From contig NZ_RKIE01000001.1 of assembly GCF_003751785.1 (NCBI RefSeq), positions 1,589,564 through 1,653,563 on the forward strand: a stretch of DNA of 64,000 nucleotides. The letters are read 5' to 3'. Positions 1-64,000 of the stretch are shown in pieces. The notes beneath the pieces were generated by a model. That model was not told where the DNA came from. It ran no database searches and saw only the letters and a program-made list of their open reading frames with translations. This DNA is from Frigoribacterium sp. PhB160. Its GTDB lineage: Bacteria; Actinomycetota; Actinomycetes; Actinomycetales; Microbacteriaceae. The position numbers were made by a program, and so were the translations under genes. Every line of letters starts with the position of its first letter. Position 1 is the first letter of the stretch.

Positions 1-256
1 CCCTGATCTGGGCGTCGAGGCGCGCGTCGACGTCGACGTCGTGCCCTCCGGGCGACGACGAGACGACGATGACGCGCATCGGGTGCTCGCGCGACGCCTC
101 GTTGGCGGCCTCGATGGCCTCTTCCTCCTCGCCCAGGCGGGTCGAGATGATGAGGGTCAGCACGCGGCCGAGGGCCACGGCACCACCCTCCTCGCGGATC
201 TTGACGAGGGTCTTCTGCACCCGGCTGATGGTGCTCGAGGGGAGGTCGACGATCAC
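1..256 (-). CDS. opcA: OpcA, glucose-6-phosphate dehydrogenase assembly protein (partial)
   Basis: Only the first 85 codons are in the window; the gene runs off the left edge. OpcA is the accessory protein that assembles and activates glucose-6-phosphate dehydrogenase in cyanobacteria and actinobacteria. The visible N-terminus (IVDLPSSTISRVQKTL, then VALGRVLTLII) is the family's conserved opening. The start is a GTG at 256 that overlaps the zwf TGA in a GTGA, so the two proteins are probably translationally coupled. It is the last visible gene of the tkt-tal-pgi-zwf-opcA operon. Confidence 0.9.
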   Translation of the reverse strand, partial: MIVDLPSSTISRVQKTLVKIREEGGAVALGRVLTLIISTRLGEEEEAIEAANEASREHPMRVIVVSSSPGGHDVDVDARLDAQIR

Positions 257-1788
257 GGGCGTCTCCAGGTCCGGCCGTCACGGGCCATCAGGTCGTCAGC
301 GGACTTCGGGCCCCAGGTGCCGGGGCGGTACTGCTCGGGCTGGCCCTGAGTGGCCCAGAACTCCTCGATCGGGTCGAGGATCTTCCACGAGAGCTCGACC
401 TCCTCGTGGCGGGGGAACAGCGGCGGGTCGCCGAGCAGCACGTCGAGGATGAGCCGCTCGTAGGCCTCCGGGCTGGCCTCGGTGAAGGCGTGGCCGTAGC
501 CGAAGTCCATCGTCACGTCGCGCACCTGGGTGCCGATGCCCGGCACCTTCGAGCCGAACCGCAGGGTGACGCCCTCGTCGGGCTGGACGCGGATCACGAG
601 GGCGTTCTGCCCCAGCGAGGTCTGGTGGCCGAAGATGTTCTCCGGCACCTGCTTGAAGACGATGGCGATCTCGGTGACCCGACGCCCCAGGCGCTTGCCG
701 GCCCGCAGGTAGAAGGGGACGCCGGCCCAGCGGCGGGTGGCGATCTCGAGCTTGACCGCGGCGAACGTCTCGGTGACGCTCTCCGGGTTCATGCCCTCCT
801 CGTCGAGGAAGCCGAGCACCTTCTCGCCGCCCTGCCACCCGCCGGAGTACTGGCCGCGAGCCGTGCCGGCGGCGATGTCCTCCGGGATGCGCACGGCGGA
901 GAGGACCTTCTCCTTCTCGGCGCGGAGGTGCTTCGCCGAGAACGTGACAGGCTCCTCCATCGCCGTGAGGGCGAGCAGCTGCAGCAGGTGGTTCTGGATC
1001 ACGTCACGCGCGGCGCCGATGCCGTCGTAGTACCCGGCGCGGCCTCCGACGCCGATGTCCTCCGCCATGGTGATCTGCACGTGGTCGACGTACGACGAGT
1101 TCCAGAGCGGCTCGTACATCTGGTTGGCGAACCGGAGGGTGAGGAGGTTCTGGACCGTCTCCTTGCCGAGGTAGTGGTCGATGCGGAAGACCGAGTCGGG
1201 CTCGAAGACCGTCTCGACCACGGCGTTGAGCTCGCGCGCCGTGCGGAGGTCGCTGCCGAAGGGCTTCTCGATCACGACGCGGCGCCAGGCGCCGTCCTTC
1301 TCCTCCGCCAGCCCCGAGCTGCGCAGCTGCTCCGTGACCATCGGGAACGCCTTCGGCGGGATGCTGAGGTAGAAGGCGTGGTTGCCCATCGTCCCGCGTT
1401 CACGGTCGAGCTCCTCGATGGTGTCCTTGAGGCGGGTGAAGGCCTCGGCGTCGTCGAAGACGCCCTGGACGAAGCGGAAGCCCTCCTTGAGCTGGCGCCA
1501 CACGTCCTCGTCGAAGGGGGTGCGCGCGTACTGCTTCACCGCCTCGTAGACGACCTGCTCGAAGTCCTGGCCCTCCCACTCGCGTCGGGCGAACCCGACC
1601 AGGGCGAACCCGGGGGGCAGGAGGCCGCGGTTGGCGAGGTCGTACACGGCGGGCATGAGCTTCTTGCGGGAGAGGTCGCCCGTGACGCCGAAGATGATGA
1701 GGCCGCTGGGGCCGGCGATGCGATTGAGCCGTCGATCCGAGGGCAGCCGCAGCGGGTTGCTCTCCGGAGTGATCTCGACCGGTGACAT
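253..1788 (-). CDS. zwf: Glucose-6-phosphate 1-dehydrogenase
   Basis: 511 aa, full length. It oxidises glucose-6-phosphate to 6-phosphogluconolactone, the NADPH-producing entry to the oxidative pentose phosphate pathway, in the cytoplasm. The dinucleotide-binding loop GVTGDLS is at residues 34-40, EKPFG is near residue 175, and the active-site signature RIDHYLGKE is near residue 205. The ATG at 1788 has an AAGGAAG ribosome-binding site nine bases upstream. It is downstream of pgi across an 84-bp gap that holds a strong hairpin, and it overlaps opcA by four bases. Confidence 0.97.
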   Translation of the reverse strand: MSPVEITPESNPLRLPSDRRLNRIAGPSGLIIFGVTGDLSRKKLMPAVYDLANRGLLPPGFALVGFARREWEGQDFEQVVYEAVKQYARTPFDEDVWRQLKEGFRFVQGVFDDAEAFTRLKDTIEELDRERGTMGNHAFYLSIPPKAFPMVTEQLRSSGLAEEKDGAWRRVVIEKPFGSDLRTARELNAVVETVFEPDSVFRIDHYLGKETVQNLLTLRFANQMYEPLWNSSYVDHVQITMAEDIGVGGRAGYYDGIGAARDVIQNHLLQLLALTAMEEPVTFSAKHLRAEKEKVLSAVRIPEDIAAGTARGQYSGGWQGGEKVLGFLDEEGMNPESVTETFAAVKLEIATRRWAGVPFYLRAGKRLGRRVTEIAIVFKQVPENIFGHQTSLGQNALVIRVQPDEGVTLRFGSKVPGIGTQVRDVTMDFGYGHAFTEASPEAYERLILDVLLGDPPLFPRHEEVELSWKILDPIEEFWATQGQPEQYRPGTWGPKSADDLMARDGRTWRRP

Positions 1789-1831
1789 GTGTCTCTGCTT
1801 CCTTGGTTGGTCAGGAGCGTCGGGGCGGCCC

Positions 1832-1874
1832 GACGACGAGGGGCCGGTGCCGTGGTCGGCACCGGCCCGTCGTC
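1832..1874 (-). terminator. Hairpin between pgi and zwf
   Basis: Inverted repeat GGCCGGTGCC / GGCACCGGCC with an outer GACGACG / CGTCGTC extension; the left arm carries a small bulge. It begins inside the pgi stop codon and lies in the only sizeable gap of the operon. By position it could end part of the tkt-tal-pgi transcript, protect its 3' end, or be a processing site. There is no U-tract, which is usual in this GC-rich genome. Confidence 0.55.
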
Positions 1875-3468
1875 AGCGCAGGGCCGACCGCAGCGCGGGG
1901 AGGACGACGGAGGCGTCCTCGACCGTGAGGGTGAGGACGGGTCGTCCCCGCCCCGCGAGCACCGCGGCGTCGCCGGCGGCCTGCGCCTGGATGAGCTCGC
2001 CGAAGGTGAACGGGCTCCCCGGCACCGCGAGGTCGCCGGAGGCGCGCTCCACGACCTGCAGGAACGCCCCGGTCGCCGGGCCGCCCTTGTGGTACTGACC
2101 CGTCGAGTGGAGGAACCGGGGCCCCCAGCCGAAGGTGACCGGTCGTCCGAGCCGGCCGGCCAGGTCGTCGCGGAGCTCCACGAGTTCCGGGGCGAGGGTG
2201 CGGTCGACGTAGGCCTGGACGGCCAGGTACCCGTCGGGCCCGACGGCCGCCAGCAGGGAGGCGACGGCCGACCCGAGCGAGTCGCCGGCGGAGAGCCCGC
2301 CCGCGGCGTGCACCGCGATGCCGTCGACCTCGAAGGCCGGGGCCTCGACCTCGGGGCGACCGTCGAGCAGAGCCCGTGTCGCGACCTTGGCCGACTCGAC
2401 GTCGGGCTGGTCGAAGGGGTTGATGCCGAGGAGGCGGCCCGCCACGACGACGGCGTACTCCCACAGCATGATCTGACCGCCGAGCGAGCCCGAGATCTCG
2501 ACCTCGCCCGGGGCGACCTCCCTCGTCTCGGCCGCGTTGGCCACGAGCCGCACGACTTGCACGTCGGCGAGCCCGAGGCCGATCTCGGGGGAGTCGGTGC
2601 CGACGACGACCGGCAGCAGGCCGCGCCCGAGCTTGCCGGTCGACTCGGCGATCAGCTGCTCGGCCCAGTCGGCGAAGCCCACGATGTGGGTGCCGTCGGC
2701 GACGATGGCGATCTTGTCGCGCAGCGGGACCGTGCCGGCGAGCACCGCGCCGAGGACCAGCGCGGGGTTGTCCGCCCGGTCCTGGGCGAGCTCGACGGTC
2801 ACGGCGTCGGCCTCCGCGAGCAGCTCGCGGACGTCGGCGCCGGCGAGGCCCGCCGGCACGAGCCCGAAGGCGGTGAGGGCGGAGAAACGGCCCCCGACCG
2901 ACGCGTCGGCCGTGAACACCCGGTACCCGGCCTCACGGGCCGAGGCCTCCAGGGGAGAACCAGGGTCCGTGACGACCACGATCCGTCCGGCGGGGTCGAT
3001 GCCGGCCTCGGTGAAGGCCTGCTCGAATGCGGCCCGCTGGCTCGCGGTCTCGACCGTGGAGCCCGACTTCGACGAGACGACGAGCACCGTCCGGTCGAGC
3101 CGGTCGGCCAGTGCAGCCACGACCTGGGTCGGGGCCGTCGAGTCGAGCACGGTCAGCTCCACCCCGTAGGTGCGCGTGATGACCTCGGGGGCGAGCGACG
3201 AGCCTCCCATGCCCGCGAGCACGACGTGGTCGACGCCCTGCTCGGCCAGCTCGACGCGCAGGGCGTCGATCTGGTCGAGCAGCGGCGCCGAGACCGCGAC
3301 GGACTCGGTCCACCCGAGGCGACCCGCCGCCTCCTGCTCCGCGTCCGGGCCCCACAGCGTGGGGTCCTGGGCCGTGATGCCGGAGGCGACGAGGTCGCTC
3401 ACGAGGGCGGGGACGACGCGCTCGACCGCCTCGGCGGCGTCACCGCGCGCGGCGATCGTGAGCGTCAC
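1873..3468 (-). CDS. pgi: Glucose-6-phosphate isomerase
   Basis: 531 aa. It interconverts glucose-6-phosphate and fructose-6-phosphate, linking glycolysis to the pentose phosphate genes around it. Sugar isomerase (SIS) features are visible: GMGGSSLAPEV near residue 89, SKSGSTVET near 133, GGRFSALTAFGLVP near 190, and QYHKGGPATGAFLQV near the C-terminus. It is somewhat shorter than the E. coli enzyme (about 550 aa), as is common in actinobacteria. The GTG start shares one base with the TAG stop of tal (TAGTG), so the two are probably translated together. Confidence 0.93.
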   Translation of the reverse strand: MTLTIAARGDAAEAVERVVPALVSDLVASGITAQDPTLWGPDAEQEAAGRLGWTESVAVSAPLLDQIDALRVELAEQGVDHVVLAGMGGSSLAPEVITRTYGVELTVLDSTAPTQVVAALADRLDRTVLVVSSKSGSTVETASQRAAFEQAFTEAGIDPAGRIVVVTDPGSPLEASAREAGYRVFTADASVGGRFSALTAFGLVPAGLAGADVRELLAEADAVTVELAQDRADNPALVLGAVLAGTVPLRDKIAIVADGTHIVGFADWAEQLIAESTGKLGRGLLPVVVGTDSPEIGLGLADVQVVRLVANAAETREVAPGEVEISGSLGGQIMLWEYAVVVAGRLLGINPFDQPDVESAKVATRALLDGRPEVEAPAFEVDGIAVHAAGGLSAGDSLGSAVASLLAAVGPDGYLAVQAYVDRTLAPELVELRDDLAGRLGRPVTFGWGPRFLHSTGQYHKGGPATGAFLQVVERASGDLAVPGSPFTFGELIQAQAAGDAAVLAGRGRPVLTLTVEDASVVLPALRSALR

Positions 3469-4592
3469 TAGGAGGCGTCGCCCGGCTTGGCAGCCTCGAG
3501 GGCGGCGGTGACGGTGTCGAGCAGCTCGTTCCAGGAGACGATGAACTTCTCCACGCCCTCCTTCTCGAGGAGCTCGGTGACCTCGTGGTACGAGACGCCC
3601 TGGGCTGCGATGGCGTCCATGACCTCGTTCGCCGACGCGTACGAGCCGCTGATCGTGTCGCCGCGCACCTCGCCGTGGTCGAACGTGGCCTCGAGGGTCT
3701 TCTCCGGCATCGTGTTGACGACGTCGGCGGCGACGAGCTCGACCACGTAGGTCGTGTCGAGCACGGCCGGGTCCTTGACGCCGGTCGAGGCCCAGAGGGG
3801 ACGCTGCTTGTTGGCGCCGGCGGCGAGCAGGCCCTTGGCACGCTCGGTGTCGAAGGCCTGCGTGTAGACCTCGTAGGCGAGCTGGGCGTTGGCGACGCCG
3901 GCCTTGCCCTTGAGGGCCTTCGCCTCGTCGCTGCCGACGGCCTCGAGGCGCTTGTCGATCTCGCTGTCGACGCGCGACACGAAGAACGACGCGACCGAGT
4001 GGATCTCGGTGATGTCGATGCCCGCGGCCTTGGCCTGCTCGAGACCCGTGAGGTAGGCGTTGATGACGGCCCGGTAGCGCTCGAGCGAGAAGATCAGCGT
4101 GACGTTGACGCTGATGCCCTTGGCGATCACGGCGGTGATGGCCTCGAGGCCCTCCACCGTCGCGGGGATCTTGATCAGCGCGTTGGGGCGGCCGACCTTG
4201 GCGGCCAGCGTCACGGCCTGGTCGATGGTGCCCTGGGCGTCGTGCGCCAGGCCCGGCTCGACCTCGATCGAGACGCGGCCGTCGAAGCCGTCGGTGCTGT
4301 CGTAGATGCCGCGGAAGATGTCGCAGGCCCGCGTGACGTCGTCGGTGGTGATCTCGAAGACGGCGTCGGTGACGCTCACGCCGGTCTTGGCGAGGAGCGC
4401 GACCTGGTCGTCGTAGGCCTCGCCCTTGGCGAGGGCCGACGCGAAGATGGTCGGGTTGGTGGTGACGCCCACGACGTCGCGCTCGGCGATCAGCTTCTCG
4501 AGGCCGCCGGCGTTGATGCGCTCGCGCGAGAGGTCGTCGAGCCAGATGCTGACGCCCGCGGCGGAGAGCTGTGCGGTGTTGGTGTCGGTCAT
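3468..4592 (-). CDS. tal: Transaldolase
   Basis: 374 aa, the longer actinobacterial class. It transfers the three-carbon dihydroxyacetone unit from sedoheptulose-7-phosphate to glyceraldehyde-3-phosphate. The Schiff-base lysine is in LIKIPAT (near residue 145) and TTNPTIF is near residue 40. The ATG at 4592 gives the usual start ([19 protein letters not shown]) and follows GAAAGAGAAGA, a purine-rich ribosome-binding site. It lies 26 bp after tkt and overlaps pgi by one base. The same frame stays open far upstream, but that extension is antisense-like noise over tkt. Confidence 0.95.
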
Positions 4593-4618
4593 GTCGTTCT
4601 TCTCTTTCTTGCCGGCGC

Positions 4619-6712
4619 TCAGAGAGCGGCCAGCGAGTCCTTGACGGCGGCCACGGCGGCTTCGGTGGTGATGCCGAACTCGCGGTAGAGGGTCTTGTAG
4701 TCGGCGGAGGCGCCGAAGTGCTCGATGGAGATGCTGCGTCCGGCGTCGCCGACGATGCCGCGCCACGGGAGCGCGACGCCGGCCTCGATCGAGACGCGAG
4801 CCTTGACGGCGGCGGGGAGCACCGACTCCTTGTACTCGGCGCTCTGCTCGTCGAACCACTCGAGGCTGGGGGCCGAGACGACGCGGGCGTTGATGCCCTC
4901 GCCGCGCAGGACCTCGCGCGCCCCGACGGCGATCTGCACCTCGGAGCCCGTGGCCACGAGGATCACGTCGGGCGTGCCGCCCGGGGCCTCGGCCAGGACG
5001 TAGGCGCCCTTCGCGACGTTCTTCGCCGAGGCGAAGGTCTCGCCCTCGGCGTCGCCCTCGCCGCGCTCGAACACGGGCAGGTTCTGACGGCTGAGCGCCA
5101 GGCCGGCCGGGCCGCTGTGGCGGTCGAGGATGGTCTTCCAGGCCCAGGCGGTCTCGTTGGCGTCGGCGGGGCGGACCACGTCGAAGTCGGGGATCGCGCG
5201 CAGGGCGGCGAGCTGCTCGACCGGCTGGTGCGTCGGGCCGTCCTCGCCGAGGGCCACGGAGTCGTGGGTCCAGACGTAGGTGACGGGCGACTTCATCAGG
5301 GCGGCCAGGCGCACGGCGGGGCGCATGTAGTCGCTGAAGATGAGGAAGGTGCCGCCGAACACGCGCGTGTTGCCGTGCAGGGCGATGCCGTTCATGATCG
5401 AGCCCATGGCGTGCTCGCGGATGCCGAAGTGCAGGACGCGGCCGTAGGGGTTGCCCTGCCACTCGTGCGTCGACCACTCGGCCGGGACGAACGAGCCGCC
5501 GCCGTTGATGGTCGTGAGGTTCGACTCGGCCAGGTCGGCGGAGCCGCCCCAGAACTCGGGGACGACGGCGGCGATGGCGTTGATGACCTTGCCGGAGGCG
5601 GCTCGCGTGGAGACCTCCTTGTCGGTCGGGAAGACCGGCAGCGCCTCGTCGAGGCCCTCGGGCAGCTCGCCCGTCAGGACACGCTCGAGGAGCGCCTTCT
5701 TCTCCGGGTTGGCCGCGGCCCACGCGTCGAAGGACTCGCGCCACTCGGCGTGCTGCGCCTGGCCGCGCTCGACGGCCTTGCGGGTGTGCTCGAGGACCTC
5801 GGGGTCGACGTCGAAGGTCTTCTCGGGGTCGAAGCCGAGCACCTCCTTCAGGCCCGCGAGCTCCTCGGCGCCGAGCGCCGAGCCGTGGATCTTGCCGGAG
5901 TTCTGCTTCTTCGGCGAGGGCCAGCCGATGATCGTCTTGAGGATGATCAGCGACGGCTTGCTCGTCTCGGCCTTGGCGGCCTCGACGGCGTCGTTGAGCG
6001 CGGCGACGTCCTCGACGTACTCGCCCGTCTTCTTCCAGTCGACGACCTGGACCTGCCAGTCGTAGGCCTCGTAGCGCTTCTGGACGTCCTCCGTGAAGGC
6101 GATGTTGGTGTCGTCCTCGATGGAGATCTGGTTGGAGTCGTAGATCACGACGAGGTTGCCGAGCTGCTGGTGGCCGGCGAGCGAGGACGCCTCGCTGGTG
6201 ACGCCCTCCTGCAGGTCGCCGTCGCCGGCGATGACGTAGACGAAGTGGTCGAAGGGGGAGGTGCCGACGGCGGCCTCCGGGTCGAACAGGCCGCGCTCGA
6301 AGCGGGCGGCGTACGCCATGCCCACGGCGGAGGCGAGGCCCTGGCCGAGCGGGCCGGTCGTGATCTCGACGCCGTCGGTGTGGCCGTACTCGGGGTGGCC
6401 GGGGGTCTTCGAGCCCCAGGTGCGGAGCGCCTTGAGGTCGTCGAGCTCGAGGCCGTAGCCGCCGAGGTAGAACTGGACGTACTGCGTCAGGGAGCTGTGG
6501 CCGACCGAGAGGACGAACCGGTCGCGACCGATCCACTCGCTGTCGCTCGGGTCACGGCGCATGACCTTCTGGAAGAGGAGGTACGCGGCGGGCGCGAGGC
6601 TCATCGCCGTCCCCGGGTGGCCGTTCCCGACCTTCTCGACCGCGTCGGCCGCGAGGACGCGGACCGTGTCGACGGCCTTGTTGTCAATGGATTCCCACTG
6701 CAGATCTGCCAC
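4619..6712 (-). CDS. tkt: Transketolase
   Basis: 697 aa. This thiamine-diphosphate enzyme moves two-carbon ketol units in the non-oxidative pentose phosphate pathway. It has [13 protein letters not shown] near residue 25, the ThDP motif GDGDLQEG running to the paired Asn near residues 152-182, and the pyrimidine-domain [19 protein letters not shown] near 470. I place the start at the GTG at 6712 ([14 protein letters not shown]): it gives the usual length and has AAGAAGG upstream. An in-frame opening 85 codons earlier is unlike any transketolase. First gene of the operon. Confidence 0.95.
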
Positions 6713-7013
6713 TGGAAGATGACCCTTCTTGTTGCGAACTGCGCGGGGTCGATTCGCTCCCGCGCTGACATGCGCCTGCCGAGACGTCGTCGGCTGCGGC
6801 CGCTCGGGCACGAGAGGAGGCCTCGAGACAAGGGAGCTGATGGTTCGATGTCGAGGATTCCGTCGCCGTGCGGGCGTGCGACTGGCAAGCACCTGCAAGT
6901 ATAGGGACGAACGGGGTCCGCATGCCCGCACCGAGCGCCCCGTCCCGCCGTCAGCGTCGCCGGTCATCGCCTAGACTCCCAGGGCCGAACCGTACATCTC
7001 GTCAGAGGGACCC
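6713..7013. promoter_or_regulatory. Divergent tkt / ctaB intergenic region
   Basis: 301 bp with no convincing gene. On the minus strand a perfect TATACT (6903 down to 6898) is the best -10 for tkt; it would give an unusually long leader of about 180 nt. On the plus strand TAGACT (6972-6977) is a likely -10 for ctaB, giving a leader of about 30 nt that carries AGAGGG just before the ATG. I see no clear -35 boxes and recognise no riboswitch. Confidence 0.5.
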
Positions 7014-7937
7014 ATGACCGCAGCCATCGACACCCGCCCCACCACCGGACCCCGGGGCATCCGTCGGACGGCTCGCGCGTACGTCGCGCTGACGAAGCCC
7101 CGCGTCATGGAGCTGCTGCTCGTGACCACGGCGCCCACGATGTTCCTGGCCCAGGGCGGCGTGCCGAACCTGTGGCTCGTGGCGGCGACGCTGATCGGCG
7201 GCGCGCTCAGCGCCGGGTCCGCGTCGGCCTTCAACTGCTACATCGACCGCGACATCGACCGCATCATGAAGCGCACCCAGGGTCGCCCGCTCGTGACGGG
7301 CGAGGTGACCGACCGCGAGGCGCTGGTCTTCTCGTACGTCGTGGGCGTCGCCTCCATCGTCTGGCTCGCCCTCACGGTCAACCTGCTCTCGGCGGCGCTC
7401 TCGCTGGGCGCGATCCTGTTCTACGTCGTCGTCTACACGCTCTGGCTGAAGCGCCGCACCCCGCAGAACATCGTCTGGGGCGGCATCGCCGGCTGCATGC
7501 CGGTGCTCATCGGCTGGGCCGCCGTCACGAACGACCTCAGCTGGGCCCCCGTCATCCTGTTCATGGTGATCTTCCTCTGGACGCCGCCGCACTACTGGCC
7601 GCTCTCGATGAAGTACCGCGCCGACTACGCCGCCGCCGCCGTGCCCATGCTCTCGGTCGTCCGCGGGCGCTCCATCGTCGGGCTCCAGGTGATCCTCTAC
7701 GCGTGGGCCACCGTCGCGTGCTCGCTCATGCTCGTGCCGGTCGCCGACATGGGCGTCCTCTACACGGTCGTCGCGCTGGCGAGCGGCGCCTGGTTCATCG
7801 TCGAGTCGCACCGGCTGTACAGCCGGGCGATCCAGCACGTCGCCGAGGTGCGCCCGATGCGCGTCTTCCACAGCTCGATCACGTACCTGACGCTGCTCTT
7901 CCTGGCCGTGGGCATCGACCCGCTGCTGCCCTTCTGA
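7014..7937 (+). CDS. ctaB: Protoheme IX farnesyltransferase (heme O synthase)
   Basis: 307 aa integral membrane UbiA-family prenyltransferase. It adds a farnesyl group to heme B to make heme O, the precursor of heme A for aa3-type cytochrome oxidase. The prenyl-diphosphate motif NCYIDRDID (NxxxDxxxD) is near residues 77-85, followed by KRTQGRPL; the second conserved loop is [12 protein letters not shown] near residue 198. About eight hydrophobic helices are visible. The ATG at 7014 has AGAGGG five bases upstream. It is divergent from tkt, an arrangement widespread in actinobacteria. CtaA, the next enzyme, lies 0.5 kb downstream. Confidence 0.95.
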
Positions 7938-7941
7938 CGCG

Positions 7942-8400
7942 GTGTCCGCCGAGCACGGTCCCGTCAGGGCGGTGCAGGTCGTCCGGACGGCCCGCCCCGA
8001 CGACGTCGACGACCTCGCCGACCTGAAGCTGCACGCGCTGCGTCCCGACCTCGAGCGGGCCGGCGCGTGGGACCCTCCGTACAACCGTGCGCGCTTCGTC
8101 CGTGAGTTCGTGGCCGCCGAGACGCGCGTGGTCGAGGCCGGTCCGCGCCTGGTCGGCTGCCTCGCCGTGCACCCCGAGGCCGACACGACGTGGCTGCGCC
8201 ACTTCTACCTCCACGAGGAGGCGCGGGGCCGCGGCCTCGGAAGCCGCCTCCTCGACGAGGCGCTCGCCTCCGTCGCCACGGGGTCGGTGCACCTCGACGT
8301 GCTGAGCGGCAGCCGCGCCATGTCGCTCTACCGCCGTCGAGGCTTCGTCGTCGTCGAGGACGACGGCGTCGACACGATCATGCGCCTCGACCTGGCCTGA
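7942..8400 (+). CDS. GNAT-family N-acetyltransferase
   Basis: 152 aa. The acetyl-CoA-binding signature EEARGRGLGSRLLDEAL (GNAT motif A, near residues 92-108) is clear, and the C-terminal SLYRRRGF is the usual GNAT strand-helix. The substrate is unknown. The GTG at 7942 lies four bases after the ctaB stop, so the genes are probably co-transcribed. A second GTG at 7972, just before the domain begins (VVRTARPDDV), is equally plausible; neither has a strong ribosome-binding site. Confidence 0.8.
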   Translation: MSAEHGPVRAVQVVRTARPDDVDDLADLKLHALRPDLERAGAWDPPYNRARFVREFVAAETRVVEAGPRLVGCLAVHPEADTTWLRHFYLHEEARGRGLGSRLLDEALASVATGSVHLDVLSGSRAMSLYRRRGFVVVEDDGVDTIMRLDLA

Positions 8401-8424
8401 GGCGCCGGCCCCGGGGGCGCGGGG

Positions 8425-9396
8425 TCAGCGCAGCGCGGGCTCAGCGGCGGCGACGATCGGCTCGAGCTCGTCCTCGGCCTGGTCGTTGCGGAGGGTCAGG
8501 AGGACGGCCGTCATCGCGGCGACGAGCAGGGCCGCGAGCACCATGTGGGTGCCGACCAGCACCGGGGGGAGTCCCGTGCGGGCCTGCAGGAGGCCGACCG
8601 CGACCTGGGCGAGCTCGACGCCGAGGAGCAGGAGCGGGAAGCGGCGGGGGAGCCCCGCACGGACCGTCCAGGCCACGAGCGCGACGGTGAGGAGCAGGGT
8701 CGCGTAGGCCGGCCAGCTGTGCACGTGCTCCATCACCTCGGGCGCGAGGCCGTTGCGCGGCGTCTGCGCGTCGCCCGCGTGCGGGCCGGCACCGGTCGTC
8801 AGGATGCCCACGACGACGGTGAGGAGCACGACGACGGCCGTGACGCGCGCCAGGACGGCGTAGCCGGGGGGCGTCGCGGCGTGGTGGCCCCGGGGCCCCC
8901 GGAGGACCCGGTACACCAACGTCGTCGTCAGCGCGACCAGCACGATCGAGACGAGGAAGTGAGCCCCGACGATGTACGGGTTCAGGCCCGTCAGGACGGT
9001 GATGCCCCCGAGCACGGCCTGGAGGGGGATGCTCATGCCCTGCGCGAAGGTGAGCCAGAAGAGCTCGCGACGGACGCGGCGCATCCGCAGGACGGAGAGG
9101 AACGCGAGGATCACGACGGCCGTCAGGACGAAGGTCAGGAGGCGGTTGCCGAACTCGATGACGCCGTGGATGCCCATCTCGGGCGTGCTCACGAACGAGT
9201 CGGCGGTGCAGCGCGGCCACGTCGGGCAGCCGAGGCCGGACCCGGTGAGGCGCACCGCGCCTCCCGTGCCGATCAGGAGCACCTGGCAGACGAACGAGGC
9301 CCAGACGACGATGCGCACGCGGCGGTCGACCGTCGTGGGCAGCCACGACCACGCCCTCGAGAGGAGGCCGGTCGCGTTCGGGTCCGTCTTGCTCAC
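8425..9396 (-). CDS. ctaA: Heme A synthase (COX15/CtaA family)
   Basis: 323 aa membrane protein with about eight hydrophobic helices. It oxidises the C8 methyl of heme O to give heme A. The family opening is visible: GGAVRLTGSGLGCPTWPRC near residues 45-63, with conserved His residues in the helices (GIHGVIEFGNR near 75, VGAHFLVS near 143, MEHVHSWPAY near 222 and VGTHMVLAA near 282). The GTG start at 9396 has GAAAGG nine bases upstream. It is convergent with the GNAT gene and divergent from the SUF operon. Confidence 0.93.
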   Translation of the reverse strand: MSKTDPNATGLLSRAWSWLPTTVDRRVRIVVWASFVCQVLLIGTGGAVRLTGSGLGCPTWPRCTADSFVSTPEMGIHGVIEFGNRLLTFVLTAVVILAFLSVLRMRRVRRELFWLTFAQGMSIPLQAVLGGITVLTGLNPYIVGAHFLVSIVLVALTTTLVYRVLRGPRGHHAATPPGYAVLARVTAVVVLLTVVVGILTTGAGPHAGDAQTPRNGLAPEVMEHVHSWPAYATLLLTVALVAWTVRAGLPRRFPLLLLGVELAQVAVGLLQARTGLPPVLVGTHMVLAALLVAAMTAVLLTLRNDQAEDELEPIVAAAEPALR

Positions 9397-9418
9397 AGTT
9401 GGCTGCCTTTCGTCACAT

Positions 9419-9440
9419 CAGGGGCTCAGCCCTGTAGAAT
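9419..9440 (+). promoter_or_regulatory. Candidate SUF promoter with adjacent inverted repeat
   Basis: An imperfect palindrome CAGGGGCTCAGCCCTG (9419-9434) directly abuts TAGAAT (9435-9440), a good -10 box pointing towards sufB. Transcription from here would give a leader of about 215 nt. The palindrome lies where a repressor could block polymerase. No sufR gene is present beside the operon, so the regulator, if any, is elsewhere. Confidence 0.35.
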
Positions 9441-9662
9441 CACGGAGTTCAGAGAACAGACCCGGCTCGGCGTCGACGGAGACGACGGGGCTGCTGAGAT
9501 CGACCCGCACGGCGTGGCCACACAGGCCCCACGCGCTCGTCACAGTCTAAGGCCGGTCATGTTCGACTCGCCCCGCGAGGAACGGGCCACCGACGGCCAC
9601 GGCGACGCCAGGGAATGGCGACTCGACGCCGTGTGTTCGGCCCGTCAGAGAAAGAGGTAGAC

Positions 9663-11081
9663 ATGTCAGACGTGCTGATCGACCGCCCCGAGCTGGAGAG
9701 CCTCGGACAATACGAGTTCGGCTGGGCCGACTCCGACGCTGCCGGCGCCTCGGCCCGGCGCGGCGTCTCGCCCGAGGTCGTCACCGACATCTCGAACCTC
9801 AAGAGCGAGCCCGAGTGGATGCTCAAGAACCGCCTCAAGGGCCTGACGCTCTTCGAGCGCAAGCCCATGCCGACGTGGGGCGCCGACCTCTCCGGCATCG
9901 ACTTCGACAACATCAAGTACTTCGTCCGCTCGACCGAGAAGCAGGCCACCACCTGGGACGAGCTGCCCGACGACATCAAGAACACGTACGAGAAGCTCGG
10001 CATCCCCGAGGCCGAGCGCAACCGCCTCGTCGCGGGCGTCGCCGCCCAGTACGAGTCCGAGGTCGTCTACCACCAGATCCGCGAAGACCTGGAGCAGCAG
10101 GGCGTCATCTTCATGGACACCGACACGGCGCTCCGCGAGCACCCCGAGCTGTTCGAGGAGTACTTCGGCACCGTGATCCCGGCCGGCGACAACAAGTTCG
10201 CCGCTCTCAACACGGCCGTGTGGTCGGGCGGCTCGTTCGTCTACGTGCCCAAGGGCGTCCACGTCGAGATCCCCCTGCAGGCCTACTTCCGCATCAACAC
10301 CGAGAACATGGGCCAGTTCGAGCGGACGCTGATCATCGCCGACGAGGACAGCTACGTCCACTACATCGAGGGCTGCACGGCCCCGATCTACAAGAGCGAC
10401 TCCCTGCACTCGGCGGTCGTCGAGATCATCGTGAAGAAGAACGCCCGCGTGCGCTACACGACGATCCAGAACTGGTCGAACAACGTCTACAACCTGGTCA
10501 CGAAGCGGGCCATCGCGCACGAGGGCGCGACCATGGAGTGGATCGACGGCAACATCGGGTCCAAGGTCACCATGAAGTACCCCTCGATCTACCTCGTCGG
10601 CGAGCACGCCAAGGGCGAGACCCTGTCGGTCGCCTTCGCGGGTCCGGGTCAGCACCAGGACGCCGGCGCGAAGATGATCCACATGGCGCCGTACACGACG
10701 TCGTCGATCGTCTCGAAGTCGATCGCGCGCGGCGGCGGCCGGGCCGGCTACCGCGGCGAGGTCCGCGTCGACGAGGCGGCGCACCACAGCGCCAACACCG
10801 TGCGCTGCGACGCCCTGCTCGTCGACACCATGTCGCGCTCCGACACGTACCCGGCGATCGACATCCGCGTCGACGACGTCCAGCTCGGCCACGAGGCCAC
10901 GGTGTCGCGCGTGAGCGAGGAGCAGCTCTTCTACCTCATGTCGCGCGGCATGGCCGAGGACGAGGCCATGGCCATGATCGTCCGCGGCTTCATCGAGCCC
11001 ATCGCCCGCGAGCTCCCGATGGAGTACGCGCTCGAACTCAACAAGCTCATCGAGATGAGCATGGAAGGATCCGTCGGCTAG
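9663..11081 (+). CDS. sufB: Fe-S cluster assembly scaffold protein SufB
   Basis: 472 aa. SufB forms the SufBC2D scaffold on which iron-sulfur clusters are built in the cytoplasm. It has the expected length and the family's beta-helix core, for example [21 protein letters not shown] near residue 180 and the C-terminal [22 protein letters not shown] chose the ATG at 9663 ([21 protein letters not shown]) because AAAGAGG precedes it; the frame opens 16 codons earlier but that part is not conserved. sufD follows with no intergenic base. Confidence 0.95.
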
Positions 11082-12305
11082 ATGTCCGCCGCAGCACCCA
11101 CCACAGCAGACACCGCGCCCGACGGCGTCCAGCACGGCGCGAAGGCGCACTCCGACGGAGGTTGGGGCCTCGTCCCCGTGCAGACGCGCTCGGAGCGCTT
11201 CCACAGCACCGACCCCGCCGCGTTCCCCGCGGTGACCGGGCGGGAGGTCGACTGGAAGCTCAGTCCCGTCGACCGCCTACGCCCGCTCATCGACGGCGAG
11301 CTCGACGGTGCGCCCTACGCGTACCTGGCTCGTGAGACGGCCGGTGCGGTCGTCGACTGGATCGATCGTGCCGACGCCCGCGTCGGCACCGCCGGGAGCC
11401 CGGAGGACAAGGCCTCGGCCAACGCCTGGGCCTCGGTCGAGAAGGTCCTCGCCGTGACCCTGAGCGGCGACGAGCCGTCCACCGTGACCATCGGCCGGTC
11501 CGGGCTCGACCGTGCCCCGCGGGCCGGCCACACCCTCATCCACGCCGAGGCGAACACGACCTCGCTCGTCGTGCTGCGAAACACCGGCTCGGCGCACCTC
11601 GTCGAGAACGTCGAGATCGTCGTCGACGACGGCGCCCACCTCACGGTCGTCACCCTGCAGGAATGGGACGACGACGCTATCCACCTGGCGAGCCACTTCG
11701 CCTCGATCGGTCGCGACGCCCAGCTCAAACACTTCGTCGTGTCGCTCGGCGGCTCGGTCGTCCGCGTCAACCCGTCGGCGCACCTCGCCGGGCAGGGTTC
11801 CGACGTCGAGCTCTACGGCGTCTACTTCGCCGACGCCGGCCAGCACCTCGAGCAGCAGGTGTACGTGCACCACGACGCCCCGAACAGCCGCAGCCGCGTC
11901 AACTACAAGGGTGCGCTGCAGGGCGAGGGCGCCCGCACGGTGTGGATCGGCGACGTGCTGATCGCGCGCTCCGCCCCCGGCACCGACAGCTACGAGCAGA
12001 ACCGCAACCTCGTGCTCAGCGAGGGCACCCGGGCCGACTCGATCCCGAACCTGGAGATCGAGACCGGTGACATCCAGGGTGCCGGACACGCCAGCGCCAC
12101 CGGCCGCTTCGACGACGAGCACCTGTTCTACCTGCAGTCGCGCGGCATCGACGAGGCCGAGGCCCGCCGACTCGTCGTGCTCGGGTTCCTCAGCGAGGTC
12201 GTGCAGAAGATCGGCGAGCCCGAGCTGCAGGAGCGCCTCATCGCGGCGCTCGAGGTCGAGCTCACCCAGCAGGAGGCCGCACCGGTCGCCGGGGGAGCCG
12301 CCTGA
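11082..12305 (+). CDS. sufD: Fe-S cluster assembly protein SufD
   Basis: 407 aa. It is the SufB paralogue in the SufBC2D complex, needed for iron entry. The C-terminal half resembles SufB (RSRVNYKGALQGEGARTVWIGD near residue 270, HLFYLQSRGIDEAEARRLVVLGF near 346). The ATG starts immediately after the sufB TAG, and the TGA overlaps the ATG of the next gene (TGATG). The N-terminal 40 residues are variable and Ala-rich. Confidence 0.93.
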   Translation: MSAAAPTTADTAPDGVQHGAKAHSDGGWGLVPVQTRSERFHSTDPAAFPAVTGREVDWKLSPVDRLRPLIDGELDGAPYAYLARETAGAVVDWIDRADARVGTAGSPEDKASANAWASVEKVLAVTLSGDEPSTVTIGRSGLDRAPRAGHTLIHAEANTTSLVVLRNTGSAHLVENVEIVVDDGAHLTVVTLQEWDDDAIHLASHFASIGRDAQLKHFVVSLGGSVVRVNPSAHLAGQGSDVELYGVYFADAGQHLEQQVYVHHDAPNSRSRVNYKGALQGEGARTVWIGDVLIARSAPGTDSYEQNRNLVLSEGTRADSIPNLEIETGDIQGAGHASATGRFDDEHLFYLQSRGIDEAEARRLVVLGFLSEVVQKIGEPELQERLIAALEVELTQQEAAPVAGGAA

Positions 12306-12637
12306 TGGGCACGAAGGTCTGCAGCGCCGACGACGTCACCCCCGCCGCCGCGAAGCGCGTCGTCGTCGACGGCGTGGCGATCGCCGTCGTGAAGGACAGC
12401 GCCGGCACGATCCACGCCATCGGCGACACGTGCACGCACGGCGACATCTCGCTGGCCGAGGGCTTCGTCGAGGACGACACCCTCGAGTGCTGGGCCCACG
12501 GCTCGAAGTTCGAGCTGACCACGGGCAAGCCGCTGACCCTGCCCGCCTACGAACCCGTCCCGGTCTTCACCGTCACCGTCGTCGACGGCGACGTGTACGT
12601 CGACACGACAGCGTCGCCCGCCGGCGTCGCGCAGTAA
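12305..12637 (+). CDS. Rieske-type [2Fe-2S] ferredoxin of the SUF operon
   Basis: 110 aa, the size of a stand-alone Rieske ferredoxin. The two cluster-binding motifs are present: CTHGDI (CxH) near residue 44 and CWAHGSKF (CxxH) near residue 63. Such proteins are often labelled dioxygenase ferredoxin subunits, but the position between sufD and sufC, with an overlapping start, argues for a role in cluster assembly or as a client or electron donor of SUF. The exact function is not established. Confidence 0.85.
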   Translation: MGTKVCSADDVTPAAAKRVVVDGVAIAVVKDSAGTIHAIGDTCTHGDISLAEGFVEDDTLECWAHGSKFELTTGKPLTLPAYEPVPVFTVTVVDGDVYVDTTASPAGVAQ

Positions 12638-12648
12638 GGAAAGAACGC

Positions 12649-13437
12649 ATGTCCACTCTCGAGATCCGCGACCTCAAGGTCAGCATCGACACCGACGCCG
12701 GCCCCAAGGCCATCCTCAAGGGCGTCGACCTGACCATCGCCGAGGGCGAGATCCACGCCGTCATGGGCCCGAACGGCTCCGGCAAGTCCACCCTCGCCTA
12801 CACGATCGCCGGTCACCCGCGCTACAACGTCGACGGCGGCTCCATCAAGCTCGACGGCGTCGAGGTGCTCGACATGAGCGTCGACGAGCGCGCCAAGGCG
12901 GGCCTCTTCCTCGCCATGCAGTACCCGGTCGAGATCCCCGGCGTCACCGTGTCGAACTTCCTCCGCACGGCGAAGACCGCCCTCGACGGCGAGGCCCCCG
13001 CGATCCGCGGCTGGATCAAGGACCTGCGCGAGTCGATGAGCGCCCTCAAGATGGACAGCGCCTTCGCCGAGCGCAACGTCAACGAGGGCTTCTCCGGCGG
13101 CGAGAAGAAGCGCCACGAGATCATGCAGCTCGAGCTCCTCAAGCCGAAGTTCGCCGTCCTCGACGAGACCGACTCCGGCCTCGACGTCGACGCGCTGAAG
13201 ATCGTCTCCGAGGGCGTCAACCGCGCCGCGGCCAACACGGGGCTCGGCCTCCTGCTGATCACGCACTACACGCGCATCCTCCGCTACATCAAGCCCGACT
13301 TCGTCCACGTCTTCGTCGACGGCCACGTCGCCGACGAGGGCGGGCCGGAGCTGGCCGACCGCCTCGAGAACGAGGGCTACGACCGCTACGTGTCGGCCTC
13401 GGCGGCGGCGGCAGCGGGCGCACCGGCGGTGAGCTGA
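12649..13437 (+). CDS. sufC: Fe-S cluster assembly ATPase SufC
   Basis: 262 aa ABC-type ATPase of the SufBC2D complex. Walker A GPNGSGKST is near residues 38-46, the family-specific signature FSGGEKKRHEIMQ near 146, and Walker B with the Suf-type FAVLDETDSGLDVD near 168. The ATG at 12649 follows AAGGAAAG. An Ala-rich tail (about residues 248-260) extends the usual C-terminus. It is cytoplasmic and sits directly before the SufT-like gene. Confidence 0.96.
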   Translation: MSTLEIRDLKVSIDTDAGPKAILKGVDLTIAEGEIHAVMGPNGSGKSTLAYTIAGHPRYNVDGGSIKLDGVEVLDMSVDERAKAGLFLAMQYPVEIPGVTVSNFLRTAKTALDGEAPAIRGWIKDLRESMSALKMDSAFAERNVNEGFSGGEKKRHEIMQLELLKPKFAVLDETDSGLDVDALKIVSEGVNRAAANTGLGLLLITHYTRILRYIKPDFVHVFVDGHVADEGGPELADRLENEGYDRYVSASAAAAAGAPAVS

Positions 13438-13439
13438 CC

Positions 13440-13775
13440 ATGGCCGCCGTGGCGATGGCCCCGGAGAAGTTCGACGAGGTCGCCGAGGCCCTGAAAGAGG
13501 TCGTCGACCCTGAGCTCGGCGTCAACATCGTCGACCTGGGCCTGATCTACGACCTCGCCATGGACGACGAGCACGAGAACGCGCTCATCATCAGCATGAC
13601 GTTGACCTCGGCCGGCTGCCCTCTGACGGACGTCATCGAGGCCGACACCGCCAACGCGCTCGACGGCGTGGTCGACGCCTTCCGCATCAACTGGGTGTGG
13701 ATGCCGCCGTGGGGCCCCGATCGCATCACCGACGACGGCCGCGACATGATGCGCGCCATCGGCTTCTCCATCTGA
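13440..13775 (+). CDS. sufT: SufT-like metal-sulfur cluster assembly factor (DUF59/MIP18 family)
   Basis: 111 aa single-domain DUF59 protein. The conserved VVDPELGVNIVDLGLIYDL is near residues 21-39, and the single Cys in SAGCPLTDVIE near residue 60 is the conserved cysteine of the family. SufT-type proteins help mature Fe-S proteins under high demand. It starts two bases after sufC and is the last gene before the terminator. The usual desulfurase and sulfur-transfer genes (sufS, sufU) do not follow. Confidence 0.88.
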   Translation: MAAVAMAPEKFDEVAEALKEVVDPELGVNIVDLGLIYDLAMDDEHENALIISMTLTSAGCPLTDVIEADTANALDGVVDAFRINWVWMPPWGPDRITDDGRDMMRAIGFSI

Positions 13776-13786
13776 GACGCCCGCAC

Positions 13787-13830
13787 CACGACGAGAGCCC
13801 CGGTCGGGAACGACCGGGGCTCTCGTCGTG
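13787..13830 (+). terminator. SUF operon terminator
   Basis: Perfect inverted repeat of 20 bp with a four-base GGAA loop, starting 12 bases after the sufT stop. It is one of the strongest hairpins in the window. There is no U-tract downstream. Confidence 0.85.
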
Positions 13831-13890
13831 CGCGGGGGACCGGCGGACCGGGTCGCACGACGAGGCGAGCCACGGCATCGAGGCCCGGAC

Positions 13891-13934
13891 GCAGGAGGCG
13901 CGGGCCGGGCACCTGCCCGACCCGCGCCTCCTGC
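13891..13934 (-). terminator. bioY terminator built from the GGAGGCGCGG repeat
   Basis: Arms GCAGGAGGCGCGGG / CCCGCGCCTCCTGC extend to about 21 bp with one mismatch around a two-base loop. It lies 13 bases past the bioY stop on the minus strand and contains the GGAGGCGCGG element seen in other intergenic hairpins here. Confidence 0.75.
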
Positions 13935-13947
13935 AGGGGTGCGACGG

Positions 13948-14553
13948 TCAGCGGCCGAGGCGCTCCAGGCCCCGCCACGCGAGCGGCAGCGCCGACGCGG
14001 CGATGAGCCACTTGGCGACGCCGCCGACGATGAACGGGTAGACGCCGAGGGCGAGGACGTTGCCGAGGCTGTTGTCGACGCCGAGGTGCCCCAGGACGAC
14101 GGCCATGTAGGGCAGGCCGGTGGCGAACGGGATGAGGCCGGCCAGGAAGAAGGCGGCGGCCGACAGGAGCCACTTCTTGTCCCAGTCGCGCTGCGAGAGC
14201 CAGCCGACGGCGGCCGCGGCGGGCACGAAGCCGAGGATGAAGCCGAAGCTCGGGCCGGCGACGGTGAGCGGGCCGCCCGAGAACTCGGCGAAGATCGGCA
14301 GGCCGGCGACGCCCAGCACGAGGTAGGTGAGCATAGAGAGGGCGCCTCGGCGGGCACCGAGGCTCGCGCCGACGAGCAGGACGGCGAGGGTCTGGCCGGT
14401 GATCGGGACGGGCCACATCGGCACCTGGACCTGAGCCGAGGCCGCCGTGACGGCGACGCCGCCGAGCACGAGGAGGGCGTCCGTCGTCCAGCTCTTCGCG
14501 ACGATCCGGTCGGCGAGGACCGGTCGCGAGATCGGTGCGGCTGCGTCAGTCAT
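13948..14553 (-). CDS. bioY: Biotin transporter BioY (S component)
   Basis: 201 aa membrane protein with about six hydrophobic helices. BioY is the substrate-binding component of energy-coupling-factor biotin uptake. The family signature VPMWPVPITGQTLAVLLVGA is near residues 44-63, followed by LGARRGALSMLTYL. The ATG at 14553 has AGGAGAA four bases upstream. No bioM or bioN is adjacent, so it either works alone or uses a shared ECF module elsewhere. It is divergent from the ABC-F gene. Confidence 0.92.
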   Translation of the reverse strand: MTDAAAPISRPVLADRIVAKSWTTDALLVLGGVAVTAASAQVQVPMWPVPITGQTLAVLLVGASLGARRGALSMLTYLVLGVAGLPIFAEFSGGPLTVAGPSFGFILGFVPAAAAVGWLSQRDWDKKWLLSAAAFFLAGLIPFATGLPYMAVVLGHLGVDNSLGNVLALGVYPFIVGGVAKWLIAASALPLAWRGLERLGR

Positions 14554-14703
14554 GCGATTCTCCTAGTATGGGAAGGTTGATCGGCCGAGTGGCTGGTCGG
14601 CAGCGCAGTGCTGCGACCCCTCTCCACGCGACGTCCTCATCCTAGAGGCGGCCCTCCACCGGGCCCCGTTGTGGACATCTCCCCAATCGATTGGACTTCT
14701 GCT
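14554..14703. promoter_or_regulatory. Divergent bioY / ABC-F intergenic region
   Basis: 150 bp. CATACT on the minus strand just upstream of the bioY ribosome-binding site (14572 down to 14567) could be its -10. No ribosome-binding site is visible before the ABC-F GTG, and I cannot place its promoter. No biotin operator could be recognised. Confidence 0.3.
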
Positions 14704-16302
14704 GTGCTTTCCGTGCACGACCTCGAGATCCGCGTGGGCGCGCGCCTCCTGATGGCCGACGTCAACTTCCGCGTCGACAAGGGCGACAAGATCGGGCTCG
14801 TCGGTCGCAACGGCGCCGGCAAGACCACCATGACGAAGACGCTCGCCGGCGAGACCCTCCCGACGGGCGGCAAGATCGAGCGCACCGGCGAGATCGGGTA
14901 CCTGCCCCAGGACCCGCGGAGCGGCAACCCCGAGGACCTCGCCCGGACGCGCATCCTCGACGCGCGAGGCCTCGGCCAGCTGCTGATCGGCATCCAGGAG
15001 GCGACGCTCGCGATGGGCGACCCCGACCCCGACGTCGCGGCCCGCGCCATGAAGCGCTACGGCGACCTCGACGACCAGTTCAACGCGCTGGGCGGGTACG
15101 CGGCGGAGGCCGAGGCGGCCTCCATCGCGAGCAACCTCAGCCTGCCCGACCGCATCCTCGACCAGCCGTTGTCGACGCTCTCCGGCGGCCAGAGGCGCCG
15201 CATCGAGCTCGCGCGCATCCTCTTCTCGCCGGCCGACACCATGATCCTCGACGAGCCCACGAACCACCTCGACGCCGACAGCGTCGTCTGGCTGCGCGAG
15301 TACCTCAAGACGTACCAGGGCGGCGTCATCGTGATCAGCCACGACATCGAGCTCGTCGAGGAGGTCGTCAACCGCGTCTTCTACCTCGACGCGAACCGGC
15401 AGTCGATCGACGTCTACAACATGGGCTGGCGAAACTACCAGCGACAGCGCGCCGCCGACGAGGAGCGCCGCAAGAAGGAGCGCTCGAACGCCGAGAAGCA
15501 GGCCTCGGCCCTGCAGAAGCAGGCCGCCCGCTTCGGCGCCAAGGCCTCCAAGGCCGCGGCGGCGCACCAGATGGTGGCCCGCGCCGAGAAGCTGCTCTCC
15601 GGCCTCGAGGAGGTGCGCGCGGTCGACCGCGTGGCCAAGCTGCGCTTCCCGACGCCGGTCGCCTGCGGCAAGACGCCGTTGATGGCCTCGAACCTCTCGA
15701 AGAGCTACGGCTCGCTCGAGATCTTCACCGCCGTGGACCTCGCGATCGACCGAGGCTCGAAGGTGGTCATCCTCGGCCTGAACGGCGCCGGCAAGACGAC
15801 CCTGCTGCGGATCCTCGCCAGCGTCGACGAGCCCGACACGGGTCAGCTGGAGCCGGGCCACGGACTGCGCGTCGGCTACTACGCGCAGGAGCACGAGACG
15901 ATCGACGTCAAGCGCAGCGTGCTCGAGAACATGGTGTCGTCGTCGCCGAACATCACCGAGATGGAGGCGCGCCGCGTGCTGGGCTCGTTCCTCTTCACCG
16001 GGGACGACTCGGCCAAGCCCGCCGGGGTCCTGTCGGGCGGCGAGAAGACGCGCCTGGCCCTGGCCATGATCGTCGTCTCGGGTGCCAACGTGCTGCTGCT
16101 CGACGAGCCCACGAACAACCTCGACCCGGCCAGCCGACTCGAGATCCTCGACGCCCTGGCGAACTACGAGGGCGCGGTCGTCCTCGTCAGCCACGACGAG
16201 GGCGCGGTGGAGGCCCTCAACCCCGAGCGCGTGCTCATCATGCCCGAGGGCACCGAGGACCACTGGACCCCGGACTACAGCGATCTCATCAACCTCGCGT
16301 AG
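14704..16302 (+). CDS. ABC-F family ATPase (ribosome-associated translation factor type)
   Basis: 532 aa with two ATPase domains and no membrane segment. Walker A boxes GRNGAGKTT and GLNGAGKTT, signatures LSGGQRRRIEL and LSGGEKTRLAL, and Walker B DEPTNHLD and DEPTNNLD are all intact. A charged linker (about residues 240-300, rich in Arg, Lys, Glu and Ala) separates them, as in EttA- or Uup-like proteins. I use the GTG at 14704 (MLSVHDLEIRVGARLLM), the usual family start; the frame opens 32 codons earlier without conservation. The last three codons and the stop lie in a 34-bp tandem repeat. Confidence 0.9.
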   Translation: MLSVHDLEIRVGARLLMADVNFRVDKGDKIGLVGRNGAGKTTMTKTLAGETLPTGGKIERTGEIGYLPQDPRSGNPEDLARTRILDARGLGQLLIGIQEATLAMGDPDPDVAARAMKRYGDLDDQFNALGGYAAEAEAASIASNLSLPDRILDQPLSTLSGGQRRRIELARILFSPADTMILDEPTNHLDADSVVWLREYLKTYQGGVIVISHDIELVEEVVNRVFYLDANRQSIDVYNMGWRNYQRQRAADEERRKKERSNAEKQASALQKQAARFGAKASKAAAAHQMVARAEKLLSGLEEVRAVDRVAKLRFPTPVACGKTPLMASNLSKSYGSLEIFTAVDLAIDRGSKVVILGLNGAGKTTLLRILASVDEPDTGQLEPGHGLRVGYYAQEHETIDVKRSVLENMVSSSPNITEMEARRVLGSFLFTGDDSAKPAGVLSGGEKTRLALAMIVVSGANVLLLDEPTNNLDPASRLEILDALANYEGAVVLVSHDEGAVEALNPERVLIMPEGTEDHWTPDYSDLINLA

Positions 16303-16384
16303 CGAGTTGAGCGACCGACACAGGAACCTCGCGTAGCGAGTCGAGCGACCGACACAGGAACCTCGCGGAGCGAGTCGAGCGAGG
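16291..16384. repeat. 34-bp tandem repeat, about 2.75 copies, with CTCGC(G/T)AGCGAG cores
   Basis: Copies begin at 16291, 16325 and 16359. The first two differ by one base (GTTGAGC versus GTCGAGC). The third changes CGTAGCG to CGGAGCG and diverges after about 24 bases. Each unit contains a small palindrome (CTCGC and GCGAG around a 3-base centre). The first copy encodes the C-terminal Asn-Leu-Ala and the TAG of the ABC-F gene. It could act as a 3' structure or be a REP-like element. Confidence 0.85.
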
Positions 16385-16396
16385 TGACGCCGCGGC

Positions 16397-17269
16397 TCAG
16401 CGCCCCGCCGCGTCGAGCAGCTCGTCCTCGACCTCGTGGTCGGCTCGCGGTCGGGCGGCGGCGCGGCGCTTCGCCTCGGCACCGCGGCGCCCGTCCCGCG
16501 AGTCGTCGCCCGACTCGTCGGCCTCGTCGAGCTCGCGGTTGCGACGCTCCTGTCGGAACACGTAGAAGAGGAACGCGAACGCCCCGACGGCGAACATGAT
16601 CCACTGCACGAAGTACGAGAGGTTCAGCCCGGTGTCGATCTCGGGTGCGCTCGACTTCACGGGTGCCTCGGCCGGCGCCGGGTCCTCGCTGGCGAGCAGC
16701 CCGTACGTGCCGCTGTAGATGTCGCCGTCGACGCGGGCCTGCACCTCGCTGAGCTGGATCGTGGCGATCTGGTTCGTGCCGGGCACGCCGGTGCGGTCGC
16801 CGACGGCGGGTTCGCCGGGCTTCACCCGCGCCACGACGGTCACCTCGCCCGACGGAGGAGCGGGCACGAGGTCGGGGGCGTCCTGGGCGTTGCCCGTCGG
16901 CACCCAGCCCCGGTCGACGACGAAGACGTCGCCGCCGCTCACCTGGAAGGGGACGAGGACCTCGAAGCCGGGCTGACCGTTGAGGGGACGGTTGCGCACG
17001 AGGAGCGTCTCGTCCTCGAGGTAGCGACCGGTCATCGTCACGGGCTGCCACTCGAGGCCCGGGTCGTACGCGCCGAGCGTCGGGACGGCCTCCTGGAGGG
17101 GGACCGGCGCAGCGTCGTACCGCTGCTCGAGCTGGTGGACGACGGCCATCTTCTCCTCGTGGCGGCTCCACTGCCAGTGGGCGAGGAAGGCGCAGATGAT
17201 CGCGAAGACGACGACCACGCCGAGGTAGCCCAGCCACTTCGTGGGCGCGACGGGACGGGCGGCGCTCAC
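16397..17269 (-). CDS. SURF1 family cytochrome oxidase biogenesis protein
   Basis: 290 aa. There is a membrane segment near residues 12-29 and another near residues 222-245 (SYFVQWIMFAVGAFAFLFYV), with an extracytoplasmic domain between them: the SURF1 topology. Family features include the HWQWSRHEEK opening and VVDRGWVPTGN near residue 118. It assists aa3 oxidase assembly, fitting the ctaA/ctaB genes 7-9 kb away. The charged C-terminal tail is variable. The GTG at 17269 overlaps the previous stop as GTGA. Confidence 0.88.
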   Translation of the reverse strand: MSAARPVAPTKWLGYLGVVVVFAIICAFLAHWQWSRHEEKMAVVHQLEQRYDAAPVPLQEAVPTLGAYDPGLEWQPVTMTGRYLEDETLLVRNRPLNGQPGFEVLVPFQVSGGDVFVVDRGWVPTGNAQDAPDLVPAPPSGEVTVVARVKPGEPAVGDRTGVPGTNQIATIQLSEVQARVDGDIYSGTYGLLASEDPAPAEAPVKSSAPEIDTGLNLSYFVQWIMFAVGAFAFLFYVFRQERRNRELDEADESGDDSRDGRRGAEAKRRAAARPRADHEVEDELLDAAGR

Positions 17270-17520
17270 CGAGCCTCCTCGGGGACGACCCGCTCGACCG
17301 TCTCGTCGACGGGCGTCACCACGACGGGGAAGTCGCGTGCCCGGAGGAACTCGGCGAGGAAGCCGACGTGCTCGTCGCAGGCCGACCAGGTCTTGACCCG
17401 CTCGAGACCGTGGATCTTGGGGTTCCGCCAGTGGACGGCGTGCACGGCGGTCTCGGCGCAGCCTGCTCGCGAGCACTGCACCCCGCCGGCCGGGCCGTCG
17501 AGGCCGAGCCCCCCGAGCAT
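17266..17520 (-). CDS. Small Cys/His-rich protein upstream of SURF1
   Basis: 84 aa, function not recognised. Cysteines and histidines are arranged CSRAGC (CxxxxC, near residues 16-21), HAVHW, and SACDEH (CxxH, near 47-50), which looks like a small metal-binding knuckle; NPKIHGLERVKTW is strongly patterned. Relatives beside SURF1 genes in other actinobacteria are, from memory, sometimes mislabelled acetone carboxylase; nothing here supports a carboxylase. It overlaps both neighbours (TGATG upstream, GTGA downstream), so it belongs to the same translation unit. Confidence 0.75.
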   Translation of the reverse strand: MLGGLGLDGPAGGVQCSRAGCAETAVHAVHWRNPKIHGLERVKTWSACDEHVGFLAEFLRARDFPVVVTPVDETVERVVPEEAR

Positions 17521-17915
17521 CAGCGGAACCGCCCGTCGGCGCCCCGCACGGGCTCGTCGTCGTCATCGTCGTCGGGCACGAGGGGAGTGGCCCGGGGGGC
17601 GGGCTCGGCCGGCGCCTCGGCCTGGACGGGCTCGGGCTGCCACGGCTGCTGCGGCCCCCGGTAGACCTCGATGCCCCCGGGACGCTCGACGTCCTGCCCG
17701 GCCTCGTGCCCGACGTTCGCGAGCACGACGGCGATGTAGGGGATGACGACGGCGCCGATGACGGGGATGATCGTCCACCAGCTGAGCGGCAGCACGAAGC
17801 AGAAGACGATGCAGACCAGGCGGATGCCCGTCGCGAGGAGGTAGCGCCGCATGCGGCTGTGCCGGTCGTCGGTCGGGGACGGCGGCAGCGTGGTGATCGG
17901 GTTCGAAGGCTTCAT
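17520..17915 (-). CDS. DUF3099-type membrane protein
   Basis: 131 aa. Two adjacent hydrophobic helices (about residues 24-46 and 49-67, including VCIVFCFVLPLSWW and VIGAVVIPYIAVVLANVG) resemble the DUF3099 family. The C-terminal half is Pro/Glu-rich and ends with a run of Asp residues. Function unknown. The ATG at 17915 gives a cytoplasmic N-terminus; a longer frame upstream lacks conserved features. First gene of the DUF3099-Cys protein-SURF1 operon. Confidence 0.75.
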   Translation of the reverse strand: MKPSNPITTLPPSPTDDRHSRMRRYLLATGIRLVCIVFCFVLPLSWWTIIPVIGAVVIPYIAVVLANVGHEAGQDVERPGGIEVYRGPQQPWQPEPVQAEAPAEPAPRATPLVPDDDDDDEPVRGADGRFR

Positions 17916-18039
17916 GTGCTCACGGGCTCTGTGCGTCTCGGACGGGCGCGCGAATAGATCGTAAGCCCGACCCCCGACAGTAGGCTGGTCGACGGTCGTC
18001 TCGACCCCACCCCCACCGCCGACTCCCAGGAGGCCGCTC

Positions 18040-18750
18040 TTGACCACCCCCCGCACCGTCCTCGTCACCGGCGGCAACCGAGGCATCGGCTACGCGATCG
18101 CCGAGGAGTTCGTCGCCCAGGGCCACCGCGTGGCCGTGACGGCCCGCAGCGGCGAGGGCCCCGCGGGCACGCTCACCGTCGTCGCCGACGTGACCGACTC
18201 CGCCTCGATCGACGCCGCCTTCACGACCGTCGAGGCCGAGCTCGGCCCGGTCGAGGTGGTCGTCGCGAACGCGGGCGTCACGAAGGACGGCCTGCTCATG
18301 CGCATGACCGAGGACGACTTCACCTCGGTCGTCGACACGAACCTCGGCGGGGCGTTCCGCGTCGTCAAGCGCGCCTCCAAGGGCATGCTCAAGGCGCGGT
18401 TCGGACGGGTCCTGCTCGTCTCGAGCGTGGTCGGCCTCTACGGCAGCCCCGGACAGGTCAACTACGCCTCGTCGAAGGCGGCCCTCGTCGGCTTCGCCCG
18501 CTCGCTCACCCGCGAGCTCGGCGGCCGCGGCGTGACCGCGAACGTCGTCGCCCCGGGCTTCATCGAGACCGACATGACGGCCGCCCTGGCCGACGACCAG
18601 AAGGCCGGCTACCTGCAGTCGATCCCCGCGGGTCGTTACGGGAGCTCGGCCGAGGTCGCCAAGACCCTGGCCTGGCTCGCGAGCGACGACGCGGCCTACA
18701 TCTCGGGCGCGGTCATCCCGGTCGACGGCGGTCTCGGCATGGGTCACTGA
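18040..18750 (+). CDS. Short-chain dehydrogenase, FabG-like 3-oxoacyl-ACP reductase
   Basis: 236 aa SDR enzyme. It has the NAD(P)-binding TGGNRGIG (residues 8-15), NAGVTKDGLLMRM near 82, the catalytic Ser in LLVSSVVG near 127, and YASSK near residues 142-146. The pattern matches actinobacterial FabG1-type reductases of fatty acid elongation (NADPH-dependent reduction of 3-ketoacyl-ACP), although no other fatty acid gene is near. The TTG start at 18040 is supported by a strong AGGAGG five bases upstream. Confidence 0.85.
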   Translation: MTTPRTVLVTGGNRGIGYAIAEEFVAQGHRVAVTARSGEGPAGTLTVVADVTDSASIDAAFTTVEAELGPVEVVVANAGVTKDGLLMRMTEDDFTSVVDTNLGGAFRVVKRASKGMLKARFGRVLLVSSVVGLYGSPGQVNYASSKAALVGFARSLTRELGGRGVTANVVAPGFIETDMTAALADDQKAGYLQSIPAGRYGSSAEVAKTLAWLASDDAAYISGAVIPVDGGLGMGH

Positions 18751-18780
18751 CCCGGCTGGTCACGAGCGTCGGAGGCGCGG

Positions 18781-18800
18781 GTCGGCCCGACCGGGCCGAC
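18781..18800. terminator. Bidirectional terminator fabG-like / serB
   Basis: Perfect 8-bp stem GTCGGCCC / GGGCCGAC with a GACC loop. It lies between convergent genes, abuts the serB stop and is preceded by a GGAGGCGCGG element at 18771. Confidence 0.6.
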
Positions 18801-19439
18801 TCAGCCCCGCAGGCCCATCAGCGGCAGCACCTGCGAGAGGTCGCACCGGTCGACGACGACGTCGGCCTGGTCGCGCACGCGCGGCTTGGCGTTGAAGGCG
18901 ACCGAGAGCGCGGCGGCGGCCATCATCTGCAGGTCGTTGGCGCCGTCCCCGACGGCGACGGTGTGGGCGAGGTCGACCCCGGCGTCGGCGGCCCACTCAC
19001 GGAGGGCGGAGGCCTTCCCCGCCGCGTCGACGATCGGTCCGGAGACGCGGCCGGTGAGCCGCCCCTCGGCCACGTCGAGCCGGTTCGCCCGCCAGTAGTC
19101 GAGGCCGAGCTGCTCGGCCAGCGGGTCGAGCACCTCGTGGAAGCCGCCGGAGACGACCCCGATGACGCTGCCGTGGGCGTGGAGCCCGGCGATGAGCTCG
19201 GGCACGCCGGGGGTGACCCGCACCCGGGCCGTCGCGTCGGCGAAGACCGCGACCGGCAGGCCCGCGAGCGTGGCGACCCGGGCGCGCAGGCTCTCGGCGA
19301 AGTCGAGCTCGCCCGCCATCGCCCGCTCGGTGATCGCGGAGACCTCGGCGTGGGAGCCGGCGGCCTCGGCCAGGAGCTCGATCACCTCGTCCTCGATGAG
19401 CGTGGAGTCGACGTCGAGGACGGTCAGGAAGCGCGGCAC
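18801..19439 (-). CDS. serB: Phosphoserine phosphatase, HAD superfamily
   Basis: 212 aa from the GTG at 19439. It removes phosphate from phosphoserine, the last step of serine synthesis. HAD motifs are present: LDVDST (nucleophile Asp and the following acid), VVSGGFHEV (motif II Ser), the Lys in AAGKASALREW, and AVGDGANDLQMM. There is a GTG three codons upstream at 19448, but TAGGGT ends exactly seven bases before 19439, so I favour a leaderless mRNA beginning there. Confidence 0.88.
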   Translation of the reverse strand: MPRFLTVLDVDSTLIEDEVIELLAEAAGSHAEVSAITERAMAGELDFAESLRARVATLAGLPVAVFADATARVRVTPGVPELIAGLHAHGSVIGVVSGGFHEVLDPLAEQLGLDYWRANRLDVAEGRLTGRVSGPIVDAAGKASALREWAADAGVDLAHTVAVGDGANDLQMMAAAALSVAFNAKPRVRDQADVVVDRCDLSQVLPLMGLRG

Positions 19440-19445
19440 GGGACC

Positions 19446-19451
19446 CACCCT
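19446..19451 (-). promoter_or_regulatory. Leaderless-type -10 box of serB
   Basis: TAGGGT on the minus strand, seven bases before the chosen GTG, with no ribosome-binding site between them. Confidence 0.5.
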
Positions 19452-19497
19452 AGTGAACCGGCACCGCGCCTCCGGCGGTCACGTCACGCGACGTAGC

Positions 19498-19531
19498 GCG
19501 GCGCACCACGCCGTCGAGCATGGTGCGCCGC
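19498..19531 (-). terminator. glgC terminator
   Basis: Perfect 11-bp stem GCGGCGCACCA / TGGTGCGCCGC with a 12-base loop, 22 bases past the glgC stop on the minus strand. Confidence 0.7.
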
Positions 19532-19552
19532 AGGACCTGCAGGCAGCCGGGC

Positions 19553-20794
19553 TCAGGGCTCGACGCGGACGCCCTTGCCCACGACGGTGATGCCCGACGG
19601 GGTGACGGTGAAGCCACGGGCACGGTCGGCCTCGGGGTCGACGCCGACCGAGGCGCCCTCCGCGATGACGACGTCCTTGTCGAGGATCGCGCGGACGACC
19701 GTGGCGTTCGGACCGATGTGCGCCCGCTCGAAGACGATCGAGTCGACGACCTTCGAGCCGGAGTCGAGCGTGCACCAGGGGCCGAGCACGCTGCGTTCGA
19801 CGTGGGCGCCCGAGAGCAGCGAGCCGAGCGAGACGACCGAGTCGATGGTCGTGCCGAGGTTGCCGTAGCCGTCGCGGACGAACTTCGCGGGAGGCGAGTT
19901 GAGCTGCTGGCTGAAGATCGGCCAGTCGGTGTTGTAGAGGTTGAAGATCGGCAGCGCCGAGATGAGGTCGCGGTGCGCGTCGTAGAACGAGTCGATCGTG
20001 CCGACGTCGCGCCAGTAGTAGCGATCGCGCTCGGTCGAGCCGGGCACCTCGTTGCGGTTGAGGTCGTAGACCGCCGCGTCGCCGCGCGACACGAAGTCGG
20101 GGACGATGTCGCCGCCCATGTCGTGGTCGGAGTCGGGCTTCTCGCCGTCGCGGAGGACCGCGTCGATGAGGACGTCGGCGTCGAAGACGTAGTTTCCCAT
20201 CGAGGCGAGGATCTCGTCGGGGGAGTCGGGGAGCCCGGTGGCGTCCTTCGGCTTCTCGAGGAAGCGGCCGATGCGGGTCGGGTCGTCGGAGTCGACCTCG
20301 ATGACGCCGAACTGGTCGGCGAGCGAGATGGGCTGGCGGATGGCCGCCACCGTGACGCCCGCGCCCGAGGCGATGTGCGCCTCGATCATCTGCGAGAAGT
20401 CCATCCGGTAGACGTGGTCGGCGCCGACCACGACGACGATGTCGGGCTTCTCGTCGCGGAGCAGGTTCAGGCTCTGCAGGATGGCGTCGGCGCTGCCGGC
20501 GAACCAGCGCTTGCCGAGGCGCTGCTGCGCCGGCACGGAGGCGACGTAGGCGCCGAGCAGGCCCTCGATCGACCAGGTCTGGGAGACGTGCCGGTCGAGG
20601 CTGTGCGACTTGTACTGGGTCAGCACCACGATCTGGCGGAGGCCGGAGTTGATGAGGTTCGACAAGGCGAAGTCGACGAGTCGGTAGTTGCCGCCGAACG
20701 GGACGGCGGGCTTGGCCCGGTCAGCCGTGAGGGGCATCAGGCGCTTGCCCTCGCCCCCCGCCAGGACGATGCCGAATATCTTCTTCGATGCCAT
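19553..20794 (-). CDS. glgC: Glucose-1-phosphate adenylyltransferase (ADP-glucose pyrophosphorylase)
   Basis: 413 aa. It makes ADP-glucose from glucose-1-phosphate and ATP. The nucleotide-binding loop [23 protein letters not shown] starts at residue 13, [11 protein letters not shown] follows, and the C-terminal left-handed helix repeats ([19 protein letters not shown] region) are visible. The ATG at 20794 has CATCCT six bases upstream and no clear ribosome-binding site. It is divergent from the glycogen/maltose-1-phosphate synthase that uses its product, with 47 bp between the starts. Confidence 0.95.
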
Positions 20795-20828
20795 GCGGCC
20801 AGGATGGCACGATTCCGCGGCGCGCGAC

Positions 20829-20834
20829 TACGGT
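20829..20834 (+). promoter_or_regulatory. Leaderless-type -10 box of glgA/glgM
   Basis: TACGGT followed by seven bases and then GTG at 20842; there is no ribosome-binding site. Confidence 0.55.
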
Positions 20835-20841
20835 GAGGGTC

Positions 20842-22026
20842 GTGCGAGTCGACGTCATCAGCAAGGAATATCCGCCCAACGTGTACGGAGGGGCGGGAGT
20901 CCACGTCGTGGAGCTCGTCAAGGCCCTCCGCGGCAGCATCGACGTGCAGGTGAGGGCGTTCGGCGACGTCGACCCCGAGCCCGGCACCACGGGCTACCCC
21001 GACGCCCCGGTCTTCGCCGACGCGAACCCCGCTCTCCGCACCCTGGGCACCGACGTGCGCATGGCCCAGGACGTCGCCGGCGCCGACATCGTGCACAGCC
21101 ACACCTGGTACGCGAACGCAGCCGGCCAGCTCGCGCAGATGCTGCACGACGTGCCGCACGTCCTCACCGCCCACAGCCTCGAGCCGCTGCGTCCGTGGAA
21201 AGCCGAGCAGCTCGGCGGCGGCTACCGCGTCTCGAGCTGGATCGAGAAGCAGGCGTACGAGACCGCCGACGCCGTGATCGCCGTCAGCGAGGGCATGCGC
21301 CGCGACATCCTCCGCTCGTACCCCGGCATCGACGAGCAGAAGGTCAGCGTCGTCTACAACGGCATCGACCTCGAGTCCTGGCGCCGCGTGGACGACGCCG
21401 AGGTCGTGCGCGGCCTCGGCATCGACCCCGACCGCCCGTCCGTCGTCTTCGTCGGACGCATCACGCGCCAGAAGGGCCTGCCCTACCTCCTCCGGGCCGC
21501 GAAGCTGCTCCCGGCCGACGTGCAGCTCGTCCTCTGCGCCGGGGCGCCCGACACCCCCGAGATCATGGCCGAGGTCACGGGCCTGGTCCGCGAGCTGCAA
21601 GAGGAGCGCACCGGCGTCGTCTGGATCGAGAAGATCCTGCCCCGGCACGAGCTGAGCGCCGTCCTCAGCGCCGCGACCACCTTCGTGTGCCCCTCCGTCT
21701 ACGAACCGCTGGGCATCGTCAACCTCGAGGCCATGGCCTGCGGCGTCCCCGTCGTCGGGTCCGACACCGGGGGGATCCCCGAGGTCGTCGCCGACGGCCT
21801 GACCGGCCGCATCGTGCCGCTCGACCAGGTGCAGGACGGCACGGGCACGCCCACCGACCCGGAGCGCTTCGTCCGGGACCTCGCCGGCGTGCTCACCGAG
21901 GTCGTCTCCGACCCCGGCCTCGCCCGCCTCATGGGCCGGGCGGGTCGCATGCGCGCCGAGTCGGAGTTCTCGTGGTCGCGGATCGCCGACCGGACCCTCC
22001 AGGTCTACGGCTCGCTGCGTCGCTAG
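20842..22026 (+). CDS. glgA: Glycogen synthase, GT4 type (GlgA/GlgM)
   Basis: 394 aa glycosyltransferase. It opens with VDVISKEYPPNVYGGAGVHV, typical of actinobacterial ADP-glucose-using enzymes, and has the GT4 C-terminal motif PSVYEPLGIVNLEAMACGVPVV near residue 293. In mycobacteria this type is GlgM, which joins ADP-glucose to phosphate-activated glucose to make maltose-1-phosphate for the GlgE route; sequence reading alone cannot separate this from glycogen chain extension. The GTG at 20842 fits a leaderless promoter. Partner of the divergent glgC. Confidence 0.88.
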   Translation: MRVDVISKEYPPNVYGGAGVHVVELVKALRGSIDVQVRAFGDVDPEPGTTGYPDAPVFADANPALRTLGTDVRMAQDVAGADIVHSHTWYANAAGQLAQMLHDVPHVLTAHSLEPLRPWKAEQLGGGYRVSSWIEKQAYETADAVIAVSEGMRRDILRSYPGIDEQKVSVVYNGIDLESWRRVDDAEVVRGLGIDPDRPSVVFVGRITRQKGLPYLLRAAKLLPADVQLVLCAGAPDTPEIMAEVTGLVRELQEERTGVVWIEKILPRHELSAVLSAATTFVCPSVYEPLGIVNLEAMACGVPVVGSDTGGIPEVVADGLTGRIVPLDQVQDGTGTPTDPERFVRDLAGVLTEVVSDPGLARLMGRAGRMRAESEFSWSRIADRTLQVYGSLRR

Positions 22027-22029
22027 GCT
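22024..22029 (+). promoter_or_regulatory. Leaderless-type -10 box overlapping the glgA stop codon
   Basis: TAGGCT, whose TAG is the glgA stop codon, lies seven bases before the ATG of the ABC ATPase gene at 22037. The downstream gene may therefore be read both from the glgA transcript and from its own leaderless start. Confidence 0.5.
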
Positions 22030-22036
22030 GACGACC

Positions 22037-22822
22037 ATGCCTACCGTCCTGCAGCTCACCGATGTCTCCGTCGTCCGCGGCGGCACCCCCGTCGTCGACG
22101 GCGTCAGCTGGACCGTCGACTCCGACGAGCGCTGGGTCGTGCTCGGCCCGAACGGCGCGGGCAAGACCTCGCTGCTGCAGGTCGCCGCGGCGCAGACCCA
22201 CCCGAGCTCCGGCAGCGCCGAGGTGCTCGGCGGCGACCTCGGCTCCGTCGACCTGTTCGACCTCCGCCCGCGCATCGGCTTCGCCTCGACCACGGTCGCC
22301 CGTCGCATCCCCGCGAAGGAGAAGGTCCTCGACGTCGTGCTCACCGCCGCGTACTCGGTCACGGGCCGCTGGAACGAGGAGTACGAGACCGTCGACGTGC
22401 GGCGCGCCCAGCGCGTGCTCGACGAGTGGTCGCTCGGGCACCTCGCCGACCGCACCTTCGGCGAGCTGAGCGACGGCGAGCAGAAGCGCGTCCAGATCGC
22501 CCGCTCGGTGATGACCGACCCCGAGCTGCTGCTGCTCGACGAGCCGGCCGCCAGCCTCGACCTCGGCGCCCGCGAGGAGCTGCTCCGCATGCTCTCCGGG
22601 TACGCGCAGGCCGAGGGCGCCCCGGCCATCGTCATGGTCACCCACCACGTCGAGGAGATCCCGCGCGGCTTCACGCACGCCCTGCTGCTCGACCACGGGA
22701 AGGTCGTCGCAGCCGGACCGGTCGCCGAGGTCGTGACGGCGGAGACGCTGGGCGCCACGTTCGGCGTCGAGCTGACCGTCACGTCGACCGACGGACGGTA
22801 CGCGGCGCGCGCTGCCGGCTGA
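22037..22822 (+). CDS. ABC transporter ATP-binding protein, stand-alone
   Basis: 261 aa with a single ATPase domain. Walker A GPNGAGKTS is near residues 37-45, the signature is a variant LSDGEQKRVQIAR near 146 (SDGE instead of SGGE), and Walker B LLLLDEPAASLD is near 167, followed by VMVTHHVEEIP. This matches the YlmA/ModF-like soluble ABC proteins often found alone. No permease is adjacent and the substrate cannot be inferred. It is immediately downstream of glgA. Confidence 0.8.
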   Translation: MPTVLQLTDVSVVRGGTPVVDGVSWTVDSDERWVVLGPNGAGKTSLLQVAAAQTHPSSGSAEVLGGDLGSVDLFDLRPRIGFASTTVARRIPAKEKVLDVVLTAAYSVTGRWNEEYETVDVRRAQRVLDEWSLGHLADRTFGELSDGEQKRVQIARSVMTDPELLLLDEPAASLDLGAREELLRMLSGYAQAEGAPAIVMVTHHVEEIPRGFTHALLLDHGKVVAAGPVAEVVTAETLGATFGVELTVTSTDGRYAARAAG

Positions 22823-22856
22823 CCCGCGCCTCCTGCGATCCGGGCTCCTCGTCTGG

Positions 22857-22891
22857 TATCGTTGACAGCTGGCCCGGCGCATCCGTGCGCC
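22857..22891 (+). promoter_or_regulatory. rpmE2 promoter and leader hairpin
   Basis: TATCGT (22857-22862), preceded by TGG as an extended -10, fits the rpmE2 promoter. A 6-bp hairpin GGCGCA-TCCG-TGCGCC (22876-22891) begins within the first ten transcribed bases of a leader of about 70 nt. Its role, if any, is unknown. Confidence 0.4.
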
Positions 22892-22940
22892 ATGCCTCCC
22901 GAACTTCACACCACCATCCACCGCTAGACCGAGGACTCCC

Positions 22941-23189
22941 ATGAAGACCGACATCCACCCCGAGTACAAGCAGATCGTCTTCCGCGACCTCGCATCGGGC
23001 GCCACGTTCCTCACGCGCTCCACGACGACGAGCGACAAGACCATCGAGCTCGACGGTGAGACCTACCCGGTCATCGACGTCGAGATCTCGTCCGAGTCGC
23101 ACCCGTTCTACACGGGCAAGCAGCGCATCCTCGACTCGGCCGGTCGCGTCGAGAAGTTCAACTCGCGCTACAAGAACTTCGGCAAGTAG
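22941..23189 (+). CDS. rpmE2: 50S ribosomal protein L31, type B
   Basis: 82 aa. It has the type B start ([19 protein letters not shown]) and the signature [21 protein letters not shown], and lacks the zinc-binding CxxC of type A L31. Zinc-free paralogues replace the zinc form when zinc is scarce in many bacteria; no Zur box was recognised here and I cannot see whether a type A copy exists elsewhere. GAGGA precedes the ATG. A hairpin follows 20 bases after the stop. Confidence 0.95.
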
Positions 23190-23209
23190 GCCTCAGCCAC
23201 TCGCTCGAC

Positions 23210-23237
23210 AGGGCGGTCCACCTCGGTGGGCCGCCCT
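23210..23237. terminator. rpmE2 / exonuclease bidirectional terminator
   Basis: 11-bp stem AGGGCGGTCCA / TGGGCCGCCCT with one G-T pair and a 6-base loop, followed by TCGTCG. It lies between convergent genes. Confidence 0.7.
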
Positions 23238-23318
23238 TCGTCGTGCCGCCACGCCGGCGCCGACCCACAGCAGCCCTCCGTCGCGGAGGCGCGGGTCGGC
23301 CCCCACGGGACGGTCGCG

Positions 23319-24095
23319 TCAGGCGCCGGGCAGCGCCCGGTGCGGCCACTCGCCATGGGCCGTGAACGTCGGGTCCTTCGTGCGGCGCATGTAGTCCTGG
23401 AAGCTGGCGGCCTGCGTGCCGCACCAGCCGACCTGCAGGTCGTGGAGGTCGGTGGAGGGCAGGTCGAGCCGGTCGGGGAACTTGCGGGCCATGGCCTGGG
23501 CGACGCGGCCGGCCGCCACGGCGTCCGCACCGGCGTCGTGGGCGTCGTCGAGGACGACCCCGTAGACCTGCGCCGCCGCCTCGAGCGTGCGCTTGCCCTT
23601 GCGGTACGTGTCGACGGCCTTGTCGATGACGAGCGGGTCGACCACGCACCCGATGTCGCCGACCTCGCCGAGCGGCTCGACGCCGTGACGCCGGGCCTCG
23701 CGGTCGAGCAGGGTCAGGTCGTAGGGAGCGTTGTAGACGACCAGGGGCACGCCACGGGCGAAGACCGCCCGCAGGGCCGCGATGATCTCGGCGACGACCT
23801 CGGCGGCCGGCCGCCCCTCGGCCCGGGCCTGCTCGGTCGAGATGCCGTGGACGGCGCTGGCGCCCTCGGGGATCTCGACGCCGGGGTCGGCCAGCCAGGC
23901 ACCGTGGGCGATGCTCCGGCCGTCGGCGTCGATGAGGCCGACGTGCGCAGTGACGATGCGGGCCGTCTCGACGTCGACGCCCGTGGTCTCGAGGTCGAAC
24001 ACCCCGAGCGCCTTCCACCACTGCGCCGGCGCGGGGCCGCCCGCCACCGTCGTCGGGCCGTCAGGGGAGTCGCGGTGGGTGTCGGTGTCGCTCAC
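23319..24095 (-). CDS. DnaQ-like 3'-5' exonuclease (DEDDh family)
   Basis: 258 aa. The RNase T/DnaQ exonuclease core is clear: FDLETTGVD near residues 33-41 (Exo I, DxE), VVYNAPYDLTLL near 123 (Exo II Asp), and HDAGADAVAAGRVAQ near 185 (Exo III, HxAxxD type). Proteins of this type are annotated as DNA polymerase III epsilon or simply exonuclease; it could serve proofreading, repair or RNA trimming. The GTG at 24095 starts nine bases after the treS-like stop, so the two genes form an operon. Confidence 0.82.
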   Translation of the reverse strand: MSDTDTHRDSPDGPTTVAGGPAPAQWWKALGVFDLETTGVDVETARIVTAHVGLIDADGRSIAHGAWLADPGVEIPEGASAVHGISTEQARAEGRPAAEVVAEIIAALRAVFARGVPLVVYNAPYDLTLLDREARRHGVEPLGEVGDIGCVVDPLVIDKAVDTYRKGKRTLEAAAQVYGVVLDDAHDAGADAVAAGRVAQAMARKFPDRLDLPSTDLHDLQVGWCGTQAASFQDYMRRTKDPTFTAHGEWPHRALPGA

Positions 24096-24104
24096 CCCGG
24101 CAGC

Positions 24105-25844
<1,740 letters not shown>

Positions 25845-25850
25845 CGGCTC

Positions 25851-25856
25851 ACTCTA
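25851..25856 (-). promoter_or_regulatory. Leaderless-type -10 box of treS
   Basis: TAGAGT on the minus strand, six bases before the GTG at 25844. Confidence 0.5.
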
Positions 25857-25900
25857 GGGCGGCCCGGGCCGACGCGCCCGGCCGGTTCGCCGTCCGCTCG

Positions 25901-25906
25901 TAGACT
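25901..25906 (+). promoter_or_regulatory. Leaderless-type -10 box of the alpha/beta hydrolase gene
   Basis: TAGACT, then exactly seven bases, then GTG at 25914. The divergent treS promoter lies only 45 bp away. Confidence 0.55.
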
Positions 25907-25913
25907 GGCGCCC

Positions 25914-26834
25914 GTGATCGTCCGTGAGCCCCGCGTCGCCTCGCCCTACCGGGCCCGCCTCGCCGCCGTCCCCGTCCGCGAGGACGTCGTGCACGTCGCC
26001 GGCAGCGACACCGCGTACTGGACCTACGACGTGCCCCCGGTCGGCGGTGCGGCGCCCGCCGACGAGCCGGTCACGATCATCGCCGTGCACGGCTTCCGCG
26101 GGGACCACCACGGCCTCGAGCCCGTCGTGGCGCACCTCTCCGGGGTGCGGGTCGTCATGCCCGACCTGCCGGGCTTCGGCGAGTCGACGCCGCTCGAGGG
26201 CGAGCACAGCGTCGCTGCCTACTCGGCGTGGCTCCGCGCGTTCGTGGGGGCGCTCGGCCTCGGCGACGACGTCGTCGTGCTCGGCCACTCGTTCGGGTCG
26301 ATCGTGACGTCGGCCGCCGTCGCGGACGGACTCCGCGCCTCCCGCCTGGTGCTCGTCAACCCGATCGCGGCACCCGCGCTCTCGGGCCCGCGAGGCGTCC
26401 TCACCCGGCTGGCCGTCTTCTACTACTGGGCGGGCGCGGCCCTGCCCGAGGGCCCCGGCCAGGCTCTGCTCCGGGCCGCCGCCGTCGTGCGCATCACGAG
26501 CCTGGCGATGGTCAAGACCCACGAGCGGGGGCTCCGCCGCTGGATCCACGACCAGCACGACTCGTACTTCTCGCGCTTCAGCGACCGGCGCGTCGTGCTC
26601 GACGCGTTCCGCGCCTCCGTCTCGAGCGACGTCAGCACCTACGCCGACCGCGTCGCCGTCCCGACGCTGCTCGTCGCCGCCGACCGCGACGACATCACCG
26701 CGCTGCCCGCGCAGCACGCGCTGCAGCGCCGGTTCGCCGACGCCCGCCTCGTCGTGATCGAGGGCGTGGGCCACCTCATCCACTACGAGAAGCCCGCGGA
26801 GGCGGCGGTCGCCGTCCAGGGGTTCCTCCCGTGA
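25914..26834 (+). CDS. Alpha/beta hydrolase
   Basis: 306 aa. The fold's motifs are visible: HGFRGDHHGLEPVV (oxyanion region) near residue 62, the nucleophile elbow GHSFGS near residues 124-129, a late Asp (AADRDDITAL near 262), and the catalytic His in EGVGHLIHYEKP near 290. The substrate is unknown. The GTG at 25914 is set by the TAGACT box. Its TGA overlaps the next GTG (GTGA), coupling it to the glycosyltransferase. Confidence 0.82.
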   Translation: MIVREPRVASPYRARLAAVPVREDVVHVAGSDTAYWTYDVPPVGGAAPADEPVTIIAVHGFRGDHHGLEPVVAHLSGVRVVMPDLPGFGESTPLEGEHSVAAYSAWLRAFVGALGLGDDVVVLGHSFGSIVTSAAVADGLRASRLVLVNPIAAPALSGPRGVLTRLAVFYYWAGAALPEGPGQALLRAAAVVRITSLAMVKTHERGLRRWIHDQHDSYFSRFSDRRVVLDAFRASVSSDVSTYADRVAVPTLLVAADRDDITALPAQHALQRRFADARLVVIEGVGHLIHYEKPAEAAVAVQGFLP

Positions 26835-27919
26835 ACATCGTCGTCGACTGCCGCTACGTCCGCGTCGGTCGGCACGACGGCATCAGCCGCTTCACCGCCG
26901 GCGTCGTCGCCGCCCTGGCCGCGCGGCACGAGGTGACGATGCTCGTCAGCGACGAGCGACAGCTCGACAAGCTGCCCGACCAGCCGCATCGGCTCGTCAG
27001 CGACCCGACCAGCGTCCGCGAGCCTCTCGTCGCCCTGCAGGTCAACGCGCTGCGACCCGACGTCGTCTGGTCGCCCATGCAGACGATGGGCTCGTGGGGG
27101 CGGCGCTACCGCCTCGTGCTCACGCTGCACGACCTGATCTACTACACGAACCGCACGCCGCCGCCGGAGTTCGCGGCCCCGCTCCGGCTCCTCTGGCGGC
27201 TCTACCACCTCGCCTGGTGGCCGCAGCGCCTCCTGCTCGACCGGGCCGACGCCGTCGTCACCGTCAGCGAGACCACGCGGGCCGAGATGACCCGGCACCG
27301 CCTGACGTCGAGGCCGGTGACGGTCGTGTCGAACGCCGCCGACCCCGTCGAGGAGGCGCCTCCGCGGGCCGCCCCGGACGCCCGCGACCTCGTCTACATG
27401 GGCTCGTTCATGCCCTACAAGGACGTGGCCACGCTGGCGAGGGCGCTGCCGCTGCTCGACGGCTACCGACTGCACCTGATGAGCCGGGTGTCGGAGCGGG
27501 AACGCGCCTCCCTCACGCGCCTCGCGCCCGCCGGCTCGCTGGTCTTCCACGACGGGGCGAGCGACGACGAGTACCGGGCCATCCTCCTCGGCGCGACCGC
27601 GGTCGTGACGGCGTCGCGGGCGGAGGGGTTCGGCATCCCGCTCGTCGAGGGCATGGCGCTCGGCACGCCGGCGGTCGTGACGGACATCCCGATCTTCCGC
27701 GAGATCGGCGGCGACGCCGCGCTCTACGCCGCCGCCGGGTCGCCCTCGGCGTTCGCCGCGGCGGTGCGACGCCTCGAGGGCGAGTGGGCCGCACGCTCGG
27801 CGGCCTCCGTGCGGCAGGCGGCCCGCTTCAGCTGGGCGGCGTCGGCCGACGTGCTGCTCGAGCTGCTCGAGCGCGTGGCCTCGAGCCCGACACGTCGGGG
27901 GAGGCGCCGGGGGCGCTGA
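26831..27919 (+). CDS. Glycosyltransferase family 4 (mannosyltransferase-like)
   Basis: 362 aa. It has an N-terminal Rossmann half (NIVVDCRYVRVGRHDGISRFT) and a C-terminal donor-binding half with SRAEGFGIPLVEGMALGTPAVV near residue 258, including the EGFGIPLVE form of the GT4 ExxxxxxxE motif. The sugar and acceptor cannot be read from sequence; cell-envelope glycan or glycolipid synthesis is likely for this type. It is co-translated with the hydrolase upstream and convergent with the histidine phosphatase. Confidence 0.82.
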   Translation: MNIVVDCRYVRVGRHDGISRFTAGVVAALAARHEVTMLVSDERQLDKLPDQPHRLVSDPTSVREPLVALQVNALRPDVVWSPMQTMGSWGRRYRLVLTLHDLIYYTNRTPPPEFAAPLRLLWRLYHLAWWPQRLLLDRADAVVTVSETTRAEMTRHRLTSRPVTVVSNAADPVEEAPPRAAPDARDLVYMGSFMPYKDVATLARALPLLDGYRLHLMSRVSERERASLTRLAPAGSLVFHDGASDDEYRAILLGATAVVTASRAEGFGIPLVEGMALGTPAVVTDIPIFREIGGDAALYAAAGSPSAFAAAVRRLEGEWAARSAASVRQAARFSWAASADVLLELLERVASSPTRRGRRRGR

Positions 27920-27932
27920 GCGAGCCGCTCAG
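27916..27932. terminator. Short hairpin over the convergent glycosyltransferase / phosphatase ends
   Basis: 7-bp perfect stem CTGAGCG / CGCTCAG with an AGC loop. It covers both stop codons in a 9-bp gap between the genes, so it could end transcription from either side. Confidence 0.45.
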
Positions 27933-28576
27933 GCCGGGTCGTCCGCCCCCTCCAAGGCGTTCTGCCGGTCGAAGTCGACCGCTCCGGTGGCCTCCGACTC
28001 CTCCTCGATCGGGTCGTCGAAGGCCCGGAGCACGAGCGAGCCGTCGGCGACCTCGAACACGTGGACCGACCCGTTGCGGATCGGCACGCCGACGTGCAGG
28101 ACGCTGTCGTCGTCGCCCGTGACGTGGTTGACGACCGCGCGGATGACGGCGCCGTGCGTGGCCACGACCACCGCGCCTCCGTCGGCGGCCCGGGCGACCT
28201 CGGCGAGGGCGGGGAGCACGCGCGACAGGAGCTCGCGACGGCTCTCCCGCCCGGGGACGGGCACGCCGGCCGGGAAGCGTGCCTCGACCTCGGTGCCGGT
28301 GAGGCCCTCGGCCTCGCCGTAGCGGCGCTCGGCGACGTCCGGCACGAGTCGCGGAGCGGGGAGGCCCAGGCGACCGGCGATGATGGCGCCGGTCTCCGCC
28401 GCGCGGGAGAGCGGGCTCGCGACGACCTCGGTGAGCGGACGACGCGCGAGGAGGTCGCCGGCCTCGGCGGCCTGTCGGCGGCCGACGTCGTTGAGCGGGA
28501 TGTCCGTCGAGCCCTGGATGCGCCGGGCGCGGTTCCAGTCGGTCTCGCCGTGGCGCACGAGGTACAGCAGGGTCAT
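27929..28576 (-). CDS. Histidine phosphatase family protein
   Basis: 215 aa phosphoglycerate-mutase-like phosphatase. The catalytic RHGETDWN is at residues 8-15, RIQGSTDIPLNDVGRRQA follows, and the second catalytic His is in VVATHGAVIRAVV near residue 140. The acidic C-terminal tail (residues 190-215) is variable. The substrate is unknown; broad-specificity phosphatases and alpha-ribazole phosphatases share this pattern. It lies 31 bp after the sirtuin gene on the same strand and is probably co-transcribed. Confidence 0.85.
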   Translation of the reverse strand: MTLLYLVRHGETDWNRARRIQGSTDIPLNDVGRRQAAEAGDLLARRPLTEVVASPLSRAAETGAIIAGRLGLPAPRLVPDVAERRYGEAEGLTGTEVEARFPAGVPVPGRESRRELLSRVLPALAEVARAADGGAVVVATHGAVIRAVVNHVTGDDDSVLHVGVPIRNGSVHVFEVADGSLVLRAFDDPIEEESEATGAVDFDRQNALEGADDPA

Positions 28577-28607
28577 CGGGTCCTCCGGGCGAGATGGGGG
28601 AGCGGGC

Positions 28608-29453
28608 TCACCGCACGAGCCGCTCGGCGAGGGCCGCGAGCGTCTCGGACGTCCCCGCCTCGACCTTGACGGCGGCGCGCGAGTCGCCCTTCGTGACGCC
28701 GCGGTTGACGACGACGACGGGGAGCTTGCGGCGCGTGGCCTGGTCGAGGAGGCGGATGCCGGAGTTGACGACGAGCGACGACCCGGCGACGAGCAGGGCG
28801 TCGGCCGAGACGACGAGCGAGCGGGCCTCGGCGAACCGCTCGACCGGCACGAACTCGCCGAAGAAGACGACGTCGGGCTTCAGCACCCCGCCGCAGACGG
28901 TGCACTCCGGGACGACGAAGGAGTCGATGTCGTCGACCTCGACGTCGCCGTCGGGAGCGAGGCGGACGTTCTCGGGCTCGTCGATCCAGGGGTTCGCGGC
29001 GGACAGCCGGGCCGCGACCTGGTCGCGCGCGAACGACTGGCCGCAGGTGAGGCAGAGCACGCGGTCGACGGTGCCGTGCAGGTCGACGACCCGCCGCGAC
29101 CCGGCGCGCACGTGGAGGGCGTCGACGTTCTGCGTCACGACGCCGTTGGTGACGCCGGCGGCCTCGAGCCGGGCGAGGGCCCGGTGGCCCTCGTTGGGCG
29201 CGGCCGCGCTGAAGGCCTTCCAGCCGAGGTGGCTGCCGGCCCAGTAGCGCTTGCGCCACCGGGCGTCGGCCAGGAACTGCTGGAACGTCATCGGGCGGCG
29301 GACGGGCGCGCCCTCTCCCCGGTAGTCGGGGATGCCCGAGTCGGTGCTGACGCCGGCGCCGGTCAGCACCGCGACGCGGCGACCCTCGAGCACGCGAACG
29401 GCCTCGTCGAGGGCCGCGGGGTCGAGCAGCACCGCGGGCGTGGCGTCGGGCAC
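28608..29453 (-). CDS. Sir2-family NAD-dependent protein deacylase
   Basis: 281 aa. It has the NAD-binding GAGVSTDSGIPDYRG near residues 32-46, TQNVDALHVRAGS near 108, the catalytic His in DLHGTVDR near 124, and four zinc cysteines as CLTC (near 133) and CTVC (near 185). This is a class II/IV-like sirtuin that removes acyl groups from lysines using NAD. The GTG at 29453 has GAAGGAG upstream. It is divergent from the SpoU methyltransferase gene. Confidence 0.9.
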   Translation of the reverse strand: MPDATPAVLLDPAALDEAVRVLEGRRVAVLTGAGVSTDSGIPDYRGEGAPVRRPMTFQQFLADARWRKRYWAGSHLGWKAFSAAAPNEGHRALARLEAAGVTNGVVTQNVDALHVRAGSRRVVDLHGTVDRVLCLTCGQSFARDQVAARLSAANPWIDEPENVRLAPDGDVEVDDIDSFVVPECTVCGGVLKPDVVFFGEFVPVERFAEARSLVVSADALLVAGSSLVVNSGIRLLDQATRRKLPVVVVNRGVTKGDSRAAVKVEAGTSETLAALAERLVR

Positions 29454-29556
29454 GGAGGAGCTCCTTCGGGTGGCGTGACGTTAGCCTAAACGCCGACCCT
29501 TCCCGTTTCGTTCCCGCCGGGCGCCGCCCGGCCGGACGCCCCGCCCCAGGAGCGCC

Positions 29557-30363
29557 GTGCGCATCACCCGCATCACCGACCTCGACCACGACTCGCTCGC
29601 CGACTACGCCCGGCTGACGGACGTGGCGCTGCGGCGGGTCACCGAGCCCGAGGGCGGCCTGTACATCGCCGAGTCGTCGAAGGTCATCGAGCGGGCGCTG
29701 CGCGCGGGCCACGTGCCGCGCTCGGTGCTGATGACCGAGCGCTGGCTGGCCGACATCGAGCCGCTCGTCGAGGCCTTCGAGGGCGAGATCTTCATCGGCG
29801 ACGCCGCCCTGCTCGAGACCCTCACGGGGTACCACCTGCACCGCGGCGCCCTCGCGGCGATGCACCGGCCCGAGCTGCCCTCCGTCGCGGCCGTGCTCGA
29901 GGGCGCCCGCCGCGTCGTCGTGCTCGAGGACGTCGTCGACCACACCAACGTCGGCGCCATCTTCCGCGCCGTGGCCGGCCTCGGGGCCGACGCCGTGCTC
30001 GTCACGCCGCGCTGTGCCGACCCGCTCTACCGCCGGAGCGTCCGCGTGAGCATGGGCACGGTGCTGCAGGTGCCGTGGACGCGCCTGCCGGACTGGCCCG
30101 AGGGCGGCGACCTGCTCCGCTCCTCCGGGTTCGAGGTGGCGGCCCTCGCCCTCTCCGACGACGCCGTCGCGCTCGACGACTACGCGGCGTCGCCGCCGGA
30201 GAAGGTCGCGCTCGTGCTCGGCACGGAGGGCGACGGGCTGAGCCCGGCCGCGCTGCGCGCCTCCGACACCGTCGTGACGATCCCCATGCTGCACGGCGTC
30301 GACAGCCTGAACGTCGCTGCCGCGAGCGCCGTCGCGCTCTGGGCGCTGCGGGTGCCGGCGTGA
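29557..30363 (+). CDS. TrmH/SpoU-family RNA 2'-O-methyltransferase
   Basis: 268 aa. The three SPOUT motifs are intact: NVGAIFRAVAGLGADAVLV near residue 131, LGTEGDGLS near 222, and IPMLHGVDSLNVAAASAVALW near 243. An N-terminal substrate-binding domain (residues 1-100) is present. The target may be 23S rRNA or tRNA ribose. The GTG has AGGAGC upstream. Its TGA overlaps the GTG of the carboxypeptidase gene (GTGA). Confidence 0.9.
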   Translation: MRITRITDLDHDSLADYARLTDVALRRVTEPEGGLYIAESSKVIERALRAGHVPRSVLMTERWLADIEPLVEAFEGEIFIGDAALLETLTGYHLHRGALAAMHRPELPSVAAVLEGARRVVVLEDVVDHTNVGAIFRAVAGLGADAVLVTPRCADPLYRRSVRVSMGTVLQVPWTRLPDWPEGGDLLRSSGFEVAALALSDDAVALDDYAASPPEKVALVLGTEGDGLSPAALRASDTVVTIPMLHGVDSLNVAAASAVALWALRVPA

Positions 30364-31640
30364 CCGGCCTGCGGCCGCCCGCCGCGGCCGACCTCCCCAC
30401 GGCCGTCGATCCCGACCGCGAGCGGCGCCGCCGGGCGCGGCTGCGGCGTCGTCGCGTCGGCGTCGGCGCGCTCGTGACGCTCCTCCTCGCCGCCGCCGTC
30501 TACCTGCCGGTGACGTTGCTCGGCCCGCTCGCGCCCGCCGCCGCCGACGTCGCGAGCTACGCCGCCCCCGCCCAGCCCGGCGCGGAGCTCGCCTTCCCGG
30601 GCTACGGAGCGACCGGCGTCATGGCGCTCGGCTTCGACGAGAGCCTGACGACGAGCGGCGACGACCGCGCACGGCCGATCGCGAGCATCAGCAAGGTGGT
30701 GACCGCCCTCGTGGTCCTCGACGCCGAGCCCCTGGCGGGCGGCGACGGCCCGGGCGTCACGCTCGACGCCGCCGACGTCGCGCTCTACGACACCTACCGC
30801 GACGTGGGCGGCAAGGTGGCGCCCATGACGCTCGGCCAGACGCTCACCGAGCGACAGATGATCGAGGTCTCGCTGATCGAGTCCGCCAACAACTACGCCG
30901 ACGCGCTCGCGCGGTGGGCGTTCGGCAGCCCGCAGGCCTACGTGACGGCCGCCGCCGACTGGCTCGCCGAGAACGGGCTCGACTCGACCACGATCGTCGA
31001 GCCGACGGGCATGTCGCCGTCGAACACGAGCACCGCGACCGACCTCGTCGCCCTCGGGGCCCTGGCCCTCGCCGACCCCGACGTCTCCGCCATCGTCGGC
31101 ACGGCGTCCACGACCGTGCCCGGCATCGGCGAGATCGACAACAGCAACGAGCTGCTCGGGCTCGACGGCGTGCGGGGCATCAAGACCGGCACGCTCGACG
31201 AGGCCGGCGCGTGCCTCCTCTTCGCGGCCGACTACACGGTCGCGGACCAGACGGTCACCGTCGTCGGCGTGATGCTCGGCGGGGTCGACCACGACTCGCT
31301 CGACGTCGACGTGCAGCGGCTGCTCTCGAGCGTCACTGGGAAGTTCCAGACCGTCACGCTCACGACCGCGGGCGACGCCCACGCCTCCTACCGCCTCCCC
31401 TGGGGCGCCGGCGCCGAGGCCGTGGCCGCCCGGACGGCCAGCCTGCTCGTCTGGGGCGACCAGGCCGTGACGGCGTCGGTCGAGACCGACGAGGTCGGAC
31501 CGGAGCCCGCCGGCACCGAGGTCGGAGCCGTGCACTTCACGGTCGGCGACGAGCGCGTGGACGTGCCGCTCGTGCTCGACGCCCCGATCGCCGAGCCGGG
31601 GGCGTGGTGGCGGCTGACGCACCCCGGGGACGTCCTGTAG
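30360..31640 (+). CDS. D-alanyl-D-alanine carboxypeptidase (peptidase S11)
   Basis: 426 aa. An Arg-rich N-terminus is followed by one membrane segment (residues 33-53), placing the rest outside. The penicillin-binding motifs are SISK (SxxK, near residue 108), SAN (near 180) and KTG (near 278). It trims the terminal D-Ala of peptidoglycan stem peptides. The C-terminal 120 residues form a separate beta-rich domain as in DacA-type enzymes. The GTG at 30360 overlaps the methyltransferase stop, so the two are probably translated together. Confidence 0.87.
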   Translation: MTGLRPPAAADLPTAVDPDRERRRRARLRRRRVGVGALVTLLLAAAVYLPVTLLGPLAPAAADVASYAAPAQPGAELAFPGYGATGVMALGFDESLTTSGDDRARPIASISKVVTALVVLDAEPLAGGDGPGVTLDAADVALYDTYRDVGGKVAPMTLGQTLTERQMIEVSLIESANNYADALARWAFGSPQAYVTAAADWLAENGLDSTTIVEPTGMSPSNTSTATDLVALGALALADPDVSAIVGTASTTVPGIGEIDNSNELLGLDGVRGIKTGTLDEAGACLLFAADYTVADQTVTVVGVMLGGVDHDSLDVDVQRLLSSVTGKFQTVTLTTAGDAHASYRLPWGAGAEAVAARTASLLVWGDQAVTASVETDEVGPEPAGTEVGAVHFTVGDERVDVPLVLDAPIAEPGAWWRLTHPGDVL

Positions 31641-31661
31641 CGGCCCGGCCGCGCCGCGCCT

Positions 31662-31674
31662 CCCCGGCTCGGGG
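31662..31674. terminator. Hairpin between convergent carboxypeptidase and SGNH genes
   Basis: 5-bp GC stem CCCCG / CGGGG with a GCT loop beside a CGCGCCTCC element (reverse of GGAGGCGCG). It is short but sits in the 35-bp gap between convergent genes. Confidence 0.4.
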
Positions 31675-31675
31675 G

Positions 31676-32464
31676 CTACTGCTCGTCGCGCCAGATCATC
31701 GTGACCGCGTCCGGGCGCTTGGCCTGCCGCCCGTCGCCGGACGACTGGTGCCGGATGCGCCGCACCACCCACGGCACGAGGTACTCGCGCGCCCAGCCCA
31801 TGTCCTCCGAGCGGGCCTGCCGCCAGGGGCGGCGCACGAGCGGCTCCGGCCGCCACGGCTCGAGGTCGTTCTCGACCGCCAGCGCGGCCAGCACCATGCG
31901 GGCGATCGTGTGGTGCCCGAGGGGGCTGAAGTGCAGGCGGTCGGGCGCCCACATGCGCGGGTCGACGAGCTGGCGCAGCGCCCACATGTCGGCCACCACG
32001 GCGTCGTGCTTCAGGGCGATCGCCCGCACGTGCTCGTTGTAGATGGCGACCTTGCCCCGCAGCCGGCCGAGCACCGGGGTGAGGCCGATGTCGGGGCCCG
32101 TGAAGACGACGACCGTGGCGCCCTGGCTGCTCAGCGTCGCGATCAGCCGCTCGAAGCGGCGGGCGACGTCGTCGGGGTCGGTGCCGGGGCGGATGATGTC
32201 GTTGCCGCCCGCCGAGACGGTGATGAGGTCGGGGCGCAGCGCCAGCGCGGCCTCGGCCTGCTCGGCGGCGATCTGGTCGAGGAGACGACCCCGCACCGCG
32301 AGGTTGGCGTACGCGAAGTCCTCCGCCGACGAGCCGAGCACCTCGGCGACGCGGTCGGCCCAGCCGCGGTGGCCGCCGGGCGCACGCTCCTCCGGGTCGC
32401 CGATGCCCTCGGTGAACGAGTCACCGATCGCGACGTACCTCGACCACGGGTGCTGCTGCGTCAT
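31676..32464 (-). CDS. SGNH/GDSL-type hydrolase
   Basis: 262 aa with no signal peptide. The catalytic blocks are present: GDSFTEGIGD near residue 14 (nucleophile Ser), the oxyanion Gly and Asn in SAGGNDI near 87, and the DRLHFSPLGHH Asp-His pair near 178. The likely reaction is ester or lipid hydrolysis, substrate unknown. The ATG at 32464 has GGAGGG just upstream and TAACGT as a possible -10. The C-terminal Arg-rich tail is variable. It is divergent from the acyl-CoA dehydrogenase-like gene. Confidence 0.85.
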   Translation of the reverse strand: MTQQHPWSRYVAIGDSFTEGIGDPEERAPGGHRGWADRVAEVLGSSAEDFAYANLAVRGRLLDQIAAEQAEAALALRPDLITVSAGGNDIIRPGTDPDDVARRFERLIATLSSQGATVVVFTGPDIGLTPVLGRLRGKVAIYNEHVRAIALKHDAVVADMWALRQLVDPRMWAPDRLHFSPLGHHTIARMVLAALAVENDLEPWRPEPLVRRPWRQARSEDMGWAREYLVPWVVRRIRHQSSGDGRQAKRPDAVTMIWRDEQ

Positions 32465-32503
32465 GCCCTCCACGTTACCTCGCGGGCCGGGAGCTCTCGG
32501 GTC

Positions 32504-32509
32504 TAGCCT
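32504..32509 (+). promoter_or_regulatory. Leaderless-type -10 box of the acyl-CoA dehydrogenase-like gene
   Basis: TAGCCT, six bases, then GTG at 32516, without a ribosome-binding site. Confidence 0.5.
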
Positions 32510-32515
32510 CGGGGC

Positions 32516-33718
32516 GTGACCCCGAGCAGCGACGCCCCCGCCGTCATCGGCACCGACACGACCCTCGACGAGGCCCTGCCCGGCGACGTCCTCGCCCGCC
32601 TCCGCGAGCGGGCGGCGGTGCACGACCGCGAGGGCACGTTCCCCGAGGCCGACCTCGCCGAGCTGCGCGAGCGCGGCTGGCTGCGGCTCTTCGTGCCCGC
32701 GGACGCCGGAGGCGCGGGCTGGGGGCTCGAACGCGTCGCCGCCGCGCAGTCCCGCCTGGCCGAGGCGGCCCCGGCGACGGCGCTGGCGATCGGCATGCAC
32801 CTCGTCTGGACCGGGGTCGCCGCCGTGCTGCGGGCCCGCGGCGACCGGTCGCTCGACCTCGTGCTCGAGGACGCGGCGCGCGACGAGCTCTTCGCCTTCG
32901 GGGTGAGCGAGCCCGGCAACGACCTCGTGCTCGGCGACTCGGTGACGGTGGCCGAGCCGACGGGGGACGGCGGTTACCGCTTCACGGGCACCAAGACCTC
33001 GACCTCGCTCTCGCCCGCCTGGACGCGGCTCGGCGTCTTCGGGCGCGACGACCACGACCCGGCGGCGCCGCTGCTCGTGCACGGCTTCGTCCACCGTGAC
33101 CAGCCGGGGCACGAGTCGCTGGACGACTGGGACGCGATCGGCATGCGTGCGACCCAGAGCCACACGACCCGGCTCACGGGCGTCGAGGTGCCGGCGGCGC
33201 GGATCGCCCGGTCGATCCCCCTCGGCTCGAGCGACGACGCGCTGGTCGGGGCGGTATTCCTCGTCTTCGAGACGCTCGTGGCCGCCGTCTACCGCGGCGT
33301 GGCGCGACGCGCCGTGCAGCTCGCCGTGGAGGCGGCGACGACCCGCACCTCGCGCCGGGCCGGGGGAGCGCCTCTCGCCGACGACGCCGTGGTGCGCTGG
33401 CGCGTCGCCGAGGCCGCGATGGCCGTCGACGGCCTCGAGCCACAGGTCGACGCCGTCGCCCGGGACGTCGACGCGCTCGTCGACCACGGCGCCGACTGGC
33501 CGCGGCTCGTCGTCGGGCTGAAGACCCGGGTCACGGACACCGCCCGCGCCGTCGTCGACCAGGCCGTGGCCGTCGCGGGAGGCGCCTCGTACCGGACCTC
33601 GTCCGAGCTCGGCCGCCTGCAGCGCGACGTGCTCGCCGGGAGGTTCCACCCGTCGAGCCCCGACTCGGCCCACGCGACGGTCGCCGCACGGCTGCTCGGG
33701 CCGGCGGGCCGCGCCTGA
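32516..33718 (+). CDS. Acyl-CoA dehydrogenase family protein
   Basis: 400 aa. The N-terminal helical part (LAELRERGWLRLFVPADAGGAGWGLERVAAAQ, residues 43-74) and the middle domain (FGVSEPGNDL, then FTGTKTSTSLSPAWTRLGVFG near residue 152) follow the acyl-CoA dehydrogenase plan. The C-terminal helical bundle is shorter and more diverged; I cannot identify the catalytic Glu with confidence. It may act on an unusual acyl-CoA or be a flavin-dependent relative. No electron-transfer flavoprotein gene is adjacent. It reads in the same direction as dinB, 93 bp upstream. Confidence 0.78.
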   Translation: MTPSSDAPAVIGTDTTLDEALPGDVLARLRERAAVHDREGTFPEADLAELRERGWLRLFVPADAGGAGWGLERVAAAQSRLAEAAPATALAIGMHLVWTGVAAVLRARGDRSLDLVLEDAARDELFAFGVSEPGNDLVLGDSVTVAEPTGDGGYRFTGTKTSTSLSPAWTRLGVFGRDDHDPAAPLLVHGFVHRDQPGHESLDDWDAIGMRATQSHTTRLTGVEVPAARIARSIPLGSSDDALVGAVFLVFETLVAAVYRGVARRAVQLAVEAATTRTSRRAGGAPLADDAVVRWRVAEAAMAVDGLEPQVDAVARDVDALVDHGADWPRLVVGLKTRVTDTARAVVDQAVAVAGGASYRTSSELGRLQRDVLAGRFHPSSPDSAHATVAARLLGPAGRA

Positions 33719-33811
33719 CGGGCGTCGCGCTCGACCGCCCCCGGCGACGGGCGCTCGCTCCGCCGTCCGACCGCCCCCGGCGATGTCGGCGGCCCGTGTG
33801 AGGATGCACGG
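33719..33811 (+). promoter_or_regulatory. dinB upstream region: 16-bp direct repeats and RecA-NDp-like promoter
   Basis: Two identical 16-base copies of CGACCGCCCCCGGCGA lie at 33732-33747 and 33768-33783. Starting on the last base of the second copy is ATGTCGGCG (33783-33791), then 8 bases, then GAGGAT (33800-33805), then 6 bases to the GTG. This fits the RecA-NDp / PafBC damage promoter plan (TTGTCRGTG, 8 bases, TAnnnT) with mismatches at the first T, the eighth base and the first base of the -10. Confidence 0.45.
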
Positions 33812-35116
33812 GTGAGCAAACAGGACGGCAGCGGGCGCATGGTCACGTCGGTGCCCACCGACGAGGCGAGCGCCCGCATCTTCCACGTCGACATGGATGC
33901 CTTCTTCGCGTCGGTCGAGCTGCTCGACCACCCCGAGCTGCGCGGGCTGCCCGTCGTCATCGGCCACCGCTCCGACCGGTCCGTCGTGACCGCCGCCACG
34001 TACGAGGCACGCAAGTTCGGCGTCAACTCCGCCATGCCGATGGCGATCGCGCTCCGCCGGTGCCCCCAGGCGATCGTGCTCGAGCCGCACTTCGAGAAGT
34101 ACCAGCACTGGTCGCGGGTGGTCATGTCGATGTTCGACGACGTCACGCCGCTCGTCGAGCGCCTCGGCATCGACGAGGCCTTCCTCGACGTCACCGGCGC
34201 GATCCGGCTCATGGGGTCGCCCTTCGCCATCGCGACCGAGCTGCGTCGCCGCGTGCACGCCGAGACCGGGCTGCACTGCAGCATCGGAGCGGCGTCGACC
34301 AAGTTCGTCGCCAAGCTCGCGTCCAGCGTCGCGAAGCCCGACGGGCTGCTGATCGTCCCCCACGCCGAGACGCTGGCCTTCCTCCACCCCCGCCCGATCA
34401 GCGCCCTCTGGGGCGTCGGCGGCAAGACGGAGGAGGTGCTGCTCGGCCTCGGCCTCCGCACGGTGGGCGACGTGGCCGCCGCACCGCTCGACACGCTCGT
34501 CCGGGCCGTCGGTCCGGCGGCGGGCGCGAAGCTGCAGGCGCTCGCGTGGGCCCGCGACTCCCGACGCGTGACCACGTCCACCGAGGAGAAGAGCGTCGGG
34601 CACGAGGTGACCTTCTCCACCGACGTGCTCGACCCCGACGTCGTCCGGCGCGAGCTGCTGCGGCTCAGCGACCGGGTGGGCGTGCGGCTCCGGGCCGCGG
34701 GCCTCAGCGGGCGCACCGTCGTGCTCAAGCTCCGCACGAGCGACTTCGTGACCATCACCCGCTCCCGCACGCTGGCCGATCCGACCGACCTCGGCCGCCG
34801 CATCTACGACGAGGTGCGCGAGGTCTACGAGGCCACCGGCAAGCAGCACGAGCGGATCCGCCTCGTCGGCGTCCGCATGGAGGGGCTCGCCGAGGGCGGC
34901 GGCGGCGGCGGGCTCGCCCTGTGGGACGACGACGACGACTGGCGCGAGGCCGAGACCACGATGGACGCGCTCCGGGCCAAGTTCGGGGCGACGATGCTGA
35001 CGCCGGCGTCGCTGCTCCGTCCCGGCACGCGACGGGGCTCGGGGGGCACGCGACGGGGCGACGAACGACCCCGCGACGGTTCGGCCGGTGCCGAGCCCGG
35101 GCGCCGCGGCGAGTAA
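33812..35116 (+). CDS. dinB: DNA polymerase IV (Y-family)
   Basis: 434 aa error-prone translesion polymerase. Catalytic acids are in FHVDMDAFFASVE (residues 24-36) and GIDEAFLDVTGA near 120, with ATYEARKFGVNSAMPM near 63. The palm, fingers, helix-hairpin-helix (ISALWGVGGKTEEVLLGLGLRTVGDVAAA near 198) and little-finger domains are all present. The C-terminal 40 residues are Arg/Gly-rich and ambiguous for a clamp-binding motif. The start is GTG at 33812, six bases after the -10-like GAGGAT. The TAA stop forms the first half of the helicase promoter. Confidence 0.93.
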   Translation: MSKQDGSGRMVTSVPTDEASARIFHVDMDAFFASVELLDHPELRGLPVVIGHRSDRSVVTAATYEARKFGVNSAMPMAIALRRCPQAIVLEPHFEKYQHWSRVVMSMFDDVTPLVERLGIDEAFLDVTGAIRLMGSPFAIATELRRRVHAETGLHCSIGAASTKFVAKLASSVAKPDGLLIVPHAETLAFLHPRPISALWGVGGKTEEVLLGLGLRTVGDVAAAPLDTLVRAVGPAAGAKLQALAWARDSRRVTTSTEEKSVGHEVTFSTDVLDPDVVRRELLRLSDRVGVRLRAAGLSGRTVVLKLRTSDFVTITRSRTLADPTDLGRRIYDEVREVYEATGKQHERIRLVGVRMEGLAEGGGGGGLALWDDDDDWREAETTMDALRAKFGATMLTPASLLRPGTRRGSGGTRRGDERPRDGSAGAEPGRRGE

Positions 35117-35119
35117 GAT
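35114..35119 (+). promoter_or_regulatory. Leaderless-type -10 box overlapping the dinB stop codon
   Basis: TAAGAT, whose TAA is the dinB stop, lies eight bases before the helicase GTG at 35128. It is the second case in this window of a -10 box made from the preceding stop codon. Confidence 0.45.
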
Positions 35120-35127
35120 CGGGTCGA

Positions 35128-36987
35128 GTGAGCACAGCAGGCGCAACAGGACCGCACGGGGGTGACCCGACCCGTCCCGGCGACGAGCTCGACCTCGGCG
35201 AGGTGGGCACGACCGTCGGCAACTCGGCCGCCGAGCACCTCTCGCCCGCCTTCCCCGAGCGGGCCGCCTGGGGCACGGCGAGCAAGCTCCGGGCCTGGCA
35301 GGCCGAGGCGCTGGAGCAGTACTTCGCCACGTCGCCGCGCGACTTCCTCGCCGCCGCCACGCCGGGCGCCGGCAAGACGACCTTCGCGCTCCGCCTCGCC
35401 ACCGAGCTGCTCTCACGTGGCGAGGTCGACCGCGTCGTCGTCGTCGCCCCGACGGAGCACCTCAAGCGCCAGTGGGCGGACGCCGCCGACCGGGTGAACC
35501 TCCGCCTCGACCCGATGTTCAAGAACGCCGACGTGACGTTCGGCCGGCACTACCACGGGGTCGCCGTCACCTACGCGCAGGTGGGCATGAACCCGCAGGT
35601 GCACGCGGCCCTGACGGCCGCGGGGCGCACGCTGGTGATCCTCGACGAGGTCCACCACGGCGGCGACGCCCTCAGCTGGGGCGACGGCATCCGCGAGGCG
35701 TACGGCGCCGCGACGCGACGCCTCTCGCTGACGGGCACCCCGTTCCGCTCCGACACCGCTCCCATCCCGTTCGTGACCTACGCCCCCGACGAGCACGGCA
35801 TCCGCACCTCCCGGTCCGACTACGCCTACGGGTACGGCCGGGCCCTCGCCGACGGGGTGGTGCGGCCCGTGCTCTTCATGGCCTACGCGGGTCAGATGCG
35901 GTGGCGGACGCGCATGGGCGACGAGATGAGCGCCTCCCTCGGCGAGGCCGTCACGAAGGACATCACCGCGCAGGCCTGGCGCACCGCGCTGTCGCCGCAG
36001 GGCGACTGGATCCCGGCCGTGCTCTCGGCCGCCGACAAGCGGCTCACCGAGGTGCGACGCGGCGTGCCCGACGCCGGCGGGCTCGTCATCGCCACCGACC
36101 ACACGGCCGCGCGGACGTACGCCCAGGTCCTGCAGAAGCTGACGGGGGAGCGGCCGACCGTCGTCCTCTCCGACGAGAAGGCCGCCTCCGACCGCATCCA
36201 GGCCTTCAGCGAGAGCGAGAGCCGCTGGATGGTCGCGGTGCGCATGGTGTCGGAGGGCGTCGACGTGCCCCGGCTCGCGGTCGGCGTGTACGCGACGAGC
36301 GCCTCGACCCCGCTCTTCTTCGCCCAGGTCGTCGGGCGTTTCGTCCGGGCCCGCAGGCGCGGCGAGACCGCGTCGATCTTCCTGCCGAGCGTGCCGAGCC
36401 TCATGGCCCTCGCCGGTCAGCTCGAGCTCGAGCGCGACCATGCCCTCGATCGGCCGACCGACGCCGACGACGGCGTCTTCGCGCCCGAGGAGGACATGAT
36501 GGCGGCCGCGAACCGCGAGGAGAAGGCGTCGAGCCTGCTCGAGCAGCAGCCGTTCGAGGCGCTCGACTCGCAGGCCTCCTTCGACCGCGTCCTCTACGAC
36601 GGGGGCGAGTTCGGCACCGGCGGCGAGATCGGCAGCCTGGAGGAGCTCGACTTCATCGGCATCCCCGGCCTGCTCGAGCCCGACCAGGTGCGCGACCTGC
36701 TCCGTCAACGTCAGGCCACCCAGGCCCGCCGGTCGGCGAAGACCGGCCTGCCCACGACGATGCAGGCCGAGGTCGAGGCCCGGCCGATGTACCAGACCAT
36801 CAAGGAGCAGCGGCAGGAGCTCAGTCGACTCGTCTCGATCTGGTCGCGGCACTCGAACGAGCCGCACGGCTTGATCCACGCCGACCTCCGCCGCATCAGC
36901 GGCGGGCCTGCCGTGGCCCAGGCGAGCACCGACCAGATCCAGAAGCGCATCGACGTCCTCCGCGGCCGGATCGGCAACCGCAAGTAG
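35128..36987 (+). CDS. DEAD/DEAH-box (superfamily 2) helicase
   Basis: 619 aa. It has Walker A TPGAGKTTFAL near residue 78, a DEVH box (VILDEVHHGGD near 172), SLTGTPFRS (motif III-like) near 204, and motif VI QVVGRFVRARRRGE near 402. The central part resembles XPB/RAD25-like DNA translocases, but I recognise no nuclease domain. The role is probably DNA repair or restart, given dinB 11 bp upstream and the glycosylase-like gene downstream. The GTG at 35128 fits the TAAGAT box. Confidence 0.85.
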   Translation: MSTAGATGPHGGDPTRPGDELDLGEVGTTVGNSAAEHLSPAFPERAAWGTASKLRAWQAEALEQYFATSPRDFLAAATPGAGKTTFALRLATELLSRGEVDRVVVVAPTEHLKRQWADAADRVNLRLDPMFKNADVTFGRHYHGVAVTYAQVGMNPQVHAALTAAGRTLVILDEVHHGGDALSWGDGIREAYGAATRRLSLTGTPFRSDTAPIPFVTYAPDEHGIRTSRSDYAYGYGRALADGVVRPVLFMAYAGQMRWRTRMGDEMSASLGEAVTKDITAQAWRTALSPQGDWIPAVLSAADKRLTEVRRGVPDAGGLVIATDHTAARTYAQVLQKLTGERPTVVLSDEKAASDRIQAFSESESRWMVAVRMVSEGVDVPRLAVGVYATSASTPLFFAQVVGRFVRARRRGETASIFLPSVPSLMALAGQLELERDHALDRPTDADDGVFAPEEDMMAAANREEKASSLLEQQPFEALDSQASFDRVLYDGGEFGTGGEIGSLEELDFIGIPGLLEPDQVRDLLRQRQATQARRSAKTGLPTTMQAEVEARPMYQTIKEQRQELSRLVSIWSRHSNEPHGLIHADLRRISGGPAVAQASTDQIQKRIDVLRGRIGNRK

Positions 36988-37032
36988 GTCCGCGACCTCC
37001 GGCCGCCGGGCGCGCGGTCGCCGTCGCGCGCC

Positions 37033-37038
37033 TACCGT
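37033..37038 (+). promoter_or_regulatory. Leaderless-type -10 box of the MSMEG_6728-family gene
   Basis: TACCGT, seven bases, then GTG at 37046. No ribosome-binding site is present. Confidence 0.5.
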
Positions 37039-37045
37039 GTGGGGC

Positions 37046-37882
37046 GTGCAGACGTTCCTCCCGTACCCGGACCTCCACGAGACGGCGGTCAGCCTCGACC
37101 AGGCCAGGCTCGGCAAGCAGCGCGTGGAGGCGCTGCAGGTGCTGCGGGCCGTGACGCTGCCCTCCTACGGCTGGCAGAGCCACCCGGCGGTCGGCATGTG
37201 GCGCGGTCACCGGGAGGCCCTCACCGCCTACTCGCTGGCCGTCACCGACGAGTGGCTCGCGCGGGGCCACGCCGACACGGTGCGGCCGCAGATCGCCGAG
37301 TTCGCGCCGGGGGTGGAGGCCGCCGACCTGGACGACCTCCCGTTGCCCGCCTGGTGGGGCGACGAGGCCCTGCACCTGAGCCACCGCTCGAAGCTCGTGC
37401 AGAAGGAGCCGGAGCACTACCGCCCGCTCTTCCCCGACGCCCCGGACGACCTCGAGTACGTCTGGCCCGCCCCCGATCCGACCCTGCCCCGGCCGAGCGA
37501 CGACACCGCCCTCGCCGCCCAGCATCGAGCGTGGGTGCTGCGCGCGTCGACGGCGGCCCAGCGGGAGGAGTGGCTCGACGCCGGGGTGGTCACGCTGCCC
37601 GAGTCGTCGCCGCGCGGACGCACGGGGCCCGCCTGGCAACGTCAGCTGGAGGCCGTGGCAGCCGTCCGGGACGGCGAGACGGTGCTCGTGCCCTCGCGCG
37701 ACGGCTCGGCCTTCGCCCGGGGGATCGTGCATGGCGACGTCGTCGCGGCGATGGACGACGACCGGGCGCCCGTGCTGCTGCGCCACGTGGTCTTCGGCAC
37801 CGACGAGATCACCCGGGCCGACCTGCCGTGGCCGGCTCTCGCGCAGGACCCCCGGTCGATCTTCCCGCTCGACCTCGGCTGA
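37046..37882 (+). CDS. MSMEG_6728-family / pyrimidine-dimer DNA glycosylase-like protein
   Basis: 278 aa. The N-terminus QTFLPYPDLHETAVSLDQARLGKQRVEALQ followed by GWQSHPAVGMWRGH matches the pyrimidine-dimer-excision (Pyr_excise) family, which relates to T4 endonuclease V-like proteins. The family motif SHRSKLVQKEPEHYRPLFP is near residue 115. The C-terminal 120 residues are less familiar. True glycosylase activity has not been shown for most members. The TACCGT box fixes the GTG at 37046; an ATG three codons earlier falls inside the promoter. Confidence 0.75.
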   Translation: MQTFLPYPDLHETAVSLDQARLGKQRVEALQVLRAVTLPSYGWQSHPAVGMWRGHREALTAYSLAVTDEWLARGHADTVRPQIAEFAPGVEAADLDDLPLPAWWGDEALHLSHRSKLVQKEPEHYRPLFPDAPDDLEYVWPAPDPTLPRPSDDTALAAQHRAWVLRASTAAQREEWLDAGVVTLPESSPRGRTGPAWQRQLEAVAAVRDGETVLVPSRDGSAFARGIVHGDVVAAMDDDRAPVLLRHVVFGTDEITRADLPWPALAQDPRSIFPLDLG

Positions 37883-37964
37883 TCGCCGCACCACCACGCG
37901 ACTGCGCGACCGGACGACCAGACGACCCGACGACTGCGCGACCGCCGGGCCGTCGTGTCCCGCG

Positions 37965-37970
37965 TACGAT
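37965..37970 (+). promoter_or_regulatory. Leaderless-type -10 box of the 85-aa gene
   Basis: TACGAT, six bases, then ATG at 37977. Just upstream, CGACTGCGCGACCG occurs twice (37899-37912 and 37931-37944), exactly 32 bases apart. Confidence 0.45.
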
Positions 37971-37976
37971 CGACGC

Positions 37977-38234
37977 ATGCTCGACCGCGCCGACGACACC
38001 CGGTGGATCGTCCGCGCCGCACCCGACGCGCCGGCGGAGGCGGTGGTGGAGGCCTTCGGCTCCGGGTTCCGGCTCGAGAGCTGGGCCCTCGACGCCGACG
38101 AGCGCGAGACGCTGGGCGTCCACACGTCGCCTGACCAGGCCGAGACGGCCTGGTGGCGCCACCTCGACCGCGACCGGGGTCAGCGCACCGAGACCGGCGA
38201 CGCCGACACGGCGCGGCGGCTCGGCGAGGCCTGA
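37977..38234 (+). CDS. Hypothetical protein, 85 aa
   Basis: I do not recognise this protein. It is 85 aa, acidic and soluble, with Trp-rich patches (DDTRWIVRAAP, RLESWALDADERETLGVHTSPDQAETAWWRHL). The ATG at 37977 is supported by a well-placed TACGAT box. Its last 55 bases overlap the end of the oppositely oriented 181-aa gene. It may belong functionally with the repair-like genes upstream, but that is inference from position only. Confidence 0.6.
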   Translation: MLDRADDTRWIVRAAPDAPAEAVVEAFGSGFRLESWALDADERETLGVHTSPDQAETAWWRHLDRDRGQRTETGDADTARRLGEA

Positions 38235-38725
38235 GATGACCCGGGCGCCGCGTCGAGCGCCGAGGGCGGCGCGTCGGGCGCCGCCCCCGGGCCAGGCGGC
38301 GCCGGGAACGGCCGGTCCGTCGTCAGCGGCCCGATGCCCTCGTCGGTGCAGCCCACGACGGCCCGGACGGCGAACTCGCGGTCGTCGCCCAGCCGGCTGA
38401 GCGCGGCGTGCCACGCGCGGTCGGAGCGACGCGACGACGCGCTGCCGGTCCGTTCGACGACGAACACGACCGACGCGGCCCGGAACTCGTCGGCGATCGC
38501 CTCGACGGCCTCGCCCCAGTTCGAGAGCGCCGCCGGGTCGGGCACGAGCGGGATGCCCTCGACCGGGACGACGATCGGCAGCGCCACGTCGTCGGCGTCG
38601 AGGAACAGGGTCCAGAGCTGGCGACGGATGGCGACCGGGAAGAAGTGGTCGAGGAGCACGAGGAGGTCGTCGTCGGTGCGGAGCGGGCGGTGGAGCTCGG
38701 GGGCGAGGGTGTCGGTGACGGTCAT
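38180..38725 (-). CDS. Hypothetical protein, 181 aa
   Basis: Not recognised. The first 125 residues look like a folded domain (LLVLLDHFFPVAIRRQLWTLFLDADDVALPIVVPVEGIP, then ASVVFVVERTG and VRAVVGCTDEGIGPL). The last 50 residues are Pro/Ala/Ser-rich and low-complexity; part of this tail lies in the 55-bp overlap with the 85-aa gene. The ATG at 38725 is the first in a frame with good actinobacterial codon bias. It lies just downstream of the opuC operon terminator and reads in the same direction. Confidence 0.65.
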   Translation of the reverse strand: MTVTDTLAPELHRPLRTDDDLLVLLDHFFPVAIRRQLWTLFLDADDVALPIVVPVEGIPLVPDPAALSNWGEAVEAIADEFRAASVVFVVERTGSASSRRSDRAWHAALSRLGDDREFAVRAVVGCTDEGIGPLTTDRPFPAPPGPGAAPDAPPSALDAAPGSSQASPSRRAVSASPVSVR

Positions 38726-38769
38726 GGCTCCAGGGTGCCGAGCTGCGCCTCCCCGTCGTCGACGATCCA

Positions 38770-38806
38770 CAGGACGCCCCCACGCCGAGGCGGTGGGGGC
38801 GTCCTG
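38770..38806 (-). terminator. opuC operon terminator
   Basis: Perfect 14-bp stem CAGGACGCCCCCAC / GTGGGGGCGTCCTG with a 9-base loop, 22 bases past the stop of the solute-binding protein gene. Confidence 0.8.
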
Positions 38807-38828
38807 GGGAGGGATCGACGGCCGTGGC

Positions 38829-39845
38829 TCAGGGGGCCGTGACGAAGCCCTGCTCGACCATCCAGGCGAAGGCGACGTCCGCGGGCTCCTGGCCCTCGAC
38901 GTCGACCCGGCGGTTGAGCGTCCGCAGCTCGTCGTCGGTCAGGGCCGGCGAGATCTGGTCGTAGACCCCGGCGAGCTCGGGGTACTCCTCGAGCGTCGCC
39001 GTCGAGAAGACCGGCGCGGCGTTGTAGGCGGGGAAGAAGCCCTGGTCGTCGTCGAGCACCGTCAGGTCGAGCGAGTCGATGCGCCCGTCGGTCGTGAACA
39101 CCTCGCCGAAGTTGCAGCGGCCGCGGTCGGTGGCCTCGTACACGGTGCCCGTGTCGAGGATGCTCACGTTGTCGGTGGGCACGCCGTCGGCCGCGCCGAG
39201 CTCGAGGCCGTAGCGCTCGAGCATGGGCGCGAAGCCGTCGGCCCGCGAGTTGAACTCGGCCTCGACGCAGAAGGTGCGCTGCTCGACCGGCAGCGCTGCG
39301 ATGTCCGACAGGGTCGCCACGTCGCCGAGCTCGGGCACGGCCTCGGAGCGGACGGCCATGGCGTACGTGTTGTTGAGCGGCGCGGGCTCGAGCCAGGTCA
39401 GGCCGTTGGCCTCGTCGGCGTCGCGGACGGCCCGGTACTGCTCGGCCTGGTCCGGGATGCCGGAGGCCTCGCCGAGGTAGGTCAGCCACGCCGTGCCGGT
39501 GTACTCGTACGTCATGTCGGCGTCGCCGTCGAGCATCAGCTGGCGGACCGCGACGCTGCCCGGCACGTTCGTCATGTCGGTGACCTCGAAGCCGGCCGCC
39601 TGCGCCGCCAGCACGGCGATCTTGCCGAGCACGAGCTGCTCGGTGAAGTTCTTCGCGGTGACGGTGAGCGAGGCGTCGTCGGGCAGTCCCTCGATCTCGG
39701 TGATCGATCCCGGAGCCACCGCCGGGACGAAGGCCGTGGCGGGCTGGAGGCCGCAGCCGGCGAGGAGGGCGGTCGTGGAGACGGCGACGACCCCCGCGAC
39801 GGAGGCGCGGCGGAGTCGACGACGGGAGGTCGCGGTGGTCGGCAT
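38829..39845 (-). CDS. Glycine betaine/choline-type ABC transporter substrate-binding lipoprotein
   Basis: 338 aa. The N-terminal Arg-rich signal and lipobox LLAGC (Cys near residue 31) indicate a lipoprotein anchored outside the membrane. The OpuAC/ProX-type fold is seen in TVTAKNFTEQLVLGKIAVLAAQ near residue 60 and DADMTYEYTGTAWLTYL near 108. It delivers a compatible solute (betaine, choline, carnitine or similar) to the transporter. The ATG at 39845 overlaps the stop of the preceding permease gene (ATGA). Last gene of the operon, before a strong terminator. Confidence 0.9.
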   Translation of the reverse strand: MPTTATSRRRLRRASVAGVVAVSTTALLAGCGLQPATAFVPAVAPGSITEIEGLPDDASLTVTAKNFTEQLVLGKIAVLAAQAAGFEVTDMTNVPGSVAVRQLMLDGDADMTYEYTGTAWLTYLGEASGIPDQAEQYRAVRDADEANGLTWLEPAPLNNTYAMAVRSEAVPELGDVATLSDIAALPVEQRTFCVEAEFNSRADGFAPMLERYGLELGAADGVPTDNVSILDTGTVYEATDRGRCNFGEVFTTDGRIDSLDLTVLDDDQGFFPAYNAAPVFSTATLEEYPELAGVYDQISPALTDDELRTLNRRVDVEGQEPADVAFAWMVEQGFVTAP

Positions 39846-40681
39846 CAGAGGCCCTTCGGTCGGGCGACGTGCTCGACCACGCGGCCGAGCCAGTCGATGA
39901 GGAGCGCCAGCAGCGCGATGAGGAGGGCCCCGGAGACGAGCACCTTCGGCAGGAACAGGTTGACGCCGGTCGTGATGAGCAGGCCGAGCCCGCCGGCCCC
40001 GACGAACGTCGCGAGGGCGGCCGAGCCGACGAGCAGCACGAGGGCCGTGCGGATGCCCGAGAGCATGACGGGCACGGCGAGCGGCAGCTCGACGCGGAAG
40101 AGCACTGCCGTCGCCGACATGCCCATCCCGCGGCCGGCCTCGACGAGCCGCGCGTCGACGCTCTGCAGTCCGATCATCGTGTTGCGGAGCACGGGCAGGA
40201 TCGCGTACAGCACGAGCGCGACCACGGCGGCCCGGAAGCTGAAGCCGAGCCACGAGGCCAGCAGCACGACGAGGCCGATGGCCGGCGCGGCCTGGCCGAA
40301 GTTCGCGACGGCGAGGATCGGGCCGGAGGCGCGGCGGAAGGGAGCCCGGGTCAGCACCACTCCCAGGGGCAGCGCGATCACGAGCACGATCGCCGCCGAC
40401 GCGAAGGTGAGCGCGAGGTGCTCGCCGGTGTAGTCGAGGATGCGGGCGGGGTCGAGCGTCGTGCGCTCGCCGGCCGTCAGGTCGGCCGTGGCGAGCCAGA
40501 TCGCGAACGCGCCGAGGGCGGCCGCGATCGCGAGGGGCTGCACGACGAGACCGACGAGGCCCGGACGGCGGAGACGGTGCGCGCGTGCCGGCCGGGTACC
40601 CGCGAGGGGGCCGCGGCCCGTGCCGTCGCCGGGAGCCCCGGGGGCCGGGGCCGTGCCCGACGCCTCCGTGACGGCGGTCAC
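39845..40681 (-). CDS. OpuC-type ABC transporter permease (second)
   Basis: 278 aa. The first 38 residues are a Pro/Gly/Ala-rich cytoplasmic extension, followed by about six membrane helices. The binding-protein-dependent permease loop is EAGRGMGMSATAVLFRVELPLAVPVMLSGIRTA, near residue 180. It forms the channel with the other permease. It overlaps the ATPase gene upstream (GTGA) and the lipoprotein gene downstream (ATGA). Confidence 0.88.
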   Translation of the reverse strand: MTAVTEASGTAPAPGAPGDGTGRGPLAGTRPARAHRLRRPGLVGLVVQPLAIAAALGAFAIWLATADLTAGERTTLDPARILDYTGEHLALTFASAAIVLVIALPLGVVLTRAPFRRASGPILAVANFGQAAPAIGLVVLLASWLGFSFRAAVVALVLYAILPVLRNTMIGLQSVDARLVEAGRGMGMSATAVLFRVELPLAVPVMLSGIRTALVLLVGSAALATFVGAGGLGLLITTGVNLFLPKVLVSGALLIALLALLIDWLGRVVEHVARPKGL

Positions 40682-41940
40682 GCCGCGCTCCCGTCGGCGG
40701 CGTCGTCCGGCGCACCGAGCACCGGGAGCGGACCGGTGTTGGTGCCGACGGGTGCGTCGCCGGAGGCGGCGGCGGCCGCCTCGCGGGCGCGGGTGATGGC
40801 GTCCATGACGACCTCGACCGTGATGACGCCGATGAACGCGTCGCGGCGACCCGTCACGAGGGCCGCTCCGGCGCTCGAGACGAGCATCGTGTCGAGCGCG
40901 TCGTTGAGGGTCGCCGCGCTGCCGATGACCGGCAGGTCGGGGTCGGCCCCGGCGGGGATGGTCTCGAGGCGCCCCAGCTGCCGCACCGACGGCCAGCGGA
41001 CGGGCCGGTCGCGCTCGTCGACCACGACGGCGTGCTGGTGGCCGGTCGCCTCGACGCGGGCGAGGACGTCGCGGGCGGGCTCGCCCTCGCGAGCGACGAC
41101 GGCCTCGGCGAGGTCGACGTCGCGGACCCGGGTGAGGGTCAGCTGCTTGAGGCCAGCGCCCGAGCCGATGAAGTTCTCGACGAACTCGTTCGCGGGCTCC
41201 GCGAGGATCCGTTCGGGGGTGTCGTACTGCACGATGTGGGCGCCCTCGGAGAAGATGACGATCCAGTCGCCGAGCTTGACGGCCTCGTCGAAGTCGTGGG
41301 TGACGATGACGATGGTCTTCTGGAGCTCCTGCTGGATGTTGATCAGCTCGTCCTGGAGGCGCTGGCGGGTGATCGGGTCGACCGCGCCGAAGGGCTCGTC
41401 CATCAGCAGCACGGGCGGGTCCGCCGCGAGGGCCCGCGCCACGCCCACGCGCTGCTGCTGGCCGCCGGAGAGCTCACGGGGGAAGCGGTCGCGGTAGGTG
41501 TCGGGGTCGAGCGAGACGAGCTCGAGCAGCTCGTCGACGCGGGCCTCGATGCGGTCCTTCGACCAGCCGAGCATCTTCGGCACGATGGCGATGTTCGCCG
41601 CGACGGTCAGGTGGGGGAACAGCCCGCCGGCCTGGATGACGTAGCCGATCCGGCGGCGCAGCTCGTCGCCGTCGATGCTGGTCACGTCGTCGTCGCCGAG
41701 GACGATGCGGCCCTCCGACGGCTCGATGAGACGGTTGATCATCTTCAGCGTCGTCGTCTTGCCGCAGCCCGAGGGGCCGACGAGCATGACGATCTTGCCG
41801 GCCGGGATCTCGAGCGTGATGCCGTCGACGGCGGGCTTGGACTGCCCGGCGTAGCGCTTGGTCACCTGGTCGAGCAGGATGCTCTTGCCGGAGACGCTCG
41901 TGCCGGCGTCGGTCGTGGTGGGGGTGTCAGTTCTGGACAT
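40678..41940 (-). CDS. OpuC-type ABC transporter ATP-binding protein with C-terminal CBS region
   Basis: 420 aa. Walker A GPSGCGKTTT is near residue 51, the signature LSGGQQQRVGVARAL near 151, and Walker B VLLMDEPFGAVD near 171. After about residue 250 a CBS-type regulatory region follows (VVVDERDRPVRW, then AALVTGRRDAFIGVITVEVVMDAI), which in OpuCA-like proteins senses ionic strength or nucleotides. The C-terminal 40 residues are Ala/Gly/Pro-rich. It overlaps the first permease gene by 14 bp. Confidence 0.92.
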   Translation of the reverse strand: MSRTDTPTTTDAGTSVSGKSILLDQVTKRYAGQSKPAVDGITLEIPAGKIVMLVGPSGCGKTTTLKMINRLIEPSEGRIVLGDDDVTSIDGDELRRRIGYVIQAGGLFPHLTVAANIAIVPKMLGWSKDRIEARVDELLELVSLDPDTYRDRFPRELSGGQQQRVGVARALAADPPVLLMDEPFGAVDPITRQRLQDELINIQQELQKTIVIVTHDFDEAVKLGDWIVIFSEGAHIVQYDTPERILAEPANEFVENFIGSGAGLKQLTLTRVRDVDLAEAVVAREGEPARDVLARVEATGHQHAVVVDERDRPVRWPSVRQLGRLETIPAGADPDLPVIGSAATLNDALDTMLVSSAGAALVTGRRDAFIGVITVEVVMDAITRAREAAAAASGDAPVGTNTGPLPVLGAPDDAADGSAA

Positions 41941-42577
41941 GGATGCCTCGCGAGACGGTCAGGCGGCCGAGGCCGACGAGAAGGAGGTCGAGGACCAGGG
42001 CGAGCAGCACGACGCCGACGACCCCGGTGACCACGGAGGCGAGCGCGTTCGCGCCGCCGAGACGGGACAGGCCCGAGAAGATGAAGCCGCCGAGGCCGGG
42101 CCCCAGCGCGTAGGCCGTGACGGCCGCGATGCCCATCACCATCTGGGCGCTGACGCGCACCCCGGTGAGGATGATCGGCCACGCGAGCGGCAGCTGCACC
42201 TGGAGGAAGGTGCGCAGCGGGCCCATGCCGATGCCGCGGGCCGACTCGAGGACGGCTCCGTCGACCTCGCTGAGCCCGACCACCGCGTTGCGGAGGATGG
42301 GCAGCGTGGCGAAGAACGTCACGACGATGACCGACGGCAGCACGCCGAAGCCGACCGGGGCGATGAGCAGGCCGATGACGGCGAACGACGGCAGCGTCAG
42401 GCCGACGGCCGACACCCCGTTCGCGAGCGCGCTGAGCGCGGGCACCCGGTGGACGAGCGCCGCCAGCCCGACGGCGATCACCACCGCGAGCACGAGGCAC
42501 TGCACCACGAGGGAGAAGTGCTGCCAGGAGGCGAACCAGATCTGGTCCCACCGGTCGACCACGTACTCGTACGCCAT
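41927..42577 (-). CDS. OpuC-type ABC transporter permease (first)
   Basis: 216 aa with about five to six membrane helices. The permease signature ESARGIGMGPLRTFLQVQLPLAWPIILTGVRV is near residue 115. It starts the operon permease-ATPase-permease-lipoprotein, the standard OpuC order. The ATG at 42577 is preceded by AAAAGGGG (GACGAAAAGGGGCGAC), a good ribosome-binding site. A 10-base inverted repeat pair lies upstream. Confidence 0.9.
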   Translation of the reverse strand: MAYEYVVDRWDQIWFASWQHFSLVVQCLVLAVVIAVGLAALVHRVPALSALANGVSAVGLTLPSFAVIGLLIAPVGFGVLPSVIVVTFFATLPILRNAVVGLSEVDGAVLESARGIGMGPLRTFLQVQLPLAWPIILTGVRVSAQMVMGIAAVTAYALGPGLGGFIFSGLSRLGGANALASVVTGVVGVVLLALVLDLLLVGLGRLTVSRGIHVQN

Positions 42578-42807
42578 GTCGCCCCTTTTCGTCGTCGTCG
42601 TCCGCGCCCCGGGGAGCGCGGCTGCCCGGTCGTCCCGGGCAAACGCGATCCACCATAACGACGGGTGACGCCCACGTGGTCATCGTGGTCGTGATGAGAA
42701 GGGGGGGTCGACAGGCCGATCGTTATCGAACGTCGGCCGGAGAAATGCCGGTCACGGGCACATCTGCCGACGCGCCACGATCCGACTGTAACGATCGGGG
42801 CGAGAAC
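42578..42807 (-). promoter_or_regulatory. opuC operon upstream region
   Basis: 230 bp without a gene. TATGGT on the minus strand (42657 down to 42652) is a possible -10. The 10-mer TAACGATCGG occurs inverted: on the minus strand at 42716-42725 and on the plus strand at 42789-42798. That could be a pair of regulator half-sites or coincidence. Confidence 0.35.
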
Positions 42808-42849
42808 GCGGGAGGCGCGGTGCGCGACCTCGCACACCGCGCCTCCCGC
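42808..42849 (-). terminator. Flavin monooxygenase terminator (GGAGGCGCGG type)
   Basis: Perfect 15-bp stem GCGGGAGGCGCGGTG / CACCGCGCCTCCCGC with a 12-base loop, starting 12 bases past the monooxygenase stop. Both arms carry the GGAGGCGCGG element. Confidence 0.82.
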
Positions 42850-42861
42850 AGGCTCTGCGCC

Positions 42862-44250
42862 TCAGGCCGCGGGGGAGGCCTGCCCGATCTTCCAGCGCGA
42901 CCCGTGGTGCTCCTCGGGCAGCCGGTCGCCACGGCCGAACAGCTTCTGGCGGAGGGTGCCGGGCTCGTACTCGGTCGGGTACGCACCGCGCGCCTGGAGC
43001 ACGGGGACGACGTGCTCGACGATGTCCTCGAAGGTGCCGGGCGTGATCGCGTAGGCGAGGTTGAAGCCGTCGACGTCGGTCTCCTCGACCCATTCCTGCA
43101 GCTGGTCGGCGATCTCCTCGCCGCTGCCGACGATGCGCGGTCCGAGCCCACCGATGCCGGCGGCCTCGGCGATGTCGCGGATGGTCCACTCCTTGCCGCT
43201 CACGCCCTCCTGCGCCTGGAAGTTCGCGAGCGCCGACTGGATCGCGTTGCTCTCGACGTCGCCGACCGGGTCGTCGAGCGAGTACGTCGACAGGTCGACG
43301 CCCATCCAGCCCGACATGAGGGTCAGCGCGCCCTCGTGCGAGGCGTACGTCTTGTACTCCTCGTGCTTGGCCTGGGCGCCCTCGGACGTCGCGTCCGTGA
43401 TGACGGTCAGCAGCGTGTAGATCCGCGCCGAGTACCGGTCGCGACCCGCGGCCTCGAGGGCGTCGCGCAGCTTGCCGACGGTCGCGGCGAGGCGCTCCTT
43501 CGTCGGGGCCGCCACGAAGATCGCCTCGGCGTTGCCGGCCGCGAACGCGATGCCGCGCGGGGACGCGCCGGCCTGGTAGATGACGGGCGTGCGCTGCGGG
43601 CTGGGCTCGGCGACGTGGATGCCCGGCACCTTGTAGTAGGTGCCCTCGTGGCCGATGGCGTGCACCTTCGACGGGTCGGTGAAGACGCCGGTCTCGCGGT
43701 CGCGCACGACGGCGTCGTCCTCCCACGAGCCCTCCCACAGCTTGTAGAGCACCTCGAGGTACTCGTCGGCCTGGTCGTAGCGCGTGTCGTGGTCGAGCTG
43801 GTCGTCGGCGCCCATGTTGCGCGCGGCGCTCGGCAGGTAGCCCGTGACGACGTTCCAGCCGACGCGGCCGTCGGTCAGGTGGTCGAGCGTCGACATGCGC
43901 CGGGCGAAGGGGTAGGGGTGCTCGTAGGCCGTGCCGGCCGTGATGCCGAAGCCGAGGTGCTCGGTCGCGGCCGCCATCGCCGAGACGAGCAGCACGGGGT
44001 CGCCGACGGGCGTCTGCGTCCCGTTGCGCAGCGCCGCGTCGTGGTTGCCCCCGTACACGTCGTACGTGCCCAGGACGTCCGCGATGAAGAGCCCGTCGAA
44101 GCGGCCGGCCTCGAGGAGGCGCGCCAGGGAGGTCCAGTAGCTCAGCTTCGTGTAGTCGGGCGAGCGGTCGTCGGGGTGGCGCCACAGGCCGGGGGACTGG
44201 TGCCCCACGCAGTTCATGTCGAAGGCGTTGAACCGGATGCGTCGTGTCAT
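42862..44250 (-). CDS. NtaA/SnaA/DszA-family FMN-dependent monooxygenase
   Basis: 462 aa bacterial-luciferase-like enzyme. Family landmarks include FNAFDMNCVGHQSPGLWRHP near residue 7, YWTSLARLLEAGRFDGLFIADVLGTYDVY near 38, FGITAGTAYEHPYPFARRMSTLDHL near 101, and WNVVTGY near 132. These enzymes use FMNH2 from a partner reductase to oxidise sulfonates, sulfones or chelators; the substrate here is unknown and no reductase is adjacent. The neighbouring MFS gene is divergent. The ATG at 44250 is the first good start. Confidence 0.88.
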   Translation of the reverse strand: MTRRIRFNAFDMNCVGHQSPGLWRHPDDRSPDYTKLSYWTSLARLLEAGRFDGLFIADVLGTYDVYGGNHDAALRNGTQTPVGDPVLLVSAMAAATEHLGFGITAGTAYEHPYPFARRMSTLDHLTDGRVGWNVVTGYLPSAARNMGADDQLDHDTRYDQADEYLEVLYKLWEGSWEDDAVVRDRETGVFTDPSKVHAIGHEGTYYKVPGIHVAEPSPQRTPVIYQAGASPRGIAFAAGNAEAIFVAAPTKERLAATVGKLRDALEAAGRDRYSARIYTLLTVITDATSEGAQAKHEEYKTYASHEGALTLMSGWMGVDLSTYSLDDPVGDVESNAIQSALANFQAQEGVSGKEWTIRDIAEAAGIGGLGPRIVGSGEEIADQLQEWVEETDVDGFNLAYAITPGTFEDIVEHVVPVLQARGAYPTEYEPGTLRQKLFGRGDRLPEEHHGSRWKIGQASPAA

Positions 44251-44318
44251 GGCCTCGATGGTCGTCCATCGGGCCCGGCGCCGCCTGCGGGGCGCAACAC
44301 GACGTCACACGGCGGACG

Positions 44319-44324
44319 TACCCT
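44319..44324 (+). promoter_or_regulatory. Leaderless-type -10 box of the MFS gene
   Basis: TACCCT, then six G residues, then ATG at 44331. The G run could be mistaken for a ribosome-binding site, but the spacing is too short. Confidence 0.5.
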
Positions 44325-44330
44325 GGGGGG

Positions 44331-45617
44331 ATGCCCGCCGACGACGTCCCCGACCAGTCCGTCGGGTCCCAGCCCGTCGGCGCGCCCGGCCAGACCGCGG
44401 ACGGCTCCGCCGGCACGCCGCCCGCCGAGGCCGTCGCCGCGGTGGTCACCGGTCGTGAGCGTCTCGGGCGCGACGTGCTCGTGCTCGGCGTGGTCGCCTT
44501 CTTCGTCATGGTCGGCTTCGGGGTCGTCGTGCCCGTGCTGCCCGTCTACGCGCAGAGCTTCGGCGTCGACCACGTGCTCGTCGGCGCGGTGCTGTCGGCC
44601 TTCGCCCTCATGCGCCTCGTGGCGAGCCCCTTCGTCGGCCGGATGATCGACCTCGCGGGCGAGCGGGTCGTCCTCGGGGCAGGCATCGGCATCGTCGCGC
44701 TGTCGAGCGGGCTGGCGGGCGTCGCGGCCGACTACCCGCAGCTGCTGCTGCTCCGCGGCCTCGGTGGGATCGGCTCGGCGATGTTCACCATCTCGGCCAT
44801 GACCCTCCTGCTCGCGTCGACGCCGCCCCACCGGCGCGCGCGCTCGATCGGCTTCTACCAGGGGGGCTTCCTCGTCGGCGGCATGGCCGGGCCGGCGATC
44901 GGCGGCGTGCTCTCGACCGTCTCGCTCACCGCGCCCTTCTTCTTCTACGCCGCGACGCTCGCGGTCGCAGGACTCGTGGGCGTGGTGCTCCTCCGCCCCG
45001 GCGGCCGTGAGGCCGCCGTGACCGGGGAGCCCCCGACGCCGCTCCGCGAGGTGCTCCGCGACGTGCGGTTCCGCGCCGCCTGCGTCGCGTCCTTCGCGCA
45101 GGGCTGGTCGTCGCTCGGCGTCCGGAGCGCACTCGTGCCGGTGCTCGTCGTCGAGGTGCTGCGCGGCCCGACGGCCTGGACCGGCATCCTCTTCGCCGTC
45201 GCGGCGGTCGCCCAGACCGTGGCGCTCGCGCCGGCGTCGCGCTACGTCGACCGCGTGGGCCGCCGCCCCGCGGTGATCGGCTCGTTCGCCGTGGCCGCGG
45301 TGTCGCTCGCCGCCGTCCCCTTCGCGCCGCACGTGGTCGTCCTCGGGGCGCTGCTCGCGGTCTACGGCGTCGCCACGGCGTTCATGGGCACGGCCCCGGC
45401 CGCCCTGGTCGGCGACGCGGCGGGTGCCCGCGGCGGACGCCCGGTGGCGATCTTCTCCATGTGCTCCGACGTCGGGGCGATCGCCGGCCCCCTGGTGGCG
45501 GGCCTCCTCGTCGACTCGTTCTCCTACGGCGTGGCCTTCGGCGTCGCGGCCGCCCTGCTCGCGGCGGCCTCGCTGGCGGCCGTGCGCATCCCCCGGGAGC
45601 GGGCCCGCGCCTCCTGA
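44331..45617 (+). CDS. MFS transporter (multidrug-efflux-like)
   Basis: 428 aa with about twelve membrane helices after a soluble 45-residue Pro/Ala/Gly-rich N-terminus. The loop GRMIDLAGERVVL (near residue 103) is the MFS motif A region between helices 2 and 3, and RYVDRVGRRPAVI (near 304) is its second-half copy. Substrate unknown. I place the start at ATG 44331; an upstream in-frame ATG at 44244 lies inside the divergent gene. The coding end RARAS-stop itself contains the CGCGCCTCC element. Confidence 0.85.
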   Translation: MPADDVPDQSVGSQPVGAPGQTADGSAGTPPAEAVAAVVTGRERLGRDVLVLGVVAFFVMVGFGVVVPVLPVYAQSFGVDHVLVGAVLSAFALMRLVASPFVGRMIDLAGERVVLGAGIGIVALSSGLAGVAADYPQLLLLRGLGGIGSAMFTISAMTLLLASTPPHRRARSIGFYQGGFLVGGMAGPAIGGVLSTVSLTAPFFFYAATLAVAGLVGVVLLRPGGREAAVTGEPPTPLREVLRDVRFRAACVASFAQGWSSLGVRSALVPVLVVEVLRGPTAWTGILFAVAAVAQTVALAPASRYVDRVGRRPAVIGSFAVAAVSLAAVPFAPHVVVLGALLAVYGVATAFMGTAPAALVGDAAGARGGRPVAIFSMCSDVGAIAGPLVAGLLVDSFSYGVAFGVAAALLAAASLAAVRIPRERARAS

Positions 45618-45651
45618 GCCCGGGTCGCCGGACGGCGCGGCCGCCGGACGC

Positions 45652-45692
45652 ACGAGGAGGCGCGCCCCGTCGCCCGGGACGCGCCTCCTCGT
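45652..45692. terminator. Bidirectional terminator MFS / NDH-2
   Basis: 13-bp perfect stem ACGAGGAGGCGCG / CGCGCCTCCTCGT, with an inner CCCG / CGGG stem separated by one bulged A. It lies midway between convergent genes and contains the GGAGGCGCG element. Confidence 0.8.
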
Positions 45693-45708
45693 CAGGTGCC
45701 TGCGCTGC

Positions 45709-47040
45709 TTACTTCGTGGCGTCGACCTTCGGCGTCACCTTGAGGAACCCGGCGCGCGGGTCGCTCATGCCGACCATCGGCGTCTGGTCGCGACCGCCGA
45801 CGAAGTTCGTGATCCAGCCGGTGAGGATGCGCCAACGACGGTTCAGCGTGGGCATCGCGTACAGGTGGTACCCGCGGTGCGCCAGCCAGGCCGGGAGGTT
45901 CTTCAGCTGGACGCCCTTGAGGTTGGCGGCGCCCTTGGCGATGCCGAAGCTCGCGACGGTGCCGACCGACTCGTGGCGGTACTCCGTCACCGGGGCGCCC
46001 GACAGCGTCGCGATGACGTTGTCCGCGACGGTGACGGCCTGGCGGACGGCGTTCTGCGCGTTCGGCGGGTAGTACGCCGGCTGCTTCTCGGCCGTGAGGT
46101 CGGGCACCTGTGCGCCGTCGCCGAGGGCCCAGACGCCGTCGAGGGGCGTGCCGTCCTCGGACTCGACCTGCAGGGTGGCCCGCACGTTGACGTGGCCCTT
46201 CGGCCCGAGCGGCAGGCCCATGTCGCCGAGGACGGGGTTCGGCTTGACGCCGGCCGTCCAGACGATCGTGCCCGCGGGGATGGTCTCGCCGTCGCTCAGC
46301 ACGACGTCGCCGTCGACGCACGAGGGCATCGTGGTCTTGAGGCGGATGTCGATGCCGCGGCCGCGGAGGTGGCCGAGGGTCCACTTGGACAGCTCGGGCC
46401 CGACCTCGGGCGCCACGCGATCGAGGGCCTCGACCAGCACGAACCGGAGCTCGTCGCGCGACAGGGTGGGGTACTCGTCGACCGCGGCCTTGGCCGCGTC
46501 GTCGAGCTCCGCCATCGCCTCGACGCCCGTGTAGCCGCCGCCGACGAAGACGACGGTCATGAGGCGACGACGCGTGGCCGGGTCGGTGACGCTCGCGGCC
46601 TCGGCGATGTTGCCGAGGATGCGGTCACGGACGTACTGCGCCTCCTCCACGCTCTTGAAGCCGACGCCGTTCTCGGCGAGGCCGGGCGTCGGGAAGGTGC
46701 GGGTGACGGCGCCGAGCGCGACGACGAGCTGGTCGTAGGCGATGTCGCTCACCTCGCCGTCGGCCGTCGTCACCTGGACGGTCTTCGCCGTCGAGTCGAG
46801 GCCGGTCACGGCCGCCTCGACGACCTTGGTCTTCTTCAGCGTCTTGCGCAGGGGCACGGTGACGTCGCGCGGGGCGATGTGACCGCCTGCCACCTCGGGC
46901 AGGAACGGCTGGTAGGTGAAGTACGGGGCCTGGTCGACCAGGGTGATGCTGGCGCTCTGCGGCGGTCGACGCCGCTGCAGTGCGAGAGCGGTGGTGAGCC
47001 CGGCGGAACCGCCGCCGAGAATAACGATGCGCTGTGTCAT
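45709..47040 (-). CDS. ndh: Type II NADH dehydrogenase (NAD(P)/FAD-dependent oxidoreductase)
   Basis: 443 aa. The FAD-binding ILGGGSAGLTTALALQ is at residues 6-21, the NADH-binding VVFVGGGYTGVEAMAEL is near 168, and ALGDGAQVPD near 306. It passes electrons from NADH to menaquinone without pumping protons, at the membrane face. The C-terminus has the moderately hydrophobic and basic pattern (NRRWRILTGWITNFVGG) expected for membrane attachment. GGAGGGAGGA precedes the ATG by about 12 bases. The leader contains no recognised regulator site. Confidence 0.9.
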   Translation of the reverse strand: MTQRIVILGGGSAGLTTALALQRRRPPQSASITLVDQAPYFTYQPFLPEVAGGHIAPRDVTVPLRKTLKKTKVVEAAVTGLDSTAKTVQVTTADGEVSDIAYDQLVVALGAVTRTFPTPGLAENGVGFKSVEEAQYVRDRILGNIAEAASVTDPATRRRLMTVVFVGGGYTGVEAMAELDDAAKAAVDEYPTLSRDELRFVLVEALDRVAPEVGPELSKWTLGHLRGRGIDIRLKTTMPSCVDGDVVLSDGETIPAGTIVWTAGVKPNPVLGDMGLPLGPKGHVNVRATLQVESEDGTPLDGVWALGDGAQVPDLTAEKQPAYYPPNAQNAVRQAVTVADNVIATLSGAPVTEYRHESVGTVASFGIAKGAANLKGVQLKNLPAWLAHRGYHLYAMPTLNRRWRILTGWITNFVGGRDQTPMVGMSDPRAGFLKVTPKVDATK

Positions 47041-47193
47041 GTGGATGTAGTCCTCCCTCCGTCGACCGTACCCCGGGGGCGACGCCCGCGACGACTCCGG
47101 CGCGTGATCCGCCGCCGCCGCCGCGGCGCCCGGGACGACGCCGCCCCGCGGTCCGTGAGGAGGCGCGGGGCGGGTCGGCGGGGCAGGCAGCGG

Positions 47194-47415
47194 TCAGCGG
47201 TCGCCCGGGATGTCCGAGTCGGTGAACTTGCCGTCGGCCTCGCCGTCGTGCGGTCCGCCGGCGGTCGAGCCGTCCTCGGGGATGTCGCTGTCGACGTACG
47301 CGCCGTCCTTCTCGGACGAGGTGCTGCGCGTCTCGTCGGTCGTGACGTGCACGCCGTCCTCGTCGTGCTCGTGGTGGGTGTGCTCCGTCGCGTCGCCGTG
47401 GTGCTCGGTGCCCAT
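47194..47415 (-). CDS. Acidic small protein with His-rich head and DSDIP repeats
   Basis: 73 aa, function unknown. It is very acidic, has a His-rich N-terminus (TEHHGDATEHTHHEHDEDG), and contains the motif DSDIPxD twice (near residues 42-48 and 66-72), each preceded by an aromatic residue and Val or Thr (AYVDSDIP, KFTDSDIP). It has no Cys and no membrane segment. Similar DSD(I/V)P-repeat proteins occur, from memory, in other Microbacteriaceae without known function. The ATG at 47415 is preceded by CGGAGGGCC. Confidence 0.65.
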   Translation of the reverse strand: MGTEHHGDATEHTHHEHDEDGVHVTTDETRSTSSEKDGAYVDSDIPEDGSTAGGPHDGEADGKFTDSDIPGDR

Positions 47416-47498
47416 GTCGAGGCCCTCCGTTCTGTCAGGTCGCGGTGCGTCCTCGCCCCGCGTGCCGCTCACACTAGGCGCGCGGCGGGCCGCGGGGG

Positions 47499-48476
47499 TC
47501 AGAAGCCCTCGTTCTCCCGGGTCACGTACGGCGACTCCAGCGCGTCGAGCTCCTCGTCGTCGAGCCAGAGGTCGACCGAGGCGACGGCGTCGTCGAGGTG
47601 CTGCATCTTCGTGGCGCCCACGATCGGCGCCGACACGGCCTCCTGCTGCCGCACCCAGGCGAGCGCGACCTGCGCCCGGGAGACGCCCCGCGCCTCCGCG
47701 ACGCGCGCGACGGCGGCGGCCACCCGGCGGTCGCCCTCCTCCTGCTGCTTGTAGAGCGTCTGCCCGAAGCGGTCGGTCTCGGTCCGGGCCGTCGTCGCGT
47801 CCCAGTCGCGGGTGAGCTTGCCACGGGCGAGGGGCGACCACGGGATCACGCCGATGCCCTGGTCCAGGCAGAGCGGGTGCATCTCCCGCTCCTCCTCGCG
47901 CTGGACGAGGCTGTACTGGTCCTGCATCGACACGAACCGGGTCCAGCCGCCGAGGTCGGCGGTCGACTGGGCCTTCGCGAACTGCCAGGCCCACATGCTC
48001 GAGGCACCGATGTAGCGGGCCTTGCCGGCCTTGACGACGTCGTGCAGCGCCTCCATGGTCTCGGCGATCGGGGTCTCCGGGTCCCACCGATGGATCTGGT
48101 AGAGGTCGACGTGGTCGGTGCCGAGGCGGCGCAGGCTCGCGTCGATGGAGTCCATGACGTGCGCCCTCGACAGTCCGGCGCCGTTGGGCCCGGGGCGCAT
48201 CCGTCCGTTGACCTTCGTCGCGATGACGACCTCCTCACGACGGGCGAGATCGCCGAGGGCCCGCCCGACGATCTCCTCGCTGGTGCCGTCGCTGTAGACG
48301 TCGGCGGTGTCGAAGGTGGTGACGCCGGCCTCGAGGGCCTTCTCGAGGAACGGTCGCGACTGCTCCTCGGTGAGCGTCCATTCGTGGGCGCCGCGGTCCG
48401 GCACCCCGAAGCTCATGCAGCCGAGGATGATCCGCGAGACCTGCAGGCCGCTGTCGCCGAGGCGGGTGTACTCCAT
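47499..48476 (-). CDS. Aldo/keto reductase
   Basis: 325 aa. Catalytic residues of the family are visible: TTFDTADVYSDGTSEEIVGRAL (Asp and Tyr, near residues 49-70), the Lys in IATKVNGRM near 86, and the His in DLYQIHRWD near 125. The NADPH-binding end VSAPIVGATKMQHLDDAV is near residue 290. It reduces an unknown aldehyde or ketone. I use the ATG at 48476 (MEYTRLGDSGLQVS), with GGAAGGA upstream; the frame extends 48 codons further without conserved sequence. Confidence 0.9.
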   Translation of the reverse strand: MEYTRLGDSGLQVSRIILGCMSFGVPDRGAHEWTLTEEQSRPFLEKALEAGVTTFDTADVYSDGTSEEIVGRALGDLARREEVVIATKVNGRMRPGPNGAGLSRAHVMDSIDASLRRLGTDHVDLYQIHRWDPETPIAETMEALHDVVKAGKARYIGASSMWAWQFAKAQSTADLGGWTRFVSMQDQYSLVQREEEREMHPLCLDQGIGVIPWSPLARGKLTRDWDATTARTETDRFGQTLYKQQEEGDRRVAAAVARVAEARGVSRAQVALAWVRQQEAVSAPIVGATKMQHLDDAVASVDLWLDDEELDALESPYVTRENEGF

Positions 48477-48564
48477 GTGTTCGTCCTTCCGGTGGTGGTC
48501 CTCCGGAGAGTAGACCGCCGCCGACGGCACCGAGCACGAGCGCGGGAGGCGCGGGCCGGGGAAC

Positions 48565-48596
48565 ACGAAAGGCCCCGCGTGAGCGAGGCCCTTCGT
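48565..48596 (-). terminator. tRNA-Leu terminator hairpin
   Basis: 14-base arms (ACGAAAGGCCCCGC / GCGAGGCCCTTCGT) pair with two mismatches around a GTGA loop, 39 bases past the 3' end of the tRNA. A GGAGGCGCGGG element lies just beyond at 48545. Confidence 0.6.
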
Positions 48597-48634
48597 CGAC
48601 ACTGTCTCAACCAATGTCATGATCCGAGGATCGG

Positions 48635-48719
48635 TGTCCGAGGGGGGACTTGAACCCCCACGCCCTATACGGGCACTAGCACCTCAAGCTAGCGCGTCTG
48701 CCATTTCCGCCACCCGGAC
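48635..48719 (-). tRNA. tRNA-Leu (anticodon GAG)
   Basis: 85 nt class II tRNA on the minus strand. The acceptor stem GTCCGGG / CTCGGAC pairs with one G-T, and the anticodon arm CTAGC-TTGAGGT-GCTAG gives anticodon GAG, which reads CUC leucine codons. There is a long variable arm (GCCCGTATAGGGC) and a T arm GGGGG-TTCAAGT-CCCCC. CCA is not encoded. It stands alone, with no other tRNA nearby. Confidence 0.95.
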
Positions 48720-48804
48720 TGGATGGTGCCTGCCGAAGCCGACCACGAAACATTAGCACGGGATCGAGGGGCCTCATGACCACGGGTCACGACGCGACGC
48801 CGGG

Positions 48805-48810
48805 TAGCGT
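48805..48810 (+). promoter_or_regulatory. Leaderless-type -10 box of the M20 peptidase gene
   Basis: TAGCGT, six bases, then ATG at 48817; no ribosome-binding site. Confidence 0.5.
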
Positions 48811-48816
48811 GGGCCC

Positions 48817-50148
48817 ATGACGACGACCCCCGCACAGACCGGCGCCGGCCACGAGCCGGAGCTCGACGAGACGGCCACCATCGCCCGCGACCTCATCCGC
48901 TTCGACACGTCCAACCACGGCGGGGGGCGCTCGGCGGGCGAGGCCGAGGCCGCCGAGTACGTCGCCGGCAAGCTGCGCGACCTCGGGCTCGCCCCCCAGC
49001 TGTTCGAGTCCGAGCCGGGCCGGGTGAGCGTCGTCGCCCGCGTCGAGGGCGCCGACCGCACGAAGCCCGGGCTCGTCGTGCACGGTCACCTCGACGTCGT
49101 GCCGGCCGACCCAGCCAACTGGTCGGTCGACCCGTTCGCCGGCGTCGTGAAGGACGGGATGCTCTGGGGCCGCGGCGCGGTCGACATGAAGAACATGGAC
49201 GCGATGATGCTCTCGTCGCTCGGCGAGATCCTCCGTGCCGGCGAGCGTCCCGCCCGTGACCTCGTCGTCGGGTTCCTCGCCGACGAGGAAGCCGGGGGAG
49301 TGCTGGGCTCGCACTTCCTCGTGAAGGAGCACCCCGAGCTCTTCGAGGGCGCCACCGAGGCGATCAGCGAGGTCGGCGGCTACTCGACGTTCATCGACGG
49401 GCGCCGCGCGTACCTCCTCCAGACCGGGGAGAAGGCCCTCATCTGGATCCGGCTGCGGGCCCGCGGCACCGCCGGGCACGGCTCGCAGATGATCGAGGCG
49501 AACGCCGTCACCCGACTCGCCGAGGCCGTCGCCGTGCTCGGGCGGCAGCAGTGGCCCATCGCGCTGACCGACACGACGACGGCGCTCCTCGGCGAGGTGG
49601 CGCGCATCCTCGACGTCGACGTCACCCAGGTCGCGCCCGACGAGCTCGTGCTGCGCACCGGCTCGGCGAAGGGCTTCATCCGCGGCTCCCTCCGCACGAC
49701 GACGAACCCGACGATGCTGACGGCCGGCTACAAGCACAACGTGGTGCCCGACACCGCCGAGGCCCTCGTCGACATCCGCTGCATGCCCGGAGAGGAAGCG
49801 GCGGTGCTCGCCGAGGTGCGCGAGCTGATCGGCGACGACGTCGAGATCGAGACCGTGCACACCGACATCGGGCTCGAGACGCCGTTCTCCGGACCGCTCG
49901 TCGAGGCCATCACGGCGACCCTCGACCGGCACGACCCGGGGGCGCCGGTGCTGCCGTACCTGCTCTCGGGCGGCACCGACAACAAGGCCCTCAGCCTGCT
50001 CGGCATCGCCGGGTACGGCTTCGCGCCGCTGCGCCTCGACGAGGGCATGGACTTCCCGGCGATGTTCCACGGGGTCGACGAGCGGGTGCCGCTCGACGCA
50101 CTATCCTTCGGGAGTCGCGTCCTCAGGGACCTGTTGGCGACGTACTAG
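48817..50148 (+). CDS. M20/M25/M40-family metallohydrolase (peptidase)
   Basis: 443 aa. Zinc ligands and catalytic acids are in place: VVHGHLDVVPAD near residue 88, GRGAVDMKNMDAM near 118, the catalytic Glu pair in LADEEAGGVLG near 152, and the C-terminal His in MFHGVDERVPLD near 415. The dimerisation domain lies between about residues 205 and 320. It is probably a cytoplasmic dipeptidase or aminoacylase. It lies 28 bp upstream of uppP, as in many actinobacteria. Confidence 0.88.
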   Translation: MTTTPAQTGAGHEPELDETATIARDLIRFDTSNHGGGRSAGEAEAAEYVAGKLRDLGLAPQLFESEPGRVSVVARVEGADRTKPGLVVHGHLDVVPADPANWSVDPFAGVVKDGMLWGRGAVDMKNMDAMMLSSLGEILRAGERPARDLVVGFLADEEAGGVLGSHFLVKEHPELFEGATEAISEVGGYSTFIDGRRAYLLQTGEKALIWIRLRARGTAGHGSQMIEANAVTRLAEAVAVLGRQQWPIALTDTTTALLGEVARILDVDVTQVAPDELVLRTGSAKGFIRGSLRTTTNPTMLTAGYKHNVVPDTAEALVDIRCMPGEEAAVLAEVRELIGDDVEIETVHTDIGLETPFSGPLVEAITATLDRHDPGAPVLPYLLSGGTDNKALSLLGIAGYGFAPLRLDEGMDFPAMFHGVDERVPLDALSFGSRVLRDLLATY

Positions 50149-50176
50149 ACACCCCGCACCAGAAGGGTCCCCCCGC

Positions 50177-51019
50177 GTGGAGCATCTCCTCCAGGCACTC
50201 CTGCTCGGCCTCGTCCAGGGCCTCACGGAGTTCCTCCCCATCTCGTCGAGCGCGCACCTGCGGCTCGTCGGCCTCTTCTTCTCCGAGCCCGGCAGCGCGG
50301 CGGAGTTCGATCCCGGCGCCACCTTCACCGCCATCACGCAGCTCGGCACCGAGCTGGCGGTGCTCATCTACTTCCGTCGCGACATCACCCGCATCGTCTC
50401 GAAGTGGTTCCGGGGCGTCACCGGGAAGATCCCGCGCACCGACCCCGACGTCCGCATGGGCTGGCTCGTCATCATCGGGACCGTGCCGATCGTCGTCGTG
50501 GGGTACCTCGCGCAGGAGCAGATCCGCTCCGTCTTCCGCTCTCTCTGGATCGTCGCGATCGTGCTCATCGTCTTCGGCTTGCTGCTCGGGCTCGCCGACC
50601 GCCTGGGCAAGAAGCAGCAGCGCTTCGAGGAGATGACCTACGGTCACGGCATCGCCGTCGGCGTCGCGCAGGTGCTCGCCCTCGTCCCCGGCGTCTCGCG
50701 CTCGGGCGCGACGACGACCGCCGCCCTCTCGCTCGGCTACACCCGGCCGGCCGCGGCGCGGTTCTCGTTCCTGCTCGCCGTGCCCGCCGTCTTCGGCAGC
50801 GGCCTGTTCGAGCTCGTCCAGAGCTTCAGCGACCCCGGCCCCTACTCGCTCGGCGAGACCCTGGCCGCGACGGTCGTGGCCTTCGTCGTCGGCTTCGTCG
50901 TCATCGCCTTCTTCATGAACTACATCTCGCGCCGCAGCTTCCTGCCGTTCGTGGCCTACCGCCTCGTGCTGGGCGTCGTGCTGCTCGTCCTCCTCGCGAC
51001 GGGCGTGGTGGCCGCGTGA
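50177..51019 (+). CDS. uppP: Undecaprenyl-diphosphatase
   Basis: 280 aa membrane protein, about eight helices. It regenerates undecaprenyl phosphate, the lipid carrier for peptidoglycan, and its loss raises bacitracin sensitivity. Active-site regions are [17 protein letters not shown] near residue 14 and [20 protein letters not shown] near 171. The GTG at 50177 has AGAAGGG upstream. Its TGA overlaps the mshC GTG (GTGA). Confidence 0.95.
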
Positions 51020-52275
51020 GGTCGTGGTCGCGCCCCGCCGTCCCGACCCTGCCGGGCACCGGCCCGGTCCCGGCGCTCCACGACACGGCGACCGACTCGC
51101 TGCGTCCGACCCGGCCCGTCGACGGGGCCGCCTCGCTGTACGTCTGCGGCATCACCCCGTACGACGCGACCCACCTCGGCCACGCCGCGACCTACCTCGC
51201 CTTCGACAGCCTCGTGCGGGCCTGGCTCGACGCGGGCGTGCGGGTGACCTACGCGCAGAACACGACCGACGTCGACGACCCGCTCCTCGAGCGCGCGACG
51301 GCGACGGGCGTCGACTGGCGCGAGCTCGCGGCGTCGCAGACCGACCTCTTCCGCAGCGACATGGAGCACCTCGCGGTCCTGCCGCCCGACCACTACGTCG
51401 CGGTCACGGACGTCGTGCCCGAGGTCGCCGAGGCGGTCGCCCACCTCGTCGACCGGGGCGTGGCCTACCGGGTGCCCACCTCCTCCTCGTCCGACGGCGA
51501 CGACGTCTACTTCGACGTGCGCGCGGCCGAGCGCGACACGAGCTGGCACCTCGGCCTCGAGAGCCGCTACGACGCGGAGACGATGGCCCGCTTCTTCGCC
51601 GAGCGCGGGGGAGACCCCGGGCGCGAGGGCAAACGCGACCCGCTCGACCCGCTCCTCTGGCGCGCCGCCCGCGACGGAGAGCCCTCCTGGACCTCGGTGC
51701 TCGGCGCCGGACGTCCCGGCTGGCACATCGAGTGCACCGTCATCGCGCAGCAGCACCTGGCGTCGCCGATCACCGTCAACGGCGGCGGGATCGACCTCGT
51801 CTTCCCGCACCACGAGATGAGCGCCGCGCACGGCACGGCCCTGACGGGCGGCGACTACGCCGACCTCTGGGCGCACGCCGGCATGGTCGGCTACCAGGGC
51901 GAGAAGATGAGCAAGTCGCTCGGCAACCTCGTCAAGGTCAGCGAGCTCGTGGCCGCCGGGCGCGACCCGCGCGCCGTCCGCCTCGCCCTCGGCACGCACC
52001 ACTACCGCGCCGACCGCGAGTGGTTCGAGGCCGACCTCGTCGCCGCCGAGGCGCGGCTCGCGCGGTGGGTCGCCTGGGCCGCCACCGCCGGAGGCGCGGA
52101 GCGGGCCACGACCCCCACCGCCCTGCTCGTCGCGGTGCGGGCCGCGCTGGCCGACGACCTCGACGTCCCGGCCGCGCTCACCGCGGTCGACGCCGCCGTG
52201 GCGTCGGGCGCACCGGCCGACCCGGTCGACGTCGACGCGGTCCAGGCCCTGCTCGGGGTCGACCTCCGCGCCTGA
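51016..52275 (+). CDS. mshC: Mycothiol ligase MshC (cysteine:GlcN-Ins ligase)
   Basis: 419 aa. It joins cysteine to glucosaminyl-inositol using ATP, the third step in making mycothiol, the actinobacterial thiol buffer. It is a class I aminoacyl-tRNA-synthetase relative: [23 protein letters not shown] holds the zinc Cys and the HxGH motif, the second zinc ligand region is [14 protein letters not shown], and the KMSKS loop is [14 protein letters not shown] near residue 295. It is shorter than cysteinyl-tRNA synthetase (no C-terminal anticodon domain). The GTG at 51016 is coupled to uppP. Confidence 0.93.
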
Positions 52276-52397
52276 GGCCGCGCCCGGCCGGCGAGGTCGG
52301 ACACCGATCGGAGTCTCCGTCGAGGTTCGTCGAGGGCCGGGCGGAACGGTCGGTCCGCCGCGCCGGTGACGAAAGCTCGCGACGTACGAGGCTCTGA

Positions 52398-52403
52398 CAT
52401 ACT
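52398..52403 (+). promoter_or_regulatory. Leaderless-type -10 box of the histidine kinase gene
   Basis: CATACT, seven bases (GGGGCGG), then ATG at 52411. The G-rich spacer is too close to the start to serve as a ribosome-binding site. Confidence 0.45.
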
Positions 52404-52410
52404 GGGGCGG

Positions 52411-53769
52411 ATGACCGTCGACGCCCCGTGCCCGCCCCGCGACAGCGACGACGAGGCCGCATGGCGACGCAGCCCGCCGACGCGGCGCGACGTCAGGACC
52501 GACGCCTGGATCGCCGCCGGGCTGCTCGCGCTCGGCGCCCTGACCTGGCTCCTCTCCTCGGTCGTCATGCGGTCGCTCGACGGCGGCGTCACGGGACCCG
52601 TCGAGTCCGCGGCCTGGCTGCTGGCCCTCACGGCACCGGTGGCCCTCCGTCGCCGCTGGCCCGTGGCCGTCATGGTCGTCGTCAGCCTCGCCGTCGTCGG
52701 CAGCGAGCTGCGCGGCTACCCCGACGGGCTCGCGCCGTCGTTGGCCGTCTTCCTCGTCATCTACACCGCCAACGCCTGGGGTCGCTCCCGGCGCACGGCC
52801 CTCGTCGCGAGCGTCGTCGTCACCGCCGTGGTCTTCGCGTGGCTCGCGGTCAGCGTGGCCGGCGAGGTCGCGGGAGACCAGGCCGCCGACGGCGGCGACA
52901 CCGGCGCGACGGCCGCCTCCATCGCGTACGTGGTCGTCTTCAACGGCATCTTCTTCGTCTCGGCCGTGTACTTCGGACGGTCGTCCCGGGTGTCGGCCGC
53001 GCGCCTCCACGCCCTCGAACGCGCCGGGGTCGACCTGCGCGCCGCACAGGAGATCGTCGCCGACCAGGCGATCGGCGAGGAGCGCACCCGCATCGCCCGC
53101 GAGCTGCACGACGTCGTCGCGCACCACGTGGCGGTCATCGGCATCCAGGCCGGTGCCGCCCGGCGCACCCTCGACCGACCCGAGATCGCCCGCGGGGCCC
53201 TCGCGGCCGTCGAGAGCACCGCCCGGACGACCATCGACGAGCTGGAGCGCCTCCTCAGCGTGCTCCGGGCCCGCGACCACGTCGAGTCGCCGCCGCCGAG
53301 CGGACCGGCGGCCCTCCCTCAGCTCGTGGCCGACACCCGTCGCCTCGGGCTCGACGTGCGCCTCAGCGTCGAGGGATCCGCCTGCGACGTGCCCGACAGC
53401 GTCGGCGTGACGGTTTACCGCGTCGCCCAGGAGGCCCTCACGAACACCCTCAAGCACGCCGCCGCCTCGACGGCCGTCGTCAGCCTCCGGTACCGCGACC
53501 GCGCGGTCGAGCTCGAGGTGTCCGACGACGGACGCGGGGCCCCGGCGACGTCGACCGCCCCGGCGACCGGCACGACGGGAGCGGGCCTCGGCCAGCGCGG
53601 CATGCGCGAGCGCGTCGACCTGCACGGCGGCGTCCTGCAGGTGGGGCCCCTGCCGCGCGGGGGCTACCGCGTCCGCGCCGTCCTGCCGGTGACCCGCTCA
53701 CGGTCCCGGTCCGACGAGGGCGCGGCGCCCTGGCGCTCCGTCGGCGACCTCGAGCCCCGGCCGCGCTGA
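52411..53769 (+). CDS. NarL-type sensor histidine kinase
   Basis: 452 aa. Four to five membrane helices (about residues 32-170) with only short loops suggest membrane or intramembrane sensing. The phospho-acceptor His is in ARELHDVVAHHVAVIGIQ near residue 233 (HisKA_3 type). The ATPase N-box has QEALTNTLKHA near 344, and the G-box GAGLGQRGMRERV is near 393. It pairs with the response regulator 70 bp downstream. The pair sits between mshC and PAC2, which are usually neighbours. Confidence 0.88.
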   Translation: MTVDAPCPPRDSDDEAAWRRSPPTRRDVRTDAWIAAGLLALGALTWLLSSVVMRSLDGGVTGPVESAAWLLALTAPVALRRRWPVAVMVVVSLAVVGSELRGYPDGLAPSLAVFLVIYTANAWGRSRRTALVASVVVTAVVFAWLAVSVAGEVAGDQAADGGDTGATAASIAYVVVFNGIFFVSAVYFGRSSRVSAARLHALERAGVDLRAAQEIVADQAIGEERTRIARELHDVVAHHVAVIGIQAGAARRTLDRPEIARGALAAVESTARTTIDELERLLSVLRARDHVESPPPSGPAALPQLVADTRRLGLDVRLSVEGSACDVPDSVGVTVYRVAQEALTNTLKHAAASTAVVSLRYRDRAVELEVSDDGRGAPATSTAPATGTTGAGLGQRGMRERVDLHGGVLQVGPLPRGGYRVRAVLPVTRSRSRSDEGAAPWRSVGDLEPRPR

Positions 53770-53839
53770 TCCGACGGGGGCCGCACGACAACGGCACGCC
53801 CCTGACCCCCACCACCGAACGACGACCACCGAGGTAGCC

Positions 53840-54574
53840 ATGCACCACACCAGCCCCGACTCCCGCGCGCAGCACGAGGCCTCCCGGGCCGGCGACCGCA
53901 CCGTCCGCGTCCTCCTCGTCGACGACCAGGAGCTCGTGCGGGCGGGGTTCCGCATCATCCTCGAGTCGGCCGTGGGCCTCGAGGTCGTCGGCGAGGCCGG
54001 CGACGGGGCCGCCGCGGTCGAGCTCGCGCGGACGACCCGGCCCGACGTCGTCGTCATGGACATCGAGATGCCGGGCGTCGACGGGCTCGAGGCCACGCGA
54101 CGCATCCTCGCCGAGTCGCCCGACGGCGGGCCCGCCGTGCTCGTGCTCACCACCTTCGGCCGCGGCGAGTACCTCTTCGCGGCCCTGCGGGCGGGGGCGA
54201 GCGGCTTCCTGCTCAAGACGGCCGGCCCGGAGGACCTGATCGACGCCGTCGCCGTCGTGCACCGGGGGGACGCCCTGCTCGCGCCCGAGCTGACCCGCAC
54301 GGTCGTCGCGCGGGCCCTGGCCGACCCCGCCCGGCCCGTCCTCGTGCCGAGCCCGCGGCTCAGGCTCCTCACCGAGCGGGAGCGCGAGGTGCTCGACCAG
54401 CTCGCCGGCGGGGCCTCGAACGCCGAGATCGCCCGCGCCCTCTACCTCGGCGAGGCGACGGTCAAGACGCACGTCTCGAACGTGCTCGGCAAGCTCGAGC
54501 TGCGCGACCGGACTGCCGCCGTCGTGTTCGCGTACGAGAACGGGGTCGTCGTGCCGGGAGCGGACCCGGCCTGA
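53840..54574 (+). CDS. NarL/LuxR-family response regulator
   Basis: 244 aa. The receiver domain has LLVDDQELVRAGF (acid pair, near residue 25) and the phosphorylated Asp in VVMDIEMPGVDGLEA near residue 74, with a Lys in GFLLKTAGPEDL near 126. The LuxR-type DNA-binding helix-turn-helix is LTEREREVLDQLAGGASNAEIARAL followed by ATVKTHVSNVLGKL, near residues 175-220. GAGGTAG precedes the ATG. Target genes are unknown. It is convergent with the PAC2 gene. Confidence 0.92.
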   Translation: MHHTSPDSRAQHEASRAGDRTVRVLLVDDQELVRAGFRIILESAVGLEVVGEAGDGAAAVELARTTRPDVVVMDIEMPGVDGLEATRRILAESPDGGPAVLVLTTFGRGEYLFAALRAGASGFLLKTAGPEDLIDAVAVVHRGDALLAPELTRTVVARALADPARPVLVPSPRLRLLTEREREVLDQLAGGASNAEIARALYLGEATVKTHVSNVLGKLELRDRTAAVVFAYENGVVVPGADPA

Positions 54575-54613
54575 CCGGCCGATCGCCGGGGCCGCCCACG
54601 ACCGGTCCGGGGG

Positions 54614-55525
54614 TCAGACGACGGGCGGGTAGCCCGGCTCGTCCGGCCGACCGGCGCCGCCGTTCTTGCCGTCGCCCCGGCGGAGGTACTTCTCGAACTC
54701 CTGCGCGATGGCCTCGCCGCTCGCCTCGGGGGAGTCGACCGTGTCGCGGGCCTGCTCGAGCTGCTCGATGTAGCCCGCCATGTCGTCGTCGTCCGCCGCG
54801 AGGGCGTCGACGCCCTGCTCCCAGGCGGCCGACTCGGCCTCGAGGTCGCCGCGCGGCACGCTGACGCCGGCGACCTCGTCGAGCTTCTCGATGAGGGCCA
54901 GGGTCGCCTTGGGCGACGGGGCGTTGTGCACGTAGTGCGGCACGGAGGCCCAGATCGCGAGGGTGGGGACCCCGGCGGTCTCGAGGGCGTCGCCGAGCAC
55001 CGAGAGGATGCCGACCGGCCCCTCGTAGGTGCTGCGCTCCAGGCTCAGCTCGGCACGCACCTCCGCGTTGTCGCTGCTCGTGAAGACCGAGATGGGACGC
55101 GTGTGCGGCACGTCGGCGAGCATGGCGCCGAGGAAGACCACGGCCGTGACGTCGTGCACGTCGACGAGGTCGACGATCTCGGCCGAGAAGCTGCGCCAGC
55201 TGCGGGAGGGCTCGGCGCCGAGCAGCACGAGCACCTCGCTGCCGTCGGCCGTCGCCGGGTCGAGGCCCGTCGAGGTGTCGGGCGCCGCGTGCAGCTGGAT
55301 CCGGGGCCAGACGAGCGTGCGCTCGCCCTCCTCGTCGTGGCCGACCTGCGGACGCGTGAACTGGTAGTCGATGTACCGCTCGCCGTCGAGCTCGGCCACC
55401 GCCTCGAGCCCGAGGGTCTCGACGAGGCTGCGGGCGACGCCGCTGGCGGCCTCGCCCGCGTCGTTCCAGCCCTCGAAGGCGACGACGAGCAGCCGTCCCG
55501 TCGCGAAGTCGGTCGATCCAGTCAC
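54614..55525 (-). CDS. PAC2-family protein (proteasome assembly chaperone-like)
   Basis: 303 aa, soluble. The PAC2 fold is suggested by LLVVAFEGWNDAGEAASG near residue 12, EVLVLLGAEPSRSWRSF near 90 and a long conserved middle. In actinobacteria this family sits beside mshC and the Pup-proteasome locus; its function in bacteria is not settled. No proteasome genes are present here. The acidic C-terminal tail is variable. The GTG start at 55525 has GAGGA upstream. It is divergent from the HAD gene. Confidence 0.82.
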   Translation of the reverse strand: MTGSTDFATGRLLVVAFEGWNDAGEAASGVARSLVETLGLEAVAELDGERYIDYQFTRPQVGHDEEGERTLVWPRIQLHAAPDTSTGLDPATADGSEVLVLLGAEPSRSWRSFSAEIVDLVDVHDVTAVVFLGAMLADVPHTRPISVFTSSDNAEVRAELSLERSTYEGPVGILSVLGDALETAGVPTLAIWASVPHYVHNAPSPKATLALIEKLDEVAGVSVPRGDLEAESAAWEQGVDALAADDDDMAGYIEQLEQARDTVDSPEASGEAIAQEFEKYLRRGDGKNGGAGRPDEPGYPPVV

Positions 55526-55583
55526 CCGTTGGTCCTCATCCGATCCGGGCGTCGTGGCCCCGGCATCTGGTCGTCAACGATAG

Positions 55584-57494
<1,911 letters not shown>

Positions 57495-57566
57495 GCTCGT
57501 CCCGGATCACCTGCGACCCTGCGGTCGCGCCCTGCGGCCCCGGCCGCACCGACCGAAGGAAGACCC

Positions 57567-58496
57567 GTGCGCCGCACCCTCCCCGCCCTCGTCGTGACCG
57601 TCGGGCTCCTGGCCTCGCTGACCGCGTGCGCGTCGGAGTCCGGCCCGGGTTCGGCGGGCTGCCCGCCGACGGGCGACGCCGCCTCCGTCGTGACCGCCAC
57701 CGGCGCCTTCGGCGAGAAGCCCGAGGTCCGCGTCCCGAGCCCCATCGTCACCACCGAGACCCAGGTCTCGACGCTGATCGAGGGCGACGGCCAGCGGATC
57801 GTCGACGGCACGCCCGTCGTCATCGACTACACCCTCTTCGACGGCGCCACCGGCGCCGAGGTGGAGGACAGCGGCTACGACGGCACGACGCAGAACCCCA
57901 TCACCGTGGGCGGCTCGGCCCTCGCGCCGCTGGCCGCCGCGCTGGAGTGCTCGACCGTCGGCTCGCGCCTCGCCGTCGCCGTCAAGGCGAGCGAGCTGTC
58001 GGCCTCGGTGCAGGGCACGGCGGTCGAGCCGAACGACGACCCCGACGCCGCGTACGTGGCCGTCGTCGACGTGAAGCGCGCGTTCCTCGCGAAGGCCGAC
58101 GGCAGCCTCGTGCCCGGCGAGAACGGCCTGCCCGCCGTCGTCACGGCGCCGGACGGCGCCCCCGGCATCACGCTGCCCGCCTCCGACGCCCCGACCGAGC
58201 AGCGGACGCACCTCGTGCGCTCCGGCTCCGGCCCCGAGCTGACCGCCGACGACACGGCCGTGGTGCAGTTCACGGCCACGACCTGGGCCGACCCGTCCAC
58301 CGTCGCCGCCTCCACCTGGACGAACGGCGGCACGGCGACGACCGTGGCCCTCTCGGCCGACGACCTCCCCGCCGAGGTCAAGTCGGCGCTCGTCGGCCAG
58401 CGCGTCGGCTCGCAGGTCATGACGGTCATTCCCGCGTCCGAGACCACCGGGCAGCAGACCTACGTCTACGTCTTCGACGTCCTGGGCGCGCTCTGA
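57567..58496 (+). CDS. FKBP-type peptidyl-prolyl isomerase-like lipoprotein
   Basis: 309 aa. A signal peptide with lipobox LASLTAC (Cys near residue 21) indicates a lipid-anchored extracytoplasmic protein. Two FKBP-like segments can be seen: residues about 75-165 (GTPVVIDYTLFDGATGAEVEDS) and about 220-309 (DDTAVVQFTATTW then VGSQVMTVIPASE), the second ending in YVYVFDVLGAL. Both lack several canonical aromatic active-site residues, so isomerase activity is doubtful. GAAGGAAG precedes the GTG. In related genomes it borders the Pup-proteasome genes. Confidence 0.8.
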   Translation: MRRTLPALVVTVGLLASLTACASESGPGSAGCPPTGDAASVVTATGAFGEKPEVRVPSPIVTTETQVSTLIEGDGQRIVDGTPVVIDYTLFDGATGAEVEDSGYDGTTQNPITVGGSALAPLAAALECSTVGSRLAVAVKASELSASVQGTAVEPNDDPDAAYVAVVDVKRAFLAKADGSLVPGENGLPAVVTAPDGAPGITLPASDAPTEQRTHLVRSGSGPELTADDTAVVQFTATTWADPSTVAASTWTNGGTATTVALSADDLPAEVKSALVGQRVGSQVMTVIPASETTGQQTYVYVFDVLGAL

Positions 58497-58567
58497 CCGC
58501 CGCCCCGACCCCGAGTCCGGCCACGGGGCCGCTCCCGGCGGCGCGTCGGCGCGTCGTCGGCGTGTCC

Positions 58568-58573
58568 TAGGAT
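58568..58573 (+). promoter_or_regulatory. Leaderless-type -10 box of pafB
   Basis: TAGGAT, exactly seven bases, then GTG at 58581. Upstream the spacing would allow a weak RecA-NDp-like half (GTCG), but it is not convincing. Confidence 0.5.
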
Positions 58574-58580
58574 CGTCGAC

Positions 58581-59585
58581 GTGCCGACCTCCCGCGCCCC
58601 GAGGATCCCCGTCGAAGAGCGGCTGTTCAGCCTGGTCCTCGCCCTCCTCGCGACGGACGTCGGCCTGACGAAGTCCGAGATCCTCTCGACAGTCCAGGGC
58701 TATCGCCAGCGCTACGACACCGCCGGCGACAACGTCGCCCTCGAGCGCCAGTTCGAGCGCGACAAGGACGACATCCGCGAGCTCGGCGTGCCCCTCGAGA
58801 CGCTCGACGACCCCGCAGCGTCCGGCAACAACCAGCTGCTGCGCTACCGCATCCCCCGCGGCAGCTACGAGCTGCCCCTCGACATCTCGTTCTCGCCGGA
58901 GGAGACCGCGCTGCTGACGCTCGCCGCCATGGTGTGGCGCGAGGGCACCCTCTCCGGCGAGTCGCGCCGGGCGCTGCTCAAGCTCCGCTCGCTCGGGGGC
59001 GCCGCGAGCGTGCCCGAGCTCGAGTACGCCCCGCGCATCCGGTCCCGCGACGCCGCCTTCGAGCCCCTCCGCACCGCCCTCGACCGCGGGGTCGTGGTGC
59101 GTTTCGACTACCTCAAGCCGGGCGACGCCGAGCCGAGGAGGCGCGAGCTCGCGCCGTTCGCGCTGGTCCAGCACCAGGGCCGCTGGGTCGTCGCCGCCGT
59201 CGAGCCCGACACGGGCTCGCGCAAGAACTTCCTCCTGTCGCGCGTCGTCGGCCCGGTCCAGGTGACGACGAGGCCGTTCGAGCGCCCGGCCGACGCGACC
59301 GCCGAGTCGGTGCTCGCGGGCCTCGAGGCGCTCCGGCGCTCGAACACGGCGCTCGTGCGCGTCGTCGAGGCCTCCGACGCCGAGGTCCGCCTGTCGAAGC
59401 GTCGAGGCACAGAGGCGCGGGGGGACGACGTGCTGGCGGTGCACTACTCCGACCAGCAGGTGCTCGCCGAGGAGCTCTCGTCGTTCGGTCCCGAGGTGAC
59501 CGTCCTCGAGCCGCAGGGCCTCCGCGACCTCGTCCTCGCGCGCCTCCGTCGACTCGCCGCCGACCATTCGGGGGAGGCCGCGTGA
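58581..59585 (+). CDS. pafB: PafB, WYL-domain transcriptional regulator
   Basis: 334 aa. An N-terminal winged-helix region (residues 10-75, including TKSEILSTVQGYRQRYD) is followed by a WYL domain (about residues 150-225: GVVVRFDYLKPGDAEPRRRELAPFALVQHQGRWVVAAV) and a WCX-type C-terminus. PafB and PafC act together as the DNA-damage activator that opens many LexA-independent repair promoters in mycobacteria. The GTG is set by TAGGAT. Its TGA overlaps the pafC GTG (GTGA), consistent with a heterodimer. Confidence 0.9.
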   Translation: MPTSRAPRIPVEERLFSLVLALLATDVGLTKSEILSTVQGYRQRYDTAGDNVALERQFERDKDDIRELGVPLETLDDPAASGNNQLLRYRIPRGSYELPLDISFSPEETALLTLAAMVWREGTLSGESRRALLKLRSLGGAASVPELEYAPRIRSRDAAFEPLRTALDRGVVVRFDYLKPGDAEPRRRELAPFALVQHQGRWVVAAVEPDTGSRKNFLLSRVVGPVQVTTRPFERPADATAESVLAGLEALRRSNTALVRVVEASDAEVRLSKRRGTEARGDDVLAVHYSDQQVLAEELSSFGPEVTVLEPQGLRDLVLARLRRLAADHSGEAA

Positions 59586-60556
59586 CCGACCGCCGCCCCG
59601 CGCCCCAGGCGACCGACAAGCTCGCGCTGCTGCTCGCCCTCGTGCCGTGGCTCATCGACAACGAGCGGGTCGGCGTCGCCGCGGCGGCCGAGCACTTCGG
59701 GGTGAGCGTGGCGCAGATCCGACGCGCGGTGGAGCTCATCGCCGTCTCGGGCGTGCCGGGGGAGACCAACCAGTACCAGCACGGCGACCTCTTCGACATC
59801 GCCTGGGACGACTTCGAGCAGAACGACGTCATCCAGCTCACCAACCTGGTCGCCATCGACGAGTCGCCCCGCTTCTCGGCGCGCGAGGCGGCCGCCCTCA
59901 TCGCCGGGCTGCAGTACCTCTCGTCGCTGCCCGAGCACGCCGACCGCAGCGCCGTGGCGTCGCTGATGTCGAAGCTGTCGAGGGGGGCCTCGGCCGAGCC
60001 GAGCCAGGTGGCGGTCGACCAGAACGAGACCGACGGCGTGCTGGCCCTCGTCGGCCGGGCCGTGGAGCAGGGCGTCCAGCTCGAGTTCGACTACGCCGGC
60101 GCGCGCGGGCAGCAGGAGCGCCGACGCGTCGACCCGCTGCGCGTCGAGTCGCAGGACGCCGACTGGTACCTCCGCGCGTGGGACCACGCTCGCGAGGCGC
60201 TGCGCACCTTCCGCGTCGACCGCATCACGTCCCCGGCCCTCTCGGCGACGCCGATCGCCCACCGCGCCGCCGACGTCGCGCTGCCCGAGACCCTGTTCTC
60301 GGGCTCGCCCGACGACGTCGTCGTGACCGTCGAGATCGACGCAGCTGCCGCGCCGCTGCTCGACGACTGGTCGCCCGTCGACGTCGAGCCGGTGGCCGGC
60401 GACCGCACGCGCCTGTCGCTCCGCGTCGAGCAGATCAGCACGGTCGTGCGCCTCGTGGCGGGACTGCCGGGGCGCGCCTGCGTGGTCGCGCCGCCCGCGG
60501 CACGCCGCGCCGTGGCGGAGTGGGCCGACCGCGCCGCCCAGAACTACGCCGACTGA
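59582..60556 (+). CDS. pafC: PafC, WYL-domain transcriptional regulator
   Basis: 324 aa paralogue of PafB. The winged helix is at residues 14-60 (NERVGVAAAAEHFGVSVAQIRRAVELIAVSG), and the WYL domain near 155-225 includes LEFDYAGARGQQERRRVDPLRVESQDADWYLRAWD with the DWYLRAW core. Its name comes from the neighbouring proteasome accessory factor genes in mycobacteria, which are missing here; the known role is damage-responsive transcription, not proteolysis. It overlaps pafB by four bases. Confidence 0.9.
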   Translation: MTDRRPAPQATDKLALLLALVPWLIDNERVGVAAAAEHFGVSVAQIRRAVELIAVSGVPGETNQYQHGDLFDIAWDDFEQNDVIQLTNLVAIDESPRFSAREAAALIAGLQYLSSLPEHADRSAVASLMSKLSRGASAEPSQVAVDQNETDGVLALVGRAVEQGVQLEFDYAGARGQQERRRVDPLRVESQDADWYLRAWDHAREALRTFRVDRITSPALSATPIAHRAADVALPETLFSGSPDDVVVTVEIDAAAAPLLDDWSPVDVEPVAGDRTRLSLRVEQISTVVRLVAGLPGRACVVAPPAARRAVAEWADRAAQNYAD

Positions 60557-60633
60557 GACGATCGCCAGGCCCTCCGGGGTGCGCCCAGGGGCTCGCCTCA
60601 GGCTCCGCCGAGGGAGCGGAGGGGCGGTCGGGT

Positions 60634-60664
60634 TACACTGGAGCTTCCCTGCAACGCTAGGAGA
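60634..60664 (+). promoter_or_regulatory. tatA promoter and ribosome-binding site
   Basis: TACACT (60634-60639) is a good -10 box, giving a leader of about 25 nt. AGGAGA (60659-60664) is a strong ribosome-binding site five bases before the ATG. It is one of the few genes here with a clear conventional leader. Confidence 0.6.
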
Positions 60665-60669
60665 CCCTC

Positions 60670-60930
60670 ATGCTCGGAAACCTCACCGGTTGGCACCTGA
60701 TCATCATCCTGGCGATCATCCTGCTGTTGTTCGGCGCCCCCAAGCTGCCTGCTCTCGCGAAGAGCATCGCCCAGTCGATGCGCATCTTCAAGACCGAGAT
60801 CGGCGACGAGAAGAAGACCGACGGCGACGACGCCGTCCGACGCTCCTCGGGCGACGACACCGCTCGACCGGCCGCCGACACCCGCACCGCCCGTCCCACC
60901 TACGGCGACGACCTCCCGCCGAAGAACTGA
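60670..60930 (+). CDS. tatA: Sec-independent protein translocase TatA
   Basis: 86 aa. One N-terminal helix (LTGWHLIIILAIILLLFGAPKLPALAKSI) is followed by an amphipathic helix and a charged tail, the TatA plan. It polymerises with TatC to move folded proteins across the membrane. The conserved F-G pair is in LLFGAPKLP. Four bases separate it from tatC. No tatB is in the operon, which is usual in actinobacteria. Confidence 0.94.
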   Translation: MLGNLTGWHLIIILAIILLLFGAPKLPALAKSIAQSMRIFKTEIGDEKKTDGDDAVRRSSGDDTARPAADTRTARPTYGDDLPPKN

Positions 60931-60933
60931 CGC

Positions 60934-61761
60934 GTGGCCACGACGACGACTCGTGGCACGGACGAGGGCGGGCGCACGCCGCGGCAGCGCTCGGCCGACG
61001 GTCGCATGTCGCTGGGACAGCACCTCGTCGAGCTGCGCAAGAGGCTGTTCCGGTCTGCTCTCGCCCTGATCCTGGCGAGCGTCGCCGGCTTCTTCCTGTC
61101 GACCTACGTCCTCGACGTGCTGCGTGACCCCATCACCGCGATGGCCGAGGCGCGGGGCACGGCCGCGACCCTGAACTACCCGACGATCGCCGGCAGCTTC
61201 GACCTCCGCATCCAGATCGCCGTCACGGTCGGCGTCATCTTGTCGAGCCCCGTGTGGCTCTACCAGGTGTGGGCCTTCATCGTGCCCGCGCTGGTCCGCA
61301 AGGAGAAGGTCTACGCGGCGAGCTTCATCGGTTCGGCCATCCCGCTCTTCCTGCTGGGCTGCGCGAGCGGCTACTTCGTGCTTCCGCACATCGTCGAGGT
61401 GCTCACCGGCTTCGTCTCGACGGAGGACGCGGCGATCATCGACGCGAAGCAGTACTTCGACTTCGTGCTGAAGCTCATCCTCGCGGTCGGCATCGCGTTC
61501 GTGCTGCCCGTCTTCCTCGTGCTGCTCAACTTCGTCGGGGTCATCTCGGCAGTCGGCATCATCAAGGGCTGGCGGGTCGCCATCCTCCTCATCGCCCTCT
61601 TCACGGCCATCGCCACGCCCGCCGCCGACGTCTTCTCGATGTTCCTGCTGGCGATCCCGATGATCATCCTGTACTTCGCCGCGGCCGGCGTCGCGTGGCT
61701 GCACGACCGCCAGGTCGCCAAGCGGGTCGCCGCCCTCGACGCCGAGCTCGCCGGGAAGTGA
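60934..61761 (+). CDS. tatC: Sec-independent protein translocase TatC
   Basis: 275 aa, six membrane helices. It is the receptor for twin-arginine signal peptides. The conserved start MSLGQHLVELRKRLFRSALAL is near residue 24, with the Glu-Leu-Arg-x-Arg core. YQVWAFIVPALVRKEKVYA near residue 110 and FVLPVFLVLLNFVGVIS near 190 are typical. GTG start. The C-terminal tail (VAKRVAALDAELAGK) is charged. helY begins four bases after the stop. Confidence 0.95.
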   Translation: MATTTTRGTDEGGRTPRQRSADGRMSLGQHLVELRKRLFRSALALILASVAGFFLSTYVLDVLRDPITAMAEARGTAATLNYPTIAGSFDLRIQIAVTVGVILSSPVWLYQVWAFIVPALVRKEKVYAASFIGSAIPLFLLGCASGYFVLPHIVEVLTGFVSTEDAAIIDAKQYFDFVLKLILAVGIAFVLPVFLVLLNFVGVISAVGIIKGWRVAILLIALFTAIATPAADVFSMFLLAIPMIILYFAAAGVAWLHDRQVAKRVAALDAELAGK

Positions 61762-61765
61762 CCTC

Positions 61766-64000
61766 ATGACCACGAACGACCTCAGCCCCGCCGAGCGCTT
61801 CGCCGCCTCGAAGACCCGGGTGCGCAGCCCCCAGCTGCAGTCCTTCCGCTCCCGGCTGGGCTTCGCCCTCGACCCCTTCCAGGAGGCGGCCTGCGCCTCG
61901 GTCGAGGAGGGCTCGAGCGTCCTGGTGGCGGCCCCCACCGGGGCAGGCAAGACCCTCGTCGCCGAGTTCGCCATCCACCTCGCGATGCAGCACCCCCGCG
62001 ACAAGGTGTTCTACACGGCGCCGATGAAGGCGCTCAGCAACCAGAAGTTCAACGAGCTCGTGGCCGAGTACGGCGCCTCCGAGGTGGGCCTGCTCACCGG
62101 AGACACGAACGTCAACTCCCGCGCCCGCATCGTCGTCATGACGACCGAGGTGCTCCGCAACATGCTCTACGCGGGCTCCGACATGCTCGACGACCTCCGC
62201 TACGTCGTGCTGGACGAGGTCCACTACCTGGCCGACCGCTTCCGCGGTGCCGTCTGGGAAGAAGTGATCATCCACCTCCCGCTCGACGTGCGCCTCATCT
62301 CGCTGAGCGCCACCGTGTCCAACGCGGAGGAGTTCGGCGACTGGCTGCAGACCGTCCGCGGCGGCACCGACGTCATCGTGTCGGAGGACCGCCCGGTACC
62401 CCTCGACCAGCACGTGCTCGTCGGCGGCAAGTTCCTCGACCTGTTCGACTCGAGCGGCCAGGCCGCGACGAACCGCGTCAACCCCGAGCTGCTGCGCGCC
62501 ACGTCGCTGTCCCGGCGGGGAGGCGGCAGCCGGCGCGACCGCGGAGGTCGCGAAGGCGGACAGGGCCACGGCCCGCGCGGCCACGTCGTGCCGCCCACCC
62601 AGCACTCCCAGGGCCGTCTCGACCGCTGGAAGATCGTCGAGATGCTCGACGACCAGAACCTGCTGCCCGCCATCTTCTTCGTCTTCAGCCGGGTCGGCTG
62701 CGACCAGGCGGTCAAGCAGGTGCTCCGCTCGGGCATCCGCCTCACCACGTCCGAGCAGCGCCGGGAGATCCGCGAGATCGTCGAGGCCCGCTGCCGCACG
62801 CTCCGCGACGAGGACCTCGCGGTGCTCGGCTACTGGCAGTGGCTCGACGGCCTCGAGCGCGGCGTCGCGGCGCACCACGCCGGCCTCCTGCCCGCCTTCA
62901 AGGAGGTCGTCGAGGAGCTCTTCCAGAAGAAGCTCGTCAAGGTCGTCTTCGCGACCGAGACCCTCGCCCTCGGCATCAACATGCCCGCGCGCACCGTCGT
63001 GCTCGAGAAGCTCGAGAAGTTCAACGGCGAGGCCCGCGTGCCGATCACGCCGGGGGAGTACACCCAGCTCACCGGCCGCGCCGGTCGCCGCGGCATCGAC
63101 GTCGAGGGCCACTCGCTCATCCAGTGGCAGCCCGGGCTCGACCCCCAGGCGGTCGCGAGCCTCGCCTCCCGCCGCACCTACCCGATGAACTCGAGCTTCC
63201 GGCCGACGTACAACATGGCCGTCAACCTGATCGAGCAGTTCGGCCGGTCGCGCACCCGCGAGGTGCTCGAGACGTCCTTCGCCCAGTTCCAGGCCGACCG
63301 CGCCGTCGTCGACCTGGCCCGCAAGGTCCGCACGCAGCAGGAGAGCCTCGACGGCTACGCCCGCAGCATGGAGTGCCACCTCGGCGACTTCGGCGAGTAC
63401 ACGACCATCCGCCGCGAGCTCGGCGACCTCGAGAAGCAGGGCGCGGCCCGGGCCGACTCGCAGTCGCGGGCCGAGCACGAGAAGCGCCAGCGCCGCCTCA
63501 CCGAGCTCCGTCGGCGGATGCGGCAGCACCCGTGCCACGCCTGCCCCGAGCGCGAGCAGCACGCACGATGGTCCGAGCGCTGGTTCAAGCTCAAGAAGAC
63601 GACCGACCAGCTGTCGGCGCAGATCCGCAGCCGCACGGGCGCGGTCGCGAAGGTCTTCGACCGGGTGACCGACGTCCTGCTCGACCGGGGCTACCTGGTG
63701 CCCCGCGCCTCCTCGTCCGCCGCCTCGACGACCGCGGGAGGCACGGCTCGCCTCGACCGCACCGCCGAGGTCGACGTCGCCCCGGCCGGCCGCACGCTGC
63801 GACGCATCTACGGCGACCGCGACCTGCTCGTGGCCGAGTCCCTGCGGCTCCGCCTGTGGGACATGCTCGACGTGCCCTCGATGGCGGCCATGGCCGCGAC
63901 CCTGGTCTACGAGCCGCGTCGCGACGAGGGCCAGGTGTCGGAGCGCTTCCTGCCCCGCGGGGCCTTCCGTGACGCGCTCGACGAGACGCAGAAGCTCTGG
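61766..64000 (+). CDS. helY: HelY-type DEAD/DEAH RNA helicase, SKI2/MTR4-like (partial)
   Basis: The first 745 codons; the gene continues past the right edge with no stop reached. It is a superfamily 2 helicase with the actinobacterial HelY plan: Walker A AAPTGAGKTLVAEF near residue 54, motif II VLDEVHYLADRF near 150, motif III ISLSATVSNAEEFG near 176, and motif VI QLTGRAGRRGIDVEG near 434. A Gly/Arg-rich insert lies near residues 250-285 and a CHAC Cys pair near 592. The probable role is RNA processing or turnover. The ATG is four bases after tatC, the conserved tatA-tatC-helY order. Confidence 0.93.
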   Translation, partial: MTTNDLSPAERFAASKTRVRSPQLQSFRSRLGFALDPFQEAACASVEEGSSVLVAAPTGAGKTLVAEFAIHLAMQHPRDKVFYTAPMKALSNQKFNELVAEYGASEVGLLTGDTNVNSRARIVVMTTEVLRNMLYAGSDMLDDLRYVVLDEVHYLADRFRGAVWEEVIIHLPLDVRLISLSATVSNAEEFGDWLQTVRGGTDVIVSEDRPVPLDQHVLVGGKFLDLFDSSGQAATNRVNPELLRATSLSRRGGGSRRDRGGREGGQGHGPRGHVVPPTQHSQGRLDRWKIVEMLDDQNLLPAIFFVFSRVGCDQAVKQVLRSGIRLTTSEQRREIREIVEARCRTLRDEDLAVLGYWQWLDGLERGVAAHHAGLLPAFKEVVEELFQKKLVKVVFATETLALGINMPARTVVLEKLEKFNGEARVPITPGEYTQLTGRAGRRGIDVEGHSLIQWQPGLDPQAVASLASRRTYPMNSSFRPTYNMAVNLIEQFGRSRTREVLETSFAQFQADRAVVDLARKVRTQQESLDGYARSMECHLGDFGEYTTIRRELGDLEKQGAARADSQSRAEHEKRQRRLTELRRRMRQHPCHACPEREQHARWSERWFKLKKTTDQLSAQIRSRTGAVAKVFDRVTDVLLDRGYLVPRASSSAASTTAGGTARLDRTAEVDVAPAGRTLRRIYGDRDLLVAESLRLRLWDMLDVPSMAAMAATLVYEPRRDEGQVSERFLPRGAFRDALDETQKLW

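Follow-up and report, generated by a model that had tools for sequence, protein, structure and literature searches.

Loss of the Pup-proteasome system on the Microbacteriaceae stem with retention of its neighbours and a change in the predicted PafB ssDNA site

The Pup-proteasome system (PPS) was lost on the stem of Microbacteriaceae. We are confident in a family-stem loss that took arc, dop, pup, prcB, prcA, and pafA, together with absence of the unlinked activator BPA, and left the neighbouring genes in place. Aligned PafB sequences show that the predicted ssDNA-binding site of this protein changed on the same stem branch. The altered PafB sensor is a new observation that was absent from an earlier note on this DNA.

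The window, the whole 64,000-nucleotide stretch of DNA that was analysed, is chromosomal DNA of Frigoribacterium (Microbacteriaceae) and belongs to a 3.34 Mb genome (G000) that is assembled in 4 contigs and is 99.97% complete, at G000:C1:1589564-1653563. The locus reads PAC2 (reverse strand), HAD, trmI, a 72-bp gap, an FKBP-like lipoprotein gene, pafB, pafC, tatA, tatC, and helY (Table 1). Pfam identifies PAC2, HAD, TrmI-like, PafB, PafC, TatA, TatC, and HelY, and the earlier note's statement that the flanking genes are kept in order stands. Its spacing is also exact, with 72 bp separating the end of the trmI stop codon (57494) from the GTG start codon of the FKBP gene (57567). As the note claimed, arc, dop, pup, prc, and pafA are absent between trmI and helY, and none was found elsewhere in the genome; PafBC, PAC2, and the FKBP gene remain at the locus. 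The start codons of trmI and pafC were picked by reading. The HAD gene has the same position in most of the loci compared. A histidine kinase and response regulator pair, named from open reading frame reading, occupies 52366–54574 between the presumed mshC and PAC2.

Table 1. Features of the trmI–helY locus in the window.
Feature	Coordinates	Strand	Evidence
PAC2-family gene, ParJ/Rv2125 type	54614..55525	-	Pfam PAC2 (PF09754), 194.8 bits
HAD-family hydrolase gene, left flank	55609..56346	+	Pfam HAD_2/Hydrolase
trmI, tRNA methyltransferase, left deletion edge	56424..57494	+	TrmI-like_N 86.6 bits, GCD14 81.9 bits
72-bp scar, site of arc-dop-pup-prcB-prcA-pafA in relatives	57495..57566	.	sequence, gene ends
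FKBP-like lipoprotein gene, diverged, right deletion edge, GTG start	57567..58496	+	FKBP_C 19.3 bits, sub-threshold
pafB, HTH-WYL-WCX, predicted WYL ssDNA site altered	58581..59585	+	Pfam WYL, WCX
pafC, HTH_PafC-WYL-WCX, WYL arginines kept	59582..60556	+	Pfam HTH_PafC, 108 bits
tatA, right flank	60670..60930	+	Pfam TatA_B_E, 51.9 bits
tatC, right flank	60934..61761	+	Pfam TatC, 195 bits
helY-type helicase gene, right flank, extends beyond window	61766..64000	+	Pfam DEAD, DSHCT

The whole-genome profile search that the earlier note had proposed for Pup, PafA/Dop, Arc, and PrcA/PrcB found no copy elsewhere, and no relocation was seen. PafA/Dop (PF03136), proteasome subunits (PF00227), and Pup were not detected anywhere in the window assembly, and a six-frame search for a small or relocated pup was also negative. 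ARC (TIGR03689) did not exceed its curated cut-off in this assembly; the best match scored 154 bits against a cut-off of 504.75 and spanned only model positions 168–377 of 512. The absence extends to the family, for which genome-search family f1 was taken as Microbacteriaceae because the window's FKBP-like protein, scanned against named genomes, matched nine loci, every one in Frigoribacterium. PF03136 was found in none of 249 Microbacteriaceae genomes (85 genera), 225 of which have a completeness of 90% or more and contamination of no more than 5%. Each component was searched for in 60 genomes, comprising 37 from Microbacteriaceae and 23 from other families of the order. The Pup ligase/depupylase (PF03136), Pup (PF05639), and ARC/Mpa over the TIGR03689 cut-off were each found in 0/37 family genomes versus 22/23 of the others. 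The 20S subunits PrcB/PrcA (PF00227) were found in 0/37 versus 17/23, and BPA (PF10759) in 0/37 versus 14/23, all 14 among the 17 PF00227 carriers. BPA is said to co-occur strictly with the proteasome in passages of PMC8223512. Its absence is by itself weak evidence because three of the 17 proteasome carriers (G044, G048, and G057) also lack it. HslV or another PF00227 peptidase was considered as a replacement and rejected, since none was found in the 37 family genomes. The earlier note's clean loss is borne out, but it is not specific to this genome and affects the whole family.

Outside the family, the sole genome among the 23 sampled without a Pup ligase is G039. This 1.8 Mb genome (family f4) has no match to PafA/Dop, Pup, ARC over the cut-off, PF00227, BPA, or PafC, and PAC2 is present. 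It is a second PPS-less lineage, probably independent of the Microbacteriaceae loss. Its relative G056 has pupylation genes and no proteasome, and is one of five sampled order genomes with PF03136 and without PF00227 (G038, G045, G047, G055, and G056). Corynebacterium glutamicum, used as a control, matches PF03136 and Pup and does not match PF00227. In an even sample of the phylum, PF03136 was found in 170 of 396 genomes at E ≤ 0.001, of which 169 are above the cut-off. A passage of a 2021 review describes the locus as 'present in all Actinobacteria', and passages of PMC6466877 state that about half of sequenced actinobacteria lost the core subunits only. No earlier published statement of the Microbacteriaceae loss appears in the titles, abstract openings, and some passages of the literature matches listed.

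The intact locus of relatives defines what was removed. The genes detected in Pup-bearing members of the order run trmI-arc-dop-pup-(prcB-prcA)-pafA-FKBP. In 19 of these 22 genomes pafA is followed directly by FKBP among the detected genes, which corrects the earlier note's placement of FKBP before pafA. A weak FKBP match also follows pafA in G045, none was found at the locus of G056 or G057, and searching with the window FKBP protein gave no hit between prcA and pafA in intact loci. Because FKBP follows pafA and the six missing genes are contiguous, a single contiguous deletion (arc-dop-pup-prcB-prcA-pafA) suffices to account for the locus. The block is bracketed by trmI and FKBP in 13 other families of the order, among them the sister family f6. 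Two genomes of other orders, G450 and G493, read trmI-arc-dop-pup-prcB-prcA-pafA-FKBP-pafB-pafC, and the FKBP query detected nothing in five more genomes of other orders or classes. These data show that the ancestral locus held the genes, a point on which the earlier note's reading depended.

The deletion junction is shared across the family. The locus was mapped in 24 family genomes (22 genera). Both flanks of the junction are present in 23 of these (21 genera), and in G027 the contig stops within FKBP. The trmI and FKBP genes are adjacent in 22 of the 23 readable genomes and in 20 of the 21 genera. In G031 they are separated by a glycosyl hydrolase gene of family GH10 (PF00331, 291 bits; L070:6664-7905), and two tandem FKBP-like genes lie between trmI and pafB in L059 (G019) and L074 (G035). 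A search of 166 PPS protein segments against the 23 family junctions detected no PPS gene remnants above the control; there were 195 weak hits at E ≤ 1 (best 0.002) compared to 191 (best 0.008) with reversed proteins.

A tree was built from five flanking proteins of the locus, and 40 of 55 genomes were kept. The 15 genomes left out had too few genes recovered, and 13 of them are from the 22 Pup-bearing order members. The 24 family members form one clade (SH-aLRT 100). Family f6, which has a complete PPS, is the sister of this clade with an SH-aLRT of 90, and its identity as the sister group is moderately supported. Five genomes from other orders group together, and when the tree is rooted there, Microbacteriaceae nest among PPS-bearing rows. 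This nesting places the loss on the family's stem, which supplies the date that the earlier note had sought from a comparison of the locus across Microbacteriaceae and relatives. A sixth, distant outgroup (G360, branch 2.4) lands among the order's rows, most likely because of its long branch.

PafBC is retained in most of the family. PafB and PafC are encoded by adjacent genes, both with Pfam WYL and WCX domains, and HTH_PafC is found in PafC. Over nearly its full length the window PafB can be aligned to 9fnd/7p5x and to the PafB portion of 6sj9, and the window PafC likewise to its solved relatives 6sj9 and 7p5x. The PafC HTH was found in 35 of 37 family genomes. The 0.9 Mb family member G030 gave no PafB or PafC at its locus. 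The 1.4 Mb family member G020 encodes a degenerate 701-residue PafB-PafC fusion (L076:4876-6981) whose PafC half lacks the FRxDR arginines; it was first counted as PafBC-less and was removed from that group because the fusion is present. The PafB helix that carries R44 and R48 (A. aurescens numbering) is described in passages of PMC6789036. By alignment this helix is intact in the window protein.

Genomes were searched for a consensus taken to represent the RecA-NDp promoter motif. Exact matches numbered 24 in 10 of 15 genomes, and the pattern read backwards gave none. With one mismatch allowed, ten family genomes with PafBC gave 196 matches versus 38 in the control, compared to 25 versus 37 in three genomes that lack a PafC match (the family member G030, and G039 and G056 of f4). 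The contrast between PafBC-bearing and PafC-less genomes has a Fisher p of ~5e-11, computed on sites that are not independent. The motif is also enriched in the PPS-bearing genomes G037 (24 versus 0) and G058 (18 versus 1). Enrichment was not detected in the family member G025 (12 versus 11), in G041 (17 versus 16), a genome of sister family f6 that bears both PPS and PafBC, or in G020 with its degenerate fused PafBC (18 versus 17). The motif does not follow PafBC everywhere, as G041 and G025 are unenriched. In G000, a start codon lies 5–10 nt past the -10 box at 14 of 19 sites, compared to 8.75% of random positions within the same stretches; the start codons counted are ATG or GTG codons belonging to open frames 60 or more codons long. 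This spacing is as would be expected of leaderless promoters. The recA site (recA at L182) has one mismatch to the consensus and no start codon 5–10 nt downstream; the recA start is further away. Pfam identified recA, uvrB, uvrD, dnaX, an XPB-type helicase gene, and an AlkZ-like glycosylase gene downstream of G000 sites. Other products encoded downstream of sites are HIT, GNAT/SCP2, DUF3072, and T5orf172 proteins and a ParA-type ATPase. Two more downstream genes are presumably radA and mfd, for which Pfam gave domains only. The remaining sites precede a product without an assignment or no clear gene.

The mycobacterial PafBC is activated by ssDNA through the WYL domain of PafB, according to passages of PMC11804915. 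The same source reports that ssDNA binding is abolished by R211A/R214A together, by Y196A, by R181A, or by R181A/R204A/R208A, and that PafB Y196A still associates with RNA polymerase. The mycobacterial residue numbers were mapped onto the family PafBs by alignment. The window PafB keeps R181 and R214 and has Y196 replaced by V, R204 by T, R208 by K, and R211 by L (L218). The family census comprises 35 PafB sequences, one per genome, from 20 genera, with 16 sequences from the window's genus. The R211 position is Leu in 35/35 family PafBs and Arg in none, whereas it is Arg in 23 of the 24 readable sequences among 25 other PafBs, with G057 carrying Asn. One of the 35 family PafBs retains Tyr at the Y196 position and the other 34 have lost it, versus Tyr in 25/25 others, and R204 is Arg in 3/35 versus 24 of 25. 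R181 is kept in 34/35 and R214 in 35/35, and the R208 position is Arg in 17 and Lys in 18. The full set of R181, Y196, R204, R208, R211, and R214 that ssDNA binding needs in Mycobacterium does not occur in the family PafBs. The G020 fusion also reads FLLSR. R211 and Y196 are both kept in sister family f6. They are also both kept in G045, G047, and G055, which lost the proteasome and kept pupylation; these are the three of the five genomes with proteasome-only loss that yielded a PafB. By alignment, promoter reading by PafBC is predicted to be conserved, and the sensing pocket is not.

PafC keeps its own WYL arginines. The PafC WYL columns could be read in 21 family genomes, with 14 of 35 rows unreadable (13 loci too short and one broken frame in G024). 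PafC R201 is kept in 20/21 of these and R204 in 21/21. An Arg follows WYL in 19/21, and Glu is found there in 17/24 others. The net charge of the PafB WYL domain is lower in the family, with a mean of 2.60 (n = 20) versus 4.83 (n = 24), and a Mann-Whitney p of 0.0033 that is uncorrected for kinship. The PafC WYL charge is unchanged (0.95, n = 19, versus 0.71, n = 24; p 0.9). These comparisons omitted 15 more genomes of the window's genus, for which G000 stood in, and the PafB of G564 and the PafC of G024, which have gaps. The idea that positive charge moved as a whole from PafB to PafC was rejected because the PafC charge is unchanged, which leaves the single Arg after WYL as the only hint.

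The PafB changes could mean that PafBC is a leftover in the course of being lost and that the WYL substitutions mark decay after PPS loss. The loss of ssDNA-site residues, the missing PafB and PafC of the reduced genome G030, and the degenerate fusion of G020 fit this idea, but decay would scatter substitutions and break frames, whereas the family shows a uniform Leu together with an invariant R214. The retention of PafC in nearly all family genomes and the enrichment of the promoter motif in most PafBC-bearing family genomes tested, with sites near start codons in G000, also argue against decay, which we consider improbable.

The earlier note asked what a PAC2 chaperone-like protein does without a proteasome. 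That puzzle dissolves. PAC2 proteins occur in 60/60 sampled genomes, with or without a proteasome, and the window protein is of the ParJ/Rv2125 type; survival of PAC2 is no paradox because of its type and because PAC2 proteins do not track the proteasome. Among solved structures it scores highest with 3mnf (203 bits) and Rv2125 (5un0, 193 bits), compared to 68 bits for SCO1997 (3e35), and by the same comparison the second PAC2 protein of the genome is of the SCO1997/Rv2714 type. We take 3mnf to be the S. avermitilis ParJ orthologue and 2wam to be Rv2714. The PAC2 copy beside HAD and trmI is retained in 20 of 23 family loci. Passages of a review by Chandra and Chater (PMC4255298) relate ParJ (SCO1662) to the PAC2 family, describe its action on ParA and a ParJ-ParA interaction in Streptomyces, name SCO1997 as its relative, and note that structures of ParJ/Rv2714-type PAC2 relatives exist. 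By analogy, the window PAC2 is probably a ParJ-type regulator of ParA and not a proteasome chaperone. A one-mismatch RecA-NDp-like site lies ~50 nt before a ParA-type ATPase gene in G000 (L185:497-1450), and the window PAC2 is of the ParA-regulating ParJ type. We know of no experimental link between PAC2 and ParA in Microbacteriaceae.

The window protein has a diverged FKBP domain, with an FKBP_C match of 19.3 bits, below the cut-off of 21.1. The label is supported by the G031 orthologue, which has a clear FKBP_C match (90.4 bits). Passages of Iyer et al. 2008 (PMC2588565) propose that PAC2 is an ancestral proteasome chaperone and that FKBP is a pupylation accessory. Both are kept without a proteasome or pupylation, and these are therefore unlikely to be their only roles. 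The same proposals would suit an unrelated degradation machine, missed by these searches, that took over from the proteasome and is served by the retained PAC2 and FKBP. We hold this to be quite improbable given that no PF00227 peptidase was found, a Pfam family that also covers HslV, that PAC2 is present whether or not a proteasome is, and that the FKBP domain of the window has diverged.

Acquisition of proteasome genes by horizontal transfer has been described in passages of PMC8223512, which would allow that Microbacteriaceae never had the locus and that other families gained the genes at the same slot. This is very improbable. The 13 other families, as well as G450 and G493, share the trmI-to-FKBP order, Microbacteriaceae are nested within lineages that bear the PPS, and many independent insertions into one slot are far less likely than one deletion. 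An assembly gap or relocation, conceivable for G000 because its 4 contigs are not fully closed, has a negligible probability given the contiguity of trmI and FKBP across genera, the negative genome-wide search for each component, and the family-wide absence of PF03136, single-contig genomes included, which already refutes relocation.

A stem loss with the neighbours retained would leave PafBC to act without the PPS. PafBC kept its promoter-reading helix, and matches to the RecA-NDp motif lie before recA and repair genes; PafB lost R211 and Y196 on the stem branch, and PafC kept its own WYL arginines. PafBC is likely still to switch on a DNA-damage regulon, now without pupylation to clear RecA afterwards. 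Passages of PMC8223512 report that the return of M. smegmatis RecA to pre-stress levels needs pupylation and the proteasome; without both, the response must end otherwise. Shut-off may rely on sensor release and other proteases. The chances are about even that the input of PafBC was retuned to a weaker or PafC-centred grip on ssDNA or to another ligand, and we infer that retuning the sensor is the simplest adaptation that fits the data. PPS loss and the PafB change are each one event on one branch, and the two could coincide by chance. We suggest only tentatively that PPS loss either compelled the DNA-damage switch to be redesigned or became possible through that redesign. Without pupylation-driven clearing of RecA and co-regulated proteins, selection might have moved sensing off the PafB ssDNA pocket; the new input would be PafC-centred or different, and the response would then shut off without pupylation-driven proteolysis. 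If so, Microbacteriaceae show in nature, across a whole family, how the PafBC response runs once its proteolytic arm is gone. PAC2, FKBP, and PafBC all outlive the PPS in most of the family, which makes testable the ideas that PAC2 is a proteasome chaperone, that FKBP assists pupylation, and that regulation by PafBC is tied to proteolysis. The coinciding PafB change makes PafBC switch-off without pupylation directly testable in bacteria that are harmless and culturable.

The Microbacteriaceae loss resembles the Corynebacterium-type loss of prcBA in that proteasome genes were secondarily lost from a conserved locus. In the Corynebacterium type pup, pafA, and dop stay, the state also seen in the five order genomes with PF03136 and without PF00227, whereas Microbacteriaceae lack the six core genes altogether, and no BPA was found. 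The window PAC2 protein is of the same sequence class as ParJ (SCO1662) and Rv2125. Like the mycobacterial PafBC response, the family has two adjacent HTH-WYL-WCX genes and RecA-NDp-type motifs before recA and repair genes, but unlike mycobacteria it has no Pup-proteasome to clear RecA and other products. In contrast to mycobacterial PafB, the family WYL site is without R211, Y196, and, in most sequences, R204. These altered defining residues justify treating the response of the family as a variant of the PafBC response.
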